64,000 bases of DNA, from the NCBI GenBank assembly GCA_017510065.1, contig JAFWOB010000212.1, positions 1 to 64,000 on the forward strand, written 5' to 3'. Both the position numbers and the translations under genes were made by a program. This document shows, one piece after another, positions 1-64,000 of the stretch. Every line of letters starts with the position of its first letter. Within the stretch, counting starts at the first letter, position 1. The notes beneath the pieces were generated by a model. The model had not been told where the DNA came from. It did no database searches and worked only from the letters and a program-made list of their open reading frames with translations. The DNA is from Parasporobacterium sp. Lineage in GTDB: Bacteria > Bacillota > Clostridia > Lachnospirales > Lachnospiraceae.

Positions 1-821
1 CCCAGTTCATAGCCGCCCAGGTAATCGCCGTTGTGCTCGGTATCTCCATTGCCGCCTACCAGTACATAGGATCCGATGTAGTTGTCATACTGATCCAGAT
101 CGTCTCTGGAAGCTGCGCCTGATCCGCCGACAGCACCTACGAAGAACATGTCATGTGCTGCGCACTGCTTGATAGCTTCCGTTTCTGTAACATTGTAGTA
201 ACCAAACAGACCTTTGCATCCTGCACCTGCTGCTGCATCGATGAAAGCAAGTTCGCCTTCTGCATCAGAGATGGACTCGGAATACATAAAGTCAATATTG
301 AAGTACTTCTCAAGATAATCGAAGTAATCGATGATTGCCAAAGCCTGCTCGTCTGTGGTGTCATACAGCTCAACAGCGATCTTGATCTGCTCTTCCGGCC
401 AGGAACCGTCAAAAGCATAATCGATCGGAGCTGCTTCTGCCGGAGCTTCTGCCGGAGCTTCTGCCGGTTCTTCAGCCGGAGCTGCGCCGCCGATAGCTTC
501 CCATGCATCAGCTGCCACAGCATCGTCCCAGATCAGCTGTGCATCGCCTGTCATGAAACCGGTCTCGTCATAATCAACAGTAACAATACCGTCATCGATG
601 GTTCCTTCCAGGACCTGGTCCTCGTCAAAAGCTTCCCAGGCAAGATAGAATGCTGTGAAATCATCATTTGCGTAAGCTGTGATCTCAGCATCACCAAACC
701 CATATGTTCCGTCAAATACTTCTACCTGAGTATAGCCTTCAGGTGCTTCGCCTGCCATTACGATACTTGACATAGCAACTACCATAACTGCAGCAAGAAC
801 GATTGCAATAACTCTCTTCAT
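1..821 (-). CDS. Sugar ABC transporter substrate-binding protein, partial (C-terminus off the left edge)
   Basis: 273 residues are visible from the ATG at 821 and the reading frame is open to the window edge. The protein begins with a signal peptide (MKRVIAIVLAAVMVVAMSS, likely cut after VMA) that contains no lipobox cysteine. About 85 residues of a beta-type N-terminal segment follow, then a PAE/PAEA linker near residue 110. A periplasmic-binding-protein type 1 domain then starts (IKIAVELYDTTDEQALAIIDYF). It would capture a sugar outside the cell and deliver it to the permease encoded directly upstream. The gene is third in an ATPase-permease-SBP operon. The extra N-terminal segment and absent lipid anchor are unusual for a Gram-positive binding protein. 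Ligand cannot be assigned; simple-sugar (ribose/galactose-type) family is clear from the neighbours. Confidence 0.85.
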   Translation of the reverse strand, partial: MKRVIAIVLAAVMVVAMSSIVMAGEAPEGYTQVEVFDGTYGFGDAEITAYANDDFTAFYLAWEAFDEDQVLEGTIDDGIVTVDYDETGFMTGDAQLIWDDAVAADAWEAIGGAAPAEEPAEAPAEAPAEAAPIDYAFDGSWPEEQIKIAVELYDTTDEQALAIIDYFDYLEKYFNIDFMYSESISDAEGELAFIDAAAGAGCKGLFGYYNVTETEAIKQCAAHDMFFVGAVGGSGAASRDDLDQYDNYIGSYVLVGGNGDTEHNGDYLGGYEL

Positions 822-854
822 TTAGTTTTTCCCTCCATTTAATTTGTTTTTCTA

Positions 855-1844
855 TTAGCGTGGCAGCAGCTTGCCCCTGTAACTCAAGCTGGACACCAGA
901 ACTACGATAATAAATACGATACCGCGGATGATCTGCACTTCACCGGTGGAAAGACCCATCATGGTCAGTCCGCTGTTCAGGACTGTGATGGTAACAGCAC
1001 CTACGAGTCCGGCGCTGATCTTGGATCTCGGTCCTCCGGACAGCGGCATGCCGCCCAGTACCAGTGCGACCATAACATCATTTCCAAGGCTGCCGCCTGT
1101 GGTATTGCCAATGGTCCTGGTACGGATCATCAGCAGGAATGCTGCCAAAGCGATGCCGATAGCGCCGATGATAAAGACTGTAAAAGTGGTCTTGGTCTTA
1201 CTGATACCGCTCTGCTTGGCAGCAAAGACATTGCCGCCCATGTTCTTGGCTTTCGGTCCGATCGGTGTAAACTGGAATAAGATCACGCAGATGATAAAGA
1301 AGATCACCAGGCAGATAATAGAGATCGTGGACATCTGGCCAAAGCTGAATTCCGGTATGGGTTTAGCCGCGTTCTTCAGAAGAAGTGTCGTCTCATTGCC
1401 CATGATCACCAGCACGATTGCTGAGAAGATAGATCCCAGGATGATGGTGAAGATAAAGAACGGCACATTGACAAAAGATGCCAGGGTCGCTTTGATGCAG
1501 GCCAGTACCAGGGAGACCGCCAGGATCGCGATCGCTCCGATAAACAGACTTCCGGAACTGATCGTTGCCATGGCTCCCAAAACGGCCGCAAAGCATAAGG
1601 ATCCACCGATCGCCATATCAAAATATCCGGCTCCGAAGACGAACACAGCGCCGATGGTACACATGGCTGTGGTGATCACGTTGCTGGACATGGCCTGCAG
1701 GTTCGTTCCGCTTACCAGATTCCAGTTGGTCAGGAAACCAAAGACGATCACGACCAGCACAAGGCCGAGATACGGTGCCAGATCACCGATCAGCCTGGCA
1801 TTTACCTTAGAAGGCTTTTTCGTTTTAACAGCTGCTTCTGACAT
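855..1844 (-). CDS. Sugar ABC transporter permease (RbsC/XylH family)
   Basis: A 329-residue, very hydrophobic protein of the BPD_transp_2 family, with about ten predicted membrane spans and a positively charged cytoplasmic N-terminus (KTKKPSK). The family signature region near residue 260-290 (GNDVMVALVLGGMPLSGG, followed by ...GLVGA) is present. It forms the membrane channel with the ATPase encoded upstream (stop only 13 bp away) and serves the binding protein downstream. The ATG is preceded by an AAGGAGG site that overlaps the stop of the ATPase gene, indicating translational coupling. Substrate unknown; placement opposite a regulator with a GH39-derived domain suggests a pentose or plant-glycan-derived sugar (inference). 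Confidence 0.93.
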   Translation of the reverse strand: MSEAAVKTKKPSKVNARLIGDLAPYLGLVLVVIVFGFLTNWNLVSGTNLQAMSSNVITTAMCTIGAVFVFGAGYFDMAIGGSLCFAAVLGAMATISSGSLFIGAIAILAVSLVLACIKATLASFVNVPFFIFTIILGSIFSAIVLVIMGNETTLLLKNAAKPIPEFSFGQMSTISIICLVIFFIICVILFQFTPIGPKAKNMGGNVFAAKQSGISKTKTTFTVFIIGAIGIALAAFLLMIRTRTIGNTTGGSLGNDVMVALVLGGMPLSGGPRSKISAGLVGAVTITVLNSGLTMMGLSTGEVQIIRGIVFIIVVLVSSLSYRGKLLPR

Positions 1845-1857
1845 TTTGGTTTCCTCC

Positions 1858-3366
1858 TTAAATCATGACTTCGATGATATCATTTTCGTTCAGATCCCGA
1901 CTCCGGAAAAATTCTCCGGATTGCTGTCCATCCTTCAGGATCAGCAGGCGGTCACACATACCGATCAGCTCTGCCATTTCCTCCGATATCATGATGATCG
2001 ATTTTCCTGCAAGTCTCATTTCATTGATCAGGGCGTACATGGCAGCCTTGACGCCGATATCAACGCCACGGGTCGGGCAGTCCAGGATCAGGATATCACA
2101 TCCCCGGCCCATCCATTTGCCGAATACGACCTTCTGTTTATTACCACCGGAAAGATACTGCACATCCTGCTTAACAGAAGCGCATTTGATGCTCAGATCT
2201 TTTACCTGTTTGCTTACATATTTCTTTGTATCGGAAGGAAGAAGGAACGGTCCTTTCACCAGCTTGTCATAGCCGGCGGAAATGATATTGTCCGCAATGC
2301 TCTCTGTCAGGACCAGAGCTTCCTTATCCCTGTCTTTGGAAACATATCCCAGCCCATGCTTCATGGCATTCAGGGCGTTCGTGATCTTCTCGCCGGAAGC
2401 GACATGAGTAACGGTTCCCCTCAGCACCGGCGTCTCGCCGAAGCAGGCTTTTCCAAGTTCATGCATGCCGCAGTGGGACAGGCCGCCGATCCCCAGGATC
2501 TCCCCTTTGTGAAGCTCCATGGAGAAATTCATCAGCATACCTTCACCGGTGGTCACATCATCCACCTTCAGGACGACTTCGTCGGAGATGGGGGTATCGA
2601 AATCGCTGCGGTAATAATCGCCGGTCATCTCACGGCCGACCATGTATTTCTTGATCAGGTCTTCATCAAAATCTTCTTTGTCCAGGGTCGCGATGAAATT
2701 GCCGTCTCGAAGAACCGTCAGGGTATCGCAGATCTCCATCAGTTCTTCCAGGTCATGAGAGATGAACACGACCGCTTTATTGTCATCACGCATTCTCTTC
2801 ATGATATCGTAGATGATCTCACGGCCGGACTGGGACAGAGCGGTCGTCGTCTCGTCTACCACCAGCATTTCCGGCTTCATGTAAACGGTCTTGGCGATCT
2901 CCACCAGTTTCCGGTCCTGCATATTCAGGGATTCGATGGGAGCTGCCGGATCTACATTGGTCAGGCCGATATTCTCCAGAACTTTCTTGGCTTCCGCCTG
3001 CATCTTGCGGCGGCTGATCAGGACCTTGCCGAACTTCTTTTCCTCGCCCAGGAAAATGTTCTCGGCAACCGTAATCCCCGGAACAGTACCCTGTTCCTGT
3101 ACGATCATGCCGATACCGCATTCGATCCCTTCGATCATGGATGACGGTTTATGCGGCTGTCCCTTGAAGAACATCTCTCCGCTGGTAGGCGGCTGCATGC
3201 CTGCTGCAATGGATGTGATCGTGGATTTACCGGAGCCGTTTTCACCGATCAGGCCGGTGATCTGTCCGCGGTAGATCTTGAAATCAACAGCATTCAGCGC
3301 AACCGTAGGACCAAAATGCTTTGTCAGTTTTCTTGTTTCTAAGATCAATTCGCCCCTTTGAGCCAT
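1858..3366 (-). CDS. Sugar ABC transporter ATP-binding protein (two nucleotide-binding domains)
   Basis: A 502-residue ATPase of the RbsA/XylG type with tandem ABC domains. NBD1 has Walker A GENGSGKST, Walker B VVDET and the H-loop ISHD, but a degenerate signature (LNMQDRK). NBD2 has a degenerate Walker A (GGLSHCGMHELGK), a good signature (LSGGNKQKV) and Walker B LILDCPT, in which the catalytic glutamate is replaced by cysteine. The composite site of NBD1 Walker A with NBD2 signature therefore looks like the active one, as is common in this family. I chose ATG 3366 over an in-frame GTG nine bases upstream because that GTG lies inside the GAGGTG ribosome binding site. First gene of the operon. 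Confidence 0.95.
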   Translation of the reverse strand: MAQRGELILETRKLTKHFGPTVALNAVDFKIYRGQITGLIGENGSGKSTITSIAAGMQPPTSGEMFFKGQPHKPSSMIEGIECGIGMIVQEQGTVPGITVAENIFLGEEKKFGKVLISRRKMQAEAKKVLENIGLTNVDPAAPIESLNMQDRKLVEIAKTVYMKPEMLVVDETTTALSQSGREIIYDIMKRMRDDNKAVVFISHDLEELMEICDTLTVLRDGNFIATLDKEDFDEDLIKKYMVGREMTGDYYRSDFDTPISDEVVLKVDDVTTGEGMLMNFSMELHKGEILGIGGLSHCGMHELGKACFGETPVLRGTVTHVASGEKITNALNAMKHGLGYVSKDRDKEALVLTESIADNIISAGYDKLVKGPFLLPSDTKKYVSKQVKDLSIKCASVKQDVQYLSGGNKQKVVFGKWMGRGCDILILDCPTRGVDIGVKAAMYALINEMRLAGKSIIMISEEMAELIGMCDRLLILKDGQQSGEFFRSRDLNENDIIEVMI

Positions 3367-3643
3367 TTTAAGCACCTCGTATCAAAAATGCATAAAGTTT
3401 TTTCAAAACAACAGTTTTCTATAGTGCATTATACCAATGATTTTTCATTAAGAATTCCAGTTTTTTAGTCAGAAACGAGAATTATGAAAAGCTAAATATG
3501 TATTTTTTGTGAACCGCCTTATAATTCTTCTTTATATTCATTTCAATATCTTACATTTCTTCCATTTCATCTCTCCTTATGGTAGAATGGCTTATGTAGC
3601 AGAAATATAATATTATTTTACCGATGTTTTAGGAGACTGTATC
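3367..3643. promoter_or_regulatory. Divergent regulatory region between the ABC operon and the AraC-GH39 regulator
   Basis: This AT-rich 277-bp spacer separates two divergent transcription units. On the minus strand TATAAT (3428-3433) is preceded by TGG, an extended -10, and no good -35 is visible. On the plus strand TGGTAGAAT (-10 at 3583-3588, extended) lies 55 bp before the regulator ATG, and another TATAAT is at 3520-3525. AraC-type regulators usually bind direct repeats in such regions; I could not identify convincing repeats by eye. Confidence 0.5.
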
Positions 3644-6082
3644 ATGGATGTTGTCAAGATCTACACGCAGACGGAATTCACTCATGAACCCAATTGGAAT
3701 CCTTCTTTTCGCCTGCTGTTCCTGCTGACCGGAGAGCTGTCCATTTTTGTCGGTTCCAAGGAGCGGAGGCTTCATGCCCATGATTTCACCTTTATCCGCC
3801 CCTTTGAACTGCATGGTGGCAGTTCCGGACAGGACAGGTGCAAAGCACTGCTTGTTGATATTGGTTCCGATCTGTGGAAGACACTCTGTCCCAATGCAGA
3901 CAAACTGTCTTTCAGCATCAGTATTCTCCGGGCGAATGACCGGTTGGAAGCTTATACATCGATCTGCAAATCCCTGGCCCAGATCATTTATTATAACCAG
4001 ATCTCACAGGAGGCTTCGCCCGCTCGCATCGTCCGGGCAGTCAGCGATATTCTGGCGATCCTGACTGAAGATTTTGCATTCTATGGATTGGACCAGAAAG
4101 CCACTGACCAGGGTATGGAACGCATACAGGATATCCTGCAGTATATTGTGGAACATTATACCCAAAGGATTTCTCTGGAGGAGATATCGGGAGAGATTGG
4201 CTTTCATCCCCAGTATTTTTCCGCTTATTTCAAGAAGCAGTTCGGCGTCAGTTTTACGGATTTTCTGAATAACTACCGGGTCAATAAAAGCATCCATTTT
4301 CTCCGGGATACCAACGACTCCGTCCTGAACATCGCCCTGAGCTGCGGCTTCAACAACCATAAGACTTACAGCAACGCCTTCGAAAAGTTTTATCACTGTT
4401 CTCCCAGGGAATACCGGAAGCTCCTCCGGGAACGGCCGCAGCAGGAGATTGCAGATCTGGATACAGATGAATACAATTACCTGCGTCGTTTCTGGAATCG
4501 GAAATCCCCGGAAAATGCCCCTGTGAACGCCGCCGCATTGAAATGCAGCATCAGGCTCGACAGCGTGTCTTCCGCCTTTGAAAACAAGACTCATCATTTC
4601 ATCAGTCTGGGACGCGCCATGTCCTGCCTGAGGTCCGACATGCAGCAGCAGCTCCTTCGTGCCAGGCAGGATCTGGACCTGGAATATGTCCGGATGCGTG
4701 ATATCTTCTCCGACGACCTCTTCGTCTATTATGAAGACCAGAACAAAACGCCTGTCTTCAGCTGGCGGGCGCTGGATGAGATCTTTGATTTCCTGATTTC
4801 CGCAGATCTGAAACCCTTTATTGAGATCGGTTATATGCCGGGACAAATGGCTTCCCGCAAGCAGTATGCCGGATGGCAGTACCATCCCAATGTCAGCTCC
4901 CCCAAATCCATGAAACTCTGGGAGATGCTGGTCTCCAGTTTTGTCAGTCATCTGTCAGCCCGCTACGGCAAAGAAACCGTGGAAGGATGGCTGTTTGATT
5001 TCTGGACCTCCCCAAACCTGAGGCTGGAACATGGATACTGGAACGAGAGCATAGAGCATTTTTTCCAGTTTTACAAAAGCACTTATCAGGCGGTTCGGAG
5101 TGTCGATCCTAAGATCCGGTTCGGCTCTCCCAATTTTTCTTTCCCTTCCGGATTTGACAATTACGTGGATTTCTTATCCTATGCTCAGGCAAATCATCTG
5201 AAGCCGGATTTTATTTCCACTCATCTTTACAGCTGCGGAGACGGTCAAAATGTTTCAGGCCGGAAATTCATCGAATACTCGGTGTTTGACAATAATTACG
5301 ATATCCCGAACATCAAGCCTGAACGTTCTGCTATTCCGCAAGCCATTGAAACACTGACCGGGATCATTGACCGGAGCTATCTTGCAGGTCTTCCCATTGT
5401 CATCGACGACTGGAATGTTACTTTTTTCCCTACAGACTTTACCCGTGATACTAGCTTTATGGGTCCGTTTGTAGTGGAAAACTATTTCAACGCAGGAAAC
5501 CGCGTATACGGCATGGGTTTTGCCGCCCTTTCGGACATCCACGAAGACTTTTTCAACACCGATCAGCTGTTTAACGGAGGCCCGGGTCTTCTGACCTACA
5601 GCGGAATTCCCAAATCCTCTTATTATGCCATGAGCATGGCTTACCGTTTTTCCCGCCATATCCTGGCAAAAGGAGAGAATTATATAGTGGGAAAAACAGA
5701 TTCCGGCTACGAGATCCTGGTCTACCATATGGATTTTTACAATGAAGACTATGTAGGAAACGATCCTTCCGTTATTTCTTTCACCAAACGGTATAATGTT
5801 TTTGAAGAGATCTCTGACCTGGACTGTCACATCGAACTTCCCACAGAAAAAGGAGCCTACAGCATTGTCCGTTCCCTGATCGGACGCAGCTGCGGCTCCT
5901 CCTATGATGCCTGGGTTAAAATGGGTTCCCCCTCTGATATTACGCCGGAGATATCCCGTTACCTCACTGGGATCTCAACGCCCCGGATGACCTTTGAAAC
6001 AGTCAATTGCGGCGATATCCTCATCCTGGATGAGGTACTCGAGCCTCACAGCGTGATGCACATTCAGATCAGCCGGGTGTAG
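3644..6082 (+). CDS. AraC-family regulator fused to a catalytically degenerate GH39-like domain
   Basis: An 812-residue protein with an N-terminal cupin-like arm (about 1-110), an AraC double helix-turn-helix (about 160-262, ending SPREYRKLL) and a C-terminal (beta/alpha)8 region (about 330-800) matching GH39 beta-xylosidases. In GH39 the acid/base lies in a WNEPN motif; here the equivalent is WTSPNL, so Glu is Ser456. The nucleophile region, normally TEFN, reads DDWN (Asp588-Asp589). Both catalytic glutamates are therefore gone, while surrounding motifs (GSPNF, DFISTH) remain. I infer a ligand-sensing pseudoenzyme that recognises a xyloside- or arabinoside-like sugar and controls the divergent ABC operon. 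GAG-rich ribosome binding is weak (AGGAGACTGTATC before the ATG). It could alternatively retain some other enzymatic activity. Confidence 0.88.
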   Translation: MDVVKIYTQTEFTHEPNWNPSFRLLFLLTGELSIFVGSKERRLHAHDFTFIRPFELHGGSSGQDRCKALLVDIGSDLWKTLCPNADKLSFSISILRANDRLEAYTSICKSLAQIIYYNQISQEASPARIVRAVSDILAILTEDFAFYGLDQKATDQGMERIQDILQYIVEHYTQRISLEEISGEIGFHPQYFSAYFKKQFGVSFTDFLNNYRVNKSIHFLRDTNDSVLNIALSCGFNNHKTYSNAFEKFYHCSPREYRKLLRERPQQEIADLDTDEYNYLRRFWNRKSPENAPVNAAALKCSIRLDSVSSAFENKTHHFISLGRAMSCLRSDMQQQLLRARQDLDLEYVRMRDIFSDDLFVYYEDQNKTPVFSWRALDEIFDFLISADLKPFIEIGYMPGQMASRKQYAGWQYHPNVSSPKSMKLWEMLVSSFVSHLSARYGKETVEGWLFDFWTSPNLRLEHGYWNESIEHFFQFYKSTYQAVRSVDPKIRFGSPNFSFPSGFDNYVDFLSYAQANHLKPDFISTHLYSCGDGQNVSGRKFIEYSVFDNNYDIPNIKPERSAIPQAIETLTGIIDRSYLAGLPIVIDDWNVTFFPTDFTRDTSFMGPFVVENYFNAGNRVYGMGFAALSDIHEDFFNTDQLFNGGPGLLTYSGIPKSSYYAMSMAYRFSRHILAKGENYIVGKTDSGYEILVYHMDFYNEDYVGNDPSVISFTKRYNVFEEISDLDCHIELPTEKGAYSIVRSLIGRSCGSSYDAWVKMGSPSDITPEISRYLTGISTPRMTFETVNCGDILILDEVLEPHSVMHIQISRV

Positions 6083-6088
6083 AAGTTC

Positions 6089-6898
6089 TCAGTCCAGATA
6101 CCCTTCTCTCCCCTTCACGCCGAAACGGTCTTCCAGCAGATGCATCTGCTCATCAGTCAGCGTGTTCACTCTCGGGAGATGTGCGATCTTCATGTAGATC
6201 TCGGCAGCTTTTTCTGCCGTTTCGATCAGGCCGAAGGTCTCATCCAGGTCTTTGCCGGCTCCGTAAATGCCGTGCAGTGACCACACTACCAGACGAGAAG
6301 TCTTCATCTTCTCGGCGGTTGCTTCCCCGATCTCGTTGGTACCGCACAGCATCCAGGGAAGGACATTGACGCCGTCCGGGAAGACCACGATGCACTCGGT
6401 GCACATCTGCCACAGTGTCCTGGTAAATTCCCGTTCATCCAGGGTATGAATAAATGTCATCGCCAGGATATTGGTGGGATGACAGTGCATGATCACCTTG
6501 TTGTCCGGATCGATCGCCAGTCTTGCGATATGGCTCATCAGATGGGCCGGAAGTTCCGATGTAAATTTCCCGCCATCCGAATAGCCCCACATCAGTTCCG
6601 CGTCCGTTCCGTTCTGCGCAATCCGGATGAGCCCTAAATTGGCAGCGGGATCGTATTTCACATTCTTGAAATACTTACCGGTCCCTGTTACCAGGAAATA
6701 CCTGCCGATGATCTCTTTCGCGTCGAAATTCAGCGGGATCGTACGGATCACTTCCCCGGAGATGTAGTCCTTTACTTCCTCCTCGGACAAAAGCAAACTG
6801 ATATTGCCGCCGTTTCTTTCATCCCAGCCGTGGAAATACATATTATCGGCGGTATGGATCATGTGTGTCATCCATTTTGCTGTCATGATATCTTTCAT
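6089..6898 (-). CDS. rhaD: Rhamnulose-1-phosphate aldolase
   Basis: A 269-residue class II aldolase close to the usual length of RhaD (about 275). It cleaves L-rhamnulose 1-phosphate into dihydroxyacetone phosphate and lactaldehyde in the cytoplasm. Visible motifs are the N-terminal ERNGGNIS segment, the TSELPAH segment with the catalytic glutamate, the metal ligands MHCHPTN (His-x-His) and a third histidine in SLHGIYG. It is the second gene after the rhamnulokinase in transcription order, 87 bp downstream. Its stop lies 6 bp from the stop of the convergent AraC-GH39 gene. No rhamnose isomerase (RhaA) is present in the window, so the pathway is completed elsewhere or by another isomerase. Confidence 0.95.
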   Translation of the reverse strand: MKDIMTAKWMTHMIHTADNMYFHGWDERNGGNISLLLSEEEVKDYISGEVIRTIPLNFDAKEIIGRYFLVTGTGKYFKNVKYDPAANLGLIRIAQNGTDAELMWGYSDGGKFTSELPAHLMSHIARLAIDPDNKVIMHCHPTNILAMTFIHTLDEREFTRTLWQMCTECIVVFPDGVNVLPWMLCGTNEIGEATAEKMKTSRLVVWSLHGIYGAGKDLDETFGLIETAEKAAEIYMKIAHLPRVNTLTDEQMHLLEDRFGVKGREGYLD

Positions 6899-6985
6899 AG
6901 TAGTTCTCCTCTATATTGTGATTGATCTGTTATCAATAAACATTTTTATGTTTCTGTTTATGGCAACGAATAGCCGGAAAGTTTC

Positions 6986-8257
6986 TTATGCCGGACAGGA
7001 TTCCATCTGGATCTTCAGGTTGCCCAGGGCGGTTGCTTCGATAGGCAGTGCCACAACTTTCTTGCCGGTATACTGTTCTGTCAGTTCATTGAGGTATTGG
7101 TTCTTGGCACCGCCGCCTCCGATGTACAGGTATTCCGGCGCCTTGCCGGTAGCTTCTTCCAATTCCCTCACAGCCTGTCCGTAGCTGTACGCCAGGGAGC
7201 GGTACACGCTGTTGATCACATCGGCGTCGGAAAGCTCCGTCTCACCCAGTTCCCTTAAGATATCCTCCCGGATATGGAAGGGCTCCAGAAAACAGGGAAG
7301 GTTTACGTCAAACAGTTTCTCATAGCTGCTGGAACGGGCCAGATCCACCATTTCCCCGAAGGAAATACCCAGCATTTTCTGCAGGTTCTGGATGATCCAC
7401 AGTCCCATGATATTCTTAAGATACCGGATATAACCCACACCGCCTTCATTGGTGAAATTGGCCTTACGACTCTTCTCAGAGGTTTCCGGCTGTGCAAGTT
7501 TCATACCAAGCAGTGACCAGGTCCCGCTGGACAGGAACATGGCGCCGTCGGGAAGAGGCAGTCCTTCTACTGCAGAGGCGGTATCATGGGTCGGACACAG
7601 CACCACCTTGATGCCTTCATATTCTCCCACACAAGTTCCCGGCATGGAGATCTCACCGAACAGTTTCTCGGGAAGTCCCAGTTTTGAGAGAATCTCCCGG
7701 TCATAATCCCTGGCTTTCGCATTGATGAAACCGCCGGTGGTAGCATTGGTGTACTCATGCTTTTTTACGCCGGTCAACCGGTACATCAGGTACTCCGGTA
7801 CCATCAGGAAATCCGTGACTCCTTCCAGTCTTCCTGCCAGCTTGTCACAATACAGCTGGTAAATGGTATTGAATGGCTGGTACTGGATCCCGGTATGGGC
7901 ATAAAGTTCTTCGAAAGGAACGATTCCATGCACAATTGGGATCACCGCCTCTGTCCGCTTATCCCGATACCCATAGCAGGGATAGACTGTTTCATCACCT
8001 TTGAGCAGGACATAATCTACTCCCCAGGTATCGATGGACATGCAGGAGATGTCTCCAAAGCGCTTCTTTGCCTCCGCAATACCTTCTTTTACATTGGAAA
8101 GCAGCGCATCGATATCCCAGGTCAGATGGCCGTCCAATTCCTTCACACCATTTGGAAAACGAAAGACCTCTTCCGTTTTCAGTTCCTCTCCTTCCTTCCA
8201 GCCAACAATATGACGGCCGGAGGAAGCTCCAATATCCACTGCAAGATAGTACTTCAA
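6986..8257 (-). CDS. rhaB: Rhamnulokinase, C-terminally short
   Basis: An FGGY-family kinase that phosphorylates L-rhamnulose at O1. It starts at TTG 8257, chosen because AAAGGAGA sits 6-7 bases upstream and the protein then begins with the family's KYYLAVDIGASSGRH phosphate-binding strand; the longer upstream frame has no ribosome binding site. Other landmarks are SIDTWGVDYVLL, FLSSGTWSLLG and YIGGGGAKNQYLNEL. The protein is 423 residues and stops 12 residues after ATALGN, whereas homologues such as those of E. coli and B. subtilis are around 485 and continue for roughly 45 more residues. I see no homologous tail in the other two frames, so this is a loss rather than a simple frameshift. It may still be active. 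Confidence 0.9.
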   Translation of the reverse strand: MKYYLAVDIGASSGRHIVGWKEGEELKTEEVFRFPNGVKELDGHLTWDIDALLSNVKEGIAEAKKRFGDISCMSIDTWGVDYVLLKGDETVYPCYGYRDKRTEAVIPIVHGIVPFEELYAHTGIQYQPFNTIYQLYCDKLAGRLEGVTDFLMVPEYLMYRLTGVKKHEYTNATTGGFINAKARDYDREILSKLGLPEKLFGEISMPGTCVGEYEGIKVVLCPTHDTASAVEGLPLPDGAMFLSSGTWSLLGMKLAQPETSEKSRKANFTNEGGVGYIRYLKNIMGLWIIQNLQKMLGISFGEMVDLARSSSYEKLFDVNLPCFLEPFHIREDILRELGETELSDADVINSVYRSLAYSYGQAVRELEEATGKAPEYLYIGGGGAKNQYLNELTEQYTGKKVVALPIEATALGNLKIQMESCPA

Positions 8258-8356
8258 GACTGTCTCCTTTCTAAAACTAACAAAGCCAATCATTTTTGCA
8301 TTGTAAATGAAGGCTCTTCTTTTCGCAAGTGTGAAATTTCGAGATCTAAAGAGCAA

Positions 8357-9706
8357 TCAGGCGGACTTTTCCGGCGGTTTCACCTTTCTGATCAGGATAA
8401 GATAGGCAATCGTCAAAAACAGGTTACAGCTCATCCAGCTGATGGGATATGCCCAGAACAGAGTCTCAAACGTATGGACCTGCGCAAAGACGGTATAGAT
8501 CCAGATGATTCGTATTCCGCACACACAAAACACTGTGATCACAGCCGGAGTTGTGGAATAGCCGTAAGCCCGAAGTGCACCTGACTCTGTTCCGTATATG
8601 ACATTGAAGACAGCAAACGGCACCACGATATATGCCCTCTGCGCTGCCATCTCCACAATAGCAGGATCAGAGCTGTACAATCCCAGAAAGAACCGGGGAA
8701 GCAGCAGAAAGACCCCTGCCAGTATCGCTCCGAAAACAGTTCCCAGTCCCATGGCAATCCGGGTGATCCGACGGCATCTGTCAAGCTGTCCTGCGCCGTA
8801 ATTCTGTCCGACGAAACTGGTAGCTGCCTGAGCAAATGCATCCACCAGGAAAAAAACGAAGATGTCCAGATACGTGGAAACGGTGTTGGCGGCCACGGCA
8901 TCGCTTCCCAGACTGTTAATGGCTGCCATTACAAACATGTTGGACAGGGAAAACACCATACTCTGTATACCAGCCGGAAAGCCGATCCGGATGATCCTCT
9001 TCAGGACCGATCCGTTGATCTTCATCCGGCGGAATGAGAACCTGGTAAACTCGTCATCTTTCATCAGGGAATACAGCAGCACGACTGCACTGACAGCATT
9101 GGAGATCACGGTAGCGATTGCCACACCTTCCACATTCATGCCGCATACTGCCACGAAGAACAGGTTCATGCCGACATTGATCACGCCGGCAGCAACCAGG
9201 ACCAAAAGAGGGAGTCTTGTATTTCCCTTGCTGCGGAAGATGGCATTTTCAAAATTGTAGAGCATGATAAAAGGCATACCGGCAAAATAGATCCGCAGAT
9301 ATAGTGCCGCCAGATCCAGGATGTCTTCATGGGTATTCAGAAGTTTCAGTAAAGGAACCGCCAGGAGATTTCCTGCGACAGCCAGAACAACTCCCAGGAT
9401 CAGAGAAATGGTGACAGCAGTATGCACTGTCAGATTCGCCCCTTCTTTATCCCTGGCTCCGATATAATTGGCCAGACAGACATTTGCGCCGATGCTGAGG
9501 CCCACAAACAGCATGATCATAATATTGATCACAGGAGCATTGACCCCCACTGCTGCCAGAGCCTGGTTTCCGGCGAACTGTCCCACCACTGCCACATCGG
9601 CAGAATTAAACAGCTGCTGCAGCATGCTGGTGGCAGCCAGCGGCAGTGCAAATAAGATAAGTTTATTCCAGATGCTGCCCTGCAGCATGTTAATGGACGA
9701 TTTCAT
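8357..9706 (-). CDS. MATE family efflux transporter
   Basis: A 449-residue integral membrane protein with twelve predicted spans in two related halves, typical of the DinF/NorM-like MATE group of Firmicutes. The start MKSSINMLQGSIWNKLILFALP and the segment FVGQNYGAGQ near residue 290 are characteristic. MATE proteins exchange organic cations or metabolites against sodium or protons; the substrate cannot be predicted. An ATAGGAGC ribosome binding site precedes the ATG. It lies upstream of rhaB on the same strand with a gap of about 100 bp, so co-transcription is possible, but the products have no obvious functional link. Confidence 0.93.
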   Translation of the reverse strand: MKSSINMLQGSIWNKLILFALPLAATSMLQQLFNSADVAVVGQFAGNQALAAVGVNAPVINIMIMLFVGLSIGANVCLANYIGARDKEGANLTVHTAVTISLILGVVLAVAGNLLAVPLLKLLNTHEDILDLAALYLRIYFAGMPFIMLYNFENAIFRSKGNTRLPLLVLVAAGVINVGMNLFFVAVCGMNVEGVAIATVISNAVSAVVLLYSLMKDDEFTRFSFRRMKINGSVLKRIIRIGFPAGIQSMVFSLSNMFVMAAINSLGSDAVAANTVSTYLDIFVFFLVDAFAQAATSFVGQNYGAGQLDRCRRITRIAMGLGTVFGAILAGVFLLLPRFFLGLYSSDPAIVEMAAQRAYIVVPFAVFNVIYGTESGALRAYGYSTTPAVITVFCVCGIRIIWIYTVFAQVHTFETLFWAYPISWMSCNLFLTIAYLILIRKVKPPEKSA

Positions 9707-9858
9707 TTCAAAAGCTCCTATGCCGGCTAAATCAAATACATGAAACTGCTGTTCAGCAGCGTGGCTGCTGCACTGCGGAGTTATGGTTTGGAAAGATGGC
9801 TCGATTCTTCCGCGATTCTACTAATTCAGCTCAGAAAGCCGCATTTTTTTTAAATGTA

Positions 9859-9891
9859 CAGCATCCGCCGCGGAAGAGCCGGCGGATGCTG
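9859..9891. terminator. 12-bp perfect inverted repeat, possible terminator without a U-tract
   Basis: CAGCATCCGCCG (9859-9870) is exactly complementary to CGGCGGATGCTG (9880-9891) with a 9-base loop. It lies 36 bp after the stop of the secreted repeat protein on the minus strand. In that direction it is followed by an A-rich, not U-rich, stretch, so it is not a canonical intrinsic terminator; it may act as an mRNA 3' stabiliser. Confidence 0.4.
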
Positions 9892-9926
9892 ATCTGAAAC
9901 ACTATTATTATTGCATTCTCAACGCG

Positions 9927-12683
9927 TTATCCTCTTGGTCCTGAATAGCCGCAGATACAAGGATCAGAAGTCGTATGGTATTCCGTATATGAATCACCGC
10001 ACGTAGTACAATAATAGGTATGTGTCATCGTCTCATTTCCCGGAGTCGGATAGCAGGTATAACTATGCCCTTCAGCCGGTACAAAATTGAAATAATCTGT
10101 AACTCCGCATTCGGAGCAGGTATACACATCATATCCGGAATTCAGACAATCTGCAGCTACAGTATTCTGATATACCCAATTATGTCCATAAGCTGCAAAA
10201 GTGATGGTCTGGGTCGCTCCGCAAACCGTACATTTATCAACTTCCACTCCGTCATTCTCACAATCAGGGGCAGTATAACTATCAATCTCCCAGTCATGCC
10301 CGGTCGCCGGCCAGACAGAGGTAAAAGTGGCGGTACAGCCTTCATTGTTGCAGATATAAGCATACGTACCGTCAGTGTCACAGGTGGGCCATACGGAATG
10401 ATCCAGGTCCCAGACCCAGTCATGTCCCGTGGCCGGAATAACACTTGTCTGCGTCAGCCCACAGTTTACACAGGTATATTTCTCTTCACCGGGGGTTTCA
10501 CAGGTTGCCGGAATAATACTGTCCGGATGCCAGAGATGTCCGGTTGCCGGAACGGTTTCTGAGTAGAATTCGCCGCATCGTTCGCAGGTATATAAGTTGG
10601 TCCCGTTTTTCTCACAGGTAGCAGGATCACTCAGTTCATCGGACAGGATCCATTTATGTCCCAACGCTGTCAGCGGCTCCTGGTATTCTGCTCCGCAGGT
10701 GGTGCAGATCCACACATGGACGCCATCATGTTCACAGTCCGCCGGCGAGCCTCCGTTGCTTGCCCAGTTGTGTATATGTTCCGTAGTGGTTTCTTCCTGG
10801 GAAGTGGTCTCCTCTTCCGGAACGCCCGGCTTTACCACAACATTTCCTTCATAGACCTTGCCCGGCTCATGTTTCTGCTCTACGCCGTCGACGAAGATCA
10901 GTCCGATCACCTTACTGTCCTCGGTAAAGACCAGTTTGCTCAGATGGCTCTCCTGCGTGACGGTCCAGGAAGATCCGCTCTGCAGCGTCGCCATGATGCC
11001 ATGATGGGTGCTGTAGGAAGAATCCTTGCAGTAATCGGTAAAGCCTTCTGCCGCCGACACTTCGTTCCAGTGTGCGCAGTCATATTCATTCATGTATCCT
11101 GTCAGAGTAGAACCCGCCAGGGTCAGAAGAAGATCCCTCTGGTAGTCTTCATTTACAATGCCGCCTGACAGATCACAATCCTTGACTGTCACGATCACTC
11201 CCGGATAGGTTTTACCTTCCGGTACGGCATTCATGAACATTGTATCATTGTTATAGACAGTCTGGATCAGATATCCGGTTCCCTTGGGATCCGGCACGAT
11301 CTCGCAGTCTTCCAGGTACAGATCCGCATTAGTGGATTTGACAAGGATCACACTGCCTTTGGTGTGATCGATATACGCCTGCTGCTGCGGCTCATATTCA
11401 ACGCCTTTGTCAAGACTGAGATCAGTACGCAGGGTGGATCCGTGCACACGGACATCCGTCTTGTAAAGAGGGATCTGTTCCTCGGAATAGCCTTCGTATT
11501 CCCAGTAAGGCGGCAGGTTCACACTATGGATCATCAGGGCATTTCGGCCGCCTTCAATGATGGAGGGAAGCTCTTTGTCGCTTCGTTTTTCTTTATCCGC
11601 TTTGGTCAGGACTTTTGATACGACAGGATCTTTCTCACCGTCTGCAATGTTCCCTACCGTCACTTTCCCGTAGGTCCCGGAGATAATGCCGATCTCAGCA
11701 GCCTGAAAATGGCTTCCGTAAGCAAAAAGGTTGCAGAACAGATCTGAATAGGCTCCGTAACCGCCGTCCATGGTGATCGCTTCAGAACCGTAGGCGTAAA
11801 GGCTCAGTTCTTTTCCACCTTCCGGTGCAGGCTGTGCTGCATCCGTGGAAAGGGTAGCCCAGTTTCTGGAAACGATCGTAGAGTTCACGTAAATACTCTC
11901 GCTGTTGCCAACTCCCAGAGTGGTACGTATATTGCCGGATACCAGAAGTCCTCCCGGAGGGCCTGACAGCGGAGCTGTCTCCACCGCGGTTTCTCCTCGG
12001 ACAAAAGAATCCCTTACTGCCAGGGAAGACGTCCCTGCATTCTGGATCGCGGTTCCGCCCCAGAAGATCATCTGGGCATTGTTGATATCCCATTCTCCTT
12101 CGTTCAGATTAACCTGTTCGGAAGAAGCGGTATCGATATCAAAAGTACCTGTATAGCCATACGCTGTTCCCGTGGTGCTTACCGGCTCATCCTTCGGGAT
12201 GCCTGGGCTCTCCGGTTCCTGCGCCGCACCTTGCTCACCGCCGGATTCTCCTGCCGGAGAATCACCTTCCGGGCCACCAGGTCCTCCCTGGCTGTCAGCA
12301 GGCGCTCCTGCTGAATCTCCGCCCTGTCCTTCTGCAGATTCTCCCTGAGATTCTCCGCCTTCACTGGCCGGTGCTCCCTGAGGTCCTGCCGCAGGAGTTT
12401 CGGGCTGCGCCAATGTGGTTTCCGGTTGTGGTGCCGGGGTTTCCGATGCACCATTTGCTTCCGTAGGCGCAGACTCGCCCAGCAATGCTTCCAGCTGTTT
12501 GATCAGTTGCTCAGCTTCCGCATTGCTCAGGGATGCTGTTGCTTCATCAACCGATTCAGGACTGACACCCACCAGGCTTTGAAGCATTTCTTTCAGGTTA
12601 TCCAAAGGAGAGGCAAGAACTGTCATGGCCAACATAGAACTCAGTAAAACCGCCAGGACTCCCCCCGTTATTTTCTTTCTCAT
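9927..12683 (-). CDS. Large secreted protein with beta-helix-like region and C-terminal Cys/His repeats
   Basis: A 918-residue exported protein of unknown function. A signal peptide (MRKKITGGVLAVLLSSMLAMTVLAS) is followed by a short helical segment and a Gly/Pro/Glu/Ser-rich low-complexity stretch (about 75-165). A long region resembling beta-helix adhesins follows, rich in G, T, S and N (about 170-620). The last 280 residues hold seven units of about 42 residues built as HxW...C...DG...Y.C..CG......PATGH, each with three or four cysteines, suggesting small metal- or disulfide-stabilised modules. No LPxTG, SLH or choline-binding motif is visible, so the mode of surface retention is unclear. 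ATG 12683 is chosen because AAAGGAGA precedes it; an upstream in-frame ATG lacks one. Confidence 0.85.
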   Translation of the reverse strand: MRKKITGGVLAVLLSSMLAMTVLASPLDNLKEMLQSLVGVSPESVDEATASLSNAEAEQLIKQLEALLGESAPTEANGASETPAPQPETTLAQPETPAAGPQGAPASEGGESQGESAEGQGGDSAGAPADSQGGPGGPEGDSPAGESGGEQGAAQEPESPGIPKDEPVSTTGTAYGYTGTFDIDTASSEQVNLNEGEWDINNAQMIFWGGTAIQNAGTSSLAVRDSFVRGETAVETAPLSGPPGGLLVSGNIRTTLGVGNSESIYVNSTIVSRNWATLSTDAAQPAPEGGKELSLYAYGSEAITMDGGYGAYSDLFCNLFAYGSHFQAAEIGIISGTYGKVTVGNIADGEKDPVVSKVLTKADKEKRSDKELPSIIEGGRNALMIHSVNLPPYWEYEGYSEEQIPLYKTDVRVHGSTLRTDLSLDKGVEYEPQQQAYIDHTKGSVILVKSTNADLYLEDCEIVPDPKGTGYLIQTVYNNDTMFMNAVPEGKTYPGVIVTVKDCDLSGGIVNEDYQRDLLLTLAGSTLTGYMNEYDCAHWNEVSAAEGFTDYCKDSSYSTHHGIMATLQSGSSWTVTQESHLSKLVFTEDSKVIGLIFVDGVEQKHEPGKVYEGNVVVKPGVPEEETTSQEETTTEHIHNWASNGGSPADCEHDGVHVWICTTCGAEYQEPLTALGHKWILSDELSDPATCEKNGTNLYTCERCGEFYSETVPATGHLWHPDSIIPATCETPGEEKYTCVNCGLTQTSVIPATGHDWVWDLDHSVWPTCDTDGTYAYICNNEGCTATFTSVWPATGHDWEIDSYTAPDCENDGVEVDKCTVCGATQTITFAAYGHNWVYQNTVAADCLNSGYDVYTCSECGVTDYFNFVPAEGHSYTCYPTPGNETMTHTYYCTTCGDSYTEYHTTSDPCICGYSGPRG

Positions 12684-12736
12684 CCTTTTCTCCTTTCCCG
12701 TTGTCAAAACACCAATCCCATACCACAGGAATGAGC

Positions 12737-12765
12737 GTTCTACTTCAGTACATTTTTATTGTAAA
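12737..12765 (-). promoter_or_regulatory. Promoter of the secreted repeat protein
   Basis: On the minus strand TTTACA (12760-12765) and TAGAAC (12737-12742) are separated by 17 bp, about 55 bp before the ATG at 12683. Sequence match only. Confidence 0.45.
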
Positions 12766-12797
12766 GAAAACATCTGTTAATTTCAACCAAAAACGAG

Positions 12798-12827
12798 TTG
12801 TACCATTCAGGTCTTTTCTGTTATACT
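12798..12827 (+). promoter_or_regulatory. Promoter of the isomerase-family gene
   Basis: TTGTAC (12798-12803) and TATACT (12822-12827) are spaced by 18 bp and lie about 60 bp before the ATG at 12887. It is back to back with the promoter of the secreted protein, so one regulator bound between them could affect both. Confidence 0.55.
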
Positions 12828-12886
12828 GCTGCAAAACCAGACAATCCGGAAAGATTACATCTGAGCATTTATAGGAGGTTTACAAA

Positions 12887-14305
12887 ATGTTAGTAGAGAC
12901 CAAAGCAAAAGTTGCCGTATTCGGCATTGCCTTAGGGGCGTATCTGCCCCAGTTCCCTTCCCTGGTACCGGAATTTGAGGCGCAGTATGAAGCATTCAAA
13001 CGATCGATCCCCGATACCGTAGAGATCATCGACGGCGGGATCGTCACGACGAAAGAACAGTCCCAGGCAGCAGGTGACAAATTCCGTGCCGCTGATGTAG
13101 ATCTGGTATTCCTGCAGCTCCTGACCTATGCGACTTCTTATAATATGCTTCCGGCTGTTAAGGACCTGGATGTTCCCGTAGTCCTGGTCAATGTCCAGAA
13201 ACTGAAAGCACTGGATTACGATCACACAGATATCGCATCCTGGCTGGGTGAAGGCTACGCCTGCGGCGCTGTAGGTGAAATGGTGGCCGACCTGAACCGT
13301 TTCGGAAAACGTCATGCCGTGATCACCGGTGTGGTGGAAGGTGGAGATCCCGGAGTCCAGAAAGAGATCGAGGACTGGTGCCGGGCAGCCCAGGTCAGGA
13401 GAAGATTCCGGGACACCAACATTGCCCAGATCGGACGTCCCTACCCCGGCATGATGGATCTTTACATCGACGAGTCCAACCTCTATCGCCGGATGCATCT
13501 GTATACCAAACAGTTTGACTGGGAAAAGATGTGGGCGATTGCCGATGATATCACCGATGAGGAAGTGATCCGTGCCAAAGCCCAGGATATCCTGGATACC
13601 TTTGATGTCGAAGGCGGCGGCAGTATTGAAGAAGTCTGGGAAATGGCCAGGTATGTGGTTGCTTTTGAAAAATGGGTCAAAGATGAACAGCTGGGACTGA
13701 TCGCTTCTCATTACGACGGATTTGCCCAGGGCAAAGCAGGCGTGCTGGACAGCATGCTGATCCCTGCATTTTCCATGCTGATCAAACAGGGAACTGCCTG
13801 CGCTGTGGAAGGAGACATGAAAGTAGCCATGGCTATGAGCATCCTGAAGACCATCTCCGGAACCGGACAGCTGGCGGAGATGTACTCTATCGATTTCAAC
13901 GATGATATTGCTATCATCGGCCACAGCGGATCCGGCGACGCTGACATTTCCGACAAAAAGCCGACCATGAAGATCGTCAAGGTCTTTCACGGAAAAACCG
14001 GCGGCGGCTACCTGACCCAGTTCTATCCTTATACCGGTCCCGTGACCTATCTGGCAATTACCCAGGACGGTGACGGCCATTTCAAATTCATCGCGGCAGA
14101 AGGCATCAATGAGGAAGGCAAGATCCTCTCCTTCGGTGATACCAACATGCGTACCAGGTTCACCTGCGGCGCCCGGGAATTCGTCAACCGCTGGAGCGAA
14201 GCAGGTCCGACCCATCACTTCGCTGCTGCCACCGGCAGACATATCGATACGATCCAGAAGGTTGCCAAGATCTTTAACGTGCCGCTGGAGATCATCACCC
14301 GTTAG
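12887..14305 (+). CDS. L-fucose/L-arabinose isomerase family protein
   Basis: A 472-residue cytoplasmic protein of the AraA/FucI fold family, which interconvert aldoses and ketoses with a divalent metal. The length fits AraA (about 475-500). Recognisable elements include DLVFLQLLTYATSYNMLPA near residue 70, an internal CAVEGDMKVAMAMSIL segment with the family's conserved glutamate (about 305), a GHSGSGD segment and a C-terminal THHFAAATG histidine motif. It is a single-gene unit with its own promoter, a TAGGAGG ribosome binding site and a strong palindromic terminator. Proximity to rhaB/rhaD raises the possibility that it isomerises a deoxy- or pentose sugar from the same polymer, but it is not a typical RhaA. 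Substrate unassigned. Confidence 0.8.
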   Translation: MLVETKAKVAVFGIALGAYLPQFPSLVPEFEAQYEAFKRSIPDTVEIIDGGIVTTKEQSQAAGDKFRAADVDLVFLQLLTYATSYNMLPAVKDLDVPVVLVNVQKLKALDYDHTDIASWLGEGYACGAVGEMVADLNRFGKRHAVITGVVEGGDPGVQKEIEDWCRAAQVRRRFRDTNIAQIGRPYPGMMDLYIDESNLYRRMHLYTKQFDWEKMWAIADDITDEEVIRAKAQDILDTFDVEGGGSIEEVWEMARYVVAFEKWVKDEQLGLIASHYDGFAQGKAGVLDSMLIPAFSMLIKQGTACAVEGDMKVAMAMSILKTISGTGQLAEMYSIDFNDDIAIIGHSGSGDADISDKKPTMKIVKVFHGKTGGGYLTQFYPYTGPVTYLAITQDGDGHFKFIAAEGINEEGKILSFGDTNMRTRFTCGAREFVNRWSEAGPTHHFAAATGRHIDTIQKVAKIFNVPLEIITR

Positions 14306-14366
14306 CAGATGCATTCCGGCGCGGCTGCACCGAAATCAATGCTGTGCATGTTTTTTTGAAATATTG

Positions 14367-14508
14367 TGTAACAAAATCGAGGGTATGCATGATTTTCAAA
14401 AATGCCATGTAACGAAATCGAGGGTATGCATGATTTCTACCTCTTTTTGGGAGCTGAAATCATGCATACCCTCTTATTTTTTACAAAAAATCGTGCATAG
14501 CCTCAAAA
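14367..14508. repeat. Cluster of two direct and two inverted copies of a palindromic intergenic repeat
   Basis: A 29-base unit containing ATCGAGGGTATGCATGATTT occurs at 14367-14395 and again at 14408-14436 with one mismatch. An inverted copy is at 14456-14473, and a diverged inverted copy (ATCGTGCATAGCCTC) is at about 14487-14504. The core contains a TATGCATG palindrome. The layout +,+,-,- between convergent genes resembles a REP-like or miniature mobile repeat that has also become a terminator. Confidence 0.8.
14420..14484 (+). terminator. Rho-independent terminator of the isomerase gene
   Basis: GAGGGTATGCATGATTTC (14420-14437) pairs perfectly over 18 bp with 14456-14473, leaving an 18-base loop. 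TTATTTTTTAC follows directly on the plus strand. It lies 115 bp after the isomerase stop and is built from copies of the local repeat. Confidence 0.75.
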
Positions 14509-14530
14509 ACGTTGCAGGCTGTGATAATTG

Positions 14531-14800
14531 TCAGCCTTCCGGCAGCTCCTGGTAATCCATTAGTACGTCATAGATCCCATCTTCTGTCAGAACGCCGCGC
14601 TTCAGATCTGCCGGCAGCTCACCGGCGAGTTCGGTATTATAATCCTGGAACCAGATGACGCTCCCATAATACTCGTCCAGTTCCTGAAGCCGTTTCCCGA
14701 ACTGTTCTGAAGCATCCTTTTTTGTCTGCATCCTGCCAAGTTCTTCTTTTACCTGATCCAACAATGTTTCATAGTAGGTTATGCGTTCTGTCTGGTTCAT
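14531..14800 (-). CDS. DUF4298 family protein
   Basis: An 89-residue soluble protein matching the small DUF4298 family by its pattern ERITYYETLLD at the start, YYGSxxWFQDYxTE in the middle and LTEDGIYDVLMDY near the end. It is mostly helical and its function is unknown. ATG 14800 is chosen over the longer frame because TAGGAGGAACGATC lies immediately upstream. It follows the YqeY-like gene by 29 bp and may be co-transcribed with it. Confidence 0.8.
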   Translation of the reverse strand: MNQTERITYYETLLDQVKEELGRMQTKKDASEQFGKRLQELDEYYGSVIWFQDYNTELAGELPADLKRGVLTEDGIYDVLMDYQELPEG

Positions 14801-14829
14801 GATCGTTCCTCCTATTCCGGATACCGTGT

Positions 14830-15273
14830 TCAGGAGTTGCTGCACAGTTCCGCCACGACTTTGCTGATCAGCTTGCCGTCTGCTTTTCCTTTGAATTCCG
14901 CCATTACGGTTTTCATGATCATACCTTTATTCTTGGTGGCGATCACGTCGGCGTATTTTTCCGTCAGCACCTGCCGGATCTCATCCTCGGACATAAGCTG
15001 CGGGGCAAATTCATTCATCACATCATATTTGAACTGATACTCTTCCTTAAGATCCGTTCTGCTGTCCGGGCAGGTATCGATCTGCTCACGGGCACTCTTA
15101 AGTTCTTTCAGGATCACCCGGTCGGCAAATTCATCCGTAATCTCATCCCGGTGTCCCTCATCGATGGCAACTTTCTTGATTGCTTCGATCAGTGAGGAAA
15201 TTGCTTCCTTCCTCGGTTTATCATGAGCTTTCATTGCCGCGATCATTGCCTGTCTCAGTTCTTCAAATTTCAT
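14830..15273 (-). CDS. yqeY: GatB/YqeY domain protein
   Basis: A 147-residue stand-alone YqeY protein, the domain that also ends the GatB subunit of tRNA-dependent amidotransferase. The helical N-terminal part begins MKFEELRQAMIAAMKAHDKPRKE. The C-terminal EIRQVLTEKYADVIATKNKGMIMKTVM segment is typical. Single-domain YqeY is thought to touch tRNA-related processes, but its role is not settled. The start at 15273 is fixed by GGAGGAAAGAACA before the ATG. It lies 70 bp after the RuBisCO-like gene, and its relationship to that operon is uncertain. Confidence 0.88.
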   Translation of the reverse strand: MKFEELRQAMIAAMKAHDKPRKEAISSLIEAIKKVAIDEGHRDEITDEFADRVILKELKSAREQIDTCPDSRTDLKEEYQFKYDVMNEFAPQLMSEDEIRQVLTEKYADVIATKNKGMIMKTVMAEFKGKADGKLISKVVAELCSNS

Positions 15274-15343
15274 TGTTCTTTCCTCCGTTCCCATCCATAC
15301 CTTCTGCTGCCGGAATCTGATTTTTCGCGGCAGAGGCATGTTT

Positions 15344-16501
15344 TCAATTCTCTAAAGCTTCTATAAATCTCCTGCAGTTGCCGGAAAGATCCGGGGAGAA
15401 CGTAAAGAGTCCTCCTCCCATCAGGAGCGCAACATCTTTTCCGTAAAATTCCTTCATGGCCGGGATCTTCTCAAATGTCATGCCGCCTGCCGGTGCCGGG
15501 AAAATAGGTTTCTTATTCCCATATGGCTCCGTACAGCGATCCACAATATCCCTGCACTGCTGCTGCGAGAAAGAAAACCGCCCTCCGTAATTGGGAAAGA
15601 CCGTGATGTCCGCGCCGCAGATCCTGGGGATCTGGCCATTGATGCAGCCGCATTCAAATCCACCGGAACCTTTGTCCAGGAAACATCCGGCCATCGCCGG
15701 ATGGCAGATCACCGGCAGCGTAGTATGGGAAGCCACATACTGAAGGGTATCGTAGCCCACCAGTCCGGGCGCCAGCATGATCCCGCCTGCTCCGCAGTCC
15801 TGCGCATAACGCACACGGTCCATGATCTTATCGCACTGTCCGGAAAGATTGGGAACATAAGCCGTATATTTGCCGGTCTCCTCAAAGGCACGTTTTACCG
15901 CCGCGCAGACTTCGCGGATTCTTTCTTTAAAGCTGGAAAATGTCTGATCCGCCAGCCCATGATCATCCTTGATCATGTCCACTCCGCCCAACGCACAGAG
16001 GTAGGCTTCCTCTGCAAAGGATTCTGTCGGAAGCCCCATGGGCTTCAATGCGGTAAATGAGATGGGCCTGTCCTTTACGCCCAGCTGTTCCCGGATTCCT
16101 TCCACGCCGAATTTCGGTCCCGGAAACCATTCGTGCTGCTCATCGGAAAGACGGATGTCTTCCACGGTAATTCCCGGAAGGAGGCTGGAATTGCCGAACA
16201 CCACATTCATGAACTGGGCAAATTCCTGTGTTCCGGACTGATCCGAATAACTGATCACTGCCCGATATCCCTGCTCGCAGGGAACAAACTCTTCGATCCG
16301 GCCGATGATATCCGTCTGGATCGCATCGCATTCGATATGGGCGGCGGGAAATTCCACGGTCTGCTCTACCGTAATGTTCTTTGCCATGGACAGGGCATCC
16401 TTTTCCTCCGGCGCAACCGAAGAAGCGATGCGGTAAACAACGGTAAAACGATCATGCAGCTGTGCTCTCAGCACGCTGTCTTCATACCCTTTAAATTTCA
16501 T
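15344..16501 (-). CDS. RuBisCO-like protein (form IV) with KDDH in place of KDDE
   Basis: A 385-residue member of the RuBisCO large-chain superfamily: an N-terminal alpha/beta domain (about 1-125) and a C-terminal barrel. The loop-1 lysine is present (ALKPMG, Lys153), as is the carbamylated-lysine motif IKDDH (Lys178, Asp179, Asp180), with His181 replacing the usual metal-binding glutamate. Other RuBisCO positions differ: CHPAMAG for the HRA motif, NYGGR where Lys334 would lie, and PAGGM near the phosphate site. MGGG near the C-terminus is kept. It is therefore not a CO2-fixing enzyme. Known RuBisCO-like proteins act as enolases, isomerases or decarboxylases, including decarboxylases of branched apiose-derived acids. 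It ends an operon with split transketolase subunits, 2 bp after the preceding gene. Precise reaction unknown. Confidence 0.9.
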   Translation of the reverse strand: MKFKGYEDSVLRAQLHDRFTVVYRIASSVAPEEKDALSMAKNITVEQTVEFPAAHIECDAIQTDIIGRIEEFVPCEQGYRAVISYSDQSGTQEFAQFMNVVFGNSSLLPGITVEDIRLSDEQHEWFPGPKFGVEGIREQLGVKDRPISFTALKPMGLPTESFAEEAYLCALGGVDMIKDDHGLADQTFSSFKERIREVCAAVKRAFEETGKYTAYVPNLSGQCDKIMDRVRYAQDCGAGGIMLAPGLVGYDTLQYVASHTTLPVICHPAMAGCFLDKGSGGFECGCINGQIPRICGADITVFPNYGGRFSFSQQQCRDIVDRCTEPYGNKKPIFPAPAGGMTFEKIPAMKEFYGKDVALLMGGGLFTFSPDLSGNCRRFIEALEN

Positions 16502-16503
16502 TT

Positions 16504-17490
16504 TCAGACCTCCAGATAATCTACAAATCTCTCTTCCAGGAGATAATCTTCTGTAATCTTAAGATCCTTACCGGTCAGCTGCTCCACTGCCCGGACCAGA
16601 TGCATCGCGTCGATCCCGTACTTTTTCATCAGGTACATCTTGGAGGCTCCGTGAGGATAACCCGGAAGCCCGATCTTTACGAGACGCCTGTCCAGGCCGT
16701 TCTCCGCGATCATTTCCGCCACCGCGCTTCCCAGGCCGCCGATCTCATAATGGTTTTCAATGGTCACCGCACCGTATCTGCATTTCCGGAGACTGTCAAG
16801 GATCGTGGGATCTGTAAACGGCTTCATGGTGGACACATGCATATGCTGCACGGAAAGGCCTTTTTCCTTCAGGGCTCCTGTTGCCCTGATCGCTTCCTCG
16901 GTACAGATGCTGGAGGACAGCAGAAGGACGTCCTCGCCTTCACTCAGCACACGGGCCCGATTAAACTGCATCGGCTCTTCCGCCGGGAACAGCCGCGGCA
17001 CTTCTTTCCTCAGCATACGGATAAACACAGGACCGTTCCTTTCGTAGGCCAGATCCAGTACGCCTTCGATCTCCGTGGCATCTCCGATATCGAAGATCGT
17101 CATGTTCGGTACCGTACGCAGCACGCCCACATCATTGATCGACTGGTGGGAAACGCCGCCGGGCGTGGTGATGCCGGGGACAAATCCCACAAAGACCACC
17201 GGGAGATTGGGATATGCCACGCTCATCTCCAGCTGATCCAGGATCCGTCGGTAAAGAAAAACGGAAAACGTATGGATGAAGGGACGATACCCTTCCCTGG
17301 CTAGACCGGCTGCCCAGGAGCACATGTTCTGCTCCGCGATCCCCATGGTGAAATACCGGTCCGGATACGTACTGCGGAATTTTTTTACTTCGCAGGAAGA
17401 TCCCAGATCGGCGGAAAGGACCACCACTTCCGGATGCTTCGCCGCAAACTCGATCATACAGCGTTCATGGGTGTTGACTTCGATCTTCAT
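16504..17490 (-). CDS. Transketolase C-terminal subunit
   Basis: A 328-residue protein holding the pyrimidine-binding and C-terminal domains of transketolase. The catalytic glutamate that activates thiamine diphosphate is in MGIAEQNM (about residue 50). TTPGGVSHQSINDVGVLR provides the family histidine, and the final third is the transketolase C domain (MKPFTDPTILDSLR). It needs the N-terminal subunit encoded just upstream; their genes overlap by 4 bp (ATGA). Together they move two-carbon units between sugar phosphates. Association with a RuBisCO-like protein instead of pentose-phosphate genes suggests a specialised substrate such as apulose 4-phosphate, for which split transketolases are known (inference). 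Confidence 0.92.
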   Translation of the reverse strand: MKIEVNTHERCMIEFAAKHPEVVVLSADLGSSCEVKKFRSTYPDRYFTMGIAEQNMCSWAAGLAREGYRPFIHTFSVFLYRRILDQLEMSVAYPNLPVVFVGFVPGITTPGGVSHQSINDVGVLRTVPNMTIFDIGDATEIEGVLDLAYERNGPVFIRMLRKEVPRLFPAEEPMQFNRARVLSEGEDVLLLSSSICTEEAIRATGALKEKGLSVQHMHVSTMKPFTDPTILDSLRKCRYGAVTIENHYEIGGLGSAVAEMIAENGLDRRLVKIGLPGYPHGASKMYLMKKYGIDAMHLVRAVEQLTGKDLKITEDYLLEERFVDYLEV

Positions 17491-18425
17491 TTTCCTTCAC
17501 CTCCCATCTCTTCGTAGATCTTCTCATATACCGGACGTTCTTCTGGAGAGATCCGTACAAAATGAAGCAGCGGATATTTTTCTTTCAGAGGCGGGACTCC
17601 GGTATAGCCGTGTGTACGGCAGATGACGACCAGAGGTTTTTTCGCGTGACCGGTTCGGCAGGCTTTTACCAGGCTGTCGATGTCATGCCCGTCGCAGGTC
17701 ACACATTTTGCGCCAAAGGAGCAAAACCTTTCCTCCAGAGGCTCTATGATCATCTGGTCCTCGATGGCTCCTTCCACCTGCTGTCCGTTGGCGTCCACGA
17801 TGATGATAAAATTATCCAGCTGATAGTAAGCTGCTGTCTGGATGCATTCCCAGGTCTGGCCCTCCTGGAGTTCTCCGTCTCCCAGGAGGCAGTATACAAG
17901 ACCTGTATCCCCTTTCATCTTTCTGGCATGAGCTGTCCCGGCGGCGATGGATATGGTCTGCCCCAGGGAGCCCGCCGTATTTTCAAATCCGGGAGAATGC
18001 TCTGCACCGATCATTTCCATGTTCCATCCGTCCACATTGAATTTGTCCAGAGCCGAAGGGCTGATCCTGCCGGTCGCTGCCAGCGCGCAGTAGATCACAG
18101 ACGCATAATGGCAGCAGGATACGAAGAAACGGTCTTTGTCCGGAGCAGGTGCTCCGTTGTACAAAGATCCATGCTGATAGTCCATATTATCGGGGCCAGG
18201 CACTCCCGGGAACGGAATGGCATCCCAGGCGCCTGCGGAAGGTCCCAGGTTCATGATCTTCGTGTACAAAGATGCGATGATCTCCGCTGAAGAACAGGCC
18301 TGGGCCAGATAGCATCCCCCGGTCTTCAGCGCGATCCCCAGGATCTGCCGGCGGATGGAATCCGCAATCTTCTGTGTTTCGGCTTTTGTATAACGTGTCT
18401 TTGTTTTTCGCACAAGATCAGTCAT
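17487..18425 (-). CDS. Transketolase N-terminal (thiamine diphosphate-binding) subunit
   Basis: A 312-residue protein with the diphosphate-binding half of transketolase. The thiamine motif is intact (GDGELQEG followed about 26 residues later by VDANGQQ). The substrate and cofactor region GAPAPDKDRFFVSCCHYA and the AEHSPGFENTAGSLGQ loop are recognisable. The ATG at 18425 has AAGGAGGCAGGAT directly before it; an upstream start would run into the promoter. It is the first gene of the transketolase/RuBisCO-like operon and sits 56 bp behind a near-consensus promoter. Confidence 0.92.
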   Translation of the reverse strand: MTDLVRKTKTRYTKAETQKIADSIRRQILGIALKTGGCYLAQACSSAEIIASLYTKIMNLGPSAGAWDAIPFPGVPGPDNMDYQHGSLYNGAPAPDKDRFFVSCCHYASVIYCALAATGRISPSALDKFNVDGWNMEMIGAEHSPGFENTAGSLGQTISIAAGTAHARKMKGDTGLVYCLLGDGELQEGQTWECIQTAAYYQLDNFIIIVDANGQQVEGAIEDQMIIEPLEERFCSFGAKCVTCDGHDIDSLVKACRTGHAKKPLVVICRTHGYTGVPPLKEKYPLLHFVRISPEERPVYEKIYEEMGGEGK

Positions 18426-18480
18426 ATCCTGCCTCCTTGTCTGCCTTTCGGCAATGCTTTGAATGATTGTTCTGCGATTT

Positions 18481-18509
18481 ATTATACTACCGGGAAAATA
18501 CCTGTTCAA
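18481..18509 (-). promoter_or_regulatory. Near-consensus promoter of the transketolase/RuBisCO-like operon
   Basis: On the minus strand TTGAAC (18504-18509) and a perfect TATAAT (18481-18486) are spaced by exactly 17 bp. The -35 lies in the loop/stem of an imperfect hairpin with arms ACCGGGA and TCCCGGT (about 18489-18526). That hairpin immediately follows the stop of the SDF transporter and may terminate it or act as an operator. Confidence 0.75.
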
Positions 18510-18526
18510 TCAGGTCTTTCTCCCGG

Positions 18527-20134
18527 TTAAACGTCCATTTTCCGGAGTATTGAGCGGTTGATCAGACCAACCTTGTCCGCCTGATGGATCATTTCGATCT
18601 GCAGCATCATCTGATTAGACGCTGTAGCGAAGATTCCGAAGATAATATCAAAAACCATGGCTGGAATCAGGACATCATCCGGAATTCCCAGCATATAGAA
18701 TACCACAATATAAACCAGAAGGCTGACCCCGGGAACCGGCGGCGCCGCTTCCATCAGTACAGCAACCAGAAGTACCGCCATCACATACCACAGCCAGGTG
18801 ACCCTGACCCGGTACAGAGCTGCTGCCTGAACGGTAAAGACCAGAGCCCCCAGAATACTGGCCGGCATATAAAGGACCAGTCCGTGAGACAGACTGACTT
18901 CTGTAAAATCCCGGTTCATCCCCATTTTCCTGACGCAGGAGATCTCCGTCTGACCGTAGGAAGCATTTAAAGAACCGTTCTTCAGCGTTGTAAGAAACGG
19001 CTTTCCCATTTTTCTCAAAAGCACTCCGACGGAAACATGTTTGGTTAATGCGGTAAATATGATTGCTGCTGCCAGGACCAGTGCCAGCAGGACCAGCGCT
19101 AAGGCCAGTGGTTTCCAGAGTCCCACCAGAAGACCGATCTGCCCGGTCCCGATCCGCAGGCTCAACAGAATACAGGTAAAAATGGGAACCAGCCAACTGC
19201 TCCAGTCCGCCGCCAGCATTCCAACGGAGTTAAGTTGTTTGAAGAACTTGACCAGGTTCGGCACCCGGTCTCTGATGAGATTCAGCATTCCTCCAAGAAT
19301 AAAGGCGAGCAGGATCAGCTGCGGAGTATCGGCATCTACAAAGGGAGTGATCAGATTCGAGGGAACAATCTGGAAGAATTCCTCCATCACCTCGCTTACC
19401 GTATCCAGATCCATTTGTTGGGGAAAGACTGTCACACGGGAGATCAAAGAACTAATGGCAACCGTAAAAGCAGCAATCCCGGCGGTGATCAGAAAATACC
19501 TGGCAATCACCCACCGGCCGCTGGTCCCTTTCCCGGAAAGCCTTCCCATTCCCAGCACGGTCGTTATAACCATCAAAAAAATGACAGGGCCCGAGATCAG
19601 ATTCAGGATACGATTCCACAGGTCATAGATCGGCGTGAAAATACCGTTCAGATACACATATCCTTCTTCCGTGGGAAGCAAAAGGCGCAGAAGCACTCCT
19701 GCCGCGACAGCGATCGCAATGGCGAATACAACACGGAGCACCGGGTTCATTCTCTGGGAAGGAAGGGTAAGCCGCAGGATATTACGGTTCTGCGTATAAT
19801 AGTACTGCGGAATGATCCCAAGAGAGCTGAGCATGGATTCATTCCAGTCCTCCAGTTCCGTTTCCTGCGTATTAAGAGGGTTATAAATATCCCCTTCCAG
19901 TTCGATCTGAAGGTTCGGGCTGTTGATCCGATGGTAAAACAGCACCCGGAACTTCTTTCCTTCCCCGAAGCGGTCACGATATCTTAACAGCAGTTCTTCC
20001 ATAGACAGCCGGATCCGGATCCGGTTCTGCCGCTCGACATGATTCGTTTCCAGTATCCGCATCAGAAATTCCGAACATTCATCAATACCGGTCCCGTTCA
20101 GCAGAAATGTCCGCTGTTCATTTTTGGATCTCAT
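18527..20134 (-). CDS. SDF-family dicarboxylate/amino acid:cation symporter with extra N-terminal domain
   Basis: A 535-residue protein. Residues about 140-520 form a sodium:dicarboxylate symporter (SDF/DAACS) with the usual eight spans plus re-entrant hairpins; the segment NGSLNASYGQTE corresponds to the first re-entrant loop and ASNQMMLQIEMIHQADK to the C-terminal helix. The first roughly 130 residues are soluble and not part of that family. They contain IRIRLSMEELLLRYRDRF followed by strand-rich sequence and faintly resemble a GHKL/anti-sigma ATPase fold without its N-box asparagine. The gene follows the LTA-synthase-like gene by 33 bp and shares its operon. Transported solute unknown. Confidence 0.85.
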   Translation of the reverse strand: MRSKNEQRTFLLNGTGIDECSEFLMRILETNHVERQNRIRIRLSMEELLLRYRDRFGEGKKFRVLFYHRINSPNLQIELEGDIYNPLNTQETELEDWNESMLSSLGIIPQYYYTQNRNILRLTLPSQRMNPVLRVVFAIAIAVAAGVLLRLLLPTEEGYVYLNGIFTPIYDLWNRILNLISGPVIFLMVITTVLGMGRLSGKGTSGRWVIARYFLITAGIAAFTVAISSLISRVTVFPQQMDLDTVSEVMEEFFQIVPSNLITPFVDADTPQLILLAFILGGMLNLIRDRVPNLVKFFKQLNSVGMLAADWSSWLVPIFTCILLSLRIGTGQIGLLVGLWKPLALALVLLALVLAAAIIFTALTKHVSVGVLLRKMGKPFLTTLKNGSLNASYGQTEISCVRKMGMNRDFTEVSLSHGLVLYMPASILGALVFTVQAAALYRVRVTWLWYVMAVLLVAVLMEAAPPVPGVSLLVYIVVFYMLGIPDDVLIPAMVFDIIFGIFATASNQMMLQIEMIHQADKVGLINRSILRKMDV

Positions 20135-20167
20135 AATTTTAGTTCTCCCTGAAAGCCCTGCTGGTTT

Positions 20168-22360
20168 CTATCGGTTCAGATAGAAGGTCTGGGGATAAAT
20201 CTGCCTGCCATAGTCCATGTCAGAACCGAACAGCCAGGCATAGTAGTCATTTTTAATGATCAGGTCGGAAAGGTTCAGGCGGTTCTGAACGATCCGGTCG
20301 ATCCGGTGGAAATACACCCGGTCATCATCCTCCGGATCATTGGGATAATACGCATTGTCCACACAGCTGTATTTTCCTTTTTCCGTCACCCAGGATCCGT
20401 TCTGCCAAAATACGATCGCTTCCGCATCCGAGAACACATCCCTTCCTGCCAGAAGTCTGGAATCGTATTCAAACCCAAACAGATTGGAAAGAGTCGGTAC
20501 GATATCCAGGCTGAAAACCGGCGCCGTGATCGTACAGGCCATGTCCCGATCCTCATGTTCCAGGCTTCCGCACCAGATCAGCAGTTCGCTCTCATCCTGT
20601 TCCCAGTCCTGATAATGGTCATGTCCCAACAGCTCCGGCAGGTAATCGATCTCATTTTCCCACGCCTCGGACGGCAGAAGCCCGTATGGAAAATGATCCG
20701 GGCAGACTACGATCACCGTATCGTCGGCAATTCCCGCCTCCTCCAGCGTATCGATCACATATCCCATCGCCTGGTCTAATTCCACATTGTGCGCGAAATA
20801 GTATTTCAGTTTATCCGAATAACGATCCCCCACCGCTTCTTCTACCAGGTCCAGATTGTAAACCGCATAATAATCATCTCCAACATACGGTGCATGTCCG
20901 GAGAAAGACATGTAGTAGACGCTGAAAGGCGTCTTCTCCAGATACAGCGGCAGTGTGGACTCAAACAGCGTGATATCACTGTAGATAAAGCTGTTTCCGA
21001 TCAACTCCTCCAGTCCGTCTCCATCGGCGATCCAGTCGTGATAACCGAGATTCGGATGGGTATACATCCTCTCGTAGTAATTGCAGTCCCCATTGTGAAA
21101 TGCCGCATTATAATAATCCTGTCTCTGCAGCTGGTTGCCGGGGGTGAAGTAGTTGTTATGATGTTCTGTTTCCACTACGGTCTCCATCCCGTCCAGCGGA
21201 GCAAGCCCCAGCAGGAAGGAAACTTCACCGGTGCTCGTGGAACCGCCCCAAAAAGGCTGGTAAAAGTCGGTAAAATTGATCCCGTTATATTTCATCCGGT
21301 AAAGGGTCGGTGTCATGACCGGATCGATGACCCCGGTGTCAAATGCTTCCGCACAGACCAGGATCAGGTTTTTTCCTTTAAACAGACCCGTATAGCTGTT
21401 CTTGTTTGTGCCGTTCAGTCCGGACACATACTCCGTGATCTGATTGATATTGGGATTTCCGGTATTTGCGACAGCATCGAAATCAATGTCCATAATATTC
21501 AGTCCCGTCTCTGTCTTTCTTCCCGACTCTTCGGAAAGAGCAGTCCCGGTTCCGTCTGCCGCATCTGCCTGATCTGTTCCTGATACGTCATCTGCCTCCG
21601 CTGTCAATGCTTCAGCCTCATCTGTATCAGCCTCCACCGTTTTCATATCCTCCCCTGCAGGTGCCTCTTCCTCCTTTTCCAGCGTTTTTCTGGCAGGACT
21701 TCCAAAGAGCTTATATTGAATATCCAGTCTGGTCGCCGTTAAGACGCCGAAGTGCCTGACTGCAGAATCATAGGTATAATTGGTCCGGTAGCTGGCCCTG
21801 AGAGAGGTAACATTGCAAAGGACCACACAGAACGCAAAAACAAGAAGGCAAATGTCCAGGAGTTTCCCTCTGTGTATTTTCTTCAGATACGGAAACACAA
21901 AGATCTTTTTCGCAAAGATCCAGTATAGTACGGAGGGGAGGAACAAAACCAGGATCCGCAGCAGAGATCCGATCACTGCGGAAAATACGCTGGATCCGAA
22001 CTCTGCAGCGGCATTACCTGCACCTGCCGCAACATTCCCCGGTGGAAGGTACACTTGGAAAGAATTCTGGATCACGACATTGAACGCATGCCAGAAGGAA
22101 AGAAGAGATGCTATTACGCCGATCACATATCTTGCAATCGTCTTGTTAAACAGCAGCGCAACAAAGGTGAACACTACGCCTGCAGTGATGTCAAAACATG
22201 CTGCCATGATAAACCCGCTGAACTTTACTGATGCAAAGATGCGGGTAAACAGCCCCAGATAAAGCATCAGGAGAGGCAGGAAAAGAAAGATCGCGTATTT
22301 TCCCGGCGAATTGCTTCTTCTTCGTCTGTTCTGTTTTGTTTTCGCATTTACCGATTTCAA
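20168..22360 (-). CDS. LTA synthase-like membrane sulfatase-fold protein
   Basis: A 730-residue protein with five or so N-terminal transmembrane spans (about 20-200), an acidic, Ala/Asp/Glu-rich linker (about 225-290) and an extracytoplasmic alkaline-phosphatase/sulfatase-fold domain. The domain has the first metal site near LILVCAEAFD, the nucleophile region GGSTSTGE, FSGHAPYVGDDYYAVY and the metal motif CPDHFPYG. LtaS relatives transfer glycerol phosphate from phosphatidylglycerol to build lipoteichoic acid or decorate glycans. The start is a TTG at 22360 preceded by AGGAG with a 6-base spacing. It follows the phosphoesterase gene with a 3-bp gap. Whether it is a true LTA synthase or a glycan phosphotransferase is open. 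Confidence 0.88.
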   Translation of the reverse strand: MKSVNAKTKQNRRRRSNSPGKYAIFLFLPLLMLYLGLFTRIFASVKFSGFIMAACFDITAGVVFTFVALLFNKTIARYVIGVIASLLSFWHAFNVVIQNSFQVYLPPGNVAAGAGNAAAEFGSSVFSAVIGSLLRILVLFLPSVLYWIFAKKIFVFPYLKKIHRGKLLDICLLVFAFCVVLCNVTSLRASYRTNYTYDSAVRHFGVLTATRLDIQYKLFGSPARKTLEKEEEAPAGEDMKTVEADTDEAEALTAEADDVSGTDQADAADGTGTALSEESGRKTETGLNIMDIDFDAVANTGNPNINQITEYVSGLNGTNKNSYTGLFKGKNLILVCAEAFDTGVIDPVMTPTLYRMKYNGINFTDFYQPFWGGSTSTGEVSFLLGLAPLDGMETVVETEHHNNYFTPGNQLQRQDYYNAAFHNGDCNYYERMYTHPNLGYHDWIADGDGLEELIGNSFIYSDITLFESTLPLYLEKTPFSVYYMSFSGHAPYVGDDYYAVYNLDLVEEAVGDRYSDKLKYYFAHNVELDQAMGYVIDTLEEAGIADDTVIVVCPDHFPYGLLPSEAWENEIDYLPELLGHDHYQDWEQDESELLIWCGSLEHEDRDMACTITAPVFSLDIVPTLSNLFGFEYDSRLLAGRDVFSDAEAIVFWQNGSWVTEKGKYSCVDNAYYPNDPEDDDRVYFHRIDRIVQNRLNLSDLIIKNDYYAWLFGSDMDYGRQIYPQTFYLNR

Positions 22361-22363
22361 TAA

Positions 22364-22831
22364 TTACTCCTGCTCTTCCGATTCTTTCACTATACCGTTG
22401 TCTGCTGTCAGGAAGCAGTAGCTGCCGCCGGCAGCGCTTCCCGGATTGATGAGAGTGATCCCTTCCCTGATCAGAAAGGTTTTCCTGTGGGTATGGCCAA
22501 AAAGGGCAGCCTGGCAGTTTCTCTTTTTTGCTTCCTCCACCAGTCCCCAGAGGCCGTATTTCACATTCTGCTCATGCCCATGAGTGATCAGGAAGCGGAC
22601 CCCGCCGTATTCCCGCACGATCGTTTCCGGCTCCCGGCTGGCCCTGTCACAGTTGCCCCTGACGCGGCATACAACTCTCTCCTCTTCTATTCCGCAGGCC
22701 AGGAGCGCATTGTCAAAATCCCATTCCCCATCTCCCAGGAAAATGATCGCTCCGGCATCCGGATGGCTGAGTATGATATCGGTCAGATTTTCGTCATGTC
22801 CGTGGGAATCAGACAATACCAGCAGTTTCAT
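22364..22831 (-). CDS. YfcE/MJ0936-type metallophosphoesterase
   Basis: A 155-residue calcineurin-like phosphoesterase with the full set of metal motifs: LSDSHG (residues 6-11), FLGDGE, RGNCD, THGH and GHTHR. Members of this group hydrolyse phosphodiesters in vitro and need Mn or similar metals; physiological substrates are rarely known. ATG 22831 is preceded by AAAGGAACTGTGCC. It begins the operon that continues into the LTA-synthase-like and SDF transporter genes. It is divergent from the pepF gene, with about 160 bp between the starts. Confidence 0.92.
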   Translation of the reverse strand: MKLLVLSDSHGHDENLTDIILSHPDAGAIIFLGDGEWDFDNALLACGIEEERVVCRVRGNCDRASREPETIVREYGGVRFLITHGHEQNVKYGLWGLVEEAKKRNCQAALFGHTHRKTFLIREGITLINPGSAAGGSYCFLTADNGIVKESEEQE

Positions 22832-22993
22832 GGCACAGTTCCTTTCTGTATATATCAGAATATTATAGCACATCCTTTCTGTTCGGACAGCGCTTTTTTC
22901 ATCGTGATCATTTTGTGTAAAGCTTGTTCGCTTTTCTGCCTGTTTCGATGTATAATGGCTGAAAATCCATATAAATGCGGAAGGAGTTATATC

Positions 22994-24946
22994 ATGAAAA
23001 CAGGAAGACGGTTACTTGCAGCAATTCTTGCCGGCGCAGTTCTTTTCTCCGGCGCAGTTCCGGCAGCAGCAGAAACAGCACCTGCCCCCGGCGGATGGAC
23101 CAGTACGGAAGTATTGGAAGCACCGGCAGCAGAAGCTGCTGATATCGTCCCGGAAGAATTGCGGACAGAATGGGATCTTACAAAGATCTATGCTGATGAG
23201 CAGGAATGGCAGGAAGATTACGAAAAAGTCATGGACATGCTCTCACAGTACGATAGTTACCGAGGTACCCTGAACACAGCGGAAAATATCTATGATTACT
23301 TTCAGTTCGGATACCTCACGGAACTGACTGCTCTCCAGGGCAAGCTGATGATGTATGCCTATCTGGGATATTATCTGAACCCGACGGATCCCACCTTCAC
23401 TTCCATGCTTGCTCAGCTGGATGCCATGGATGTTACGGAAATGCAGCTGAGTGCCTTTGCCGATCCGGAGATCTATGATCTTCCCCTGGAAGAAAGAGAG
23501 GAAATCTTCTCCGATCCGCTGTTTGAAGGATATGATTACTGGCTGAGAGCTTACACCGATCCTGATGCGGAACCCCTTGGCGAAGAAGCAACCCAGGTGG
23601 CTGCCGTTACGTCCATGGGATATGGCTACCCGGAAATGGTCTTCGAGGTCCTGAACAGTGTGGAACTGCCGGACCCGGTGATCACTATGCCGGATGGAAT
23701 CGAGGAAACCCTCACGGAAGAGCTGTATTATGAGATCATCTATTCGCCTGATTATGATGAAGAATTCAAGGCAGAAGCCAATCAGATCATTCTGACCCGG
23801 GTCAAGGGATTTGCCAATACTTTTGCTTTACTTCTGGAGGCGAACGCCTCCCAGGCATACGCCAACGCTCTTCTCAACAATTATGAGACCACCAGAGAGT
23901 CTGCTATGGATATGTACGATGTGGATCCCTCAATCTATGATATGCTGGTAGAGGCGGCTCATGACGGCGCACCGGATTATCACCGGTATCTGAACACCCA
24001 TGCCAAGGGCCTCGGCCTCGAAGAGCAGTTCCCTTATCATATGGGAACTTATGTCTCTGACTTTGATCCAGGTCTCGTTTCCTACGAGGATGCGGTTGCT
24101 GAAGTAGTGGACGCGCTGAGCATCCTGGGAGAAGAATATATCGATACGTTCACAGAGATCATCACCAGCGGGCAGGTGGATGTTTATCCTTCGGACACCA
24201 AGACAACCGGTGCGTTTGAAACCAAGATCAGCAATGATTACCTTCCATGGGTACTGTTCAACTACATGGGGTATCCTGATGATGTCAGCACCATTGCCCA
24301 CGAAATGGGGCATGCGGTCTATGATACCTTTTCCACCCGCTCCCAGCCTGCCATTTATTCTTCTCCGACGATCTTCACCCAGGAGATCGCATCAACCACC
24401 AATGAGATCCTTTACTACACCTACAAGATGAACAACGCCGCCGATGACGATGAACGGCTGTTCTATCTGGAAAACCTCCTTTCCATGTTCAGCGGCACCT
24501 TCTTCATCCAGATGTGGTACGCGGAATTTGAGGATTATCTGTACCAGATTGTGGAATCCGGTTATTCCCTGGATGCCGAAGACCTCGGCGACAAGTGGAT
24601 GGAACTGTTGGAACTGTACCGTTCCGACGCCATCAAGAGTTATCCGGATTCCCGCTACCAGTGGGCTGACATCCCGCATTTCTATTATGTGTATTACGTA
24701 TACCAGTATGCAAGCGCTGTTTGTTATGCGGCTTCTATCGCGGAGCGTATCCTGAGCGGAGAAGAAGGAGCGGTCGATGACTATCTGGCTTTCCTGAAAC
24801 TCGGCGGCAGTGCTTCCCCGGAAGACCTGCTCAGTACAGCAGGGATCGATCCGATGGATGAAACCACCTATCAGGAAGCCCTGGATTATTTTGGCGGTCT
24901 GGTGGATACCTATGAAGAACTGGTGAATGCGAAACTGGCGGAGTGA
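22994..24946 (+). CDS. Secreted M3-family oligoendopeptidase F-like protein
   Basis: A 650-residue zinc metallopeptidase. The start at 22994 has AAGGAG upstream and gives a classical signal peptide (MKTGRRLLAAILAGAVLFSGAVPAAAE). The N-terminal helical PepF domain (about 55-250, beginning WDLTKIYADEQEW) and the M3 catalytic domain follow, with the zinc motif HEMGH at His436-His440 and the third ligand region QEIASTTNE. PepF enzymes are usually cytosolic, cleaving short peptides; this copy is exported and would digest peptides at the cell surface or in the medium. It is a single-gene unit with a good terminator. Confidence 0.93.
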   Translation: MKTGRRLLAAILAGAVLFSGAVPAAAETAPAPGGWTSTEVLEAPAAEAADIVPEELRTEWDLTKIYADEQEWQEDYEKVMDMLSQYDSYRGTLNTAENIYDYFQFGYLTELTALQGKLMMYAYLGYYLNPTDPTFTSMLAQLDAMDVTEMQLSAFADPEIYDLPLEEREEIFSDPLFEGYDYWLRAYTDPDAEPLGEEATQVAAVTSMGYGYPEMVFEVLNSVELPDPVITMPDGIEETLTEELYYEIIYSPDYDEEFKAEANQIILTRVKGFANTFALLLEANASQAYANALLNNYETTRESAMDMYDVDPSIYDMLVEAAHDGAPDYHRYLNTHAKGLGLEEQFPYHMGTYVSDFDPGLVSYEDAVAEVVDALSILGEEYIDTFTEIITSGQVDVYPSDTKTTGAFETKISNDYLPWVLFNYMGYPDDVSTIAHEMGHAVYDTFSTRSQPAIYSSPTIFTQEIASTTNEILYYTYKMNNAADDDERLFYLENLLSMFSGTFFIQMWYAEFEDYLYQIVESGYSLDAEDLGDKWMELLELYRSDAIKSYPDSRYQWADIPHFYYVYYVYQYASAVCYAASIAERILSGEEGAVDDYLAFLKLGGSASPEDLLSTAGIDPMDETTYQEALDYFGGLVDTYEELVNAKLAE

Positions 24947-24963
24947 TGCTATACCGCATGCAG

Positions 24964-25000
24964 CGGCCGGCTTTCCGCTCGGAGAGCCGGCCGTTTTTTG
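24964..25000 (+). terminator. Rho-independent terminator after the secreted peptidase
   Basis: CGGCCGGCT (24964-24972) pairs with AGCCGGCCG (24985-24993), extended inside by a few bases, followed by TTTTTT. It begins 17 bp after the peptidase stop. Confidence 0.8.
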
Positions 25001-25004
25001 CATC

Positions 25005-25034
25005 TTGATTCACCCATTCACCTTGCGGTATAAT
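25005..25034 (+). promoter_or_regulatory. Promoter of the Rrf2 regulator
   Basis: TTGATT (25005-25010) and a perfect TATAAT (25029-25034), 18 bp apart, lie about 31 bp before the ATG at 25065. Such regulators often repress their own promoter. Confidence 0.6.
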
Positions 25035-25064
25035 CGGCAAATAAATCCAAAAGGCGGTAATGCT

Positions 25065-25469
25065 ATGATTTCTACAAGAGGACGATATGCGATCCGGGTC
25101 ATGATCGACCTGGCAGAACACGAAGATGGCGGTTATGTGCCCCTGAAAGATATAGCCGCTCGGCAGGACCTGTCAAAAAAATATCTGGAGATCATCGTGA
25201 AAGATATGGTCTCCGGCGGACTGTTGGTCGGCGTCAGCGGAAAAGGCGGAGGCTATAAACTGTGCCGAAAGCCTGAGGAATATTCCGTAGGAGAAATTCT
25301 GGAACTTATGGAAGGTTCCCTGTCTACAGTCGCCTGCCTGGCAGACGATGCGGTTCCCTGCCCGAGAGCCGCAGATTGCAAGACGCTGCCCCTCTGGTCT
25401 GAATATGACCGGCTCACCCATGACTTCTTCTATGGCAAACATCTCAGCGACCTGATCGAAAAACATTGA
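25065..25469 (+). CDS. Rrf2 family transcriptional regulator with a cysteine cluster
   Basis: A 134-residue winged-helix regulator beginning MISTRGRYAIRVMIDLAEH, the classic Rrf2 start. Helix-turn-helix and wing are at KDIAARQDLSKKYLEIIV and SGKGGGYKL. Residues around 95-110 carry three cysteines (ACLADD..PCPRAADCK) in the place where IscR and NsrR bind an iron-sulfur cluster, although the spacing is C-x7-C-x5-C. It may sense iron-sulfur status, redox state or NO. AAGGCGGTAATGCT lies before the ATG. The next gene, a hydantoinase-family protein, starts 53 bp downstream on the same strand and may be its target. Confidence 0.9.
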   Translation: MISTRGRYAIRVMIDLAEHEDGGYVPLKDIAARQDLSKKYLEIIVKDMVSGGLLVGVSGKGGGYKLCRKPEEYSVGEILELMEGSLSTVACLADDAVPCPRAADCKTLPLWSEYDRLTHDFFYGKHLSDLIEKH

Positions 25470-25521
25470 AGTTCCTGCAGCCACACCGGCATTTCAACTC
25501 CTGCCATATAGATAGAAAACT

Positions 25522-27561
25522 ATGATCTCAATAGGAATCGATACCGGCGGCACCTGTACAGATGCCGTCATATACAATACAAAAACCCGGAAGATCCTGG
25601 CCTCCGGCAAAACGCTAACCACCAAACCCGATCTGGAAACCGGAATTGCCAGGGTTCTAAACTCTCTTCCGGATGAACTGATAAGACAGGCACAGAGCCT
25701 GTCTCTTTCTACGACACTGGCTACCAATGCCTGCGTGGAAAACAAGGGCTGCCGCGCCAAACTGCTGATCATCGGCACTGCTCCCGAGATCATCGGCCGG
25801 CTGAAAGAAGTCCTGTCTGATTACGGGATCCGGGAAATGAGTCAGCTGATCGTATTGGATGCCAGGACGGAACACATCTATTCCGAGCCCTGTGATCCGG
25901 ATTGGAATGATCTGGAGCGGCGGATTCCCGAATTGTTCTCGGACTGCGACGCCGTCGGGATCGTGCAGACATTTCCCAATGCCAACGGCGGCCGTTTTGA
26001 ACTGACTGCCCTCAGGATCCTGCAAAAGCATCTGACGATTCCTCTGACGATTGCATATGATATTTCCCGGGAAACGGATTTTCTGAAAATCTGTGCCAGC
26101 ACCCTGCTGAATGCCAGGCTGATCCCTCTGATCGTGGAATTTATGCAGGCTGTTCATCATGTTATGGAGGATCTCGATCTTAAGATCCCTCTGCTGATCG
26201 TTCGGAGCGACGGTACCCTGATGTCGGAGGAAATGGCCCGGACCTGTCCTGTAGAGACCCTTCTTTCCGGTCCTTCTGCCAGTGTGATCGGCGGAATGGA
26301 GCTTTCCGGGGAAAAAGACGCGATACTGCTGGATATGGGCGGTACGACCACCGATATCGCTATGATCCGGAAGGGAGAGCCGATCCCTGCTTCAAAAGGG
26401 ATTCTGATCGGTCAGTATAGGACTTCTATCCGGGGTGTGGATGCGCAGGCAGTTTCTCTGGGCGGTGACACTGCCATACGGTTCCGTGACAATAGCCTGT
26501 ATCTGGATTCCATCCGCATTATTCCGATCTCTATTCTGGCATCCCGTTATGAAAGTGTACTGGAAGATCTCAGGGAACTTTCCATTCGTACTTCTCCGCA
26601 TACCCGTATGATCCATGAATTCTATGTTCTCCAGAAAGATATCACAGGAAAACCAGGCTATACGGAGGAAGAATACCGGATCTGTGATCAACTGAAAGAT
26701 GGTCCCGTCATCACCCTTAAGCTGACACAGAAGGCCGGTCTGGATCTGTATCATATGGATACATCCCGTCTGGAACAGGAAGGCGTTATCATCAAGAGCG
26801 GACTTACCCCTACCGATATCATGGTATGGAAAAAAGATCTGACTCTTTATGATGATACGGCGGTTTGTTATCTTCTGACTTATTTCGCCATGAATCTCGA
26901 TGTTGTTGCGGAAACGATCCCGGATACTGTTTATGAGATGGTCATACGTACGCTGTACAAAAATATCGGGGCATACCTTCTCTCCCACCGGTATCCGAAA
27001 AGCCGGGGGTATTTTGCTCCTCCCAATACCGAACTGCTGTTGGATGCCTGCTACGAACAGGCAAGGAGGCTAAAAGCCTCCGGGCAGGAAAAGAACTGTA
27101 CAGAGATCGCCTCGCTGTCACTCACCACATCGCTTCCCCTGATCGGAATCGGAGCTCCGGTCCATGTTTTTCTGCCGGAAGCGGCAGAACTTCTCGGGAC
27201 ACGGGCAATCCTGTCTGATTATTCCTGTGTTGCCAACGCCCTGGGAGCTGCAGCCAGCCGACGTATCGCTAATGCACAGGTCAGCGTGACAGCCGTCTAT
27301 GACGGATTCAGTCTCACCGGTTACCGTGTCACCGAGGACTGCGAGGATCATTTCTTTGAAAACAAAGAAGAGGCGATTGCATGCGGCAGACAGGCAGCGA
27401 TCACGGCTGTCCGCAAACGGGCTTTGCTGCAGGGTCTTGGCAGCGATCCGGACATTCGCGTGGAAGAACAGGAAAACTATGTCGGCAATACTATTCTGGT
27501 CAGGATCCTGATCCTGGCGCGGGCCGGAGACGGAGTTTCCGATCCTGCTGACATGAGATAA
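25522..27561 (+). CDS. Hydantoinase/oxoprolinase family protein
   Basis: A 679-residue protein with the N-terminal Hydant_A_N domain (MISIGIDTGGTCTDAVIYN, an ASKHA phosphate loop) and the following hydantoinase A ATPase core (LLDMGGTTTDIAMI near residue 270). The relatives HyuA, AcxA and OplAH couple ATP hydrolysis to ring opening or carboxylation and usually pair with a HyuB subunit. No HyuB partner is nearby, so it may be a stand-alone ASKHA enzyme of unknown substrate. The C-terminal region (about 560-660) lacks an obvious family match. No strong ribosome binding site precedes the ATG, so translation may be modest or coupled to the Rrf2 gene. Confidence 0.85.
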   Translation: MISIGIDTGGTCTDAVIYNTKTRKILASGKTLTTKPDLETGIARVLNSLPDELIRQAQSLSLSTTLATNACVENKGCRAKLLIIGTAPEIIGRLKEVLSDYGIREMSQLIVLDARTEHIYSEPCDPDWNDLERRIPELFSDCDAVGIVQTFPNANGGRFELTALRILQKHLTIPLTIAYDISRETDFLKICASTLLNARLIPLIVEFMQAVHHVMEDLDLKIPLLIVRSDGTLMSEEMARTCPVETLLSGPSASVIGGMELSGEKDAILLDMGGTTTDIAMIRKGEPIPASKGILIGQYRTSIRGVDAQAVSLGGDTAIRFRDNSLYLDSIRIIPISILASRYESVLEDLRELSIRTSPHTRMIHEFYVLQKDITGKPGYTEEEYRICDQLKDGPVITLKLTQKAGLDLYHMDTSRLEQEGVIIKSGLTPTDIMVWKKDLTLYDDTAVCYLLTYFAMNLDVVAETIPDTVYEMVIRTLYKNIGAYLLSHRYPKSRGYFAPPNTELLLDACYEQARRLKASGQEKNCTEIASLSLTTSLPLIGIGAPVHVFLPEAAELLGTRAILSDYSCVANALGAAASRRIANAQVSVTAVYDGFSLTGYRVTEDCEDHFFENKEEAIACGRQAAITAVRKRALLQGLGSDPDIRVEEQENYVGNTILVRILILARAGDGVSDPADMR

Positions 27562-27565
27562 AACA

Positions 27566-27593
27566 TTGATTATTGGCATGGATGCGCTATAAT
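27566..27593 (+). promoter_or_regulatory. Promoter of the DUF937 gene
   Basis: TTGATT (27566-27571) and TATAAT (27588-27593) are separated by 16 bp, 50 bp before the ATG. It begins only 5 bp after the hydantoinase stop. Confidence 0.6.
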
Positions 27594-27642
27594 ACTGACA
27601 ACGCAATCATCAATGCCATTATACCGAAAGGAGAAGGGAATT

Positions 27643-28431
27643 ATGGATTTACTCAATATGCTTACCGGTCTTCTGACCTCCAACACTTCCGTTGACGCAC
27701 TTTCAGCCAAAACGGGAACCGACAGCAGCCAGACAAAAGGAATCCTGAGCGCAGCACTCCCCATGCTGTTTGGAGCCTTAACGGACAACGCTTCTTCAGA
27801 AGCAGGAGCAAATTCGCTTTTAGGTGCTCTTTCTCAGCACACCAATACCGCCAGGATCGAAGAACAGATCAGCAATGCTGACGCAGAAGACGGCAGCAAG
27901 ATCATCGCTCATATTCTCGGAAAGAAACAAAGTGAAGTAGTGAAAGCCATTTCTGCCAAAACCGGTTCAGATGAGAAGCAGGTCAGTGCCCTCCTGAGCA
28001 ATGTTGCACCAGGCATGATGAGTACCATTTCCGCAGCAGCGACTGCGGCAAAAGCTCAGCAGAAGAAGGCGATCAAGGTTGGGCAGGCAGCGATCAAGGT
28101 TGATTCCGCTGCAAGAGCGCAGAAAGCAGCTGTCAAAGCGGCTGAGGAGGCAAAAGCTGCGAAAGAAGCCGCTATCGCAAAAGCCGCAGAAGCAAAAGCT
28201 GCTGCAGAAGCAAAAGCTGCAGAAGCGAAAGCCGCAAGTGAAAAGGCCTCGGCCGGTCTGGATCTTACCGGACTGCTGGGAGGACTGCTTGGCGGCGGAT
28301 CTTCCAAGGAAGAAAGTTCCGGAGGTCTCGGCAACCTCCTTGGTGGACTGCTTGGCGGCGGTTCAGACAGCAAGGATGATGACGCAGCAGACAATCCGCT
28401 GCTGGGGATGCTGAAAACGTTCCTGAAATAA
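27643..28431 (+). CDS. DUF937 (YidB-like) domain protein
   Basis: A 262-residue protein starting MDLLNMLTGLLTSNTSVDALSAKTG, typical of DUF937. Two DUF937 helical repeats (about 1-135, each with a KTG...QV/QT..ILSAALPMLF pattern) are followed by an Ala/Lys/Glu-rich uninterrupted helix (about 140-200) and a glycine-rich tail with two GLLGGLLGGGS blocks. Function of the family is unknown. The start at 27643 has AAAGGAGAAGGGAATT before it. The composition, low-complexity helix plus glycine tail, suggests a filamentous or assembly-prone protein. No export signal is visible. Confidence 0.85.
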   Translation: MDLLNMLTGLLTSNTSVDALSAKTGTDSSQTKGILSAALPMLFGALTDNASSEAGANSLLGALSQHTNTARIEEQISNADAEDGSKIIAHILGKKQSEVVKAISAKTGSDEKQVSALLSNVAPGMMSTISAAATAAKAQQKKAIKVGQAAIKVDSAARAQKAAVKAAEEAKAAKEAAIAKAAEAKAAAEAKAAEAKAASEKASAGLDLTGLLGGLLGGGSSKEESSGGLGNLLGGLLGGGSDSKDDDAADNPLLGMLKTFLK

Positions 28432-28450
28432 ACCCATATGGTTCATTCAA

Positions 28451-28495
28451 AAAGGGCGTGTGAAAAACGTGAGTTTTTCACACGCCCTTTCTTTC
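28451..28495. terminator. Strong bidirectional terminator between convergent genes
   Basis: AAAGGGCGTGTGAAAAAC (28451-28468) pairs perfectly over 18 bp with 28473-28490 around a 4-base loop, followed by CTTTCTTT-type pyrimidines on the plus strand and TTTGAATG on the minus strand. It serves the DUF937 gene and the convergent oxidoreductase. Confidence 0.85.
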
Positions 28496-28537
28496 AGATG
28501 TTGCTCATCCTTTTCCTTCCGCGATATTTCTCACAGA

Positions 28538-29413
28538 TCATAACCGGCGGATCACCGTAGGATCCATCTTCGTCAGATCCGTGCAGCCCGTGTAAGCCAT
28601 TGCCTTGCGAAGCTGTGCGGTTGCGGTCAGCAGATAATCCCGTACTCCATTATCCGGATCCTGTTTGATGGCTGTCATCAAAGGCCTGCCGATACAAACG
28701 CCTTTCGCTCCCAGGGCAAGCGCTTTGAATGCATCCATGCCGCTCTTGATCTCATCATCCGCAAATACCGGTACCTTTCCATTCACCAGTTCCAGGATCT
28801 CCGGCAGGATCATCAATGGAGGAACCGCATCCTCGATCCGGCTGTTATGGTGGGAAATCACCATGCCGGACACGCCTGCCTCCAGGCATTTCTGCGCATC
28901 CCATTTGCTCAAAACGCCCTTGGCAATCAATGGAAGCTTTGTGGAAGCACAGATCTCTTTCAATTCGGTTGTCCTTAAGGATGTCATTTCATAGCCGTCC
29001 ACATTATCCGGTGACCCGTCATCCCCAAAGGGATGGTCGATATCAATGCCGACTGCCAAAAGGCCCAGTTTTTCAGCATGTTCGATCTTACGGTAAATGA
29101 TATCACGGTCCGTATAGGGTTTGATAATCTCAATCAGCCTGGCACCTGTTGCTGCCAGACGCTCGATCTCTTCTTCATCTGCCATGCCGTACCAAAGTAC
29201 AGCATTGGCATCTCTTGCCCCCTTAGCCAATGCTTCAGACGCACCCTGAAACATAAAATGATCCAGATGAGACAGCGCCGCTGTCATGATCGGCGTACTG
29301 AAATGTTCCCCGTACAGTTCAAAATCCAGTACCGGATTGGTTGATTCGATAAACCTGGTCTCGATCAGCAGGGAATCGATGTAACTGCGGGTAATTGTAT
29401 TGGAATTTGCCAT
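28538..29413 (-). CDS. FMN-dependent alpha-hydroxy-acid oxidizing protein
   Basis: A 291-residue (beta/alpha)8 flavoprotein of the lactate-oxidase/glycolate-oxidase family, somewhat shorter than the usual 350-380 because the N-terminus is trimmed. The key region reads MVISHHNSRIED where the family has SNHGGRQLD, keeping the catalytic His and the Arg; the FMN phosphate motif is DDEIKSGMDAFKALALGAKGVCIGRP. It would oxidise a 2-hydroxy acid such as lactate. GAAAGGAGCAATCTT precedes the ATG. It lies 25 bp after the TrmD-CinA gene at the end of the sugar operon. Lactate formed from lactaldehyde by 6-deoxysugar breakdown is a possible but unproven substrate. Confidence 0.88.
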   Translation of the reverse strand: MANSNTITRSYIDSLLIETRFIESTNPVLDFELYGEHFSTPIMTAALSHLDHFMFQGASEALAKGARDANAVLWYGMADEEEIERLAATGARLIEIIKPYTDRDIIYRKIEHAEKLGLLAVGIDIDHPFGDDGSPDNVDGYEMTSLRTTELKEICASTKLPLIAKGVLSKWDAQKCLEAGVSGMVISHHNSRIEDAVPPLMILPEILELVNGKVPVFADDEIKSGMDAFKALALGAKGVCIGRPLMTAIKQDPDNGVRDYLLTATAQLRKAMAYTGCTDLTKMDPTVIRRL

Positions 29414-29438
29414 AAGATTGCTCCTTTCCTGATGTTCA

Positions 29439-30668
29439 TCAACTGCTGTATGGATCTTTCAATAATGCAAGCAGATCGTCTGCAAGGGCATCCGCTGCTT
29501 TAAGTTTTCCGGTCAGACGGTCCGGTACAGAAGGCAGGATCAGCTTTCTGCTCCGGATGCCTGCATCTGAAGCAATGGCCAGATAGATTTCACCCGGTAC
29601 ACTGTCCTGATTTTCCGGATCCGCATTTGCCATGGTCCCGGTAATTCCCACTCCGATCTGCGCATTGTAAGCCGAGCGGCAGGCTAGAGCCATTTCTTCC
29701 GCTGTTTCCAGGGAATATACCCCATAACGGCGGATCACCTCCGGAGGAACCCCCTGCATGATCTTGGCTTCGTTGCAGTAGGTCACAAAAGCTCCCTTCA
29801 GGATGCTTGAAGATCCTTCTGTATCCGTAAGAAGAGAAGCTACCAGCCCCGCACTGCAGCTCTCCATGGTAGAAATAGAGATACTCCTCTCAATCAGGGT
29901 CTTTGTAATGGTCCGGTATTTCGCCCGTACGGCGGAAAGTTCTGCAAGTTCCGACTCCGGACATCTGTCGGCGGCAGAAGCAGCGGTAGCCGCGGCATCA
30001 CCGGCAGTTTCCAACAGGTCCGGCCGCAGCAGCTTTGTGATGCGCAGAGCTTCCTTCCTGCGCCAGTCGGCAATCGCTTCATGGTTGCCGGACAGCAGGA
30101 TCTCCGGAACTTTCATACCCTTAAAATACGCAGGTCTTGTATACTGGGGATATTCCAGTAAGCCTTGTTCAAAAGACTCTTCCAGCGTACTCTCTTCCTT
30201 CATGCTTCCTTTCACAAGGCGCATCAGGGAATCGACGACCACCATGGCAGGCAGTTCACCGCCGGTGAGGACATAGTCTCCGACAGACAGCAGTTCATCT
30301 GCACTGGGATAAATGCGGGCATCCAGTCCTTCATAATGTCCGCAGACCAGGATCAGATGGTTAAGCTGTGCCAGACGATGGGCATCTGATTGTGTATAAG
30401 TCTTCCCAACCGGTGCGAGGATAATGGTATGGCTGGCTTCTGTACGCACTGCGTCCAGCGCATCCAGCACCGGCTGACAGCGCAGGATCATGCCGGCGCC
30501 TCCCCCATACGGGGAGTCGTCCACCTGCCGAAAACTGCCCGGGGCATAATCCCTGATATCTACGATCTTCAGTTCCAACAGTCCTGAGTCTTCCGCCCGC
30601 GCGATCAGTGGCGTCCTTCGGAAATCTCCGAACTGCTCGGGACAGATTGTCAAAATCGTTATCTTCAT
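29439..30668 (-). CDS. trmD: TrmD-CinA fusion: tRNA m1G37 methyltransferase with C-terminal CinA-type deamidase
   Basis: A 409-residue fusion. Residues 1-225 are a complete TrmD, with the SAM-binding trefoil-knot motifs CGHYEGLDAR and SVGDYVLTGGELP and the catalytic-region pattern DSPYGGGAGM; it methylates G37 of tRNA to prevent frameshifting. After an Ala-rich linker (about 225-245), residues 250-405 are a CinA C-terminal domain (TMESCSAGLVASLLTD, GAFVTYCNEAK, ETAEEMALA, VGITGTMAN), the NMN amidohydrolase module. The gene is not in the usual rpsP-rimM-trmD-rplS setting but 9 bp behind a xylulokinase gene at the end of a sugar operon. The frame is continuous, so the fusion is real in this sequence. 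Confidence 0.93.
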   Translation of the reverse strand: MKITILTICPEQFGDFRRTPLIARAEDSGLLELKIVDIRDYAPGSFRQVDDSPYGGGAGMILRCQPVLDALDAVRTEASHTIILAPVGKTYTQSDAHRLAQLNHLILVCGHYEGLDARIYPSADELLSVGDYVLTGGELPAMVVVDSLMRLVKGSMKEESTLEESFEQGLLEYPQYTRPAYFKGMKVPEILLSGNHEAIADWRRKEALRITKLLRPDLLETAGDAAATAASAADRCPESELAELSAVRAKYRTITKTLIERSISISTMESCSAGLVASLLTDTEGSSSILKGAFVTYCNEAKIMQGVPPEVIRRYGVYSLETAEEMALACRSAYNAQIGVGITGTMANADPENQDSVPGEIYLAIASDAGIRSRKLILPSVPDRLTGKLKAADALADDLLALLKDPYSS

Positions 30669-30677
30669 GTCGTATCT

Positions 30678-32138
30678 TTACCGGAACAATTCCTTTACTG
30701 CCGGATACATTTTTCGGAACTTACGATACTGCATCTCATACTTTGCCACCAGTTCAGGATCCGGTGAGATCCGCTCCACAACCTTTACGATGTGGAAAAC
30801 CGCGCTCTTAACATCCGGGTATTCACCGCATCCCACAGCTGCCAGCATTGCGCCTCCGAGAGCCGGTCCTTCTTCATTTTCCGGAACTTCCAGTTCAAGA
30901 TTCATGACATTGGCAATGATCTTTCTCCATAATGGGCTCTTAGCACCCCCACCGCAGATCTTGGAACGCTCGATCGTGATCCCGAGGCTCCTGGCAACTT
31001 CCAGAGAATCCCGAAGGCCAAATGCCACACCTTCCAGTACCGCCTGGGTCATCTGTGCACGGGTAGTGTCCATGGACATCCCAAGGAAGCATCCGCGTAC
31101 ATCCGGATCATTGTGAGGGGAACGTTCTCCCATCAGATAAGGCAGGAAGAAAACCGGATTCTCTCCCAGAGTTTTAATACCTGCCTGCTCCGCCTGATAA
31201 TCATTCGTCGAAAGGATCTCCTCATTCCACCATTTGTTGCAGGAAGCTGCGCTGAGCATACATCCCATAAGATGATAGCTGCCATCCGCATGATCAAAAG
31301 AATGCAGCGCATTGTGATCATCCACCCGGAAATTCGCACTGGAGATAAAGATCGTGCCGGAAGTTCCCAGAGAGATATTACAGCTGCCTTCTCCTACGGT
31401 ACCGGTACCCACAGCCGCCGCCGCGTTATCACCGGCTCCTGCAATGATCTTTACATCCGGTGAGAATCCCAGCTGCTCTGCCAGTTCCGGTTTCAGAGTT
31501 CCTACAACTTCATAGCTTTCATACAGGCTCGGAAGCTGCTCCGCCGTGATACCGCAGATCGCCATCATTTCCTCGGACCAGCAGCGGTTCTTAACATCCA
31601 GGAGAAGCATGCCGGAGGCGTCGGACAGGTCCGTACAGAAAGAACCTGACAGACGGTATGCCAGATAATCCTTCGGAAGCATGATCTTTCGGATCCTGGC
31701 AAAATTCTCCGGTTCCTTGTTTTTCATCCACAGGATCTTCGGGGCGGTAAAGCCTGCAAATGCGATATTGGCTGTATAGGAGGAGAGTTTTTCCTTGCCG
31801 ATCACCTGGTTCAGATAATCGGTTTCTTCCCCTGTACGGCCGTCATTCCACAAGATGGCAGGACGGATCACTTCGTCATTCTCATCCAGTGCCACCAGAC
31901 CGTGCATCTGCCCGCCGAAGCTGATACCCGCTACTTCCATACGGTCACAGTCAGCAGTCAGTTCTTTCAGGCCTTCTATAGTCTTTTCATACCAGTCGCA
32001 GGGGTTCTGCTCCGACCATCCCGGATGCGGGAAATACAAAGGATATTCCTTCGAAACGATCTTGCAGATCTTTCCTGTTCCATCCATCATCAGGAGCTTC
32101 ACCGCGGAAGTTCCCAGGTCAATTCCGATATATAACAT
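30678..32138 (-). CDS. xylB: Xylulokinase-like FGGY carbohydrate kinase
   Basis: A 486-residue FGGY kinase beginning LYIGIDLGTSAVKLLMMD, with the XylB-type substrate loop GISFGGQMHGLVALDE, NIAFAGFTAPKILW and the ATP-site GGGAKSPLWRKI. Length and motifs fit xylulokinase closely. ATG 32138 is chosen because GGAGG lies six bases before it; the alternative ATG 12 bases upstream overlaps that site. It follows an L-fucose-isomerase-family gene, so it presumably phosphorylates the ketose made by that enzyme. The real substrate could be D-xylulose, L-fuculose, D-ribulose or a rarer ketose such as apulose. Confidence 0.88.
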   Translation of the reverse strand: MLYIGIDLGTSAVKLLMMDGTGKICKIVSKEYPLYFPHPGWSEQNPCDWYEKTIEGLKELTADCDRMEVAGISFGGQMHGLVALDENDEVIRPAILWNDGRTGEETDYLNQVIGKEKLSSYTANIAFAGFTAPKILWMKNKEPENFARIRKIMLPKDYLAYRLSGSFCTDLSDASGMLLLDVKNRCWSEEMMAICGITAEQLPSLYESYEVVGTLKPELAEQLGFSPDVKIIAGAGDNAAAAVGTGTVGEGSCNISLGTSGTIFISSANFRVDDHNALHSFDHADGSYHLMGCMLSAASCNKWWNEEILSTNDYQAEQAGIKTLGENPVFFLPYLMGERSPHNDPDVRGCFLGMSMDTTRAQMTQAVLEGVAFGLRDSLEVARSLGITIERSKICGGGAKSPLWRKIIANVMNLELEVPENEEGPALGGAMLAAVGCGEYPDVKSAVFHIVKVVERISPDPELVAKYEMQYRKFRKMYPAVKELFR

Positions 32139-32240
32139 ATGGTCCTCCATTCCTTTATCGCTCTTAAGTCAAATCACCGCAGGAGATGCATGTGCACATC
32201 TCCTGCGGAGTTTCAGATCAGGATGCTGATATATGCCTTC

Positions 32241-33719
32241 TTATCCCCATGGATTTTCAGTCGGATACCTCATGCCTGCCGGCTGGTTGTAACCGATCTC
32301 ACAGGGTTCCACACCGATCAGCTTCAATACTTCAAAGAGCTGTTTTGCATAATGTCCGAACATCACGGCTCCGTGATGCGGATAGTTCTTTTCGATCAGT
32401 ACATGACGATAGAACCTTTCCATTTCCGGGATAGCGAAAATACCGATGCCGCCGAAGGAACGGGTTGCTACCGGAAGGACTTCGCCCTCTGCCAGATACG
32501 CACGCAGTTTGTTGTCCGCTGTGCTCTGGATCCGATAGAACGTGATGTCGCCCGGTTTAATATCGCCTTCCAGTGTTCCGTTGGTCACCTCAACCGGAAG
32601 AGCTCTTGCCATAATCATCTGGTATTTCATCTCGAAAGCAGACAGTTTGGTGGAGCAGGTGTTGCCGCAATGGAATCCCATAAAGGTCTCTCCCTGGCGA
32701 TAATTGAACTTTCCTTTGATCTCTTCGTTGTAGATCGCGTCGGTAACCGTGTTGTTGATATCCAGCAAAGTAACGGTGTCGCCGCTGACACACTGTCCGA
32801 TATATTCACTCAGGGTACCGTACAGGTCAACTTCACAGGAAACAGGGATGCCCCGTCCTGTCAGGCGGCTGTTCACATAGCAGGGTACAAAACCGAACTG
32901 GGTCTGGAATGCCGGCCAACATTTTCCGGAAAGAGTAACGTATTTACGGCTTCCTTTGTGGGCTTCCACCCAATCCAGAAGGGTCAGTTCATACTGTGCA
33001 AGTTTCGCAAGAACTTCAGGCTTTTTATTGCCTGCACCAAGTTCTGCCTCCATGTCAGCAACCACTTCCGGGATTCTGGGATCACCAGCGTGTTTGTTAA
33101 AGGATTCAAAAAGATCCAGTTCGGAGTTTTCTTCCACTTCAACTCCCAGGTTAAAGAACTGTTTGATCGGTGCATTGCATGCCAGGAAATTCAGCGGTCT
33201 GGGGCCGAAGCTGATGATCTTCAGGTCCTTCAGAGCGATCACTGCTCTGGCGATCCCGATAAATTCGTGGATCATGTCTGCGCACTGAGCAGCGCTTCCC
33301 ACCGGCTGCTCCGGGATATAAGCCTTGATGTTCCGGAGGGCCAGATTGTAGCTGGCATTTAGCATACCGCAGTATGCGTCTCCTCTTCCCTGGATCAGGT
33401 CTTCTTCTTCGGCTGCTGCAATATACATAGCCGGTCCGTCAAAGTTCTTTGCCAGCATAGTCTCTGCGATCTCCGGTCCGAAATTGCCCAGGTAGACGCA
33501 CAGTGCATTGCAGCCTGCTGCCTTGATGTCCGCCAGTGCCTGCTGCATATGGATCTCGCTTTCCACGATACAAATGGGGCATTCGTAGATCCCTTCTGCT
33601 CCGTATTTTTCCGTATAAGCCTTCATAAGATTGGTTCTTCTGTTAACAGAAAGACTCTCCGGGAAACAGTCACGGCTGACTGCCACTACTCCAATTTTTA
33701 CCTCCGGTATGTTCTGCAT
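32241..33719 (-). CDS. L-fucose isomerase family protein
   Basis: A 492-residue aldose-ketose isomerase-fold protein. The N-terminal domain (VKIGVVAVSRDCFPESLS) and middle domain are recognisable, and the C-terminal half carries FMGFHCGNTCSTKLS and the histidine-containing NYPHHGAVMFGHY segment used for metal and substrate binding in this family. It is distinct from the isomerase-family protein at 12.9 kb. Classical FucI is about 590 residues, so this belongs to a shorter subgroup. AGAGGAGGAACCGAAT precedes the ATG. Neighbours (DUF4867, MFS and ABC transporters, FGGY kinase) place it as the isomerase step for an imported aldose; the sugar is unidentified. Confidence 0.85.
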   Translation of the reverse strand: MQNIPEVKIGVVAVSRDCFPESLSVNRRTNLMKAYTEKYGAEGIYECPICIVESEIHMQQALADIKAAGCNALCVYLGNFGPEIAETMLAKNFDGPAMYIAAAEEEDLIQGRGDAYCGMLNASYNLALRNIKAYIPEQPVGSAAQCADMIHEFIGIARAVIALKDLKIISFGPRPLNFLACNAPIKQFFNLGVEVEENSELDLFESFNKHAGDPRIPEVVADMEAELGAGNKKPEVLAKLAQYELTLLDWVEAHKGSRKYVTLSGKCWPAFQTQFGFVPCYVNSRLTGRGIPVSCEVDLYGTLSEYIGQCVSGDTVTLLDINNTVTDAIYNEEIKGKFNYRQGETFMGFHCGNTCSTKLSAFEMKYQMIMARALPVEVTNGTLEGDIKPGDITFYRIQSTADNKLRAYLAEGEVLPVATRSFGGIGIFAIPEMERFYRHVLIEKNYPHHGAVMFGHYAKQLFEVLKLIGVEPCEIGYNQPAGMRYPTENPWG

Positions 33720-33812
33720 ATTCGGTTCCTCCTCTTTTAAACTCTTCCGGCTGGTTCACCGGGTTATCATTCTTAAATAATATATTTCTGCAGCGGATCC
33801 GCTGCTGATCTC

Positions 33813-34442
33813 TTATTCCTGGTCCAGATCAATATTGCGGCCTTTCAGACCATTAAAAGCCCCTTCAATAGCAGCATCTTCATGGGCGATCAGCCATTTG
33901 TTGCGGGCGGTCAGAAGCTTTCCTTCTCCTTCTGTTTCCGGCGCTTTCAGAAGATCCAGATTGGTATCTCTGGGAAGTACTACCACACAGCGGAAACCAT
34001 TGGCGGTATCTGCGGAGCACGGAGCATAATGCAGTGTTGTCGCATACAGTTCCACCGCTGCTCCCGCAGGAACATAAAAGGCTTCCACCAGGTCTGTGTC
34101 ATAGGTGAAATCTGCTTCGATATCCTGCTGCCTTCCCAGCAACAGAATCAGGTCATCGGCAGCTATGTCCACTTCCGATGAACGATGATACTCCAGAGCA
34201 TTCAGTTTCCGGTTGTTGCCGTTGCAGTACCCAACCTGTACGGGCAGCTGCCCGTAGATCACATCCTGCAGGTATACGGCTGCATTTCCGCTTTCCAGAC
34301 TCTCATCCGATGGAACATAGATCACCTTATCCATAGGTCTTGCTGTGTGCTCCATCTCCTTCAGCAGTCCTGAAAAATCGTACCCTTCAATGACTCTGCC
34401 GTAAGTCCGGAATGATGTGTCCGTAATCTTCTGAATCTTCAT
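33813..34442 (-). CDS. DUF4867 family protein
   Basis: A 209-residue soluble protein. The opening (MKIQKITDTSFRTYGRVIEGYDF) and the central beta-rich region resemble the ureidoglycolate-lyase/cupin type of fold, and I recognise the family as DUF4867. Residues FYVPAGAAVELYATTLHYAPC (about 125-145) form a cupin-like strand with a possible metal-ligand histidine. AAGGAGGAGAGTTT lies before the ATG. Its position between a sugar isomerase and sugar transporters suggests an accessory role such as anomer handling (mutarotase-like) or sugar binding; this is inference. Confidence 0.75.
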   Translation of the reverse strand: MKIQKITDTSFRTYGRVIEGYDFSGLLKEMEHTARPMDKVIYVPSDESLESGNAAVYLQDVIYGQLPVQVGYCNGNNRKLNALEYHRSSEVDIAADDLILLLGRQQDIEADFTYDTDLVEAFYVPAGAAVELYATTLHYAPCSADTANGFRCVVVLPRDTNLDLLKAPETEGEGKLLTARNKWLIAHEDAAIEGAFNGLKGRNIDLDQE

Positions 34443-34469
34443 AAACTCTCCTCCTTACTATAAAAAGCC

Positions 34470-35702
34470 TTATGCAACTGCTTCATTCTTTTCTTTTGCC
34501 AAAAGCAATACACCTACCGAAAGGAGCAGGCAGACGGCAATCCCCCACATGGGCGCCGTATACCCGACGCTTTCAATGATCCACCCGAGTACCGGCGGAG
34601 CGATCAACGCGGAAGCTGATACGCCGAACACAACGATAGACGAAGCGGATGCTGTCCTTTCCGGAAATGCATTGCAGCACATGACAACCATTCCCGGAAC
34701 AGCGCTGCCCTGTAAAAGACCGGTCAGGAAGATCAGGATGTATTTGGCCGTCATGGATCCTGTCAGCAGCATACACCCATAGGTCACAGCTGACAGCGTC
34801 GTTGCGATCAGATAAAACCGTCTGACCGATAAAACTCTGTATACCAGCGGAGATGCCAGCCGTATGACCAGGCATCCGAGGAAATAGATGACCAGCATCG
34901 TATTTCCCGCTGCTTCCGACATACCGTGTACCTCCTTGAAATACGTCGGTGCCCAGACTGCCATGCTGTTCTGGAAAAACAGATACAGAAAGCAGCTGAT
35001 CAGAAACAGCCATGCTCTTTTCTCTTTAAATACTTCCGCCGGATTCTGGATCGCCCGCCTGCGGATCTGTTCCATATCAGCATAAGGAGTCTCCGGCATA
35101 GCCCTTTTGCTGACGATTCCGAAGAGAACGGCCAGTAAAATGGCAGCGATCCCGAAAACCAGATATGGAACAGCGAAGACACCAGCCCCATCGCCGGCCG
35201 TCAGCGCTGTGACACACAACGGCGCCACCATAGCCCCGAGGCCGTAAAAGGCATGCACATACGGCAGGACCTTTTCCTTTTTATCAGGATAGATATCCGC
35301 AATCGCTCCATTCATCAGAAGATCGATCATAATGTAGCCGATCCCTCCGACCAGAGCGTAGAACAACAGAAGTCCGTAACCGCTGCCCGGGACGGTATAA
35401 ATGGTCATGGTCCCGATGGCAATACTGGCAATCCCCATGATGATGAGACCTGTCAGAAGGCCATAGAGCTTATTGATCCGCTCCCCGAACAGTCCCAGCA
35501 GTACGACCATAACGAGACAGCCGATGGACTGGACCGTCATGATCATTCCCTGCCTGCCCTCTGCAATATCGAAGAACCTCATCATGTTCCGGGAATTGGC
35601 TCCAAAAGCAGTAAAGTAAATTCCGTACAGCAGGTACATCGCAAAACATACGATGACCACAGGAAGGATCTTATTCTGTTTGTCCGGCATTTTTCGGCTC
35701 AT
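34470..35702 (-). CDS. Major facilitator superfamily sugar transporter
   Basis: A 410-residue protein with twelve predicted spans and a short cytoplasmic N-terminus. The first-half signature FGERINKLYGLLTG between spans 2 and 3 and a long central loop (about 195-215, KRAMPETPYADMEQIRRR) are typical of MFS carriers of the FucP/NNP-like groups. It sits in the sugar operon next to a full ABC importer, so it may be a second uptake route or export a product. Ligand unknown. The ribosome binding site (GCAGGATATGTGAGTT) is moderate. Confidence 0.88.
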   Translation of the reverse strand: MSRKMPDKQNKILPVVIVCFAMYLLYGIYFTAFGANSRNMMRFFDIAEGRQGMIMTVQSIGCLVMVVLLGLFGERINKLYGLLTGLIIMGIASIAIGTMTIYTVPGSGYGLLLFYALVGGIGYIMIDLLMNGAIADIYPDKKEKVLPYVHAFYGLGAMVAPLCVTALTAGDGAGVFAVPYLVFGIAAILLAVLFGIVSKRAMPETPYADMEQIRRRAIQNPAEVFKEKRAWLFLISCFLYLFFQNSMAVWAPTYFKEVHGMSEAAGNTMLVIYFLGCLVIRLASPLVYRVLSVRRFYLIATTLSAVTYGCMLLTGSMTAKYILIFLTGLLQGSAVPGMVVMCCNAFPERTASASSIVVFGVSASALIAPPVLGWIIESVGYTAPMWGIAVCLLLSVGVLLLAKEKNEAVA

Positions 35703-35723
35703 AACTCACATATCCTGCCTGCT

Positions 35724-36743
35724 TCAGTGTTTCGCTTTCTTGGCTCTTGTACGGATCATCGGTACAACGATCTGGATGATAACAGCCACCAGAAGGATGG
35801 AACCTTTGATCGTATCGTTGATCAGAGCATCCACCTTAACAGCAGCGATGATCTTGTCGATGATGGTATAGCTCATGGCACCAAACAGTACGCCCAGAAG
35901 TTTTCCTTTGCCGCCCGACATGCTGATGCCGCCGATCACGACTGCGGCGATCGCATACATTTCATTGCTCTTTCCCAGTGTCGCGGGGTCAACTGATCCG
36001 TTCATGGCACACCAGCAGAAGGAGCTGAGTCCTACCAGGAGACCTGTGATGACATAAACCATAACACTGGTGTGGTTGACATTGACACCGGCCAGCCTTG
36101 CCGCTTTGGCATTGCTGCCCAGTGCATAGATGGTTTTACCGAATTTGGTGCAGGTGGTCAGGAAAACGATAATGACCGTTACCGCGATAAGAACAAGACC
36201 GATCACAGGTACCGTCAGGATCTTCGCATTGCCGAAGCCGTAAAAGCCGTCGTAGCTGCTCAGGGTTCCGTCCATATTAAAGATGGAGGAACCGGTAGTA
36301 CGCAGACTGTACTGCGCGATCGATCGGAAGATCAGCATCGTTGCAAGCGTAACAATGAAAGGAGGCATCTTCAGAAGACCGATCATGAGACCGTTCAGCA
36401 GACCGCAGATCCCGCCGAAAACGATGGCAAACAGGAAGGTCAGTATCACGCTGTTGGTGGTATTGAATACCACAACAGAGAAACTGGCGACAAGGGCCAG
36501 CATGGAACCGACCGAAAGATCGATGCCGCCGGAAATAATGACCATGCCCATGCCAAACGCCATGATACCGACTACCGCAGAATGACGGAGAATATTCATG
36601 ACTCCGTTCCAGGTCGTAGCCCCCTGGTTAAAGATCAGGTAAGCGACAAAGATCGCAAGCATGATAAAAACAAAGTTGTAGTTACCTATCCGGGAGGTGA
36701 TCTCTTTTACGAACCCTTTACTTTCTTTATTTTCAGCGCCCAT
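35724..36743 (-). CDS. Sugar ABC transporter permease (RbsC family)
   Basis: A 339-residue BPD_transp_2 permease with about ten spans and the family stretch SGGIDLSVGSMLAL near residue 70 as well as AIAAVVIGGISMSGGKG near 265. Its start overlaps the stop of the ATPase gene by one base (TAATG), showing tight coupling. It forms the membrane part of the second ribose-type importer in the window, with the binding protein at 38.3-39.4 kb. The sequence is clearly different from the permease at 0.9 kb, so the two systems are not a recent duplication. Confidence 0.94.
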   Translation of the reverse strand: MGAENKESKGFVKEITSRIGNYNFVFIMLAIFVAYLIFNQGATTWNGVMNILRHSAVVGIMAFGMGMVIISGGIDLSVGSMLALVASFSVVVFNTTNSVILTFLFAIVFGGICGLLNGLMIGLLKMPPFIVTLATMLIFRSIAQYSLRTTGSSIFNMDGTLSSYDGFYGFGNAKILTVPVIGLVLIAVTVIIVFLTTCTKFGKTIYALGSNAKAARLAGVNVNHTSVMVYVITGLLVGLSSFCWCAMNGSVDPATLGKSNEMYAIAAVVIGGISMSGGKGKLLGVLFGAMSYTIIDKIIAAVKVDALINDTIKGSILLVAVIIQIVVPMIRTRAKKAKH

Positions 36744-38236
36744 TATTCTGCCCCCTTTACATTTGTTGCATAAAGCATAACGTTTTCTTCATTGATTTCC
36801 TGGCGTTCCAGGATCTTCTGGATATGACCGTGATAAAAGACGATACACCGGTCGGCGATTTTCTGGATCTCAGGGATTTCCAGTGTGTTAACCAGGATCG
36901 TCTTGCCCTGATTGGCCAGTTCCATGATCAGACGGTAGATCTCTGCCTTGGCGCCGACATCGATGCCCTGGGTCGGGTTATCCATCAGCAGGATATCCGC
37001 CTCTGTGTTCAGCCACCTGGCCAGGATCACCTTTTGCTGGTTTCCGCCGGACAATGACACAATCAGGTCATTATAACCATGAGCGGACTTGATGTTCAGC
37101 ATTTCCTTCATACGGTTATATCGTCCGATCTCCTTTTTCTTGTGGATCACCATCTTGCGCATGGATAGCATGTGGGAAGAGATCGAAACATTATCCAGAA
37201 GTGTAAAATCCGGAATAATGGAATTTTCTTTTCTGTTTGCGGCAATCATGGCAACTTTACTGTCCATGGCTTCATGAATAATGCCGCCTTTGAGTTCCTT
37301 CCCTTCTACCCAGACTTTTCCCGTATCGGCATTGATCACCCCGAAGATGGACTGCAGCAGTTCCGATGCGCCGGCGCCCATCAGGCCTGTAAGCCCGATC
37401 ACTTCTCCTTTCCGGACATCCAGATTGATGTTTTCAAATCCGGGGCCGGAATAATTCTCTATCTTAAGGACCACTTCTCCCAGTTTTCTTGTATGGTAGA
37501 CTTCACTCGCAGAGGAGCTGCCGCCGACCATCAGAAGAGTTACTTCTTCGGGAGTTGTGTCTGCAATATTTCCTGTCTTAATAAACTGGCCGTTCCTGAA
37601 TACAGTGTAGCGGTCAGCGATCGTAAAGATCTCATTCATTTTGTGAGAAATAAAAATGAAGGATTTCCCTTTTTCCTTCAGTCTGTTCACGATCGTAAAC
37701 AGATGATCGATCTCCGCATTGTTCAAGGCGGTCGTAGGCTCATCCAGGATCAGAAGCTTTGCGTTGGTATGAAGCGCTTTTGCAATCTCCAGAAGCTGTT
37801 TGCGGCCGGTCTCCAGTTCAGAGACCATGGCAGTGGGGCTGATGTCGACCCCCAGCTCATCCATCAGTTCCTTTGTCTCCCGGATCATTTTTTTCTTGTC
37901 CAGTGTCCCCAGCTTCGTCAGGATCTCTTTCTGGAGAAACAGGTTTTCATAGACTTTCAGGTCATTAAACAGGTTCAGTTCCTGGTGCACAAAGGCAACG
38001 CCGGCATGTTCCGATTTTTTGACCGTGAGATCGGTAAGCGGCTGCCCGTCAAATATAATCTCTCCGCTGTCCATGGGAAAGACACCGGCAAGGACATTCA
38101 TCAAAGTGGATTTGCCGGCACCGTTTTCTCCCAGCAGCGCATGTACTTCCCCCTGGCTGACCTCCAGGTCAACCCCATGAAGGACTGTGACGCCTGAGAA
38201 AGACTTCACGATATTCTTCATTTTCAGCAGTTCCAT
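36743..38236 (-). CDS. Sugar ABC transporter ATP-binding protein (two nucleotide-binding domains)
   Basis: A 497-residue RbsA/MglA-type ATPase. NBD1 has Walker A GENGAGKST, signature-like LETGRKQLLEIAK, Walker B LILDEPTTAL and FISHKMNE. NBD2 has a degenerate Walker A (GLMGAGASELL), the good signature LSGGNQQKV and Walker B LLMDNPTQG with Asn in place of the catalytic Glu. AAGGGGAATGTT precedes the ATG. A GC-rich hairpin lies in the 97-bp gap between this gene and the upstream binding-protein gene, probably protecting the more abundant binding-protein mRNA. Confidence 0.95.
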   Translation of the reverse strand: MELLKMKNIVKSFSGVTVLHGVDLEVSQGEVHALLGENGAGKSTLMNVLAGVFPMDSGEIIFDGQPLTDLTVKKSEHAGVAFVHQELNLFNDLKVYENLFLQKEILTKLGTLDKKKMIRETKELMDELGVDISPTAMVSELETGRKQLLEIAKALHTNAKLLILDEPTTALNNAEIDHLFTIVNRLKEKGKSFIFISHKMNEIFTIADRYTVFRNGQFIKTGNIADTTPEEVTLLMVGGSSSASEVYHTRKLGEVVLKIENYSGPGFENINLDVRKGEVIGLTGLMGAGASELLQSIFGVINADTGKVWVEGKELKGGIIHEAMDSKVAMIAANRKENSIIPDFTLLDNVSISSHMLSMRKMVIHKKKEIGRYNRMKEMLNIKSAHGYNDLIVSLSGGNQQKVILARWLNTEADILLMDNPTQGIDVGAKAEIYRLIMELANQGKTILVNTLEIPEIQKIADRCIVFYHGHIQKILERQEINEENVMLYATNVKGAE

Positions 38237-38258
38237 AACATTCCCCTTTTAAGAACAT

Positions 38259-38288
38259 GCGCCGCCGACAGATTCCTGCCAGCGGCGC
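38259..38288 (-). promoter_or_regulatory. Intercistronic hairpin between binding-protein and ATPase genes
   Basis: GCGCCGC and GCGGCGC (38259-38265 and 38282-38288) form a GC-rich stem with further internal pairing and no U-tract. Such hairpins commonly raise binding-protein expression over the downstream genes. Confidence 0.5.
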
Positions 38289-38333
38289 ATCATTAACGAA
38301 TCGAATTATGCATTCCGCCAGTCAAATAATGGA

Positions 38334-39377
38334 TTATTCAACCGCTACTGCATCACCGAATCCCTGGAACTCATTGACATTGGTAGCGTCAACAACACTG
38401 ACCGGGATAACGTGATCCTGCGGAACTTCAACGCCTTCGATGAAGGAAACCATATCATCGATCGCGATCTTGATCATAGCGGGATCATAGGTTACAGAGA
38501 AGAGGTCAGCAAGCTGCGCAACTTCTGCGGAGTAGTCTTTCTGATGGATTCCCTTCAGAACGCTGTAGATCTCATTCAGACCGGAGGATGTTCCCAGATA
38601 GATGCCTGCATTCAGGAATGCGTCTTTCTTTTCCTGATCGATCTCGGAGCTCTTCAGTGCTTCCAGGATACCCATTGCGATCTCATCATCATGTGTAAAG
38701 AAGAACTTGTTGGCTGCGATCTCATCTACTGTATGAGTATCAAGATAGTTAACAAAGAGTTCTTTGGATTTGCTTCTGCTCCATCCTGTATAGTCGGTGG
38801 AGTAGATGGCTGCCATCTGCTCTTCAGTCCAGCCGTTGTCTGCAAGAACTGCATAGAAACCATCGTTACGATAGGTCGGAACAGATGAGTTGTCGCCCGG
38901 CATGATCACGATGCCGTCGCCCGGCTGCATGCCGTCTTCCAGGAATCTTTCAGCGGTAACAGCACCAATACCGAAGTTGTCGCCCTTAACGCTTGCGACT
39001 GCCTTCTCAGCAGCGGAATCGATGATACGGTCGAACATAACATACGGGATGCCGCTGTCAGCCAGTTTTCTCATGGTAAGCTCAAGGGTATTGTCCTGCG
39101 GAAGAATGACAACATAATCAGCTGTTGCATTCTCGATCAGGTCTTCTACCTGCTGGATCTGGTTGGAAGCATCGGTAGAAGTGATCACATTCACTTCGTA
39201 CTTGCCTTCTGCCGTGATCTCAGCTGCATGCTCTTCTGCATAGGTCATAACAGCGCCTGTCCAGCCGTGGTCAGCATTCGGAACCAGGACTGCGATACGG
39301 CCTTCCGCACCAAATGCCGTAATAGCAAGAGCAAACACCATAACTGCCGCAATCAATAAAGCTACTAATTTTTTCAT
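38334..39377 (-). CDS. Sugar ABC transporter substrate-binding protein
   Basis: A 347-residue type-1 periplasmic binding protein (Peripla_BP_4) with a cleavable signal (MKKLVALLIAAVMVFALAITAFGAEG) and no lipobox cysteine. The mature part begins RIAVLVPNADHGWTGAVMTYAEEHA, and IENATADYVVILPQDN, VMFDRIID and FFTHDDEIAMGILEAL are standard hinge and ligand-site segments of ribose/galactose binders. AAAGGAGGAGATATC precedes the ATG. It is followed by its ATPase and permease genes. The absence of a lipid anchor in a presumed Gram-positive is notable, and the same is seen for the other binding protein in the window. Confidence 0.93.
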   Translation of the reverse strand: MKKLVALLIAAVMVFALAITAFGAEGRIAVLVPNADHGWTGAVMTYAEEHAAEITAEGKYEVNVITSTDASNQIQQVEDLIENATADYVVILPQDNTLELTMRKLADSGIPYVMFDRIIDSAAEKAVASVKGDNFGIGAVTAERFLEDGMQPGDGIVIMPGDNSSVPTYRNDGFYAVLADNGWTEEQMAAIYSTDYTGWSRSKSKELFVNYLDTHTVDEIAANKFFFTHDDEIAMGILEALKSSEIDQEKKDAFLNAGIYLGTSSGLNEIYSVLKGIHQKDYSAEVAQLADLFSVTYDPAMIKIAIDDMVSFIEGVEVPQDHVIPVSVVDATNVNEFQGFGDAVAVE

Positions 39378-39431
39378 GATATCTCCTCCTTTGAGATTAT
39401 ATACAAACGTCTCTGACGTTTATACTACAGA

Positions 39432-40580
39432 TCATACTTCGACCCAGGCGGCATCCTTCGCGCTGCTTTCCACACAGGCGTGGACAAAGCGGACACCTTC
39501 GATGCCGGCGTCGATCTTCGGGAAGTCACATTCCGCCGGATCTACCGGTTCGCCGTTCACGACCTTCAGAAGGGCCTCGATCCAGTCTCTGTAAATGTTG
39601 GCAAATGCCACATACAGTCCTTCCGGATGGCCGGAAGGCAGACGGTTCACTGCCTGGGAACGGGCGGTCTCATAGCCCATGCCTCTGTTGTAGATCTGAG
39701 TCGGCTGTCCCTTCAGGGTAACAGAAAGGATATTGGGATTCTCCTGTACCCACTCGATGGCTCCTTCCGTACCGAAGATCCGGACCACCAGACCGTTCAT
39801 ATGCCCTACACAGACCTGGGAGGAACAGTATACGCCATGGGCGCCGTTGTCGAATTCCACCAGAATGTTGGCGTTGAGATCCAGAGGCTGTCCGAAATAG
39901 TCAAGCTTGGCGGCAACCCGTTTGAGTTTAAGCCCCGTCATGTAAGCAACCGTATTTTCAATATGGGTGCCGATATCGCCGACGCAGTTGGAAATTCCGG
40001 CTACTTTAGGATCTTTCCTCCAGGAGGAAAGCTTGACCATCTTGTCCTCGGTGTCGCCAACATCATCCACTAAGTATTCCTGCAGATATTCTGCGTTGAC
40101 ATTGATGATCCGGCCGATCTTGCCTGCAAGGATCAGTTCTCTGGCTTCCTTCACCATGTTGTTGCCGGAGTAGGAATAGTTGACGCAGAAGAAAAGGCCT
40201 TTCTCTTCCGCCAGTTTCTTCAGTTCCTCCCCTTCTTCCACTTCGAAGCAGAGGGGCTTTTCACAGAGCACATGGATTCCGTTCTCCAGGAAAGCTTTCG
40301 CGGTCTTATAATGGACATTGTTAGGGGCGGAGATCACGACAAAATCAATCTTGTCTTCTCTCTTGCCTTCCTTTTCTGCCATTTCCTCATAAGACGCATA
40401 GACCCGGTTCTGGTCCACTTCGTAAAAGTCAGCAGTCTCCTGGTTCTTTTTGGCATCCGTGCTGAAGCATCCCGCCGTCAGCTTTGCTCTTCCGTCAAAG
40501 CTGATGCCGATCCGGTGCACAACGCCGATGAAGGAAGACAGGGACGCACCTACCATTCCGTAATACAATGTTTTACGCAT
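39432..40580 (-). CDS. Gfo/Idh/MocA family oxidoreductase
   Basis: A 382-residue NAD(P)-dependent dehydrogenase. The N-terminal Rossmann domain (residues 1-125) includes LYYGMVGASLSSFIG, and the conserved EKP of the family is in HVLCEKPLCFEVEEGE. The C-terminal alpha/beta domain has DIGTHIENTVAYMTG, with the family catalytic-region histidine. It oxidises or reduces a sugar, inositol or sugar acid. ATG 40580 follows GGAGGATTTGAAC; a TTG six bases earlier is less likely. It stands between a TIM-barrel epimerase and the ABC binding protein, so it probably processes the imported sugar. Substrate not predictable. Confidence 0.9.
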   Translation of the reverse strand: MRKTLYYGMVGASLSSFIGVVHRIGISFDGRAKLTAGCFSTDAKKNQETADFYEVDQNRVYASYEEMAEKEGKREDKIDFVVISAPNNVHYKTAKAFLENGIHVLCEKPLCFEVEEGEELKKLAEEKGLFFCVNYSYSGNNMVKEARELILAGKIGRIINVNAEYLQEYLVDDVGDTEDKMVKLSSWRKDPKVAGISNCVGDIGTHIENTVAYMTGLKLKRVAAKLDYFGQPLDLNANILVEFDNGAHGVYCSSQVCVGHMNGLVVRIFGTEGAIEWVQENPNILSVTLKGQPTQIYNRGMGYETARSQAVNRLPSGHPEGLYVAFANIYRDWIEALLKVVNGEPVDPAECDFPKIDAGIEGVRFVHACVESSAKDAAWVEV

Positions 40581-40594
40581 GTTCAAATCCTCCG

Positions 40595-41584
40595 TCAGTT
40601 TGCGATCGCGTCATCAAACTTGAATTCTGATTTCTTGAAATCAACCTTCTTTACAAATGCAGCTGCTTCTGTTGCGCCATCGATACGATCCATGCCGGAA
40701 TCTTCCCATTCAACGGACAGCGGGCCGTCATAGCCGTGAGCATTCAGTACACGGATGATCTCCTCGAAGTTCACATCGCCATGGCCCAGGGAACGGAAGT
40801 TCCAGCCTCTTCTCAGATCGCCGAAATCAATATGGGATCCCAGCAGACCGCTGCGTCCGTCCAGAGTAACAGCAGCATCCTTCATATGTACGTGGTACAC
40901 TCTGTCGATGAAATCGTTCAGGAAAATATGCGGGGTAACGCCCTGCCAGATCAGATGGCTGGGGTCAAAGTTCAATCCGAATTCCGGCCAGTCTTTAAAC
41001 TTATCCAGAAGTTTCTTTGTTGACCAGTAGTCAAATGCGATCTCACCCGGATGGACTTCCAGTGCGTACTTAATGCCGTTCTTGCGGAACTCTTCCAGGA
41101 TCGGTGTCCACAGTTCCACGATCCGGTCGAAGCCGGCTTCGATCTGCTCTTCTGTTGTCTGCGGGAAGGAATAGAGCCATTTCCAGATTGGAGATCCCGT
41201 AAAGCTGGTAATGACGCCTACACCGAGTTTTTTAGCGACAACCGGAGCCTTCTTCATCGTCCTGATCGCCCATTCCCGGATAGCTTCCGGCTGATCTGCC
41301 AGCTCCGCAGGCGCAAAATTGTTCAGACGCGGATCCGGAGCATCTCCGACACACTGTCCGATGATGTGGGTTCCGATCGCCTTGCAGATCAGATTGTTCT
41401 TCGCCAGTGTATCCTTGATATACTGAACATAGGAATCATCCTCGTATGCTTTATCAATATCGATACCGCCGCCCCAGCAGGCGATCTCCAGTCCGTCGTA
41501 TCCCATCTTCGCAGCAAGCGCGCACAGCTCATCAAACGGAAGATCGGCCCACTGGCCGGTAAAAAGTGTTACAGGTCTTCCCAT
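40595..41584 (-). CDS. Sugar phosphate isomerase/epimerase (xylose-isomerase-like TIM barrel)
   Basis: A 329-residue AP_endonuc_2/xylose-isomerase-like TIM barrel. Metal-ligand-type segments are ALEVHPGEIAFD (Glu and His), LNFDPSHLIW, YHVHMKDA and LSVEWEDSGM, consistent with a divalent-metal ketose epimerase or isomerase. The start is taken at 41584, seven bases after GGAGG; an ATG two codons upstream overlaps that site. It is the first gene of the run that includes the Gfo/Idh dehydrogenase and the ABC importer, so the two enzymes may catalyse consecutive steps of an oxidative or epimerising sugar pathway. Confidence 0.88.
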   Translation of the reverse strand: MGRPVTLFTGQWADLPFDELCALAAKMGYDGLEIACWGGGIDIDKAYEDDSYVQYIKDTLAKNNLICKAIGTHIIGQCVGDAPDPRLNNFAPAELADQPEAIREWAIRTMKKAPVVAKKLGVGVITSFTGSPIWKWLYSFPQTTEEQIEAGFDRIVELWTPILEEFRKNGIKYALEVHPGEIAFDYWSTKKLLDKFKDWPEFGLNFDPSHLIWQGVTPHIFLNDFIDRVYHVHMKDAAVTLDGRSGLLGSHIDFGDLRRGWNFRSLGHGDVNFEEIIRVLNAHGYDGPLSVEWEDSGMDRIDGATEAAAFVKKVDFKKSEFKFDDAIAN

Positions 41585-41701
41585 AGTCATACCTCCTCAA
41601 AAAAATGATGTGTTCATTGTAGTATTTCATGCCCTTCTTCAGCAATGCAAAAGTCAACCTGTTTCGGGGCATTTCTTGTTATATTATATAATATGCAGCA
41701 A

Positions 41702-41729
41702 AAAAATCCACGTTTTTTCGTGGATTTTT
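41702..41729 (-). terminator. Rho-independent terminator of the downstream AraC regulator gene
   Basis: On the minus strand AAAAATCCACG pairs with CGTGGATTTTT around a six-base loop, followed by further T residues (TTTTTTTGC). It lies 29 bp after the regulator stop and before the promoter region of the sugar operon. Confidence 0.75.
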
Positions 41730-41757
41730 AATAGCTTTGCAAGTTGTCGGCAACTCA

Positions 41758-42615
41758 TTACAGGATGATCACTTTTTCATCCGGATTTTTATTATACCGA
41801 TACTGTCTCGGCGTCATGTTATAAAGATTCTGAAAGGCTTTGCTCAAGGCTTTTCTATCCGGGAATCCGTTTCTGGCGGCAATGATATCCAGAGAATCCT
41901 TCGTCTGATCCAGTTCCTTCACCGCATGCTCCAGTCGGACATTTTCCAGATATTTCTTGAAGCCGCAGCCGGCATATTTCTGGAACATCTTGGAAATATA
42001 GGTCGACGAATAGCCAAACGTGGAACCCAGCCGCTCCAGTGTGATTTCCTCGCTGTAATTGTCTTTGATATAGTCTACGATCTCCGAAAGCTTGTTCCGG
42101 TTCCGGTACTGCTGCATCATTTCCCGGTCCAGTTCGGTCTCCCTGTATTTCTGCACCATCAGGTACAGCAGATGATAGAACTGTCCCTGAACCGCCAGAT
42201 CATAGCCAAGAGCTTTTTCCTGATAGGTGTCGTACATATCCCGGATCAGTTCCATAAGCTGTGTATCAGTATCTTTTCTGCTGTGGGAAAAATAGATAAA
42301 GGAATTATCCAGATAGTAGCGCCGGAAGGTACCCACCGGAATCTGCAGCACGATCGTCCGATTCGGCTTCGGAGCGTTGATCGAATGAATCTCGTTGGAG
42401 TTGACCAGCACAAATTGTCCCGACGTCAGATGGATCCTGGTGACATCCAGGAAAAAATCCAGTTCCCCATCCACTACGGCAAAGATCTCCACTTCCCTGT
42501 GCCAGTGCTTGTCCCGATAATAGTGCCCGTCCTTTCCTTCAAAAAGGAACATTTTAAAGGAGATATCCTTATTGGGAAAAATAAGCTCCAGCTGGTTATT
42601 ATTCTGGTTCATCAT
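41758..42615 (-). CDS. AraC family transcriptional regulator
   Basis: A 285-residue regulator with an N-terminal cupin arm (KHWHREVEIFAVVDGELDFFL, LTSGQFVLVNSNEIH) and a C-terminal AraC double helix-turn-helix (about 175-275; LERLGSTFGYSSTYISKMFQKYAG and the end TPRQYRY). ATG 42615 is preferred to the longer frame because GAAAGGAAGGCCGACG lies just upstream. It then overlaps the ferredoxin gene by 17 bp. It faces the same direction as the sugar operon starting at 41584 and is the best candidate for its activator. A terminator separates the two. Confidence 0.9.
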   Translation of the reverse strand: MMNQNNNQLELIFPNKDISFKMFLFEGKDGHYYRDKHWHREVEIFAVVDGELDFFLDVTRIHLTSGQFVLVNSNEIHSINAPKPNRTIVLQIPVGTFRRYYLDNSFIYFSHSRKDTDTQLMELIRDMYDTYQEKALGYDLAVQGQFYHLLYLMVQKYRETELDREMMQQYRNRNKLSEIVDYIKDNYSEEITLERLGSTFGYSSTYISKMFQKYAGCGFKKYLENVRLEHAVKELDQTKDSLDIIAARNGFPDRKALSKAFQNLYNMTPRQYRYNKNPDEKVIIL

Positions 42616-43402
42616 CGTCGGCCTTCCTTTCAGGTTCAAAATAATATCTGGGTTTTCCCTCACTCTTTTTTCCATATTCGACAGCTTCATTGGGGCAGCG
42701 GCAGATACACGCCATGCAGTGCGTGCATTCCTGTCCCCAGACAGGCCGTTCCCCTACGATCGTGATATTGCGAAGAGGACACAGCTGCGCGCAGATGCCG
42801 CAGCCGGTGCATTCGTCTGTCGTAAAAAATCCATCCGCTTTTACAAACAGCCTGTAAAACAGCGGATTGACCAGACGGCTTTTCATCCGGTCAATGAAAG
42901 ATATTTTCCCGGGGCCGATCCTGGTCCCGCCCTCGATCTGCCGGATGGTTTCCGCAATCTTCGGTTCTGCGTTACGGATGATCTTCCGCGCTGTAGACGG
43001 TTTCGGTACTGCAAACATGGCAACGTAATTTTCCGGCATCACGATTTGTGCCGTTCCCATGTGGTCCCAGTGTTTTTTATGGCATAATACCTGATTATAT
43101 GCGTCTGCGTTTCCGATCTCGTCTCCACAGGTCATCACGAACCAGGCCTTAAGCGTGCTGCAAGAAGTCTCCTCTGAAGCAGAGGAGGCAAATTCTGTAG
43201 CCAGGATCCACTGCTCCACAACCTGTGGGATCCGCCAGGCATAGGTCGGCACGACAAAAACCAGCCGGGAGTCGGCCGTTACTGTGCGGGTATCCCGTTT
43301 CCGGATCTTTTCATTGAGGTCCAGGAGTTCGTCTCCTGTAGCCTGCGCGATCCTTTCTGCTATATACCGGCTGTTTCCGGTTCCACTGAAATGCAGGATC
43401 AT
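42599..43402 (-). CDS. EFR1-type protein: flavodoxin domain plus two 4Fe-4S clusters
   Basis: A 267-residue fusion typical of the EFR1 family. Residues 1-160 are a flavodoxin-like domain (MILHFSGTGNSRYIAERIA, VVPTYAWRIPQ). The C-terminal part has two 4Fe-4S motifs, CTGCGICAQLCP and CTHCMACICRCP, each completed by a proline-flanked cysteine. These proteins are thought to carry electrons between flavin and iron-sulfur partners in anaerobes. The gene is in a close-packed run with a nitroreductase, so flavin-based redox chemistry is a shared theme. It overlaps the AraC regulator gene by 17 bp. Confidence 0.92.
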   Translation of the reverse strand: MILHFSGTGNSRYIAERIAQATGDELLDLNEKIRKRDTRTVTADSRLVFVVPTYAWRIPQVVEQWILATEFASSASEETSCSTLKAWFVMTCGDEIGNADAYNQVLCHKKHWDHMGTAQIVMPENYVAMFAVPKPSTARKIIRNAEPKIAETIRQIEGGTRIGPGKISFIDRMKSRLVNPLFYRLFVKADGFFTTDECTGCGICAQLCPLRNITIVGERPVWGQECTHCMACICRCPNEAVEYGKKSEGKPRYYFEPERKADDDEPE

Positions 43403-43405
43403 AGG

Positions 43406-43726
43406 TCAGAAGATTTCCGGCAACGGCTGCCAGGCATAAATATCAGTCAGGTCTGCTTCTTCGCAGGCCGCATTCGTGATGCCGCTTTCACGCTTCTGTG
43501 TCCGGAACCAGACCCCGGGAAAGGTCTCCCTGATTCCGTCATCTCCCTTTATCCGGTAAGTATTGTAGAAGGCGGCTCCTATGTCCCCGTCGGCGGAAAG
43601 AACCAGTACCCGTTCGCTTTCCTCTTCCTCTGCGATCTCCCCATCCTGGGCATCCGCATAGACGGATCTGTATTTCAGTTCCGGTTTCCGATCCTCCAGA
43701 AGGATCCATTTTTCATTGATCTTCAT
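43406..43726 (-). CDS. Small DUF551-like protein
   Basis: A 106-residue protein. The start (KWILLEDRKPE) and the end (YAWQPLPEIF) match the pattern of the DUF551 family, often seen on phages and in gut Firmicutes, where a W...P.. opening and a hWxPLP ending are kept. The middle has a VLVLSADGDIGAAFYNTYRI strand region. Function unknown. GAGGTAATTACG precedes the ATG, and the next gene starts 3 bp after its stop. Confidence 0.6.
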   Translation of the reverse strand: MKINEKWILLEDRKPELKYRSVYADAQDGEIAEEEESERVLVLSADGDIGAAFYNTYRIKGDDGIRETFPGVWFRTQKRESGITNAACEEADLTDIYAWQPLPEIF

Positions 43727-43791
43727 CGTAATTACCTCGTATATTCCGGCCTTCCAGGCCGTTTTTCTTATTCTTTCAGGCAGCAGGATGT

Positions 43792-44544
43792 TTATGGCTT
43801 TTCTCCCAGGGTGTCCAGAAATGCTCTCACCGATCGTGACATTTCCCGGGAGAAATCCGCGTTATATTTCCGTTCGCAGAACCGTTGGATCCAGTTATCA
43901 TACTCCTGTGCAGGAGCTTCTGATAACACCCCGGTTTTCGGAAGAAGCATCTCTTTCAGTTCTGCCTCATCCATCACATGATATCCGTTTTCGTGAACAA
44001 TAAAAGGCAGTCCGGATCTTGCCGGTTTGGGCCTTTTCTTCTGCTGCTCCGTGGGATAACCGAACACCAGCATGGCCGCCGGGAACACATCGGGAGGAAG
44101 AGACAGGATCTTTGCGTGATCTTCATATCGCTCCATGATATCCCCGATATAGCAGGAGCCGATCCCCAGGCTGTGGGCAGCGACAACTGCATTCTGCGCC
44201 GCGATATTGGCATCGCTTACAGCAAGCAGGAAATCTCCGGCATCCGGTATTCGGGGAGTGCTTCCCCCTGCCAGATAGGCATCGTACCATTTCTTGCAGT
44301 CGGCACAGAAGATCAGGACCATCGGAGCCGCTGCAATAAACGGCTGGTTGTCGCAGGTGACCGCAAGCTGTTCTTTCAGCTTCTGTTCGGTAATATCCAG
44401 GATCGTATACAACTGCTGGTTCCCGGCAGTCGGCGCCTGCATGGCGGCTTCCAGGATCAGGTTTTTATCTTCCGAAAGGATCGGCCGGTCTTCAAAAACC
44501 CGGACTGACCGGCGCTCAAATAGTTGTCTGATAACTTCGTTCAT
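43792..44544 (-). CDS. Nitroreductase family protein
   Basis: A 250-residue FMN-dependent oxidoreductase of the NfsA/NfrA-like fold. The start MNEVIRQLFERRSVRVFEDRP gives the usual RRSVR FMN-phosphate site. APTAGNQQ (about 37), DANIAAQNAVVAAHSLGIGSCYIG (about 110) and FGYPTEQQKKRPK (about 165) are standard. It uses NAD(P)H to reduce nitro compounds, quinones or flavins. ATG 44544 is chosen by alignment to the family; its ribosome binding site is weak. It starts 5 bp after the stop of the AlkZ-related gene, so it is translated from the same message. Confidence 0.92.
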   Translation of the reverse strand: MNEVIRQLFERRSVRVFEDRPILSEDKNLILEAAMQAPTAGNQQLYTILDITEQKLKEQLAVTCDNQPFIAAAPMVLIFCADCKKWYDAYLAGGSTPRIPDAGDFLLAVSDANIAAQNAVVAAHSLGIGSCYIGDIMERYEDHAKILSLPPDVFPAAMLVFGYPTEQQKKRPKPARSGLPFIVHENGYHVMDEAELKEMLLPKTGVLSEAPAQEYDNWIQRFCERKYNADFSREMSRSVRAFLDTLGEKP

Positions 44545-44549
44545 TTCTG

Positions 44550-45287
44550 TCAAATCCCCAATTGACGGAACATTTTTCCATCTGTTTCCGGAAAATGCTG
44601 CTGCAGATGTGTCAGGATCCGCTGCCTCGACTGCTCCGGATCTTCCCGGTAAGCGCCGGTGACATGCTCGTATCCCCATTTGGTTTCCGGCGTTTCCAGT
44701 ACCGCAATGTGCCAGCCGTATGCCTGCCCTTTCCGATTGATCTTCTGCCGGAAATCGCTCATGATCAGATAAGTCTGCATCTGAAGTTCCGCCAATGTCC
44801 CTTCGAAATTCTTCAGTCCGTCTTTTCCAAATCCCGCAAGCTGTCTGGCTTCATAAGACATCAGCCCTCGACTTTTCATCTTCTCATCCGGTTCAAACGC
44901 TTCCATCAGCTTCTTCTGCCGGTAAGGCACCAGATCGTCATCGCATCTGGCATCAAAATCATACCCGTTCCTACGGAAATTGGCAAATACCGGAAACCAT
45001 TCTTTGGAAACAAAGCCGGCTTTTTTTCCAAAGAATTTTCCATATACAAGTTCCGGATCCCGGGACAGGATCTGTCTCCATGCCCAGGGATCAGAAGACG
45101 GATCATCCGTCCACCAGCAAGAGGCAACCGTTCGTTCTTCCACTGAAAAGCCGGGAACAGCATTGGAAAACAGGGGAAGGAAGCCGATCCGGCGGATCAG
45201 GTTTTTCAATTCCTCTGTATCATGAATACATATTGGATCATCCGGGCTGCAGCCCAGCATGAACCATTGTCCGTTCACGGTTTCCAT
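44550..45287 (-). CDS. AlkZ-related protein of unknown function
   Basis: A 245-residue soluble protein that I tentatively place with the AlkZ-related proteins of Firmicutes. Landmarks are GFSVEERTVASCWWTDD (about 45), DPWAWRQIL, YGKFFGKKAGFVSKEWFPVFANFRR (about 80-105) and LQMQTYLIMSDFRQK (about 168). AlkZ-like proteins are winged-helix DNA glycosylases in some lineages; no catalytic residue can be pointed out here. GAGGAAATAGT precedes the ATG. It is packed with a nitroreductase and a nucleoside deoxyribosyltransferase. Confidence 0.65.
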   Translation of the reverse strand: METVNGQWFMLGCSPDDPICIHDTEELKNLIRRIGFLPLFSNAVPGFSVEERTVASCWWTDDPSSDPWAWRQILSRDPELVYGKFFGKKAGFVSKEWFPVFANFRRNGYDFDARCDDDLVPYRQKKLMEAFEPDEKMKSRGLMSYEARQLAGFGKDGLKNFEGTLAELQMQTYLIMSDFRQKINRKGQAYGWHIAVLETPETKWGYEHVTGAYREDPEQSRQRILTHLQQHFPETDGKMFRQLGI

Positions 45288-45308
45288 ACTATTTCCTCAC
45301 TTTGATCT

Positions 45309-45725
45309 TCAGAACATAATGCCTTCGTACCGGACTTCCTCCAGTGTATCAAAATCATAATCCGCCAGATCTTCAAGCCGGATATTGGCAACTGCCGACT
45401 CGTGCACCATCAGGTTGGAGGACTCCCCCACATGGACCACTACGACGGGTTTTCCCTTTGCATAGGCGTAGCCGCACTCCCATGCGGTTCCGGTATCGCT
45501 GTAATTGCCGTGGTAGATCATCAGCACCAGGTCGCTTTCATCGATTGCGTCCCGGTCCATCCGAAACGTCTCAGCACTCCACTGAGGCGACTGGAATTCA
45601 TGCTCCCGGTCTTCATGAAGTCTGGGGCTGTAGATGTCGAATCCTCGTTCGAGAAGGATCTGCTCCGCTCTTTGAATGACTGTCAGTTCTTCTTCATTGA
45701 AAAAAGGCCCTGCAAGATAGATCAT
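45309..45725 (-). CDS. Nucleoside 2-deoxyribosyltransferase-like protein
   Basis: A 138-residue protein of the Nuc_deoxyrib_tr family. The Rossmann-like start MIYLAGPFF, the SPRLHEDREHEF segment and MDRDAIDESDLVLMIYHG...DTGTAWECGYAYAKGKPVVVV contain the conserved aspartate pair and the nucleophilic glutamate (TAWECG). The enzymes exchange bases between deoxyribonucleosides or hydrolyse modified nucleotides. ATG 45725 is supported by AAAGGAGACAGC. It heads the tight gene run that continues through AlkZ-related, nitroreductase and ferredoxin genes. Confidence 0.9.
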   Translation of the reverse strand: MIYLAGPFFNEEELTVIQRAEQILLERGFDIYSPRLHEDREHEFQSPQWSAETFRMDRDAIDESDLVLMIYHGNYSDTGTAWECGYAYAKGKPVVVVHVGESSNLMVHESAVANIRLEDLADYDFDTLEEVRYEGIMF

Positions 45726-45757
45726 GCTGTCTCCTTTGCATCCGCTGCCTCTGCGCA

Positions 45758-46765
45758 TCAATACCCCCAGGTCAGCAGTTCCCAGCTGCCCTCATCTGTG
45801 CGGGCGAGCCACCATTGCCAGTCGGTATATTCCATATCCGGCTCCCATGCCCCGGCATCCTGTGCAGGCGAGTGGAAATCACTGACAAATTCGATGCACT
45901 GCGAGTATCCGCTGCCCGGTTTCAGACTGTTCATCCAACTGATCGTTTCCTGATTGCAGCAGTCATCCCCTGCATAACGGACAGCGTGAAGTTCGCAGCC
46001 TTCCCATCCGGAAAAGGTTTCCCGGATCAGATCGATCGCCTCATCCATGTCCTCTTTTGTATATAGTTCGGAACTTCCATAGTCGATCAGGATATCTGCG
46101 CCGGAAGTGTCCTCCGATGCTGTTTCGGAAACAGCCTCGGATGAAGCAGAATCGGAAAGCAGTTCCAGGATCTGCAAAGCCGCCTCCGTCGGGATCACGG
46201 TCTCTTGAGCTGTGATCACATGCTCACCGGACGGGAATACATCCATCACAAGGGAAAAGGGTGCTGCATATTCCAGCAAGATCACATATTCCGTATCCAG
46301 ATCCGCCACATAGGACTTCGATGCCATCAGCAAGGAAGACAGTGCCACATGTTCCGCGCTGAACTGAGAAGCAGCCATATTGATCACCGTATTTCCAATG
46401 TGATTGCCAAGAAGGGTCAGCATCTCTTCTCTTGTGATGGTCTCGATAAACTGTTCGCCCATCAGAAGATCCAGCAGGCCGCCGGTATCGACCGACAGGA
46501 TATGGACTTGTTCATATGTCTGCTCAAAGATCTCTTCTGCTTCCTTTCCCAAATCGGTAATCTGCGGGGATGCCGAATAGATGTCCAGGTGGTCTGCCTT
46601 GATCTTAAGCAGGTCCTGCAGCTCTTCCGCAATGGAAAGCAGCGTTTCGTCGCTGATCTCCATTGGTTCAACCATTTCCGCCGCGGCAGCAGCCGGGCTC
46701 ACGAAAAGGCACACTGCCAATGCCATTGCCAGTATTAGACTGAGTACCGTCTTTTTGCACTTCAT
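45758..46765 (-). CDS. Secreted protein of unknown function with conserved C-terminal domain
   Basis: A 335-residue exported protein with signal peptide MKCKKTVLSLILAMALAVCLFVSPAAAAA. The N-terminal half (about 35-190) is alpha/beta with no family I recognise. A Ser/Glu/Ala-rich linker (about 197-220) leads to a C-terminal domain of about 100 residues with the pattern YTKEDMDEAIDLIRETF, HAVRYAGDDCC, CIEFVSDFHSPAQDAGAW and DWQWWLARTDEGSWELLTWGY. I have the impression that this tail recurs in secreted proteins of gut Clostridia. The adjacent cysteine pair in DDCC may be structural or metal binding. AGGAGGAATAGGATA precedes the ATG. Confidence 0.75.
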   Translation of the reverse strand: MKCKKTVLSLILAMALAVCLFVSPAAAAAEMVEPMEISDETLLSIAEELQDLLKIKADHLDIYSASPQITDLGKEAEEIFEQTYEQVHILSVDTGGLLDLLMGEQFIETITREEMLTLLGNHIGNTVINMAASQFSAEHVALSSLLMASKSYVADLDTEYVILLEYAAPFSLVMDVFPSGEHVITAQETVIPTEAALQILELLSDSASSEAVSETASEDTSGADILIDYGSSELYTKEDMDEAIDLIRETFSGWEGCELHAVRYAGDDCCNQETISWMNSLKPGSGYSQCIEFVSDFHSPAQDAGAWEPDMEYTDWQWWLARTDEGSWELLTWGY

Positions 46766-46795
46766 TATCCTATTCCTCCTGGTCCCGTTTTTCTT

Positions 46796-47116
46796 TCAGT
46801 CCTCGAAGGTGATTGTCACATTATGCTTCAGTGCCAGCCCAGCCTCCACTTCAATGCATTTTGCAATCCCGGAGAGGATCGGGCATCCGGCATGAACCGG
46901 AAAATGTTCCTTCGCATAGTCAAACAAAGGTCCGATCCCTGGTTTGACAAGGCAGACCTCATAGGGATCCAATTCATTCCCTACCGCTTCCATCATTGCC
47001 TGAATCTCCTTGCATCCGCAGGCGACCTTTACTTCTGCCAGATCGTCATCATTCATCTCTGCCATGACCACTGCCTTGAAACCACAGGGACCCGGGTCGA
47101 TCTTTACTTTTGTCAT
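46796..47116 (-). CDS. Small cysteine-containing protein (DUF6951-like)
   Basis: A 106-residue cytoplasmic protein with conserved-looking cysteines in GPCGFKAVV, VACGCKEIQ and AGCPILSGIAKCIEVEAGLAL. The overall pattern matches a small anaerobe family I believe to be DUF6951; the function is unknown and the cysteines suggest metal or cluster binding. ATG 47116 is seven bases after AGAGGAG; the ATG two codons earlier is too close to it. It lies 26 bp behind the diaminopropionate ammonia-lyase gene and may be co-transcribed. Confidence 0.6.
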   Translation of the reverse strand: MTKVKIDPGPCGFKAVVMAEMNDDDLAEVKVACGCKEIQAMMEAVGNELDPYEVCLVKPGIGPLFDYAKEHFPVHAGCPILSGIAKCIEVEAGLALKHNVTITFED

Positions 47117-47142
47117 ATTCATTCTCCTCTCATTTGTCCTTT

Positions 47143-48315
47143 TTATCCGATGATCCGCCGATAATTCTCCGGATCGGTGTCTCCCTCTGTGCTGAACAGC
47201 AGCACAACGGAATTCCGATTGAACTTCAGGTTCCGGCAGATGCTTTCATACTTTGGTTCAGTAAGCAGTACCTTCAGAAGACCGGCGGTCACAGCACCGG
47301 ATTCGCCGGAAACGATCTTTTGCGGATCGGAAGCCAGGAGCCGCATACCTTCACAGGTCACAAAGTCTTTACAGGCAAATCCTCCCGCAGCGCATTTTTT
47401 CAGGATCTCCCATGCAAGGGTGCAGGGAACGGAACAGTTCAGGCCTGCCATAATGGTCTTTTCCGACCCGTGGGCTGCTCTGGGACTTCCGTCGCTTACC
47501 CGGAATGAATCATAAAAGCATGCCGCTTCCGAAGATTCCACGGTTGCGATCACCGGCAGTTCCGGAAGGCTCACTGACGCTGCTGCAGCAACGGCTCCGG
47601 CCATGGAGCCTACGCCTGCCTGAAGGAACAGATGGGTGGGAACATCATATCCCATTTCCCTCATTTGCTGAAGCGCTTCATAATACATGGTGGTATATCC
47701 CTGCATGATCCATCCAGGAATCTCTTCATAGCCGCTCCAGGAAGTATCCTGGATGAGGTGCCATCCATTCTGCCTGGCTTGCTGTGCTGTCCAGGCCACA
47801 CATTCATCATAGTGCATGCCGGTGATTGAAACTTCAGCATTGCCGGCATCCCGGATTGCCCGGGCACGCACTTTTACAGTGCCTGCCGGCATAAACACAA
47901 AGGCTTTGCAGCCAAATACTCCGGCCGCAAAGGATACGCCTTTCCCATGATTGCCGTCCGTTGTCGTGGCAAATACCATTTGCCGGATCCGTTCGATATA
48001 GGGAGGCTCCTGCAGCATTTCGATCGTAGTTATCTCCGGATCCAGTCCCAGTTCCCGGCAGATCACCCGGAACATGGCATAAATGCCGCCCAGTCCCTTA
48101 AATGCGTTCAGCCCGAACCTGGAAGATTCATCTTTTAAAAGCACCGCCCTGACGCCTAACCGTTCGGCAAAGGACTTCAGACTGACCAGGGATGTCGGCG
48201 CATAAGAAGGAACCATCTGCTGTACCTTCCGCACCAGAGCAGTCTCCGGGTAGGTAAAGCCTTCGAAAGATACGCCCTGCTGTATTTTGCATCTGTTTTC
48301 AGCAAATTGGATCAT
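47143..48315 (-). CDS. dpaL: Diaminopropionate ammonia-lyase
   Basis: A 390-residue fold-type II PLP enzyme, close to YgeX/DpaL (about 400). It converts 2,3-diaminopropionate to pyruvate and two ammonia. The PLP lysine lies in RFGLNAFKGLGG (about residue 70); TTTDGNHGKGVSFAAG is the substrate and cofactor loop; DTSWSGYEEIPGWIMQGY is diagnostic of the family, and the phosphate-binding glycine loop is QAGVGSMAGAVAAAA. GGAAGAATAACAGGT lies before the ATG. The gene starts 5 bp after the alpha/beta hydrolase stop. Confidence 0.93.
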   Translation of the reverse strand: MIQFAENRCKIQQGVSFEGFTYPETALVRKVQQMVPSYAPTSLVSLKSFAERLGVRAVLLKDESSRFGLNAFKGLGGIYAMFRVICRELGLDPEITTIEMLQEPPYIERIRQMVFATTTDGNHGKGVSFAAGVFGCKAFVFMPAGTVKVRARAIRDAGNAEVSITGMHYDECVAWTAQQARQNGWHLIQDTSWSGYEEIPGWIMQGYTTMYYEALQQMREMGYDVPTHLFLQAGVGSMAGAVAAAASVSLPELPVIATVESSEAACFYDSFRVSDGSPRAAHGSEKTIMAGLNCSVPCTLAWEILKKCAAGGFACKDFVTCEGMRLLASDPQKIVSGESGAVTAGLLKVLLTEPKYESICRNLKFNRNSVVLLFSTEGDTDPENYRRIIG

Positions 48316-48320
48316 ACCTG

Positions 48321-49223
48321 TTATTCTTCCTTTCCATGTCTGCCGAGGAAGTCCGCCAGATAATGCTCATACAGTACCGGATCGACGATAACGGATTCCG
48401 CATGTCCTGCTCCCGGAATGGTATGAAACTCGCTTCTCCCTTTCGTCCTTGCAGCCATATCTTCCGAGTTCTTCGGCAGGATCATATCATCTTCCTCCCC
48501 ATGCAGGAACAATACAGGGATCTCATTGTCATCAAGAGAATCAATTGGACGCATGTCCTTCAACGCATAATGATACCGGATCCTGGCCCCGAAGTCCGAA
48601 AGGCTGAACAGGAACTGCGGAACGCCTGAATGACGGAAACCCTCTCGCAGGACATTTTCAATATCGGAAAAGCCGCAGTCCGATACAGCAAAATCCACCT
48701 GCGGTCTGTATTCCAGCACGGTGACGGTGGTGGCAGCGCCAAGGGATTCCCCATGAAGACCCAGCATCGTCAGACCCGGATATCGCTGTCTGGTGTCTTC
48801 GATCAGGCATTCCAGATCCAGTGCCTCCCGGATCCCGTAAGTGGTGAAGGTTCGTTCATTTTCCCCATGTCCCCGGAGATCATAGATGATGCAGTTAAAG
48901 CCAAGGTCAAGATAAGCCGGAACATATTTCAGCGCACCGAAACGATTGTCCGTATAACCATGGGTGATAATGACATACTCCGTGGAAGGTTTCGGATTTT
49001 CCAGCAGTTCGGCATGCAGAATGTAACCGTCTGATCCGGTAACCGTATAATCTGTTTTTTGCAATGTGTCATAAAAGGAAGTATCATAATGTTCTGTCTG
49101 CCAGGCAAACGCTTCTTCCAGCGTCTGTCTGCTGCCCGTCATCACAACGGACGGCAGCCAGCATATCAGCGCCATAAACAGCACCAGCAATATGCATACA
49201 ATGATCAGGATGATCTTCAGCAT
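48321..49223 (-). CDS. Membrane-anchored alpha/beta hydrolase
   Basis: A 300-residue serine hydrolase with one N-terminal membrane span (LKIILIIVCILLVLFMALIC) and an extracytoplasmic alpha/beta domain. The nucleophile is in LHGESLGAA, the oxyanion region in ITHGYTDNRFG, the acid in LFLHGEEDDMI and the histidine in GAGHAES. Substrates of this large group include acyl esters and peptidic amides. ATG 49223 is chosen because AAAAAAGGAAACAAA fits a ribosome binding site better than that of the ATG eight codons upstream (start 49247), which remains possible. Confidence 0.85.
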   Translation of the reverse strand: MLKIILIIVCILLVLFMALICWLPSVVMTGSRQTLEEAFAWQTEHYDTSFYDTLQKTDYTVTGSDGYILHAELLENPKPSTEYVIITHGYTDNRFGALKYVPAYLDLGFNCIIYDLRGHGENERTFTTYGIREALDLECLIEDTRQRYPGLTMLGLHGESLGAATTVTVLEYRPQVDFAVSDCGFSDIENVLREGFRHSGVPQFLFSLSDFGARIRYHYALKDMRPIDSLDDNEIPVLFLHGEEDDMILPKNSEDMAARTKGRSEFHTIPGAGHAESVIVDPVLYEHYLADFLGRHGKEE

Positions 49224-49290
49224 TTTGTTTCCTTTTTTCTTTTTCATGGTCTAAATTCCCATCTGGTCAGTCAGGCACTTTCGTTGGTTT

Positions 49291-50064
49291 TTATATGGTA
49301 ATCGTCTGTCCCGCCGAGAGATAATGCAGGTCCTTCATACACGCAGTCAGATATTCATACTGCTCCGTGCCGGTGCAGTGACAGGTGTAATACTTCGTAG
49401 GAAAAGCATCCAGGTCCTTTCCATAACTTTGCAACTCCTGATCCACCGGCAGCCGGAAGAAATGAAATCCCCCCACCAGTACATCCGGATGGAACCATCT
49501 CACCAAATTCCGGATCCCTTTATGGGAACATCCGCTCAAAAGAACTCTTTTTCCATCCTCTTCGATCAGAAGATATTGTTCATGGCGAAAGTCATCTTCC
49601 ATGAGCACGTCGTTTTCTTTTCTCCCCAACCCCGAAGGAACCAGGTCAAATGCCTTCTCCCTGCCATTGCAGGAATACAATGTCAGACCATTGCCGATCA
49701 CCGTAACATCCTCTGTGAAACGGAGCCTGTCGCTTTCCTTCAGCGACAGATCCAGGCCGATGTATTCCCCGTCTGATCTGTAATACGGCTCGAACGCATA
49801 GCGGCTAATATAAACCGGCGCTGCAGGGTTGATCTTCAGAAATGTTTCCAATCCGCCTCCGTGGTCAAAATGCCCGTGGGAAATGACAGCTATGTCGGTT
49901 GTGCCAAGATCGATCTTAAGCCGCTTTGCATTTTCCGCGAACAGTTCCGACTGCCCGGTATCAAAGAGGATCCGGTGTTCCGCAGTTTCAATGAACAGGC
50001 TCAGGCCGTGTTCCGTTGGAAGGCCGGCTTGCGAAGTGTTTTCAGTTAATGCTGTAATCTTCAT
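49291..50064 (-). CDS. MBL-fold metallo-hydrolase
   Basis: A 257-residue metallo-beta-lactamase-fold hydrolase with the metal motif SHGHFDHGGG (about 61-70), a further LSGCSHKGIRNL histidine and YTCHCTG near the C-terminus. The pattern matches the 7,8-dihydropterin-6-methyl-4-aminobenzene-phosphate synthase-like/RNase Z-like small group that is common in anaerobes. ATG 50064 lies within the end of the upstream CYTH gene (23-bp overlap), indicating coupling. Substrate unknown. Confidence 0.9.
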   Translation of the reverse strand: MKITALTENTSQAGLPTEHGLSLFIETAEHRILFDTGQSELFAENAKRLKIDLGTTDIAVISHGHFDHGGGLETFLKINPAAPVYISRYAFEPYYRSDGEYIGLDLSLKESDRLRFTEDVTVIGNGLTLYSCNGREKAFDLVPSGLGRKENDVLMEDDFRHEQYLLIEEDGKRVLLSGCSHKGIRNLVRWFHPDVLVGGFHFFRLPVDQELQSYGKDLDAFPTKYYTCHCTGTEQYEYLTACMKDLHYLSAGQTITI

Positions 50065-50575
50065 ATACAAACCCGTTAATCGCCAGGGACTTGTTGGTAT
50101 AACGTTTGTCCGCTGTGACTTCTTTTATGATCGTAAGGCAATCCGGAACGTTAAAGCCCTGGCTCTCGTTAACCAGTTCCACTTCCGCGAAGGCGCGGTC
50201 GCTCCATTCCGGAAAAATGTCAATTTCAAAACACAAATCCCCACAGGGCAGATCATATCGTGTTTTCCTGATAGTCCCGGATCCGGGAATCGTTTCCTTC
50301 AGCAATTCCAGATACTCTTCTTCTGTGATCTGCTGTTCCCGTTCGATACGGGTCATGTCTGTGAGTTTCTGCTTTTCATTATACCAGTACTCGATCCTGC
50401 CGCCGTATTCCCTGCGTCTGACTCTTCTGGAGCACTGATCCTTCGAAACCAGATAGGTTTGGCAGATCTCTGCCTTGCGGCTGCAGATCTGCTCCAGCAG
50501 TGACAGATCCGGATAGCGGATCAGAAATTTACGTTCGATCTCCAGCGGCTCTCCGCCTGGTATTCTTTCAGCCAT
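50042..50575 (-). CDS. CYTH domain (triphosphate tunnel metalloenzyme) protein
   Basis: A 177-residue CYTH protein with the defining ExExK motif in EIERKFL (Glu12, Glu14, Lys16) followed by a basic tunnel-strand region (SRRVRRREY, RIEREQQITEEEYLEL) and a C-terminal VTADKRYTNKSLA segment. Bacterial members include class IV adenylate cyclases, thiamine triphosphatases and tripolyphosphatases. ATG 50575 with AAGAAGGCGTATC upstream puts it 14 bp behind the PrsW gene; a longer frame would overlap that gene. It is an acyl-independent triphosphate enzyme; which one is unclear. Confidence 0.9.
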   Translation of the reverse strand: MAERIPGGEPLEIERKFLIRYPDLSLLEQICSRKAEICQTYLVSKDQCSRRVRRREYGGRIEYWYNEKQKLTDMTRIEREQQITEEEYLELLKETIPGSGTIRKTRYDLPCGDLCFEIDIFPEWSDRAFAEVELVNESQGFNVPDCLTIIKEVTADKRYTNKSLAINGFVYEDYSIN

Positions 50576-50589
50576 ATGATACGCCTTCT

Positions 50590-51300
50590 TTACAGATACC
50601 GGTCCTTCCGGGCTGTTTTCCTGACCAGCAGGAACGCCCACAGGAACACGGCGATAACAAACACAACAAAGATCCAGCTGATCCCATCTTCATGTATAGT
50701 AGCTATGAAATCATAGGTGCCGTGCAGCAGCGCCGGCAGGATCACAGCAAGCTTTCTGTACATCTTTGACTTTCGCTCCTCCCCGGCCAGAGCATACCGT
50801 TTGGCCAGGCCATACATGACGCCCATAAATACGCCGAAACAGGCGTGCCCCGGAACCGCCGTGACCGCACGGATAAGCGCTGTTCCAAACCCATAGGACA
50901 ACACATAGCCAATGTTTTCCCAAAGAGCAAATCCCAGAGCGACAAACACCGCATATACGACGCCGTCAAACTGGCAGTTAAACTCCGGGGACTTCCAGGT
51001 CCGCAGTTTCAGAACCAGATATTTAAATCCCTCTTCCGCAAAAGCAACTACGCCGAAGAACAGCAGTATATTGTAAAGCACGACCGAAGGCTGAAGCGCA
51101 GTCAGGATCCAGTCGCCCACACGCTCAGCCAGCTGCGCCAGAAAGGTGGACAACACGCCGTAAACCACCAGAGAAAACAATATCCCCGGCGATTCTTTCT
51201 CCAGTTTGTCTGCCTTATATACATAGATCAGCAGCAGGATTGCGGGAATGACAGCCGCTGCGATCAAAACAGGATTCATATAAAAAAACAGATCCAGCAT
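50590..51300 (-). CDS. PrsW family intramembrane metalloprotease-like protein
   Basis: A 236-residue protein with eight or so membrane spans and the PrsW motifs: EEGFK (Glu89-Glu90), FDG (111-113), ENIGY (128), PGHACFGV (His152) and HGTYD (His193, Asp197). PrsW cleaves anti-sigma factor RsiW in Bacillus, and other members belong to the CPBP-like Abi clan. No anti-sigma factor gene is visible nearby, so the target is unknown. AAAGAGGAATGAAAT precedes the ATG. Confidence 0.92.
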   Translation of the reverse strand: MLDLFFYMNPVLIAAAVIPAILLLIYVYKADKLEKESPGILFSLVVYGVLSTFLAQLAERVGDWILTALQPSVVLYNILLFFGVVAFAEEGFKYLVLKLRTWKSPEFNCQFDGVVYAVFVALGFALWENIGYVLSYGFGTALIRAVTAVPGHACFGVFMGVMYGLAKRYALAGEERKSKMYRKLAVILPALLHGTYDFIATIHEDGISWIFVVFVIAVFLWAFLLVRKTARKDRYL

Positions 51301-51314
51301 ATTTCATTCCTCTT

Positions 51315-51563
51315 TCAGAACATGTCATCCAACTGCTCTTCTGCCTCGTTCAGATGAATATAAGATTTCTCCACAAGATCATAGATATTCCTGAGACCGG
51401 GATATATGTCTCCGATCCCTGTTTCTTCATCGCAGGATGCAGATTCAGCAGCCTCTTCTTCCATTTCTTCCAGAAGGTCGCTGAGTTCATCCTTGATATC
51501 ATCCAGTTCTTCGATCAGTTCCTGTATATGCTGTGAAAGGTCCGTTAATTGTTCGTTTTCCAT
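51315..51563 (-). CDS. Small acidic coiled-coil protein, unknown
   Basis: An 82-residue, strongly acidic protein. The first half (LSQHIQELIEELDDIKDELSD and the following EEMEEE) is a heptad-type coiled coil; a central Cys/Asp/Glu-rich turn is followed by a second helix (VEKSYIHLNEAEEQLDDMF). Nothing in it matches a family I know. TAAGGAGCATATAA lies before the ATG, a good ribosome binding site, so I consider it real. Its stop is 14 bp before the PrsW start, consistent with one operon. Confidence 0.65.
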   Translation of the reverse strand: MENEQLTDLSQHIQELIEELDDIKDELSDLLEEMEEEAAESASCDEETGIGDIYPGLRNIYDLVEKSYIHLNEAEEQLDDMF

Positions 51564-51602
51564 TTATATGCTCCTTACGTCCCGATGACGGGGACGCTTT
51601 CT

Positions 51603-51896
51603 TTATTTCCGAATTGTCGTAAGAGGCGCGAAGAAATCCTCATAAAAATCATCTTCTCCTTCAAGCAAAGGAGAATTCTCACCACCCCCGTTGGTCGAAC
51701 GCTTCATGGCGGCATAGGATTCTTCACCGGCAGCGATAATATCCATCGGATAGATCTCATATCCCAGTTCACGGCACAATTCGCAGAAAGCCGCCAGAGG
51801 CTTTTGCGATTCCCTGGTTTTCAGGAACCGTTCTTTCAGCGGCTCCTCCTGCAGGGCTTTTTTCTGAAGATGATATAAGATCTCTGATACGATCAT
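51603..51896 (-). CDS. Nif11-like small peptide, unknown function
   Basis: A 97-residue protein whose first 65 residues resemble the Nif11 helical leader domain (LKERFLKTRESQKPLAAFCELCRELGYEIYPMDIIAAGEESY). The helical part ends in RSTNGGGENS, reminiscent of a double-glycine boundary, and an acidic, aromatic tail follows (LLEGEDDFYEDFFAPL). Nif11 domains often serve as leader peptides of modified natural products, but no maturase or exporter lies nearby, and non-biosynthetic copies exist. Its ATG overlaps the stop of the HD-domain gene by 4 bp (ATGA), so it is translationally coupled. Confidence 0.55.
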   Translation of the reverse strand: MIVSEILYHLQKKALQEEPLKERFLKTRESQKPLAAFCELCRELGYEIYPMDIIAAGEESYAAMKRSTNGGGENSPLLEGEDDFYEDFFAPLTTIRK

Positions 51897-52618
51897 GCTT
51901 TTTCTGCCTCAGTCAGTATCTCCAGTGATTTCCGATACTTCTCCCATCTTCTCCGGTCTACATCCTTCAGCTCATCCGGGCTGGATGCCCCGAGGCGGGT
52001 ATAGTCGCTGTTATTGGTAAGGTCCGCAATCTTGACCGCGATCGCCAGCTTATTACCGGACTCTTTCAAGTTGCGGATATACTCCAGATATCCTTCTTCA
52101 TCCAACCTTCCCTGATGAGTCAGCAGACAAATGGCATCCGTGATCTCATCCCCGAATTCTTTTCGCAGTTTCTCTTCCGGATAATCGGTATCTTCCAGGA
52201 TATCGTGCAGATAGGCAACGATCTTTTCCTCATCGGAGGAAACCAGTTCGGCAACACTGCTGAGATGCCCCTCAAAATAGTCTGCACCTGCTTTATCGAC
52301 GCGGCCCGCAAACTTGATACGAGCCAGTTCCATTGCTTTTTCCACGCGTTCATCCACTTTGTCTTTCACGGTGTACCCCTGACTTACCGCTTCTTTCACC
52401 GCCCTCTTATATTTCAGAAGAAGATAAATATACACTCCGATATACAGGATACCGGCCACCAGCATGATAATGGTAAACGCTGAACGGTACCTGGTAAAGA
52501 CAAGCACCGCATCAACAGCGACCAGAAGGATCCCGATCACTACGGCCAGCACAGTAGGCCGTTTGATCACAACATATTTTTCCTCTGAGGATATCTGTTC
52601 CTTCGTTGTCTGACTCAT
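51893..52618 (-). CDS. Membrane-anchored HD-domain protein (SpoT/RelA hydrolase-like)
   Basis: A 241-residue protein. Two membrane spans (about 22-65: VLAVVIGILLVAVDAVLVF and IIMLVAGILYIGVYIYLLL) are followed by a cytoplasmic HD domain with AYLHDILEDTDYPEEKLRKEFG (His-Asp pair about 148), like the (p)ppGpp hydrolase domain of SpoT/MESH1, and VKIADLTNNSDY later. The first histidine of the usual HD quartet lies in EGHLSSVAELV. It may hydrolyse (p)ppGpp-type or other nucleotide phosphates at the membrane; this is inference. GAGGGGATTT precedes the ATG. Confidence 0.82.
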   Translation of the reverse strand: MSQTTKEQISSEEKYVVIKRPTVLAVVIGILLVAVDAVLVFTRYRSAFTIIMLVAGILYIGVYIYLLLKYKRAVKEAVSQGYTVKDKVDERVEKAMELARIKFAGRVDKAGADYFEGHLSSVAELVSSDEEKIVAYLHDILEDTDYPEEKLRKEFGDEITDAICLLTHQGRLDEEGYLEYIRNLKESGNKLAIAVKIADLTNNSDYTRLGASSPDELKDVDRRRWEKYRKSLEILTEAEKA

Positions 52619-52668
52619 AAATCCCCTCTCTGCAACCTGCCCTGTTTCCTATGACCAACAGCGCCTTC

Positions 52669-52983
52669 TTACTTCTTTTTCTTGGGAGCAGGCAGTTCTT
52701 CATACATCGATTCCAGCAATTGTCTCAAAAACTCTTTATTATCCAGCTCATCCACAAGCAGCATTTCCTTTGTTCCTTCATACGGAAGTTCCATGTCAGC
52801 ATCCGGCATCAATTTTTTCGCGGCTTTCACAGGTTTTACAAGAAAGCGGTCATCATAGATACCGCCGACAGCCTTGCCCCTGTAATATATGATGAACTCC
52901 CCCATCATGGCACGATATGACACATCTTTCAATCCGGAAAGCTGCTCCAATATAAAATCAAGATACTCCCTGCTGGAAGCCAT
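52669..52983 (-). CDS. TfoX/Sxy N-terminal domain protein
   Basis: A 104-residue protein matching the TfoX N-terminal domain (LEQLSGLKDVSYRAMMGEFIIYYRGKAVGGIYDDRFLVKPV). TfoX regulates competence in Haemophilus and Vibrio; the stand-alone N domain is widespread in Firmicutes and of unknown role. The tail PAPKKKK is basic. AAAGGAGTAATGAGCC precedes the ATG. It is followed by a 50-bp gap to the HD-domain gene. Confidence 0.85.
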   Translation of the reverse strand: MASSREYLDFILEQLSGLKDVSYRAMMGEFIIYYRGKAVGGIYDDRFLVKPVKAAKKLMPDADMELPYEGTKEMLLVDELDNKEFLRQLLESMYEELPAPKKKK

Positions 52984-53088
52984 GGCTCATTACTCCTTTA
53001 CTTTTTCCGGAAAAACTTCGTAATTATTATACAACAAACAGCAGGCATTCGTCGACTGATCCAAATAAACTGGATTATGATCTGAAAG

Positions 53089-53284
53089 TGTACAGATTTT
53101 TGAGTTGTGTACCCTTTTTTTATTGATCAATCGACCACAAGCAAGATTTCCCTGATTTCTCATCTCCGAAATTGGCTGAAATTACTATACTCAACCACTT
53201 TTTATTGTTAATATTGCACGAGTCATTAGAGATAACAGCATGGCATTACTTATTAAAAGGGTACACAACTCAAGATTTTGTACA
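53089..53284. mobile_element. 196-bp non-coding element with 30-bp terminal inverted repeats (MITE-like)
   Basis: The ends carry a 30-base sequence starting TGTACA and containing TTGAGTTGTGTACCCTTTT at 53089-53118, and its inverted copy at 53255-53284, with three mismatches. The interior is AT-rich and has no ORF. This is the arrangement of a miniature inverted-repeat transposable element, but I could not identify a target-site duplication, so two divergent regulatory sites remain possible. Confidence 0.5.
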
Positions 53285-53324
53285 TTTTTTAAGCTGATAA
53301 CCGGAATTCTCAGTTTATCAACAG

Positions 53325-53353
53325 AAAAAGCCGCCATGCCGGCGGCCTTTTTT
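53325..53353. terminator. Bidirectional hairpin terminator next to the SLC13 carrier gene
   Basis: GCCGCC (53330-53335) pairs with GGCGGC (53341-53346); the flanks are AAAAA and CTTTTTTT, so a T-run follows in both directions. On the minus strand it lies 15 bp after the carrier gene stop. Confidence 0.75.
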
Positions 53354-53367
53354 TACCGAGAAGTATA

Positions 53368-54630
53368 TTAAACGATCCTGACCAGTACGAAAAAGGCGCC
53401 GATCGTTACAAGATAGTTGATCAGATTGAGCAGTCCCCCGACTTTGACATAGTCGGAAAATCGGTAGCCTGCCCGTAGGGTCATGGTGATCGGCGGTGTC
53501 GCGATCGGCGAAACACACGACATACAGGCTCCCAGGATAATGGCGATGGCAATCATGGTACTGTCATATCCCAGCTGCTGAGTAAGTCCTATGGCGATGG
53601 GAACCAGGATAGAGACTGTTGCTGTGTGGGACATGATATTTGCAAGGATCGTTGAAAGCAGGACAAAGACTGCGATCAGGGCGAAGAAATCAATGTGATC
53701 TCCCAAAAGCCTGACGAAAAAGCCTGCTATCATGGCTCCGCCGCCGCTCTTATCCAACCCGGTCGCAAAACCGATCGCCCCTCCCAGAACGATCAATGTA
53801 CTCCAGTTCATTTTTGTCACGACATTTTTCCAGCTGATACATCCGGTAAGGATGCAGGCCAGCGATCCGATCAGTGCCGTTGTCCCGACTGATACAATCT
53901 GCGCTATGAAGCTGATCACGCAGGCTGCCAGAATGCCGAGAGAAACATAAGCTTTCCATTTCGGCGGCTGCTCTTTGACTTCTGCTTCCTCCTCATCCGG
54001 GGTTTCTTCAAAGGTAAATACCTTTTTCTGAAGCGCATATCCGATCGTAGTAAAATACAGGATCAGCACGATCACCCGGGGAAGCCCGGCAGACATCATT
54101 TCAAAAAAGCCGATGGGCCGGACGCCTCCTGCAATAAGGATTTCCTGCACAACAAGCTGAGGGGAAGAACCAACCATCGTAAGGCCTCCTCCCAGAACAG
54201 AAGCCATGCCGAGCGCCATGAAGCAGTTTTTCTTCCGGATCCTTTCATTCACTTTTGCTGCGGCGGATACAACCGGCATCATAAGAGCGATCGTCGCCGT
54301 GTTGCTGCAAAAGGTCGTCATAATGGATGCGAAGATCAGACTGACCAGCAAAAACACCCGTTCACTTTTTCCGCAGATCCTGATCATTCCTGCGCCGAGC
54401 ATCTTTGCTGCACCGGTCTCAAATAAAGCATTCCCGATCACCATCATTCCCGCTACGAGCATGATCACGTCACTGCCGAAACCGGCAAATGCAGTGGAAA
54501 AGGGAATGACGTTAAATACGACCATGGCGGTACACGCCAACAGCGAAGTGACCGGATAAGGAATGATATTGGTCGCATACAGCACTATAACGGCTATGAT
54601 GATAATGATCGCGATGATCCCGGTACTCAA
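53368..54630 (-). CDS. SLC13/DASS-type anion:sodium symporter family protein
   Basis: A 420-residue membrane protein with about eleven spans and an arsenite/citrate-carrier-like (CitMHS/SLC13) pattern. MMTTFCSNTATIALMMP and SHTATVSILVPI (with the SNT/SHT motifs) form the two re-entrant sodium sites of SLC13 carriers. A charged cytosolic loop is at about 205-230. These carriers take up dicarboxylates, citrate, sulfate or similar anions. The start is a TTG at 54630, supported by AAAGGAGAGTCCGA. It follows the beta-CASP gene by 12 bp. Confidence 0.9.
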   Translation of the reverse strand: MSTGIIAIIIIIAVIVLYATNIIPYPVTSLLACTAMVVFNVIPFSTAFAGFGSDVIMLVAGMMVIGNALFETGAAKMLGAGMIRICGKSERVFLLVSLIFASIMTTFCSNTATIALMMPVVSAAAKVNERIRKKNCFMALGMASVLGGGLTMVGSSPQLVVQEILIAGGVRPIGFFEMMSAGLPRVIVLILYFTTIGYALQKKVFTFEETPDEEEAEVKEQPPKWKAYVSLGILAACVISFIAQIVSVGTTALIGSLACILTGCISWKNVVTKMNWSTLIVLGGAIGFATGLDKSGGGAMIAGFFVRLLGDHIDFFALIAVFVLLSTILANIMSHTATVSILVPIAIGLTQQLGYDSTMIAIAIILGACMSCVSPIATPPITMTLRAGYRFSDYVKVGGLLNLINYLVTIGAFFVLVRIV

Positions 54631-54642
54631 TCGGACTCTCCT

Positions 54643-56247
54643 TTAACGGTCGTATTTGTCACACAGAGAATTGATGCGCTCGGTAAATCTCTCCAGATCC
54701 TTGTTGGCGCCTCCCCTGTTGTGTTCAATAACCTCCAGCAGGCGCTGCCCCGCATCGACCAGTTCCTTATAAACAGCTGATGCTTTCTCCTTGGCGAGTG
54801 TCTTTTTCGTAACCGTCCTGACGATCGGGGAACGCTCTGTAAAATCCTCCAGGAGCAGATCATATGCATCCCCGCTGAACGGAGCCGATGCGTCGAATCC
54901 CAACTTTTCCCGGATCGTTTCAGCAAAGATATCACAGACGGTATCGTGTCCGTGATTCACAAAGACTTTTCTCGGAGGCTGTTTCAGATTGCCCAGCCAT
55001 TCAAGGAGCAGGTTTCGGTCCGCATGTCCGCTGATATCCGAGATCTCCCGAAGCTGAGCCCGAACCGCGATTTCTTCATCAAAGAGCTTCACACTCTCCG
55101 CTCCATTCAGAAGCTTTCTGCCCAACGTGCCTTCCGTCTGGTAGCCCACAAAAACGACGCTGCACTGAGGCCGCCAGAGATTATGTTTCAGATGATGACG
55201 GATCCGCCCTGCTTCGCACATGCCGGAAGCGGAAATGATCACTTTCGGCGTCGGGTCAAAATTGATCCTTTTTGAGTCTTCCGATGTAACAGACAGATAG
55301 AGATGATCGAACTTGATCGGATTGATCCCTTTGGAAAGAAGTTCCAGTGTTTCTTCATCATAAAAAGCAGTCAGCGGCTGCGCATAGATCCCCGTTGCTT
55401 CCACCGCCAGCGGACTGTCGACATAGACCGGAAAATTCTCGTGTCCTCTGATCAGATGTTCTTCCTTGATAATACGGATCAGATACAAAAGGATCTGGGT
55501 TCTTCCAACTGCAAACGACGGAACCACCACATTTCCCCCGCGGTCAAAGGTTTCCTGGATGATATCGGCCAGCTGGGTGACATAGTCGCCGCGCACTCCA
55601 TGCAGCCTGTCGCCATAGGTGGATTCAATGATCACAAAATCCGCTTCCTGCGGCTTTTCCGGATCCCGGATCAGAGGTCTGTCAATATTGCCGACGTCAC
55701 CGGAAAAGAGAACCTTGCGTGTCTGCCCGTTCTCCGTGATCGTAACCAGGATGCTGGACGATCCCAACAGATGACCCGCATCCAGGAAGCGGATGCTGAT
55801 CCCGTCAAAGATCTGATACTCTTCGCCGTAATAACAGGATTTGAACAGCTTGATGGAAGCCTCCGCATCTTTCACCGTATAGATCGGCTCTACCGCTTCT
55901 TCTCCAGCCCTCTTTGCCTTGCGGTTTTTCCACTCTGCTTCATTTTCCTGGATATGGGCGGAATCCCGGAGCATGATATCACACAGTCTGCGGGTTGCCT
56001 CCGTCGCATAGATCGGTCCGTTGTAGCCGGCCGCAACAAGTGCCGGAATCTTGCCGGAATGGTCAATGTGCGCATGGGTCAGCAGCAATGCATCAATGTC
56101 GGCCGGGGCTGCCGGGATCTCACAGTTGACATAAAGATCCCTTCCCTGCTCCAGTCCGCAATCCACCAGGATATGTTTCCCACAGGCTTCGATCAGCGTG
56201 CAGGACCCTGTTACTTCATGATCTGCTCCGATGAATGTCAGTTTCAT
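54643..56247 (-). CDS. MBL-fold protein with beta-CASP and RNA-specificity domains
   Basis: A 534-residue metallo-beta-lactamase protein. The metal motif THAHIDHSGKIP (about 57-68), DAGHLLGSS and SGDVGN, a beta-CASP insertion (about 190-350, ending ISASGMCEAGRI) and the RNA-specificity motif (SGHADRNLLLEWL, VNHG) are present. This is the layout of the RNase J/CPSF-like exonuclease-endonuclease group, though its paralogue class in Firmicutes is of uncertain role. The C-terminal 60 residues are helical. GGAGGCTTTAACA precedes the ATG. An RNA-degrading enzyme is the best guess. Confidence 0.92.
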   Translation of the reverse strand: MKLTFIGADHEVTGSCTLIEACGKHILVDCGLEQGRDLYVNCEIPAAPADIDALLLTHAHIDHSGKIPALVAAGYNGPIYATEATRRLCDIMLRDSAHIQENEAEWKNRKAKRAGEEAVEPIYTVKDAEASIKLFKSCYYGEEYQIFDGISIRFLDAGHLLGSSSILVTITENGQTRKVLFSGDVGNIDRPLIRDPEKPQEADFVIIESTYGDRLHGVRGDYVTQLADIIQETFDRGGNVVVPSFAVGRTQILLYLIRIIKEEHLIRGHENFPVYVDSPLAVEATGIYAQPLTAFYDEETLELLSKGINPIKFDHLYLSVTSEDSKRINFDPTPKVIISASGMCEAGRIRHHLKHNLWRPQCSVVFVGYQTEGTLGRKLLNGAESVKLFDEEIAVRAQLREISDISGHADRNLLLEWLGNLKQPPRKVFVNHGHDTVCDIFAETIREKLGFDASAPFSGDAYDLLLEDFTERSPIVRTVTKKTLAKEKASAVYKELVDAGQRLLEVIEHNRGGANKDLERFTERINSLCDKYDR

Positions 56248-56287
56248 TGTTAAAGCCTCCTTCTGTATTTCCCGATCCGCCGCCTCT

Positions 56288-57595
56288 TTACAGTGTCTCC
56301 GGCTTCCAGGAAAAGACGCTCACTCCATGAGCCGGGACAGTGACTGCCAGACTGTCTCGTACGCTGATCTGCTGTCCGGTCCACAATTCTTTCAGATCCT
56401 TCCCGGAAAAATCCGGGAAGCCATGCGTATTCAGAGCACCGTTCCAGAGGATGATCCCTCGCTCCTCATCAGCAAGATTGAAGATGGCAAGATAGGCGGT
56501 CCCGTTCTTCTCATCCAGGGATGCCCAGACTGCTTCTTTCGTATCCCTGCTCAACTGTCTTGCCCTTTCCGCGCCATGATGCATCAGAAGAATGTCCTCA
56601 TTCGTAAGAAGGCTCAGGTCTTCCTTCCGCATCATGGTCAGCTCCCCGCCGATCATAAGAGGCGAGCCGCAGATCGTCCAAAGGGTCATCATCGTTTTCT
56701 GCTCATCTGTTGTCAGACCGCTCAAACGTTCTGCCCCTTCCCCGAAACAGCCTCCGATCCTTCCGACGGGCAGCATATCACAATCCGGATAACTGCCTTT
56801 CTCATATTGTCCCTGCCAGAGATCGCAGCGGCGGAACATCTCTTTCAGGAGCGGCCAGGTATCCCAGAAATCATCCGTGATCCGCCACATATTGGCATAC
56901 TTTTTATAATGCTGCGCTTCCTGGATCTTTGCCGGACCGGGAGAGAGACTGAGTACGATAGGCCGGCTGCAGCGCATGATTGCCTCATGCAGCATCCGGA
57001 TCTCCTCGTGAGCCGATGCCATGTCTTCCCGGCAGATATCGTCGCATTTGACAAAATCGACGCCCCACTGCGCATAGAGCCGGAACAGGGAATCATAATA
57101 TGCCTGGGAAGCCGCAAGGTCTGTCCGTACCCCATACATATCGGGATTCCAGAAACAGATATTGGCGGGATCGGCAACACGGTCAGCCGTCATTTCACTT
57201 CCCAGTATCTTCCCATGACGATGCGCTGCTTCCCGCGGAATGCCTCGCATGATATGGATGCCGAATTTCAGCCCCATGGCATGGATCCGGTCTGCTAAAG
57301 GACCAAATCCTTTGCCGCCTTCTGCCGATGGAAATTTGTCCGGGCAGGGGATCAGCCTGGAGTATTCATCCATTTCCACACGACCGAAGGGGATATACTG
57401 AAACTCCGGTTCCGTCCCGGTATCATAGGCATACCACTGGATATCAACAACGACATACTCCCAGCCGAACTGACGGAGATGCTCTGCCATAAATGCCGCG
57501 TTGGCCAGGACCTGTTCTTCATTTACCGCCGTATTATAATAATCATAACTGTTCCACCCCATAGGTGGTGTCGGTGCAAAATCATTTTTATTCAT
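56288..57595 (-). CDS. GH27 alpha-galactosidase-type glycoside hydrolase
   Basis: A 435-residue cytoplasmic GH27 enzyme with no signal peptide. The barrel starts with TPPMGWNSYDYYNT. The nucleophile is Asp185 in FVKCDDIC, and the acid/base aspartate lies in MWRITDDFWDTW (about residue 240). The C-terminal beta-sandwich (about 360-435) ends GVSVFSWKPE. The family hydrolyses alpha-galactosides and, in a subgroup, beta-L-arabinopyranosides. It is separated from the preceding thioesterase gene by 1 bp. Lack of export means it acts on imported oligosaccharides. Confidence 0.93.
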   Translation of the reverse strand: MNKNDFAPTPPMGWNSYDYYNTAVNEEQVLANAAFMAEHLRQFGWEYVVVDIQWYAYDTGTEPEFQYIPFGRVEMDEYSRLIPCPDKFPSAEGGKGFGPLADRIHAMGLKFGIHIMRGIPREAAHRHGKILGSEMTADRVADPANICFWNPDMYGVRTDLAASQAYYDSLFRLYAQWGVDFVKCDDICREDMASAHEEIRMLHEAIMRCSRPIVLSLSPGPAKIQEAQHYKKYANMWRITDDFWDTWPLLKEMFRRCDLWQGQYEKGSYPDCDMLPVGRIGGCFGEGAERLSGLTTDEQKTMMTLWTICGSPLMIGGELTMMRKEDLSLLTNEDILLMHHGAERARQLSRDTKEAVWASLDEKNGTAYLAIFNLADEERGIILWNGALNTHGFPDFSGKDLKELWTGQQISVRDSLAVTVPAHGVSVFSWKPETL

Positions 57596-57596
57596 A

Positions 57597-58007
57597 TCAT
57601 TTTACTTCCTTTTGCTTTCGCAGTTCCTCACAGAACTCAGGGCATGCTCTGTCTGCCCTGATGGGTTTTCCTTCCAGATTCACGAAGCAGTGTTTGCTTT
57701 CTCCCACAAAGACCACGGTTCCGTCCGGCTTTTCCATTTTGTATTCAAATGTCAGGATAACCCCGTCAAATTCCTTGACTTGCGTATAGATGGTGATCAC
57801 ATCCGCAAAGGTAGACGGCCTCACAAATTTGCATTCCAGTCTTGTCACAGGAGAAGCAAAGCCCTGCTGTTCCAACCGCTCAAACGGCCAGCCGATCTTT
57901 GCCAGGAAATCCACCCTGCTTTCTTCCATCCAACGGACATAGTTGGAATGATGGGTGATCCCCATTTTATCAGTTTCATAATACTGAACAACATGTTTGT
58001 ATTCCAT
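57597..58007 (-). CDS. YbgC-like acyl-CoA thioesterase (4HBT fold)
   Basis: A 136-residue hot-dog-fold protein with the YETDKMGITHHSNYVRWMEESR motif, where the aspartate and histidine are catalytic in YbgC/4-hydroxybenzoyl-CoA thioesterases. The central CKFVRPSTFADVITIYTQV and C-terminal helix fit the family, and the length matches. GAAGGAAAGGGTTGCTTAA precedes the ATG. It would hydrolyse short acyl-CoA or a related thioester. Its upstream intergenic region is 320 bp and carries a probable promoter. Confidence 0.92.
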   Translation of the reverse strand: MEYKHVVQYYETDKMGITHHSNYVRWMEESRVDFLAKIGWPFERLEQQGFASPVTRLECKFVRPSTFADVITIYTQVKEFDGVILTFEYKMEKPDGTVVFVGESKHCFVNLEGKPIRADRACPEFCEELRKQKEVK

Positions 58008-58327
58008 TTAAGCAACCCTTTCCTTCAGTGCCTCCCGGCAGCTTTTTTCCTGTAATATTATAACATAATCCACCGGAACCGGTGTGAATATTATGACGAT
58101 AACAATGTCCAAGTTCACAAACCTTTCACTTTTTTAACATGATTTGTTCACGGGCTGTTTGTATCATACATACAGTTGCTGGGAAGCAATCAAGCATTTT
58201 TCATAATCACGGGTGTCCCCCGCACCCACTCCCTTTTAAGTGATACGTTTAACACAAACCTGAAACAGCGCCCGATGAGGGTGCTGTTTCATTTTGAAGG
58301 CAATACTGCCCTGCTCTCACATATATT
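58008..58327. other. 320-bp intergenic region with a promoter-like site and a 12-bp hairpin
   Basis: On the minus strand TTGTGA and CATAAT elements (about 58091-58121) could start transcription of the thioesterase gene. At 58262-58290 GAAACAGCGCCC and GGGTGCTGTTTC form a stem with one G.U pair and a 5-base loop, followed by ATTTTG on the plus strand. No ORF with a ribosome binding site and no known riboswitch motif was found. Confidence 0.4.
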
Positions 58328-58609
58328 TCATTCGCAGTCAAAGATCGCTTTGCTCTCCAACCTGCTGCCGTACAGGTCTTTCCATCTATGATGGACTTCG
58401 GATGCATCAAAATGTTCCAGCCCATCCGGGGTCAGCGTCATCTCGATCATAATGCTGTACCGGTTTTCCCGGGAACTGTTGGACTTGTGGATCTCCACTT
58501 TCTCCACGCCATCCAGTAAAAGCGTCTTTTCAAACAGCGCCGTGATCTCCGGCAAAAGTTTTTCCGTATCGTTTCTGTCTTTGAATTTCGCAATAATATA
58601 ATGTTTCAT
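58328..58609 (-). CDS. Dabb-like (stress-responsive alpha/beta barrel) small protein
   Basis: A 93-residue ferredoxin-like-fold protein starting MKHYIIAKFKDRNDTEKLLPEITALFEK. The middle (DGVEKVEIHKSN) and the end (ASEVHHRWKDLYGSRLESKAIFDCE) fit the Dabb/NIPSNAP-like group, which form dimeric barrels. The histidine pair HHRW could be at the active site. Function unknown; some relatives act in small-molecule metabolism. Its ATG follows the ICMT-like gene stop by 9 bp. Confidence 0.8.
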   Translation of the reverse strand: MKHYIIAKFKDRNDTEKLLPEITALFEKTLLLDGVEKVEIHKSNSSRENRYSIMIEMTLTPDGLEHFDASEVHHRWKDLYGSRLESKAIFDCE

Positions 58610-58618
58610 TTCTTTGCC

Positions 58619-59284
58619 TCACCATACAAACGGGATCACTTTATACTTTACTTTCTTTTTATATTGCGTATAACCCTGCAGTCCCGCTTCCAGTACCTGC
58701 TCTTCGTTCCGTATGCGCCGGGCGATCAGCGGAATATACAAAAGCGTGATCACAAAAGAAATAACAGAGCCAAGTACCAGCGGCATGGACAGGAATAAAA
58801 TCAGCGTACTCAGATACATGGGATGGCGGACGATCCCGTACAGTCCGGTGTCGATCACCTTCTGGTTTTCCTGCACCTCCACCGTCCGGGAAAGCCAGAC
58901 ATTTTCCCGCAGCACCTCTGCATACAGAAGATAGCCAAGCAAAAACAGTACTGCTGCAGCAACACAGATCCATGAAGGCATCACGATCCATTGGAACCGA
59001 AAATTAAGTCCCGCCACGATAAACGCTGCCAGAAACATCAGTCCGCTCATGAAGATCACCGCTTTCTGCTCGTTCTGTTCTTCCCGGTCCCGAAGTCTTT
59101 TTTGCAGCAGTTCGGGGTTTCTCTTCAGCATGACCAGTCCTGCAAAGAACATAGGAACGAATAAGATCCCGATCAAAAGCCAACCCTGCCAATAAGCAAA
59201 TGAACCCGCCGGCAGGAAAAGGAGTACTCCCATCAATACCAGTCCGGATAGAAATTTCGTTAAGGCTTCTCTTCTCAGATTCAT
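58619..59284 (-). CDS. Isoprenylcysteine carboxyl methyltransferase (ICMT/PEMT) family protein
   Basis: A 221-residue membrane protein with five or so spans. The C-terminal signature GLYGIVRHPMYLSTLILF (about 155-175) with the RHP motif binds S-adenosylmethionine in ICMT/PEMT methyltransferases, and RRIRNEEQVLEAGLQGYTQYKKKVKYKVIPF is the usual end. In bacteria without prenylated proteins the substrate is unknown, possibly lipids or small amphiphiles. ATG 59284 has GGTG four bases before it; a GTG two codons upstream is an alternative start. Confidence 0.88.
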   Translation of the reverse strand: MNLRREALTKFLSGLVLMGVLLFLPAGSFAYWQGWLLIGILFVPMFFAGLVMLKRNPELLQKRLRDREEQNEQKAVIFMSGLMFLAAFIVAGLNFRFQWIVMPSWICVAAAVLFLLGYLLYAEVLRENVWLSRTVEVQENQKVIDTGLYGIVRHPMYLSTLILFLSMPLVLGSVISFVITLLYIPLIARRIRNEEQVLEAGLQGYTQYKKKVKYKVIPFVW

Positions 59285-59319
59285 TTTCACCGATCTTTCA
59301 TTCTCTGTCAGACGTTATG

Positions 59320-59883
59320 TTACTTAATAATATCTGTGATCACGCTGCTGATCTTTTCCGCAAATATCCGGTGTCCGTCTTCCGTAAAATGCACTCCGTC
59401 AAAGGCCAGCGGAATGTCCCAGCGAAATGCATCGGCAAATCCGATTCCTTCCTCTTTTGCGATCCAACGGTACCGTTCGGAGATTTCTTCCAGCACAGTC
59501 GAAACATGGCTGTCCATCAACAGAACGTGAGGGCAGCTAAGAAGCAGGATTTTTTCGGCCAGTTGGTTTTCCATGGCACAACGGATCATTTCCTTCATAC
59601 GCGCCGCCACGGCATCTGCCGTGGACTCTGAAGCATAGAACAGATCGTTTGTCCCAAGCATGATCAGCAGGAGATCAGGTGCATTTGCCCGCACATCCCT
59701 GCAGAACCATTCCAGGTACTCCTTTCTGAACGGCAAGGTTCTGCCCGGCTCCCCGCAGTTTACCACTTCGTGACCTGTTATCTCAGCCATCCGCTCCGGC
59801 CAGGGACGGGCATAATGGTTGCCGGAAAAATAACTGGGGTCCCAGCCATATGTATTGGAATCTCCGTAACATACGATCTTCAT
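59320..59883 (-). CDS. SGNH/GDSL-type esterase
   Basis: A 187-residue cytoplasmic hydrolase. Block I is YGDSNTYGWDP (Ser9), block II is near GEPGRTLP, block III is LGTNDLF and block V is DGVHFTEDGH with the Asp and His of the triad. The N in GDSN and the absence of a signal peptide place it with the intracellular carbohydrate-esterase or lysophospholipase-like group. It overlaps the ferredoxin gene by 4 bp (ATGA) and so is coupled to it. Deacetylation of an imported sugar is plausible but not shown. Confidence 0.92.
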   Translation of the reverse strand: MKIVCYGDSNTYGWDPSYFSGNHYARPWPERMAEITGHEVVNCGEPGRTLPFRKEYLEWFCRDVRANAPDLLLIMLGTNDLFYASESTADAVAARMKEMIRCAMENQLAEKILLLSCPHVLLMDSHVSTVLEEISERYRWIAKEEGIGFADAFRWDIPLAFDGVHFTEDGHRIFAEKISSVITDIIK

Positions 59884-60068
59884 TGTGTTTTACTCAAAAT
59901 GACCTTGATCAGTTCCTTGCATCCGCCGCAGGCCCCGCACCCCTGCCCGGCTTTCGTTATCTCAACAACGGCTTCCACAGTTCGGGCGCCGGCAGCGACA
60001 GCATCTTCCAGATCTCCGACGGTGACGCTCATGCAGTCGCAGGCGATCTCGTTTCTGTCAGGATACAT
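59880..60068 (-). CDS. BFD-like [2Fe-2S]-binding protein
   Basis: A 62-residue BFD-like domain with the cysteines CDC (10, 12) and CGACGGC (44, 47, 50); a C-x-C plus C-x2-C arrangement binds a [2Fe-2S] cluster. Stand-alone BFD proteins donate electrons, or link to nitrite reductase-like or hydroxylase systems, in anaerobes. ATG 60068 is eight bases after AGGAGG; an out-of-frame ATG lies between them. It overlaps the esterase gene. Confidence 0.9.
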   Translation of the reverse strand: MYPDRNEIACDCMSVTVGDLEDAVAAGARTVEAVVEITKAGQGCGACGGCKELIKVILSKTQ

Positions 60069-60181
60069 TTCATGTTCCTCCTATCATCCTGGTTGGCAGG
60101 ATCTGTTTCTATTATCAGTATATCCAAACCGGAGGAGATTGCAATCCTCACTGCAGTCCGGCAGGAAATCTGCAGAAAAAA

Positions 60182-60214
60182 AAGATCTGTCCTTAAATAA
60201 TAAGGATAGATCTT
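60182..60214 (-). terminator. Terminator of the 40-residue ORF
   Basis: On the minus strand a 14-bp stem (AAGATCTATCCTTA with TAAGGACAGATCTT, one G.U) is followed by a run of eight T residues (complement of 60176-60183). It lies about 80 bp after the small ORF stop at 60297. Confidence 0.75.
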
Positions 60215-60296
60215 CCGGTTTTTAAGGGGACAACAGATCTGTATTCTCTGAGTGAGAACACCGTATGCTGCAAATAATAGATGTCGATATCTGATT

Positions 60297-60419
60297 TTAA
60301 GCGATCCGGATCTCGTCCAGGCTGTATCTCAGTGCTTCATCCAGGGAATCGTCCGGCAGGGATAGCCATGGATGATCCTCCGGCGAAAAAACATCGCGCT
60401 GTTCGTCTTCCTGCGGCAT
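60297..60419 (-). CDS. 40-residue acidic small protein with a strong ribosome binding site
   Basis: A 40-residue ORF (MPQEDEQRDVFSPEDHPW ... EIRIA) not matching any family I recognise. It has a strong Shine-Dalgarno (AAGGAGGAGGCGCC directly before the ATG), its own promoter and its own terminator, so it is likely a real gene. The sequence is acidic, with a Pro/Trp-containing start and a helix-like second half (LDEALRYSLDEIRIA). Confidence 0.6.
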   Translation of the reverse strand: MPQEDEQRDVFSPEDHPWLSLPDDSLDEALRYSLDEIRIA

Positions 60420-60553
60420 GGCGCCTCCTCCTTCTCTTCCGCCGGCAGCGAAGCCGCCGGCTTATATATGATATCCGCATATAGCGGACACTGGGGCCCG
60501 GAATAAAGGTGTCCGGGCTGCAACTATAATAGCAGATAGGTTCACTCAGGTAA
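60420..60553 (-). promoter_or_regulatory. Promoter and structured leader of the small ORF
   Basis: On the minus strand TTTACC and TATTAT (spacing 17, about 60525-60553) form a promoter. The leader of about 110 nt between it and the small ORF contains two hairpins: GGACAC/GTGTCC (about 60483-60512) and GCCGGCGGC/GCTGCCGGC just before the ribosome binding site. The second could occlude translation. No known riboswitch fold was recognised. Confidence 0.5.
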
Positions 60554-60571
60554 AGCATCAATTTTTATACG

Positions 60572-60602
60572 AAAAAGTCCGCAGCCTGTACAAGCTGCGG
60601 AC
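60572..60602 (-). terminator. Rho-independent terminator of thrS
   Basis: On the minus strand GTCCGCAGC (60594-60602) pairs over 9 bp with GCTGCGGAC (60577-60585) around an 8-base loop, followed by TTTTTCG. It starts 26 bp after the thrS stop. Confidence 0.85.
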
Positions 60603-60627
60603 ATACTCTGTGATTATACACAATCTC

Positions 60628-62415
60628 TTACCGGACGTGATCTTTGATCTCCTGCTGCAGTTTTTCAATAAAAGCAGGCAGGTCATAGGAATTGGTCTGG
60701 TCGGTAGCACGGTCACGAACGGAGATATTACCTTCGGTTACTTCCTTTTCTCCTACAATGATCATGTAAGGAACTTTGTCATCCTGTCTTGCGCTGCGGA
60801 TCTTGTAGCCGATCTTTTCATTACGGTCATCCAACTCGGCACGGATGCGTGCCCGGCGCAGTTCGCCGTAAACTTTTTCCGCATAGTCCAGGCTCTTTTC
60901 GGAAACCGGCAGGACCTTGACCTGAACAGGAGCCAGCCATGTCGGGAAAATACCCTTGGTCTCTTCGATCAGATATGCCATGAAACGGTCAAGACTTCCG
61001 AGGATTGCACGGTGCAGAACAACCGGTGTCTTTTCACTGCCGTCCTTGTCGGTGTAAGTAAGCTGGAACTTGGCCGGGAGGCAGAAGTCCAGCTGGCAGG
61101 TAGACAGCGTATATTCCGCTCCAACAGCCGGCTGTACATTGACATCCAGTTTGGGACCGTAAAATGCTGCTTCGCCGATCTCTTCCGTGAAATGGATACC
61201 CAGTTCCGTCAGGACTTCACGCAGGGCGCTTTCTGCCTTCTCCCACATTTCATCGTCCTGATGATATTTGACTTTGTCCTCCGGATCTCTCAGGGACAGC
61301 ACGCAGCGGTAATTCGTAATACCGAAATCCTTGTAAACATCAAAGATCAGGTCTACAACACTGCTGACCTCGTCCTTGATCTGTTCCGGTGTTACAAACA
61401 GATGAGCATCGTTCTGGCAGAAATGACGTCCTCTCTCAATGCCCTTCAGTGTTCCGCTGGGCTCGAACCGGAAATCGTGTGCGATCTCGCCGATACGCAG
61501 CGGGAGATCACGATAGGAATGCATCCGGTTTGCATAGATCATCATATGATGCGGGCAGTTCATCGGACGAAGAACGAATTTTTCACCTTCCACGTCCATG
61601 ACCGGGAACATATTGTCCCGATAATGCTCCCAGTGTCCGCTGGTCTCATACAGACCGACAGTGCCCACACAAGGGGTAAGCACATGCTGATAACCGAGGG
61701 CACGCTCTTTGTCCTTGATATAATCTTCCAGCTCCTGCCAGATGGTATAGCCCTTCGGCAGGAACATCGGCAGTCCCCTTCCTACCAGGTCATCGGTCAT
61801 AAACAGTCTCATGTCCTTGCCGATACGGCGATGGTCGCGGGCCTTTGCCTCTCTGACGGCGACTTCATATTCTTCCAGTTCTTCCTGGGTCTTGAATGCC
61901 ACGCCGTTCAGTCTTGTCAGCATCTTATTGTTCTGATCGTTTTTCCAGTAGGCACCGGATACATTGGTCAGCTTAAACGCCTTCAGCGCTTTCGTATAGG
62001 TGAGATGCGGTCCCACACACATATCGATGTAATCGCCCTGCTGATAGAAGGTGATGACAGCGTCTTCCGCTAGATCATCGATATGCTCGACTTTATAGAT
62101 CTCGCCCCGGTCTTTCATCAGCTGGATTGCTTCTGCTCTGGGCAATGCATAGACCTTGAAAGGAAGGTTTTCCTTCACGATCTTTTTCATCTCCTGCTCG
62201 ATTGCCGGAAGATCCTCTTCACTGATGGTGCGTTCCCCCAGATCAATATCATAGTGGAAGCCCTTTTCCGTGGCCGGACCATATGCAAACTTTGCCTCGG
62301 GATACAGACGGCTTACCGCCTGTGCCATAATATGTGCCGCCGAGTGGCGGAGTACTTCCTGTTCCAGTTCCGGAGGGCATTCACTTGCCTGTCCGTTATT
62401 GTATAAAATCTTCAT
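60628..62415 (-). CDS. thrS: Threonyl-tRNA synthetase lacking the N-terminal TGS domain
   Basis: A 595-residue class II synthetase. Only about 22 residues precede the editing domain, so the TGS (N1) domain found in most bacterial ThrRS (about 640 residues) is missing. The editing site is intact: HSAAHIMA (two histidines, about 24-31) and CVGPHL. Class II motifs are present in the core, including RPMNCPHHMMIY with the zinc cysteine, HDFRFEPSGTLKGIERGRHFCQNDAHLF and the C-terminal anticodon-binding domain (VKVLPVSEKSLDYAEKVYGELRRA). AAAGGAGAAATAATACACC precedes the ATG. A simple promoter, not a T-box, lies upstream. Confidence 0.96.
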   Translation of the reverse strand: MKILYNNGQASECPPELEQEVLRHSAAHIMAQAVSRLYPEAKFAYGPATEKGFHYDIDLGERTISEEDLPAIEQEMKKIVKENLPFKVYALPRAEAIQLMKDRGEIYKVEHIDDLAEDAVITFYQQGDYIDMCVGPHLTYTKALKAFKLTNVSGAYWKNDQNNKMLTRLNGVAFKTQEELEEYEVAVREAKARDHRRIGKDMRLFMTDDLVGRGLPMFLPKGYTIWQELEDYIKDKERALGYQHVLTPCVGTVGLYETSGHWEHYRDNMFPVMDVEGEKFVLRPMNCPHHMMIYANRMHSYRDLPLRIGEIAHDFRFEPSGTLKGIERGRHFCQNDAHLFVTPEQIKDEVSSVVDLIFDVYKDFGITNYRCVLSLRDPEDKVKYHQDDEMWEKAESALREVLTELGIHFTEEIGEAAFYGPKLDVNVQPAVGAEYTLSTCQLDFCLPAKFQLTYTDKDGSEKTPVVLHRAILGSLDRFMAYLIEETKGIFPTWLAPVQVKVLPVSEKSLDYAEKVYGELRRARIRAELDDRNEKIGYKIRSARQDDKVPYMIIVGEKEVTEGNISVRDRATDQTNSYDLPAFIEKLQQEIKDHVR

Positions 62416-62456
62416 GGTGTATTATTTCTCCTTTTGCCGTTTTTTCAGCAACTTAA

Positions 62457-62485
62457 AGTATAGCAACTGAATGATCGATTGGCAA
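62457..62485 (-). promoter_or_regulatory. Promoter of thrS
   Basis: On the minus strand TTGCCA (62480-62485) and TATACT (62457-62462) are spaced by 17 bp, about 40 bp before the ATG. The short 5' leader leaves no room for a T-box. Confidence 0.7.
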
Positions 62486-62487
62486 GG

Positions 62488-62525
62488 AAAACCGCAGGCT
62501 GCAGGCACATATTCTACGGTTTTTC
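62488..62525 (-). terminator. Possible weak terminator after the upstream membrane-protein gene
   Basis: AAAACCG (62488-62494) and CGGTTTT (62517-62523) form a 7-bp stem with a large, partly structured loop (GCAGGCTGCAGGC) and a short T stretch in both directions. It lies 45 bp after the stop of the membrane-protein gene. Confidence 0.4.
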
Positions 62526-62567
62526 CATATTATTTCCGAAAGATCGGGGTTTGCTTCAGGCATGCAT

Positions 62568-63767
62568 TTACCGGTACAGCTGCAATTCCAGTTCCGTTGT
62601 CAGTTTCTTGAGTTCCGGGATCCTTTTGTCCTCCGGTTTCAGGCTCTCGATATACCGTTCCAGAAACTCCCGCGGAGTCTCCCCTGTCATCAGGGCATGG
62701 CCGCTTCTTTTCAAGGAACGGACCAGCCGGAAGAACCTGCCGGCCGGGGTCTTCCTGTTCTTTATGAAATAGAGACGGATCTTCATGTGCCGGCGCATTT
62801 TCCCAAACCAGATCTTAAGGGCCTTCAAGAGGGATACTCGATCCGAGACCACTGCCTGCCGGCTGACGGCACGTACTTTCTTTTCCCCGGCGATCCGATG
62901 CCTGCGGTACAAAGCTGTAAAGACGATCACACCGGCAAGGGCCAGTATCCCGACAAAGATCAGCAGCGGGATAATGGAAAACTGCACTTCTTCCCCGCCT
63001 CGTTCTCCCTCCATACTGAATCCCGGTCCCATATCCAGATCTATCGCTTCAGATGTTTCCTGTTTAAAGAATCGGCCTAAATACTGGAAAAAACGCCGGA
63101 TCAGATCCCACAGCAGCCGGAAGAACGCACCGATTCCCGATATGATGCCGGCAGCACCTGCTCCCAGAGCTCCGCCTGCCAGACTGCAGATCAGGAATGC
63201 TGCAAGGATGATCAGAAGAACCAACAAAACGATCATCATCCGATCCCTTCCCGGGATCTGGCTGCCGGTTCTTACAGCGACCAATCCGGCAAATGCTGAA
63301 GCAGCTCCTAGAACACCTGGGATCAGGGCGTACTCCTGTCCGTTTCCCATTCCGATGAACAGAGAACAGATAAGGACCAGCGCAGCGGACACATCAAAAC
63401 ACAGCATCAGCCAGCTGAGCCGCATTCCTCCCGTGATGGTCTTGAAAGAGATCAGAGACAGAAGGAAGAAGCAGATCCCGAAAAAGATCCCGGTGGGAAG
63501 ACCGGTGATCTGCCGCAGCAAAAATGACACTGCCCATCCTGCGCAGATCTGCAGGATGTTGAACAGGACGGCTGCGCCGATCGTCCGTTCTTTTCGCAGA
63601 AAGACAGCGTTGAGACCCCAACTGACCAGTCCATAGGCAAACAGGAGCACGTACAGAAGGAAAGGGCTCTTATCTCCTGCCTGGTTGGGGATATTGTACA
63701 GCATGCAGCCGATCCCTGCGATGGAAAGCTGCAGCATGATACCGGAAAACGGACGTCTTCCTTCCAT
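62568..63767 (-). CDS. Polytopic membrane protein of unknown function (transglutaminase/DUF58 operon partner)
   Basis: A 399-residue protein with about seven N-terminal spans (1-185), then a hinge with two more spans and an acidic extracytoplasmic stretch (about 245-265), and a cytoplasmic C-terminal domain (RRHRIAGEKKVRAV... to the end TTELELQLYR) that resembles DUF4129-type tails. GKMRRHMKIRLYFIKNRKTPAGRFFR is strongly basic. ATG 63767 has AAGGAGGAAAGTG upstream and overlaps the stop of the previous gene by one base (TGATG). This coupling with a probable DUF58 gene is typical of MoxR-DUF58-DUF4129-transglutaminase clusters. Function unknown. Confidence 0.72.
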   Translation of the reverse strand: MEGRRPFSGIMLQLSIAGIGCMLYNIPNQAGDKSPFLLYVLLFAYGLVSWGLNAVFLRKERTIGAAVLFNILQICAGWAVSFLLRQITGLPTGIFFGICFFLLSLISFKTITGGMRLSWLMLCFDVSAALVLICSLFIGMGNGQEYALIPGVLGAASAFAGLVAVRTGSQIPGRDRMMIVLLVLLIILAAFLICSLAGGALGAGAAGIISGIGAFFRLLWDLIRRFFQYLGRFFKQETSEAIDLDMGPGFSMEGERGGEEVQFSIIPLLIFVGILALAGVIVFTALYRRHRIAGEKKVRAVSRQAVVSDRVSLLKALKIWFGKMRRHMKIRLYFIKNRKTPAGRFFRLVRSLKRSGHALMTGETPREFLERYIESLKPEDKRIPELKKLTTELELQLYR

Positions 63768-64000
63768 CACTTTCCTCCTTTCAGGATCAGGCTTCTGACT
63801 TCTCTCGTACGATACCTCAGGGATGGTCTGCCCGGAAGATAAGAAAGAACAGTCACTTTTTCTTCCCCGATCAGGCTGATCAGACTCTGGTCGCAGAGAT
63901 CCGGATTGTAGACAAAATAGTAGCATCTGCTCGCTTTATGCGCTTCTTCCCCGATAAACGAAGGATCAAATCTGCTCTTCTGCCGGATGATCTTGTTGGA
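63767..64000 (-). CDS. C-terminal 77 residues of a probable DUF58 protein (runs off the right edge)
   Basis: An open frame of 77 residues to the stop at 63767-63769, with the rest beyond 64000. The visible part contains FDPSFIGEEAHKASRCYYFVYNPDLCD and ends VRSLILKGGK. The segment is too short for firm assignment; a DUF58 identity is inferred from the basic, non-hydrophobic composition and the coupling to a following membrane protein, as in MoxR-DUF58 clusters. Confidence 0.5.
   Translation of the reverse strand, partial: SNKIIRQKSRFDPSFIGEEAHKASRCYYFVYNPDLCDQSLISLIGEEKVTVLSYLPGRPSLRYRTREVRSLILKGGK

Follow-up and report, generated by a model that had tools for sequence, protein, structure and literature searches.

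The window (the whole stretch of DNA analysed here, 64,000 nucleotides) comes from the genome of a bacterium whose close relatives live in animal guts and encodes the two subunits of a split transketolase and a RuBisCO-like protein (RLP) in genes that run head-to-tail along the minus strand, downstream of a near-consensus promoter. TktN (17487-18425, minus strand, 312 amino acids) was identified with Pfam PF00456 (Transketolase_N, 2.2e-22), alignments and a tree, TktC (16504-17490, minus strand, 328 amino acids) with PF02779 (Transket_pyr, 8.8e-30), PF02780 (Transketolase_C, 9.7e-19) and alignments, and the RLP (15344-16501, minus strand, 385 amino acids) with PF00016 (RuBisCO_large, 2.2e-24), a tree and a motif table; all of these matches lie over the gathering scores. 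The TktN and TktC genes overlap by 4 bases and a gap of 2 bases separates the TktC gene from the RLP gene; together with the coordinates and the Pfam matches, this bears out the single operon of split transketolase and RLP proposed in the first-pass annotation. The longest open frame of TktN begins with a TTG at 18509, but since this start overlaps the promoter and AAGGAGG is located 6 bases ahead of the ATG at 18425, the ATG is the preferred start. The sigma-70-like promoter ahead of the operon (TTGAAC-17-TATAAT, 18481-18509, minus strand), found by pattern scan and sequence reading, matches the consensus at 10 of 12 positions. The near-consensus site claimed earlier is thus present, but by itself it is weak evidence, because 7 promoter-like sites occurred in 4.2 kb and shuffled sequences gave a mean of 3.4 (sd 1.8). 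The three-gene set is non-random: it recurs adjacent in many other loci.

In a 50-row tree the RLP fell within a set of 25 rows that includes cupin-linked RLPs of Rhodopseudomonas (support 100/100) and lies apart from OiaX, MtnW, the Photo RLPs and RuBisCO. The motif KDDH is found in 23 of these 25 rows, the other two being Nitrospira sequences with KDDQ, and the fourth position is Glu in 25/25 rows outside the clade. The RLP itself reads KDDHGLADQ, HPAMAG and FPNYGGRF; the catalytic Lys and the KDD are kept (K153 and K178-D179-D180 are invariant in 17/17 aligned rows), and H181 is kept in at least 90% of the 17 rows. Its best solved relative is 3qfw (E 1.7e-72, 39% identity). Identity to the compared Rhodopseudomonas RLPs is just 34-36%; judging from the adjoining cupin these are presumably RLP1. 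The studied member of the DeepYkr clade is a 5-methylthioribulose-1-phosphate 1,3-isomerase (PMC5893883), and by its clade the RLP of the window is predicted to have this activity. The placement in the DeepYkr methionine-salvage clade is a result that the first-pass annotation had named beforehand as refuting its proposal.

Judged by its sequence, TktNC is a non-canonical split transketolase, TktN being the N-terminal subunit that binds ThDP and TktC the subunit with the pyrimidine-binding and C-terminal parts. Both subunits belong to transketolase families in Pfam and have as their best solved match the split transketolase of Carboxydothermus hydrogenoformans (6yak, 6yaj), which has the same two-subunit architecture; unlike that enzyme, TktN is without the GHP histidine motifs and contains an additional stretch of about 27 residues (PFPGVPGP...), and TktC is without the Asp of GEDG. 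TktN reads GGCYLAQACSSAE where others have GHPGGSLSAAD and IGAEHSPG where others have GHPDMxKVPG, and TktNC is therefore without both GHP-type histidines found in the N-terminal part of canonical (pentose phosphate) transketolase. The His of the first motif is missing in 24/24 non-canonical rows and there in all 15 comparison rows with letters at this position; that of the second is missing in 24/24 and there in 16/16. In TktC the catalytic Glu motif AEQN is retained and GFVPGITTPGGVSHQ replaces the ATHxGISVGEDGASHQ of many comparison enzymes; the His and Asp of this motif are missing in 24/24 non-canonical rows, but their loss says little because 6 and 7, respectively, of the 16 comparison rows share it. 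A single long branch (100/100) unites 21 of the 22 RLP-linked transketolases with two others, the transketolase of locus L028 falling outside this lineage. The two others stem from one genome (G096), in which they adjoin a gene for an SDR or a 3-hydroxyisobutyrate-dehydrogenase-like protein and no RLP. The changed motifs are hence not specific to the pathway of the RLP-linked enzymes, and their use as a pathway mark is weakened by these two enzymes as well as by the comparison rows that share the TktC loss. The window's genome contains two further transketolases, both with the His motifs intact.

The genome-neighbourhood comparison suggested with the first-pass annotation was carried out on 46 loci (the window, the 39 loci L012-L050 and 6 loci from a class-wide sample, L051-L091 with 41 loci being left out), 25 of which were placed in the RLP tree. 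The transketolase is encoded beside the RLP in 15/46 loci, and in 14 of them directly upstream on the same strand. A cupin, the known next enzyme, lies beside the RLP in 8/46 loci; transketolase and cupin never occur together (0/46), and a search for a cupin gave no match in the window, nor in any of the 14 further loci with the transketolase. Neither neighbour is near the RLP in 23/46 loci, three of which (L013, L014, L017) have the transketolase farther along the same contig. All three genes stand next to one another in L012, L018, L026, L027, L028, L190, L192, L193 and L194, the transketolase is fused and beside the RLP in L021, L022 and L023, and in L191 mtnA (401.8 bits, cut-off 279) is inserted between tktN and tktC. 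Among gene families within 9 kb of the RLP (21 loci, shadow frames of the opposite strand excluded by hand), those that keep returning across most lineages are the transketolase subunits and, after them, MtnA. Across the 20 genomes behind L012-L031 this transketolase is present in 16, in one case at just 38%. None of these neighbours was seen in L020, L024, L025, L195 and 12 Nitrospira loci, L024 and L025 being located at contig ends. The pairing extends from Lachnospiraceae and other families of the class to Spirochaetes, Chloroflexi, Aminicenantes and Myxococcota, and in an Acidobacteria genome the transketolase lies 2.3 kb from the RLP; many of these genomes are metagenome assemblies.

Genes for MtnA and MtnK recur beside the RLP-transketolase pair in three phyla. 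Near the RLP, mtnA occurs in L013-L017, L019, L021, L022, L023 and L026, and mtnK in the same loci except L022, with a weak mtnK (24%) in L031. L018 contains an MtnA-like frame (31%) 5.2 kb from the RLP on the opposite strand, which was excluded from the counts. The window's genome encodes MtnK and MtnA, together with a class II aldolase, on a different contig within a microcompartment locus; MtnK and MtnA are 84% and 89% identical to their L013 counterparts and exceed methylthioribose-specific cut-offs. They are candidates for the partners that had been expected at other loci. The partners named at 30-41 kb of the window did not hold up, the FGGY kinase there scoring 577.7 bits as a xylulokinase equivalog (cut-off 380.25), with no operon link seen. 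RLP and MtnK occur in the same 3 of 14 same-genus genomes. Among 391 genomes of the class, the window's own included, MtnK was found in 14 and the RLP in 7 (E<=1e-60 each), and RLP and close MtnK coincide in the window's genome alone. Five of the other six RLP loci of the class have the transketolase and one has MtnA, none of the six having MtnK nearby; neither RLP nor transketolase was found at the 4 loci fetched out of the 13 other MtnK loci, which indicates that MtnK often functions in the absence of both. The idea of MtnK as a general partner thus holds just partly, and weight was moved to MtnA and to the pairing with the transketolase.

We consider it rather probable that RLP and TktNC catalyse two successive steps in the breakdown of 5-methylthioribose or 5-deoxyribose, by-products salvaged from S-adenosylmethionine; the earlier claim that both enzymes act in turn on one sugar phosphate is probably right. 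MtnK would add phosphate to the pentose, MtnA would form 5-methylthio- (or 5-deoxy-) ribulose 1-phosphate, and the RLP would shift the carbonyl (1,3-isomerization) to give 1-methylthio-xylulose 5-phosphate (or 1-deoxyxylulose 5-phosphate). Standing in for the cupin, the two-subunit transketolase would presumably split this product between C2 and C3 into glyceraldehyde 3-phosphate and a two-carbon unit on ThDP, which might leave as an aldehyde or go to an acceptor; the side group could be either SCH3 or H. The direct observations behind the proposal are the operon, the clade, the genomic links, the transketolase-or-cupin split and the altered transketolase motifs.

Rhodospirillum rubrum and Rhodopseudomonas palustris have an MTA-isoprenoid shunt (PMC4958253, PMC5893883) in which a cupin methylsulfurylase acts on the RLP product; this shunt is alike in using an RLP of the same clade, in MtnA supplying the substrate and in the presumed next-enzyme gene adjoining the RLP gene. 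It differs in having the cupin where the window's operon has the transketolase, and in using a phosphorylase where MtnK is found here wherever there is a kinase. The DHAP shunt for 5'-deoxynucleosides (MtnK, MtnA and Ald2; PMC10986504, PMC6079011) has MtnK and MtnA as well as a class II aldolase in common with the microcompartment locus; its aldolase route alone needs neither RLP nor transketolase, both of which are added here. Our search, which reached few subscription papers, found no account of the RLP-transketolase pairing, in keeping with the first-pass annotation's view of it as undescribed, and nothing direct on a methylthioribose microcompartment.

Split transketolases and RLPs occur in D-apiose and apionate pathways, as apulose-4-phosphate transketolase or OiaX, and these shared enzyme kinds underlay the earlier idea of a branched-sugar substrate, in which the RLP would be a decarboxylase of 3-oxo-isoapionate 4-phosphate or a related compound, with apulose 4-phosphate as the substrate of TktNC. 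Apiose-pathway RLPs are mentioned in PMC6302742. The idea was not borne out by the RLP or by the gene neighbours and we regard it as very improbable: the RLP scores 71.7 bits against an OiaX cut-off of 700, well-supported branches and different active-site motifs part it from 8 OiaX sequences, and the sugar-phosphate gene recurring beside the pair is that of MtnA or MtnK. A methionine-salvage enolase of the MtnW/YkrW type, with 2,3-diketo-5-methylthiopentyl-1-phosphate as its substrate, beside an unrelated transketolase is barely credible; although the MtnW model NF007095 is the best NCBIfam match of the RLP, its 207.2 bits are far under the cut-off of 409 (L051 scores 597.6), and the MtnW rows form their own clade with KDDE. 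Both identities were dismissed.

It is unlikely that regulation alone is shared, the RLP making 1-deoxyxylulose 5-phosphate for isoprenoids and the transketolase using another substrate. Once made from 5-deoxyribulose 1-phosphate, 1-deoxyxylulose 5-phosphate would presumably need no added enzyme, and members of the transketolase lineage do sit in other operons without an RLP, but adjacency in 14/46 loci of several phyla and the exclusion of the cupin are hard to explain without a common pathway. Quite unlikely in our view is a ribose route, in which MtnK- and MtnA-like enzymes would yield ribulose 1-phosphate, the RLP xylulose 5-phosphate and the transketolase an entry into the pentose phosphate pathway. 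With a hydroxyl side group, 1,3-isomerization would be expected to give a normal transketolase donor, and the sugar ABC importer found with MtnK is nearest to arabinose and ribose importers, albeit under their cut-offs. Against this stand the methylthioribose-specific scores of MtnK and MtnA, the absence from the RLP-linked transketolase of two histidines that the comparison enzymes retain, and the two further transketolases of the genome.

Within the favoured two-step breakdown, a more specific and distinctly unlikely version would make TktNC a methylthio-ketolase, which would cleave 1-methylthio-xylulose 5-phosphate, eliminate methanethiol from the enamine on ThDP, much as water is lost in the phosphoketolase reaction, and leave acetyl-ThDP. 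RLP and TktNC would then yield an acetyl group and glyceraldehyde 3-phosphate and supply methionine synthesis with methanethiol. Several phyla would have a methionine salvage that needs no oxygen and dispenses with cupin, dioxygenase and methylthioalkane reductase, and in some of these phyla it would stand next to a DHAP shunt enclosed in a microcompartment. A Cys/Met PLP enzyme, tried as a sign of methionine recovery, was rejected, since it occurs in L031 only among the fetched loci and there lies under the cut-offs of all 25 models listed.

If the two-step breakdown is true, it represents a novel form of an established salvage route, encoded by a gene unit that distant bacteria share. It would provide a second way of continuing from the RLP isomerase when S-adenosylmethionine by-products are salvaged, as well as a substrate class for the non-canonical transketolase lineage, and would open to direct testing the question of how methanethiol could be recovered by anaerobes that lack the known enzymes. 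Since E. coli strains lacking the DHAP shunt excrete both 5-deoxyribose and methylthioribose (PMC10986504), gut anaerobes able to take up and ferment the two sugars would fill a cross-feeding niche.

The three-gene unit proposed by the first-pass annotation was borne out: the two subunits of a split transketolase, TktN (18425-17487) and TktC (17490-16504), and the RuBisCO-like protein (RLP, 16501-15344) follow one another on the minus strand, each supported by a Pfam match, with a 4-base overlap between TktN and TktC and a 2-base gap between TktC and RLP. A pattern scan placed a promoter-like site, TTGAAC-17-TATAAT, at 18509-18481 on the same strand; the upstream gene encodes an SDF-type symporter and the downstream gene a YqeY-like protein. 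The same three genes stand together at L012, a locus of genome G001, where, among the genes listed around the unit, no flanking gene except one ABC ATPase clustered with those of the window. Elsewhere in the window (29439-30668, minus strand), TrmD (tRNA methyltransferase) and a CinA/PncC domain are joined in one frame.

A RuBisCO-like match of some kind was found in 10 of the 98 genomes searched (own genome included), and a close match only in the own genome, G001 and G013. From a scan of named genomes, 80 of 481 confirmed relatives were kept (L012-L091), and among these 80 the identity to the window RLP was 66-80% for L012-L019, 42-46% for L020-L027, 30-39% for L028-L050 and 28-31% for L051-L091. 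All but two of L051-L091 carry Paenibacillus titles, and L051, the one member of this group examined, passed the MtnW cut-offs. In a tree of 50 rows, some of them long and to be placed exactly only with caution, the window family, L020-L031, Rhodopseudomonas and Nitrospira formed a set of 25 rows (support 100/100) apart from OiaX, MtnW, Photo, RuBisCO and a Lachnospiraceae group. KDDH is present in 23 of these 25 rows, and Glu occupies the fourth place of this motif in all 25 rows outside the set; the two Nitrospira RLPs in the tree have KDDQ instead. Twelve Nitrospira RLPs belong to the same broad group (L032-L034, L038, L040, L041, L043-L046, L048 and L049), and no Mtn, transketolase or cupin neighbour was seen at these 12 loci. 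Distant RLPs in 7 of the 98 genomes (L004-L010), with KDDE and the motif MIKPCTG, form a branch of their own (90/83) adjoining MtnW.

The transketolase was found in 16 of the 20 genomes behind L012-L031 (one of the 16 at 38% identity), the other four (G106, G111, G116 and G117) having more distant transketolases only. Five of 98 relatives (own genome, G001, G012, G013 and G096) contain the transketolase at E<=1e-40. Among 14 same-genus genomes, RLP is present in three, methylthioribose kinase (MtnK) in the same three and the transketolase in four, the fourth being G012, which is 79% complete and has the gene at a contig end. TktN-TktC-RLP is the arrangement at L027 and L028 and also at L026, which has in addition the isomerase that follows MtnK (MtnA, 41%) and, 8.9 kb away, MtnK (35%). 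L022 reads MtnA, fused transketolase, RLP, and in L021 and L023 ABC genes and MtnK precede this order; at L021 a D-serine ammonia-lyase equivalog (6583-7932) separates MtnA from the fused transketolase. At L013-L017 and L019, RLP is accompanied by MtnK, MtnA, a DeoR-type regulator and a class II aldolase, with a sugar ABC importer ahead of MtnK wherever the stretch extends that far (not L016). PduL, EutN, aldehyde dehydrogenase, an RnfC-like protein and BMC shell proteins then follow in L013, L014, L016 and L019, and in more distant versions in L017; L015 stops at the aldolase. TktN-TktC shares the contig with the ABC-MtnK-MtnA-RLP locus in L013, L014 and L017, where the contigs match in length, and in the L016 genome it lies with the ABC genes on a separate contig.

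An independent sample of 391 genomes of the class (own included; E<=1e-60 for RLP and for MtnK) argues against a fixed partnership of RLP with MtnK: RLP occurs in 7 and MtnK in 14 of the 391, and the two coincide only in the window's genome, which is the main result against such a pairing. Neither RLP nor transketolase was found at the 4 loci fetched of the 13 other MtnK loci. TktN-TktC directly adjoins RLP in five of the six other RLP genomes. At L191 an MtnA passing its cut-off is inserted between TktN and TktC, at L190 and L192 a class II aldolase frame lies on the other strand within 2.9 kb, and L195 has no transketolase, MtnA or aldolase neighbour.

Of 46 tabulated loci (the window, the 39 loci L012-L050 and 6 from the class sample; 25 in the RLP tree, the remainder assigned on similarity only), TktC is present in 15, a cupin in 8, both in none and neither in 23, the last including 12 from Nitrospira and the six loci L013-L017 and L019. 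In R. palustris, according to PMC5893883 and PMC4958253, RLP1 is a 1,3-isomerase and the cupin acts next in the pathway. Most simply read, the transketolase replaces the cupin. Judged by its clade, RLP would carry out a 1,3-isomerization. The transketolase may in turn cleave the product of that step, yielding a two-carbon unit.

The transketolases themselves are unusual. Of 22 RLP-linked rows, four of which (L015g, L016g, L019g and L024g) come from a different contig of the RLP's genome, 21 formed one set with two rows from G096, on a branch 2.14 long (support 100/100); the L028 transketolase fell outside this set. The His of GHPGGSLSAAD is absent from all 24 non-canonical rows (L028 included) and present in all 15 comparison rows that have a residue at this position, and the His of GHPDMxKVPG is absent from the same 24 and present in 16/16 comparison rows. 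IGAEHSPG is found in all but one of the 22 RLP-linked rows, with variants in the two G096 rows. In the yeast and human enzymes the N-terminal histidines hold donor hydroxyl groups, and their loss would suit a donor without the C1 hydroxyl. The TktC of the window retains the AEQN motif. All 24 non-canonical TktC rows lack the His and Asp of ATHxG...GEDG, but of the 16 comparison rows 6 also lack the His and 7 the Asp, so that this change is weak evidence. The G096 enzymes, two further non-canonical split transketolases without RLP (L161, 8386-10317, and L162, 9016-10903), share the changed motifs, indicating that His loss is not confined to the RLP pathway; one follows an SDR gene and the other precedes a 3-hydroxyisobutyrate-dehydrogenase-like gene.

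In the own genome, MtnK and MtnA lie on another contig, C68, inside a complete microcompartment locus (L094, 160-19224) that contains no RLP. Besides these two genes it encodes a sugar ABC importer, class II aldolase, PduL, aldehyde dehydrogenase, an RnfC-like protein, BMC and EutN shell proteins, DhaK, DhaL and Fe-ADH. G001 has the same kind of complete locus; in G013 part of it is present, cut off by the start of the contig. This type of locus, seen at L094, L097 and, partly, L098, is a candidate metabolosome for 5-deoxypentoses. By eye, the C68 aldolase and aldehyde dehydrogenase have extensions resembling microcompartment targeting helices, and RLP, TktN and TktC have none; the reactions of RLP and transketolase may therefore take place outside the shell. 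In the literature searched we found no paper linking transketolase to methylthioribose/5-deoxyribose salvage or methylthioribose to a microcompartment; the word transketolase is absent from PMC6302742 and PMC4958253, and methylthio and mtnK terms from the main text of the catalogue PMC8217296. For A. woodii, PMC7593272 describes a methylthioribose kinase gene adjacent to a pdu cluster and regards this gene as having no connection with the compartment. DhaK and DhaL, of the dihydroxyacetone kinase type, accompany the MtnK/MtnA cluster in L013, L017, L122 and L094.
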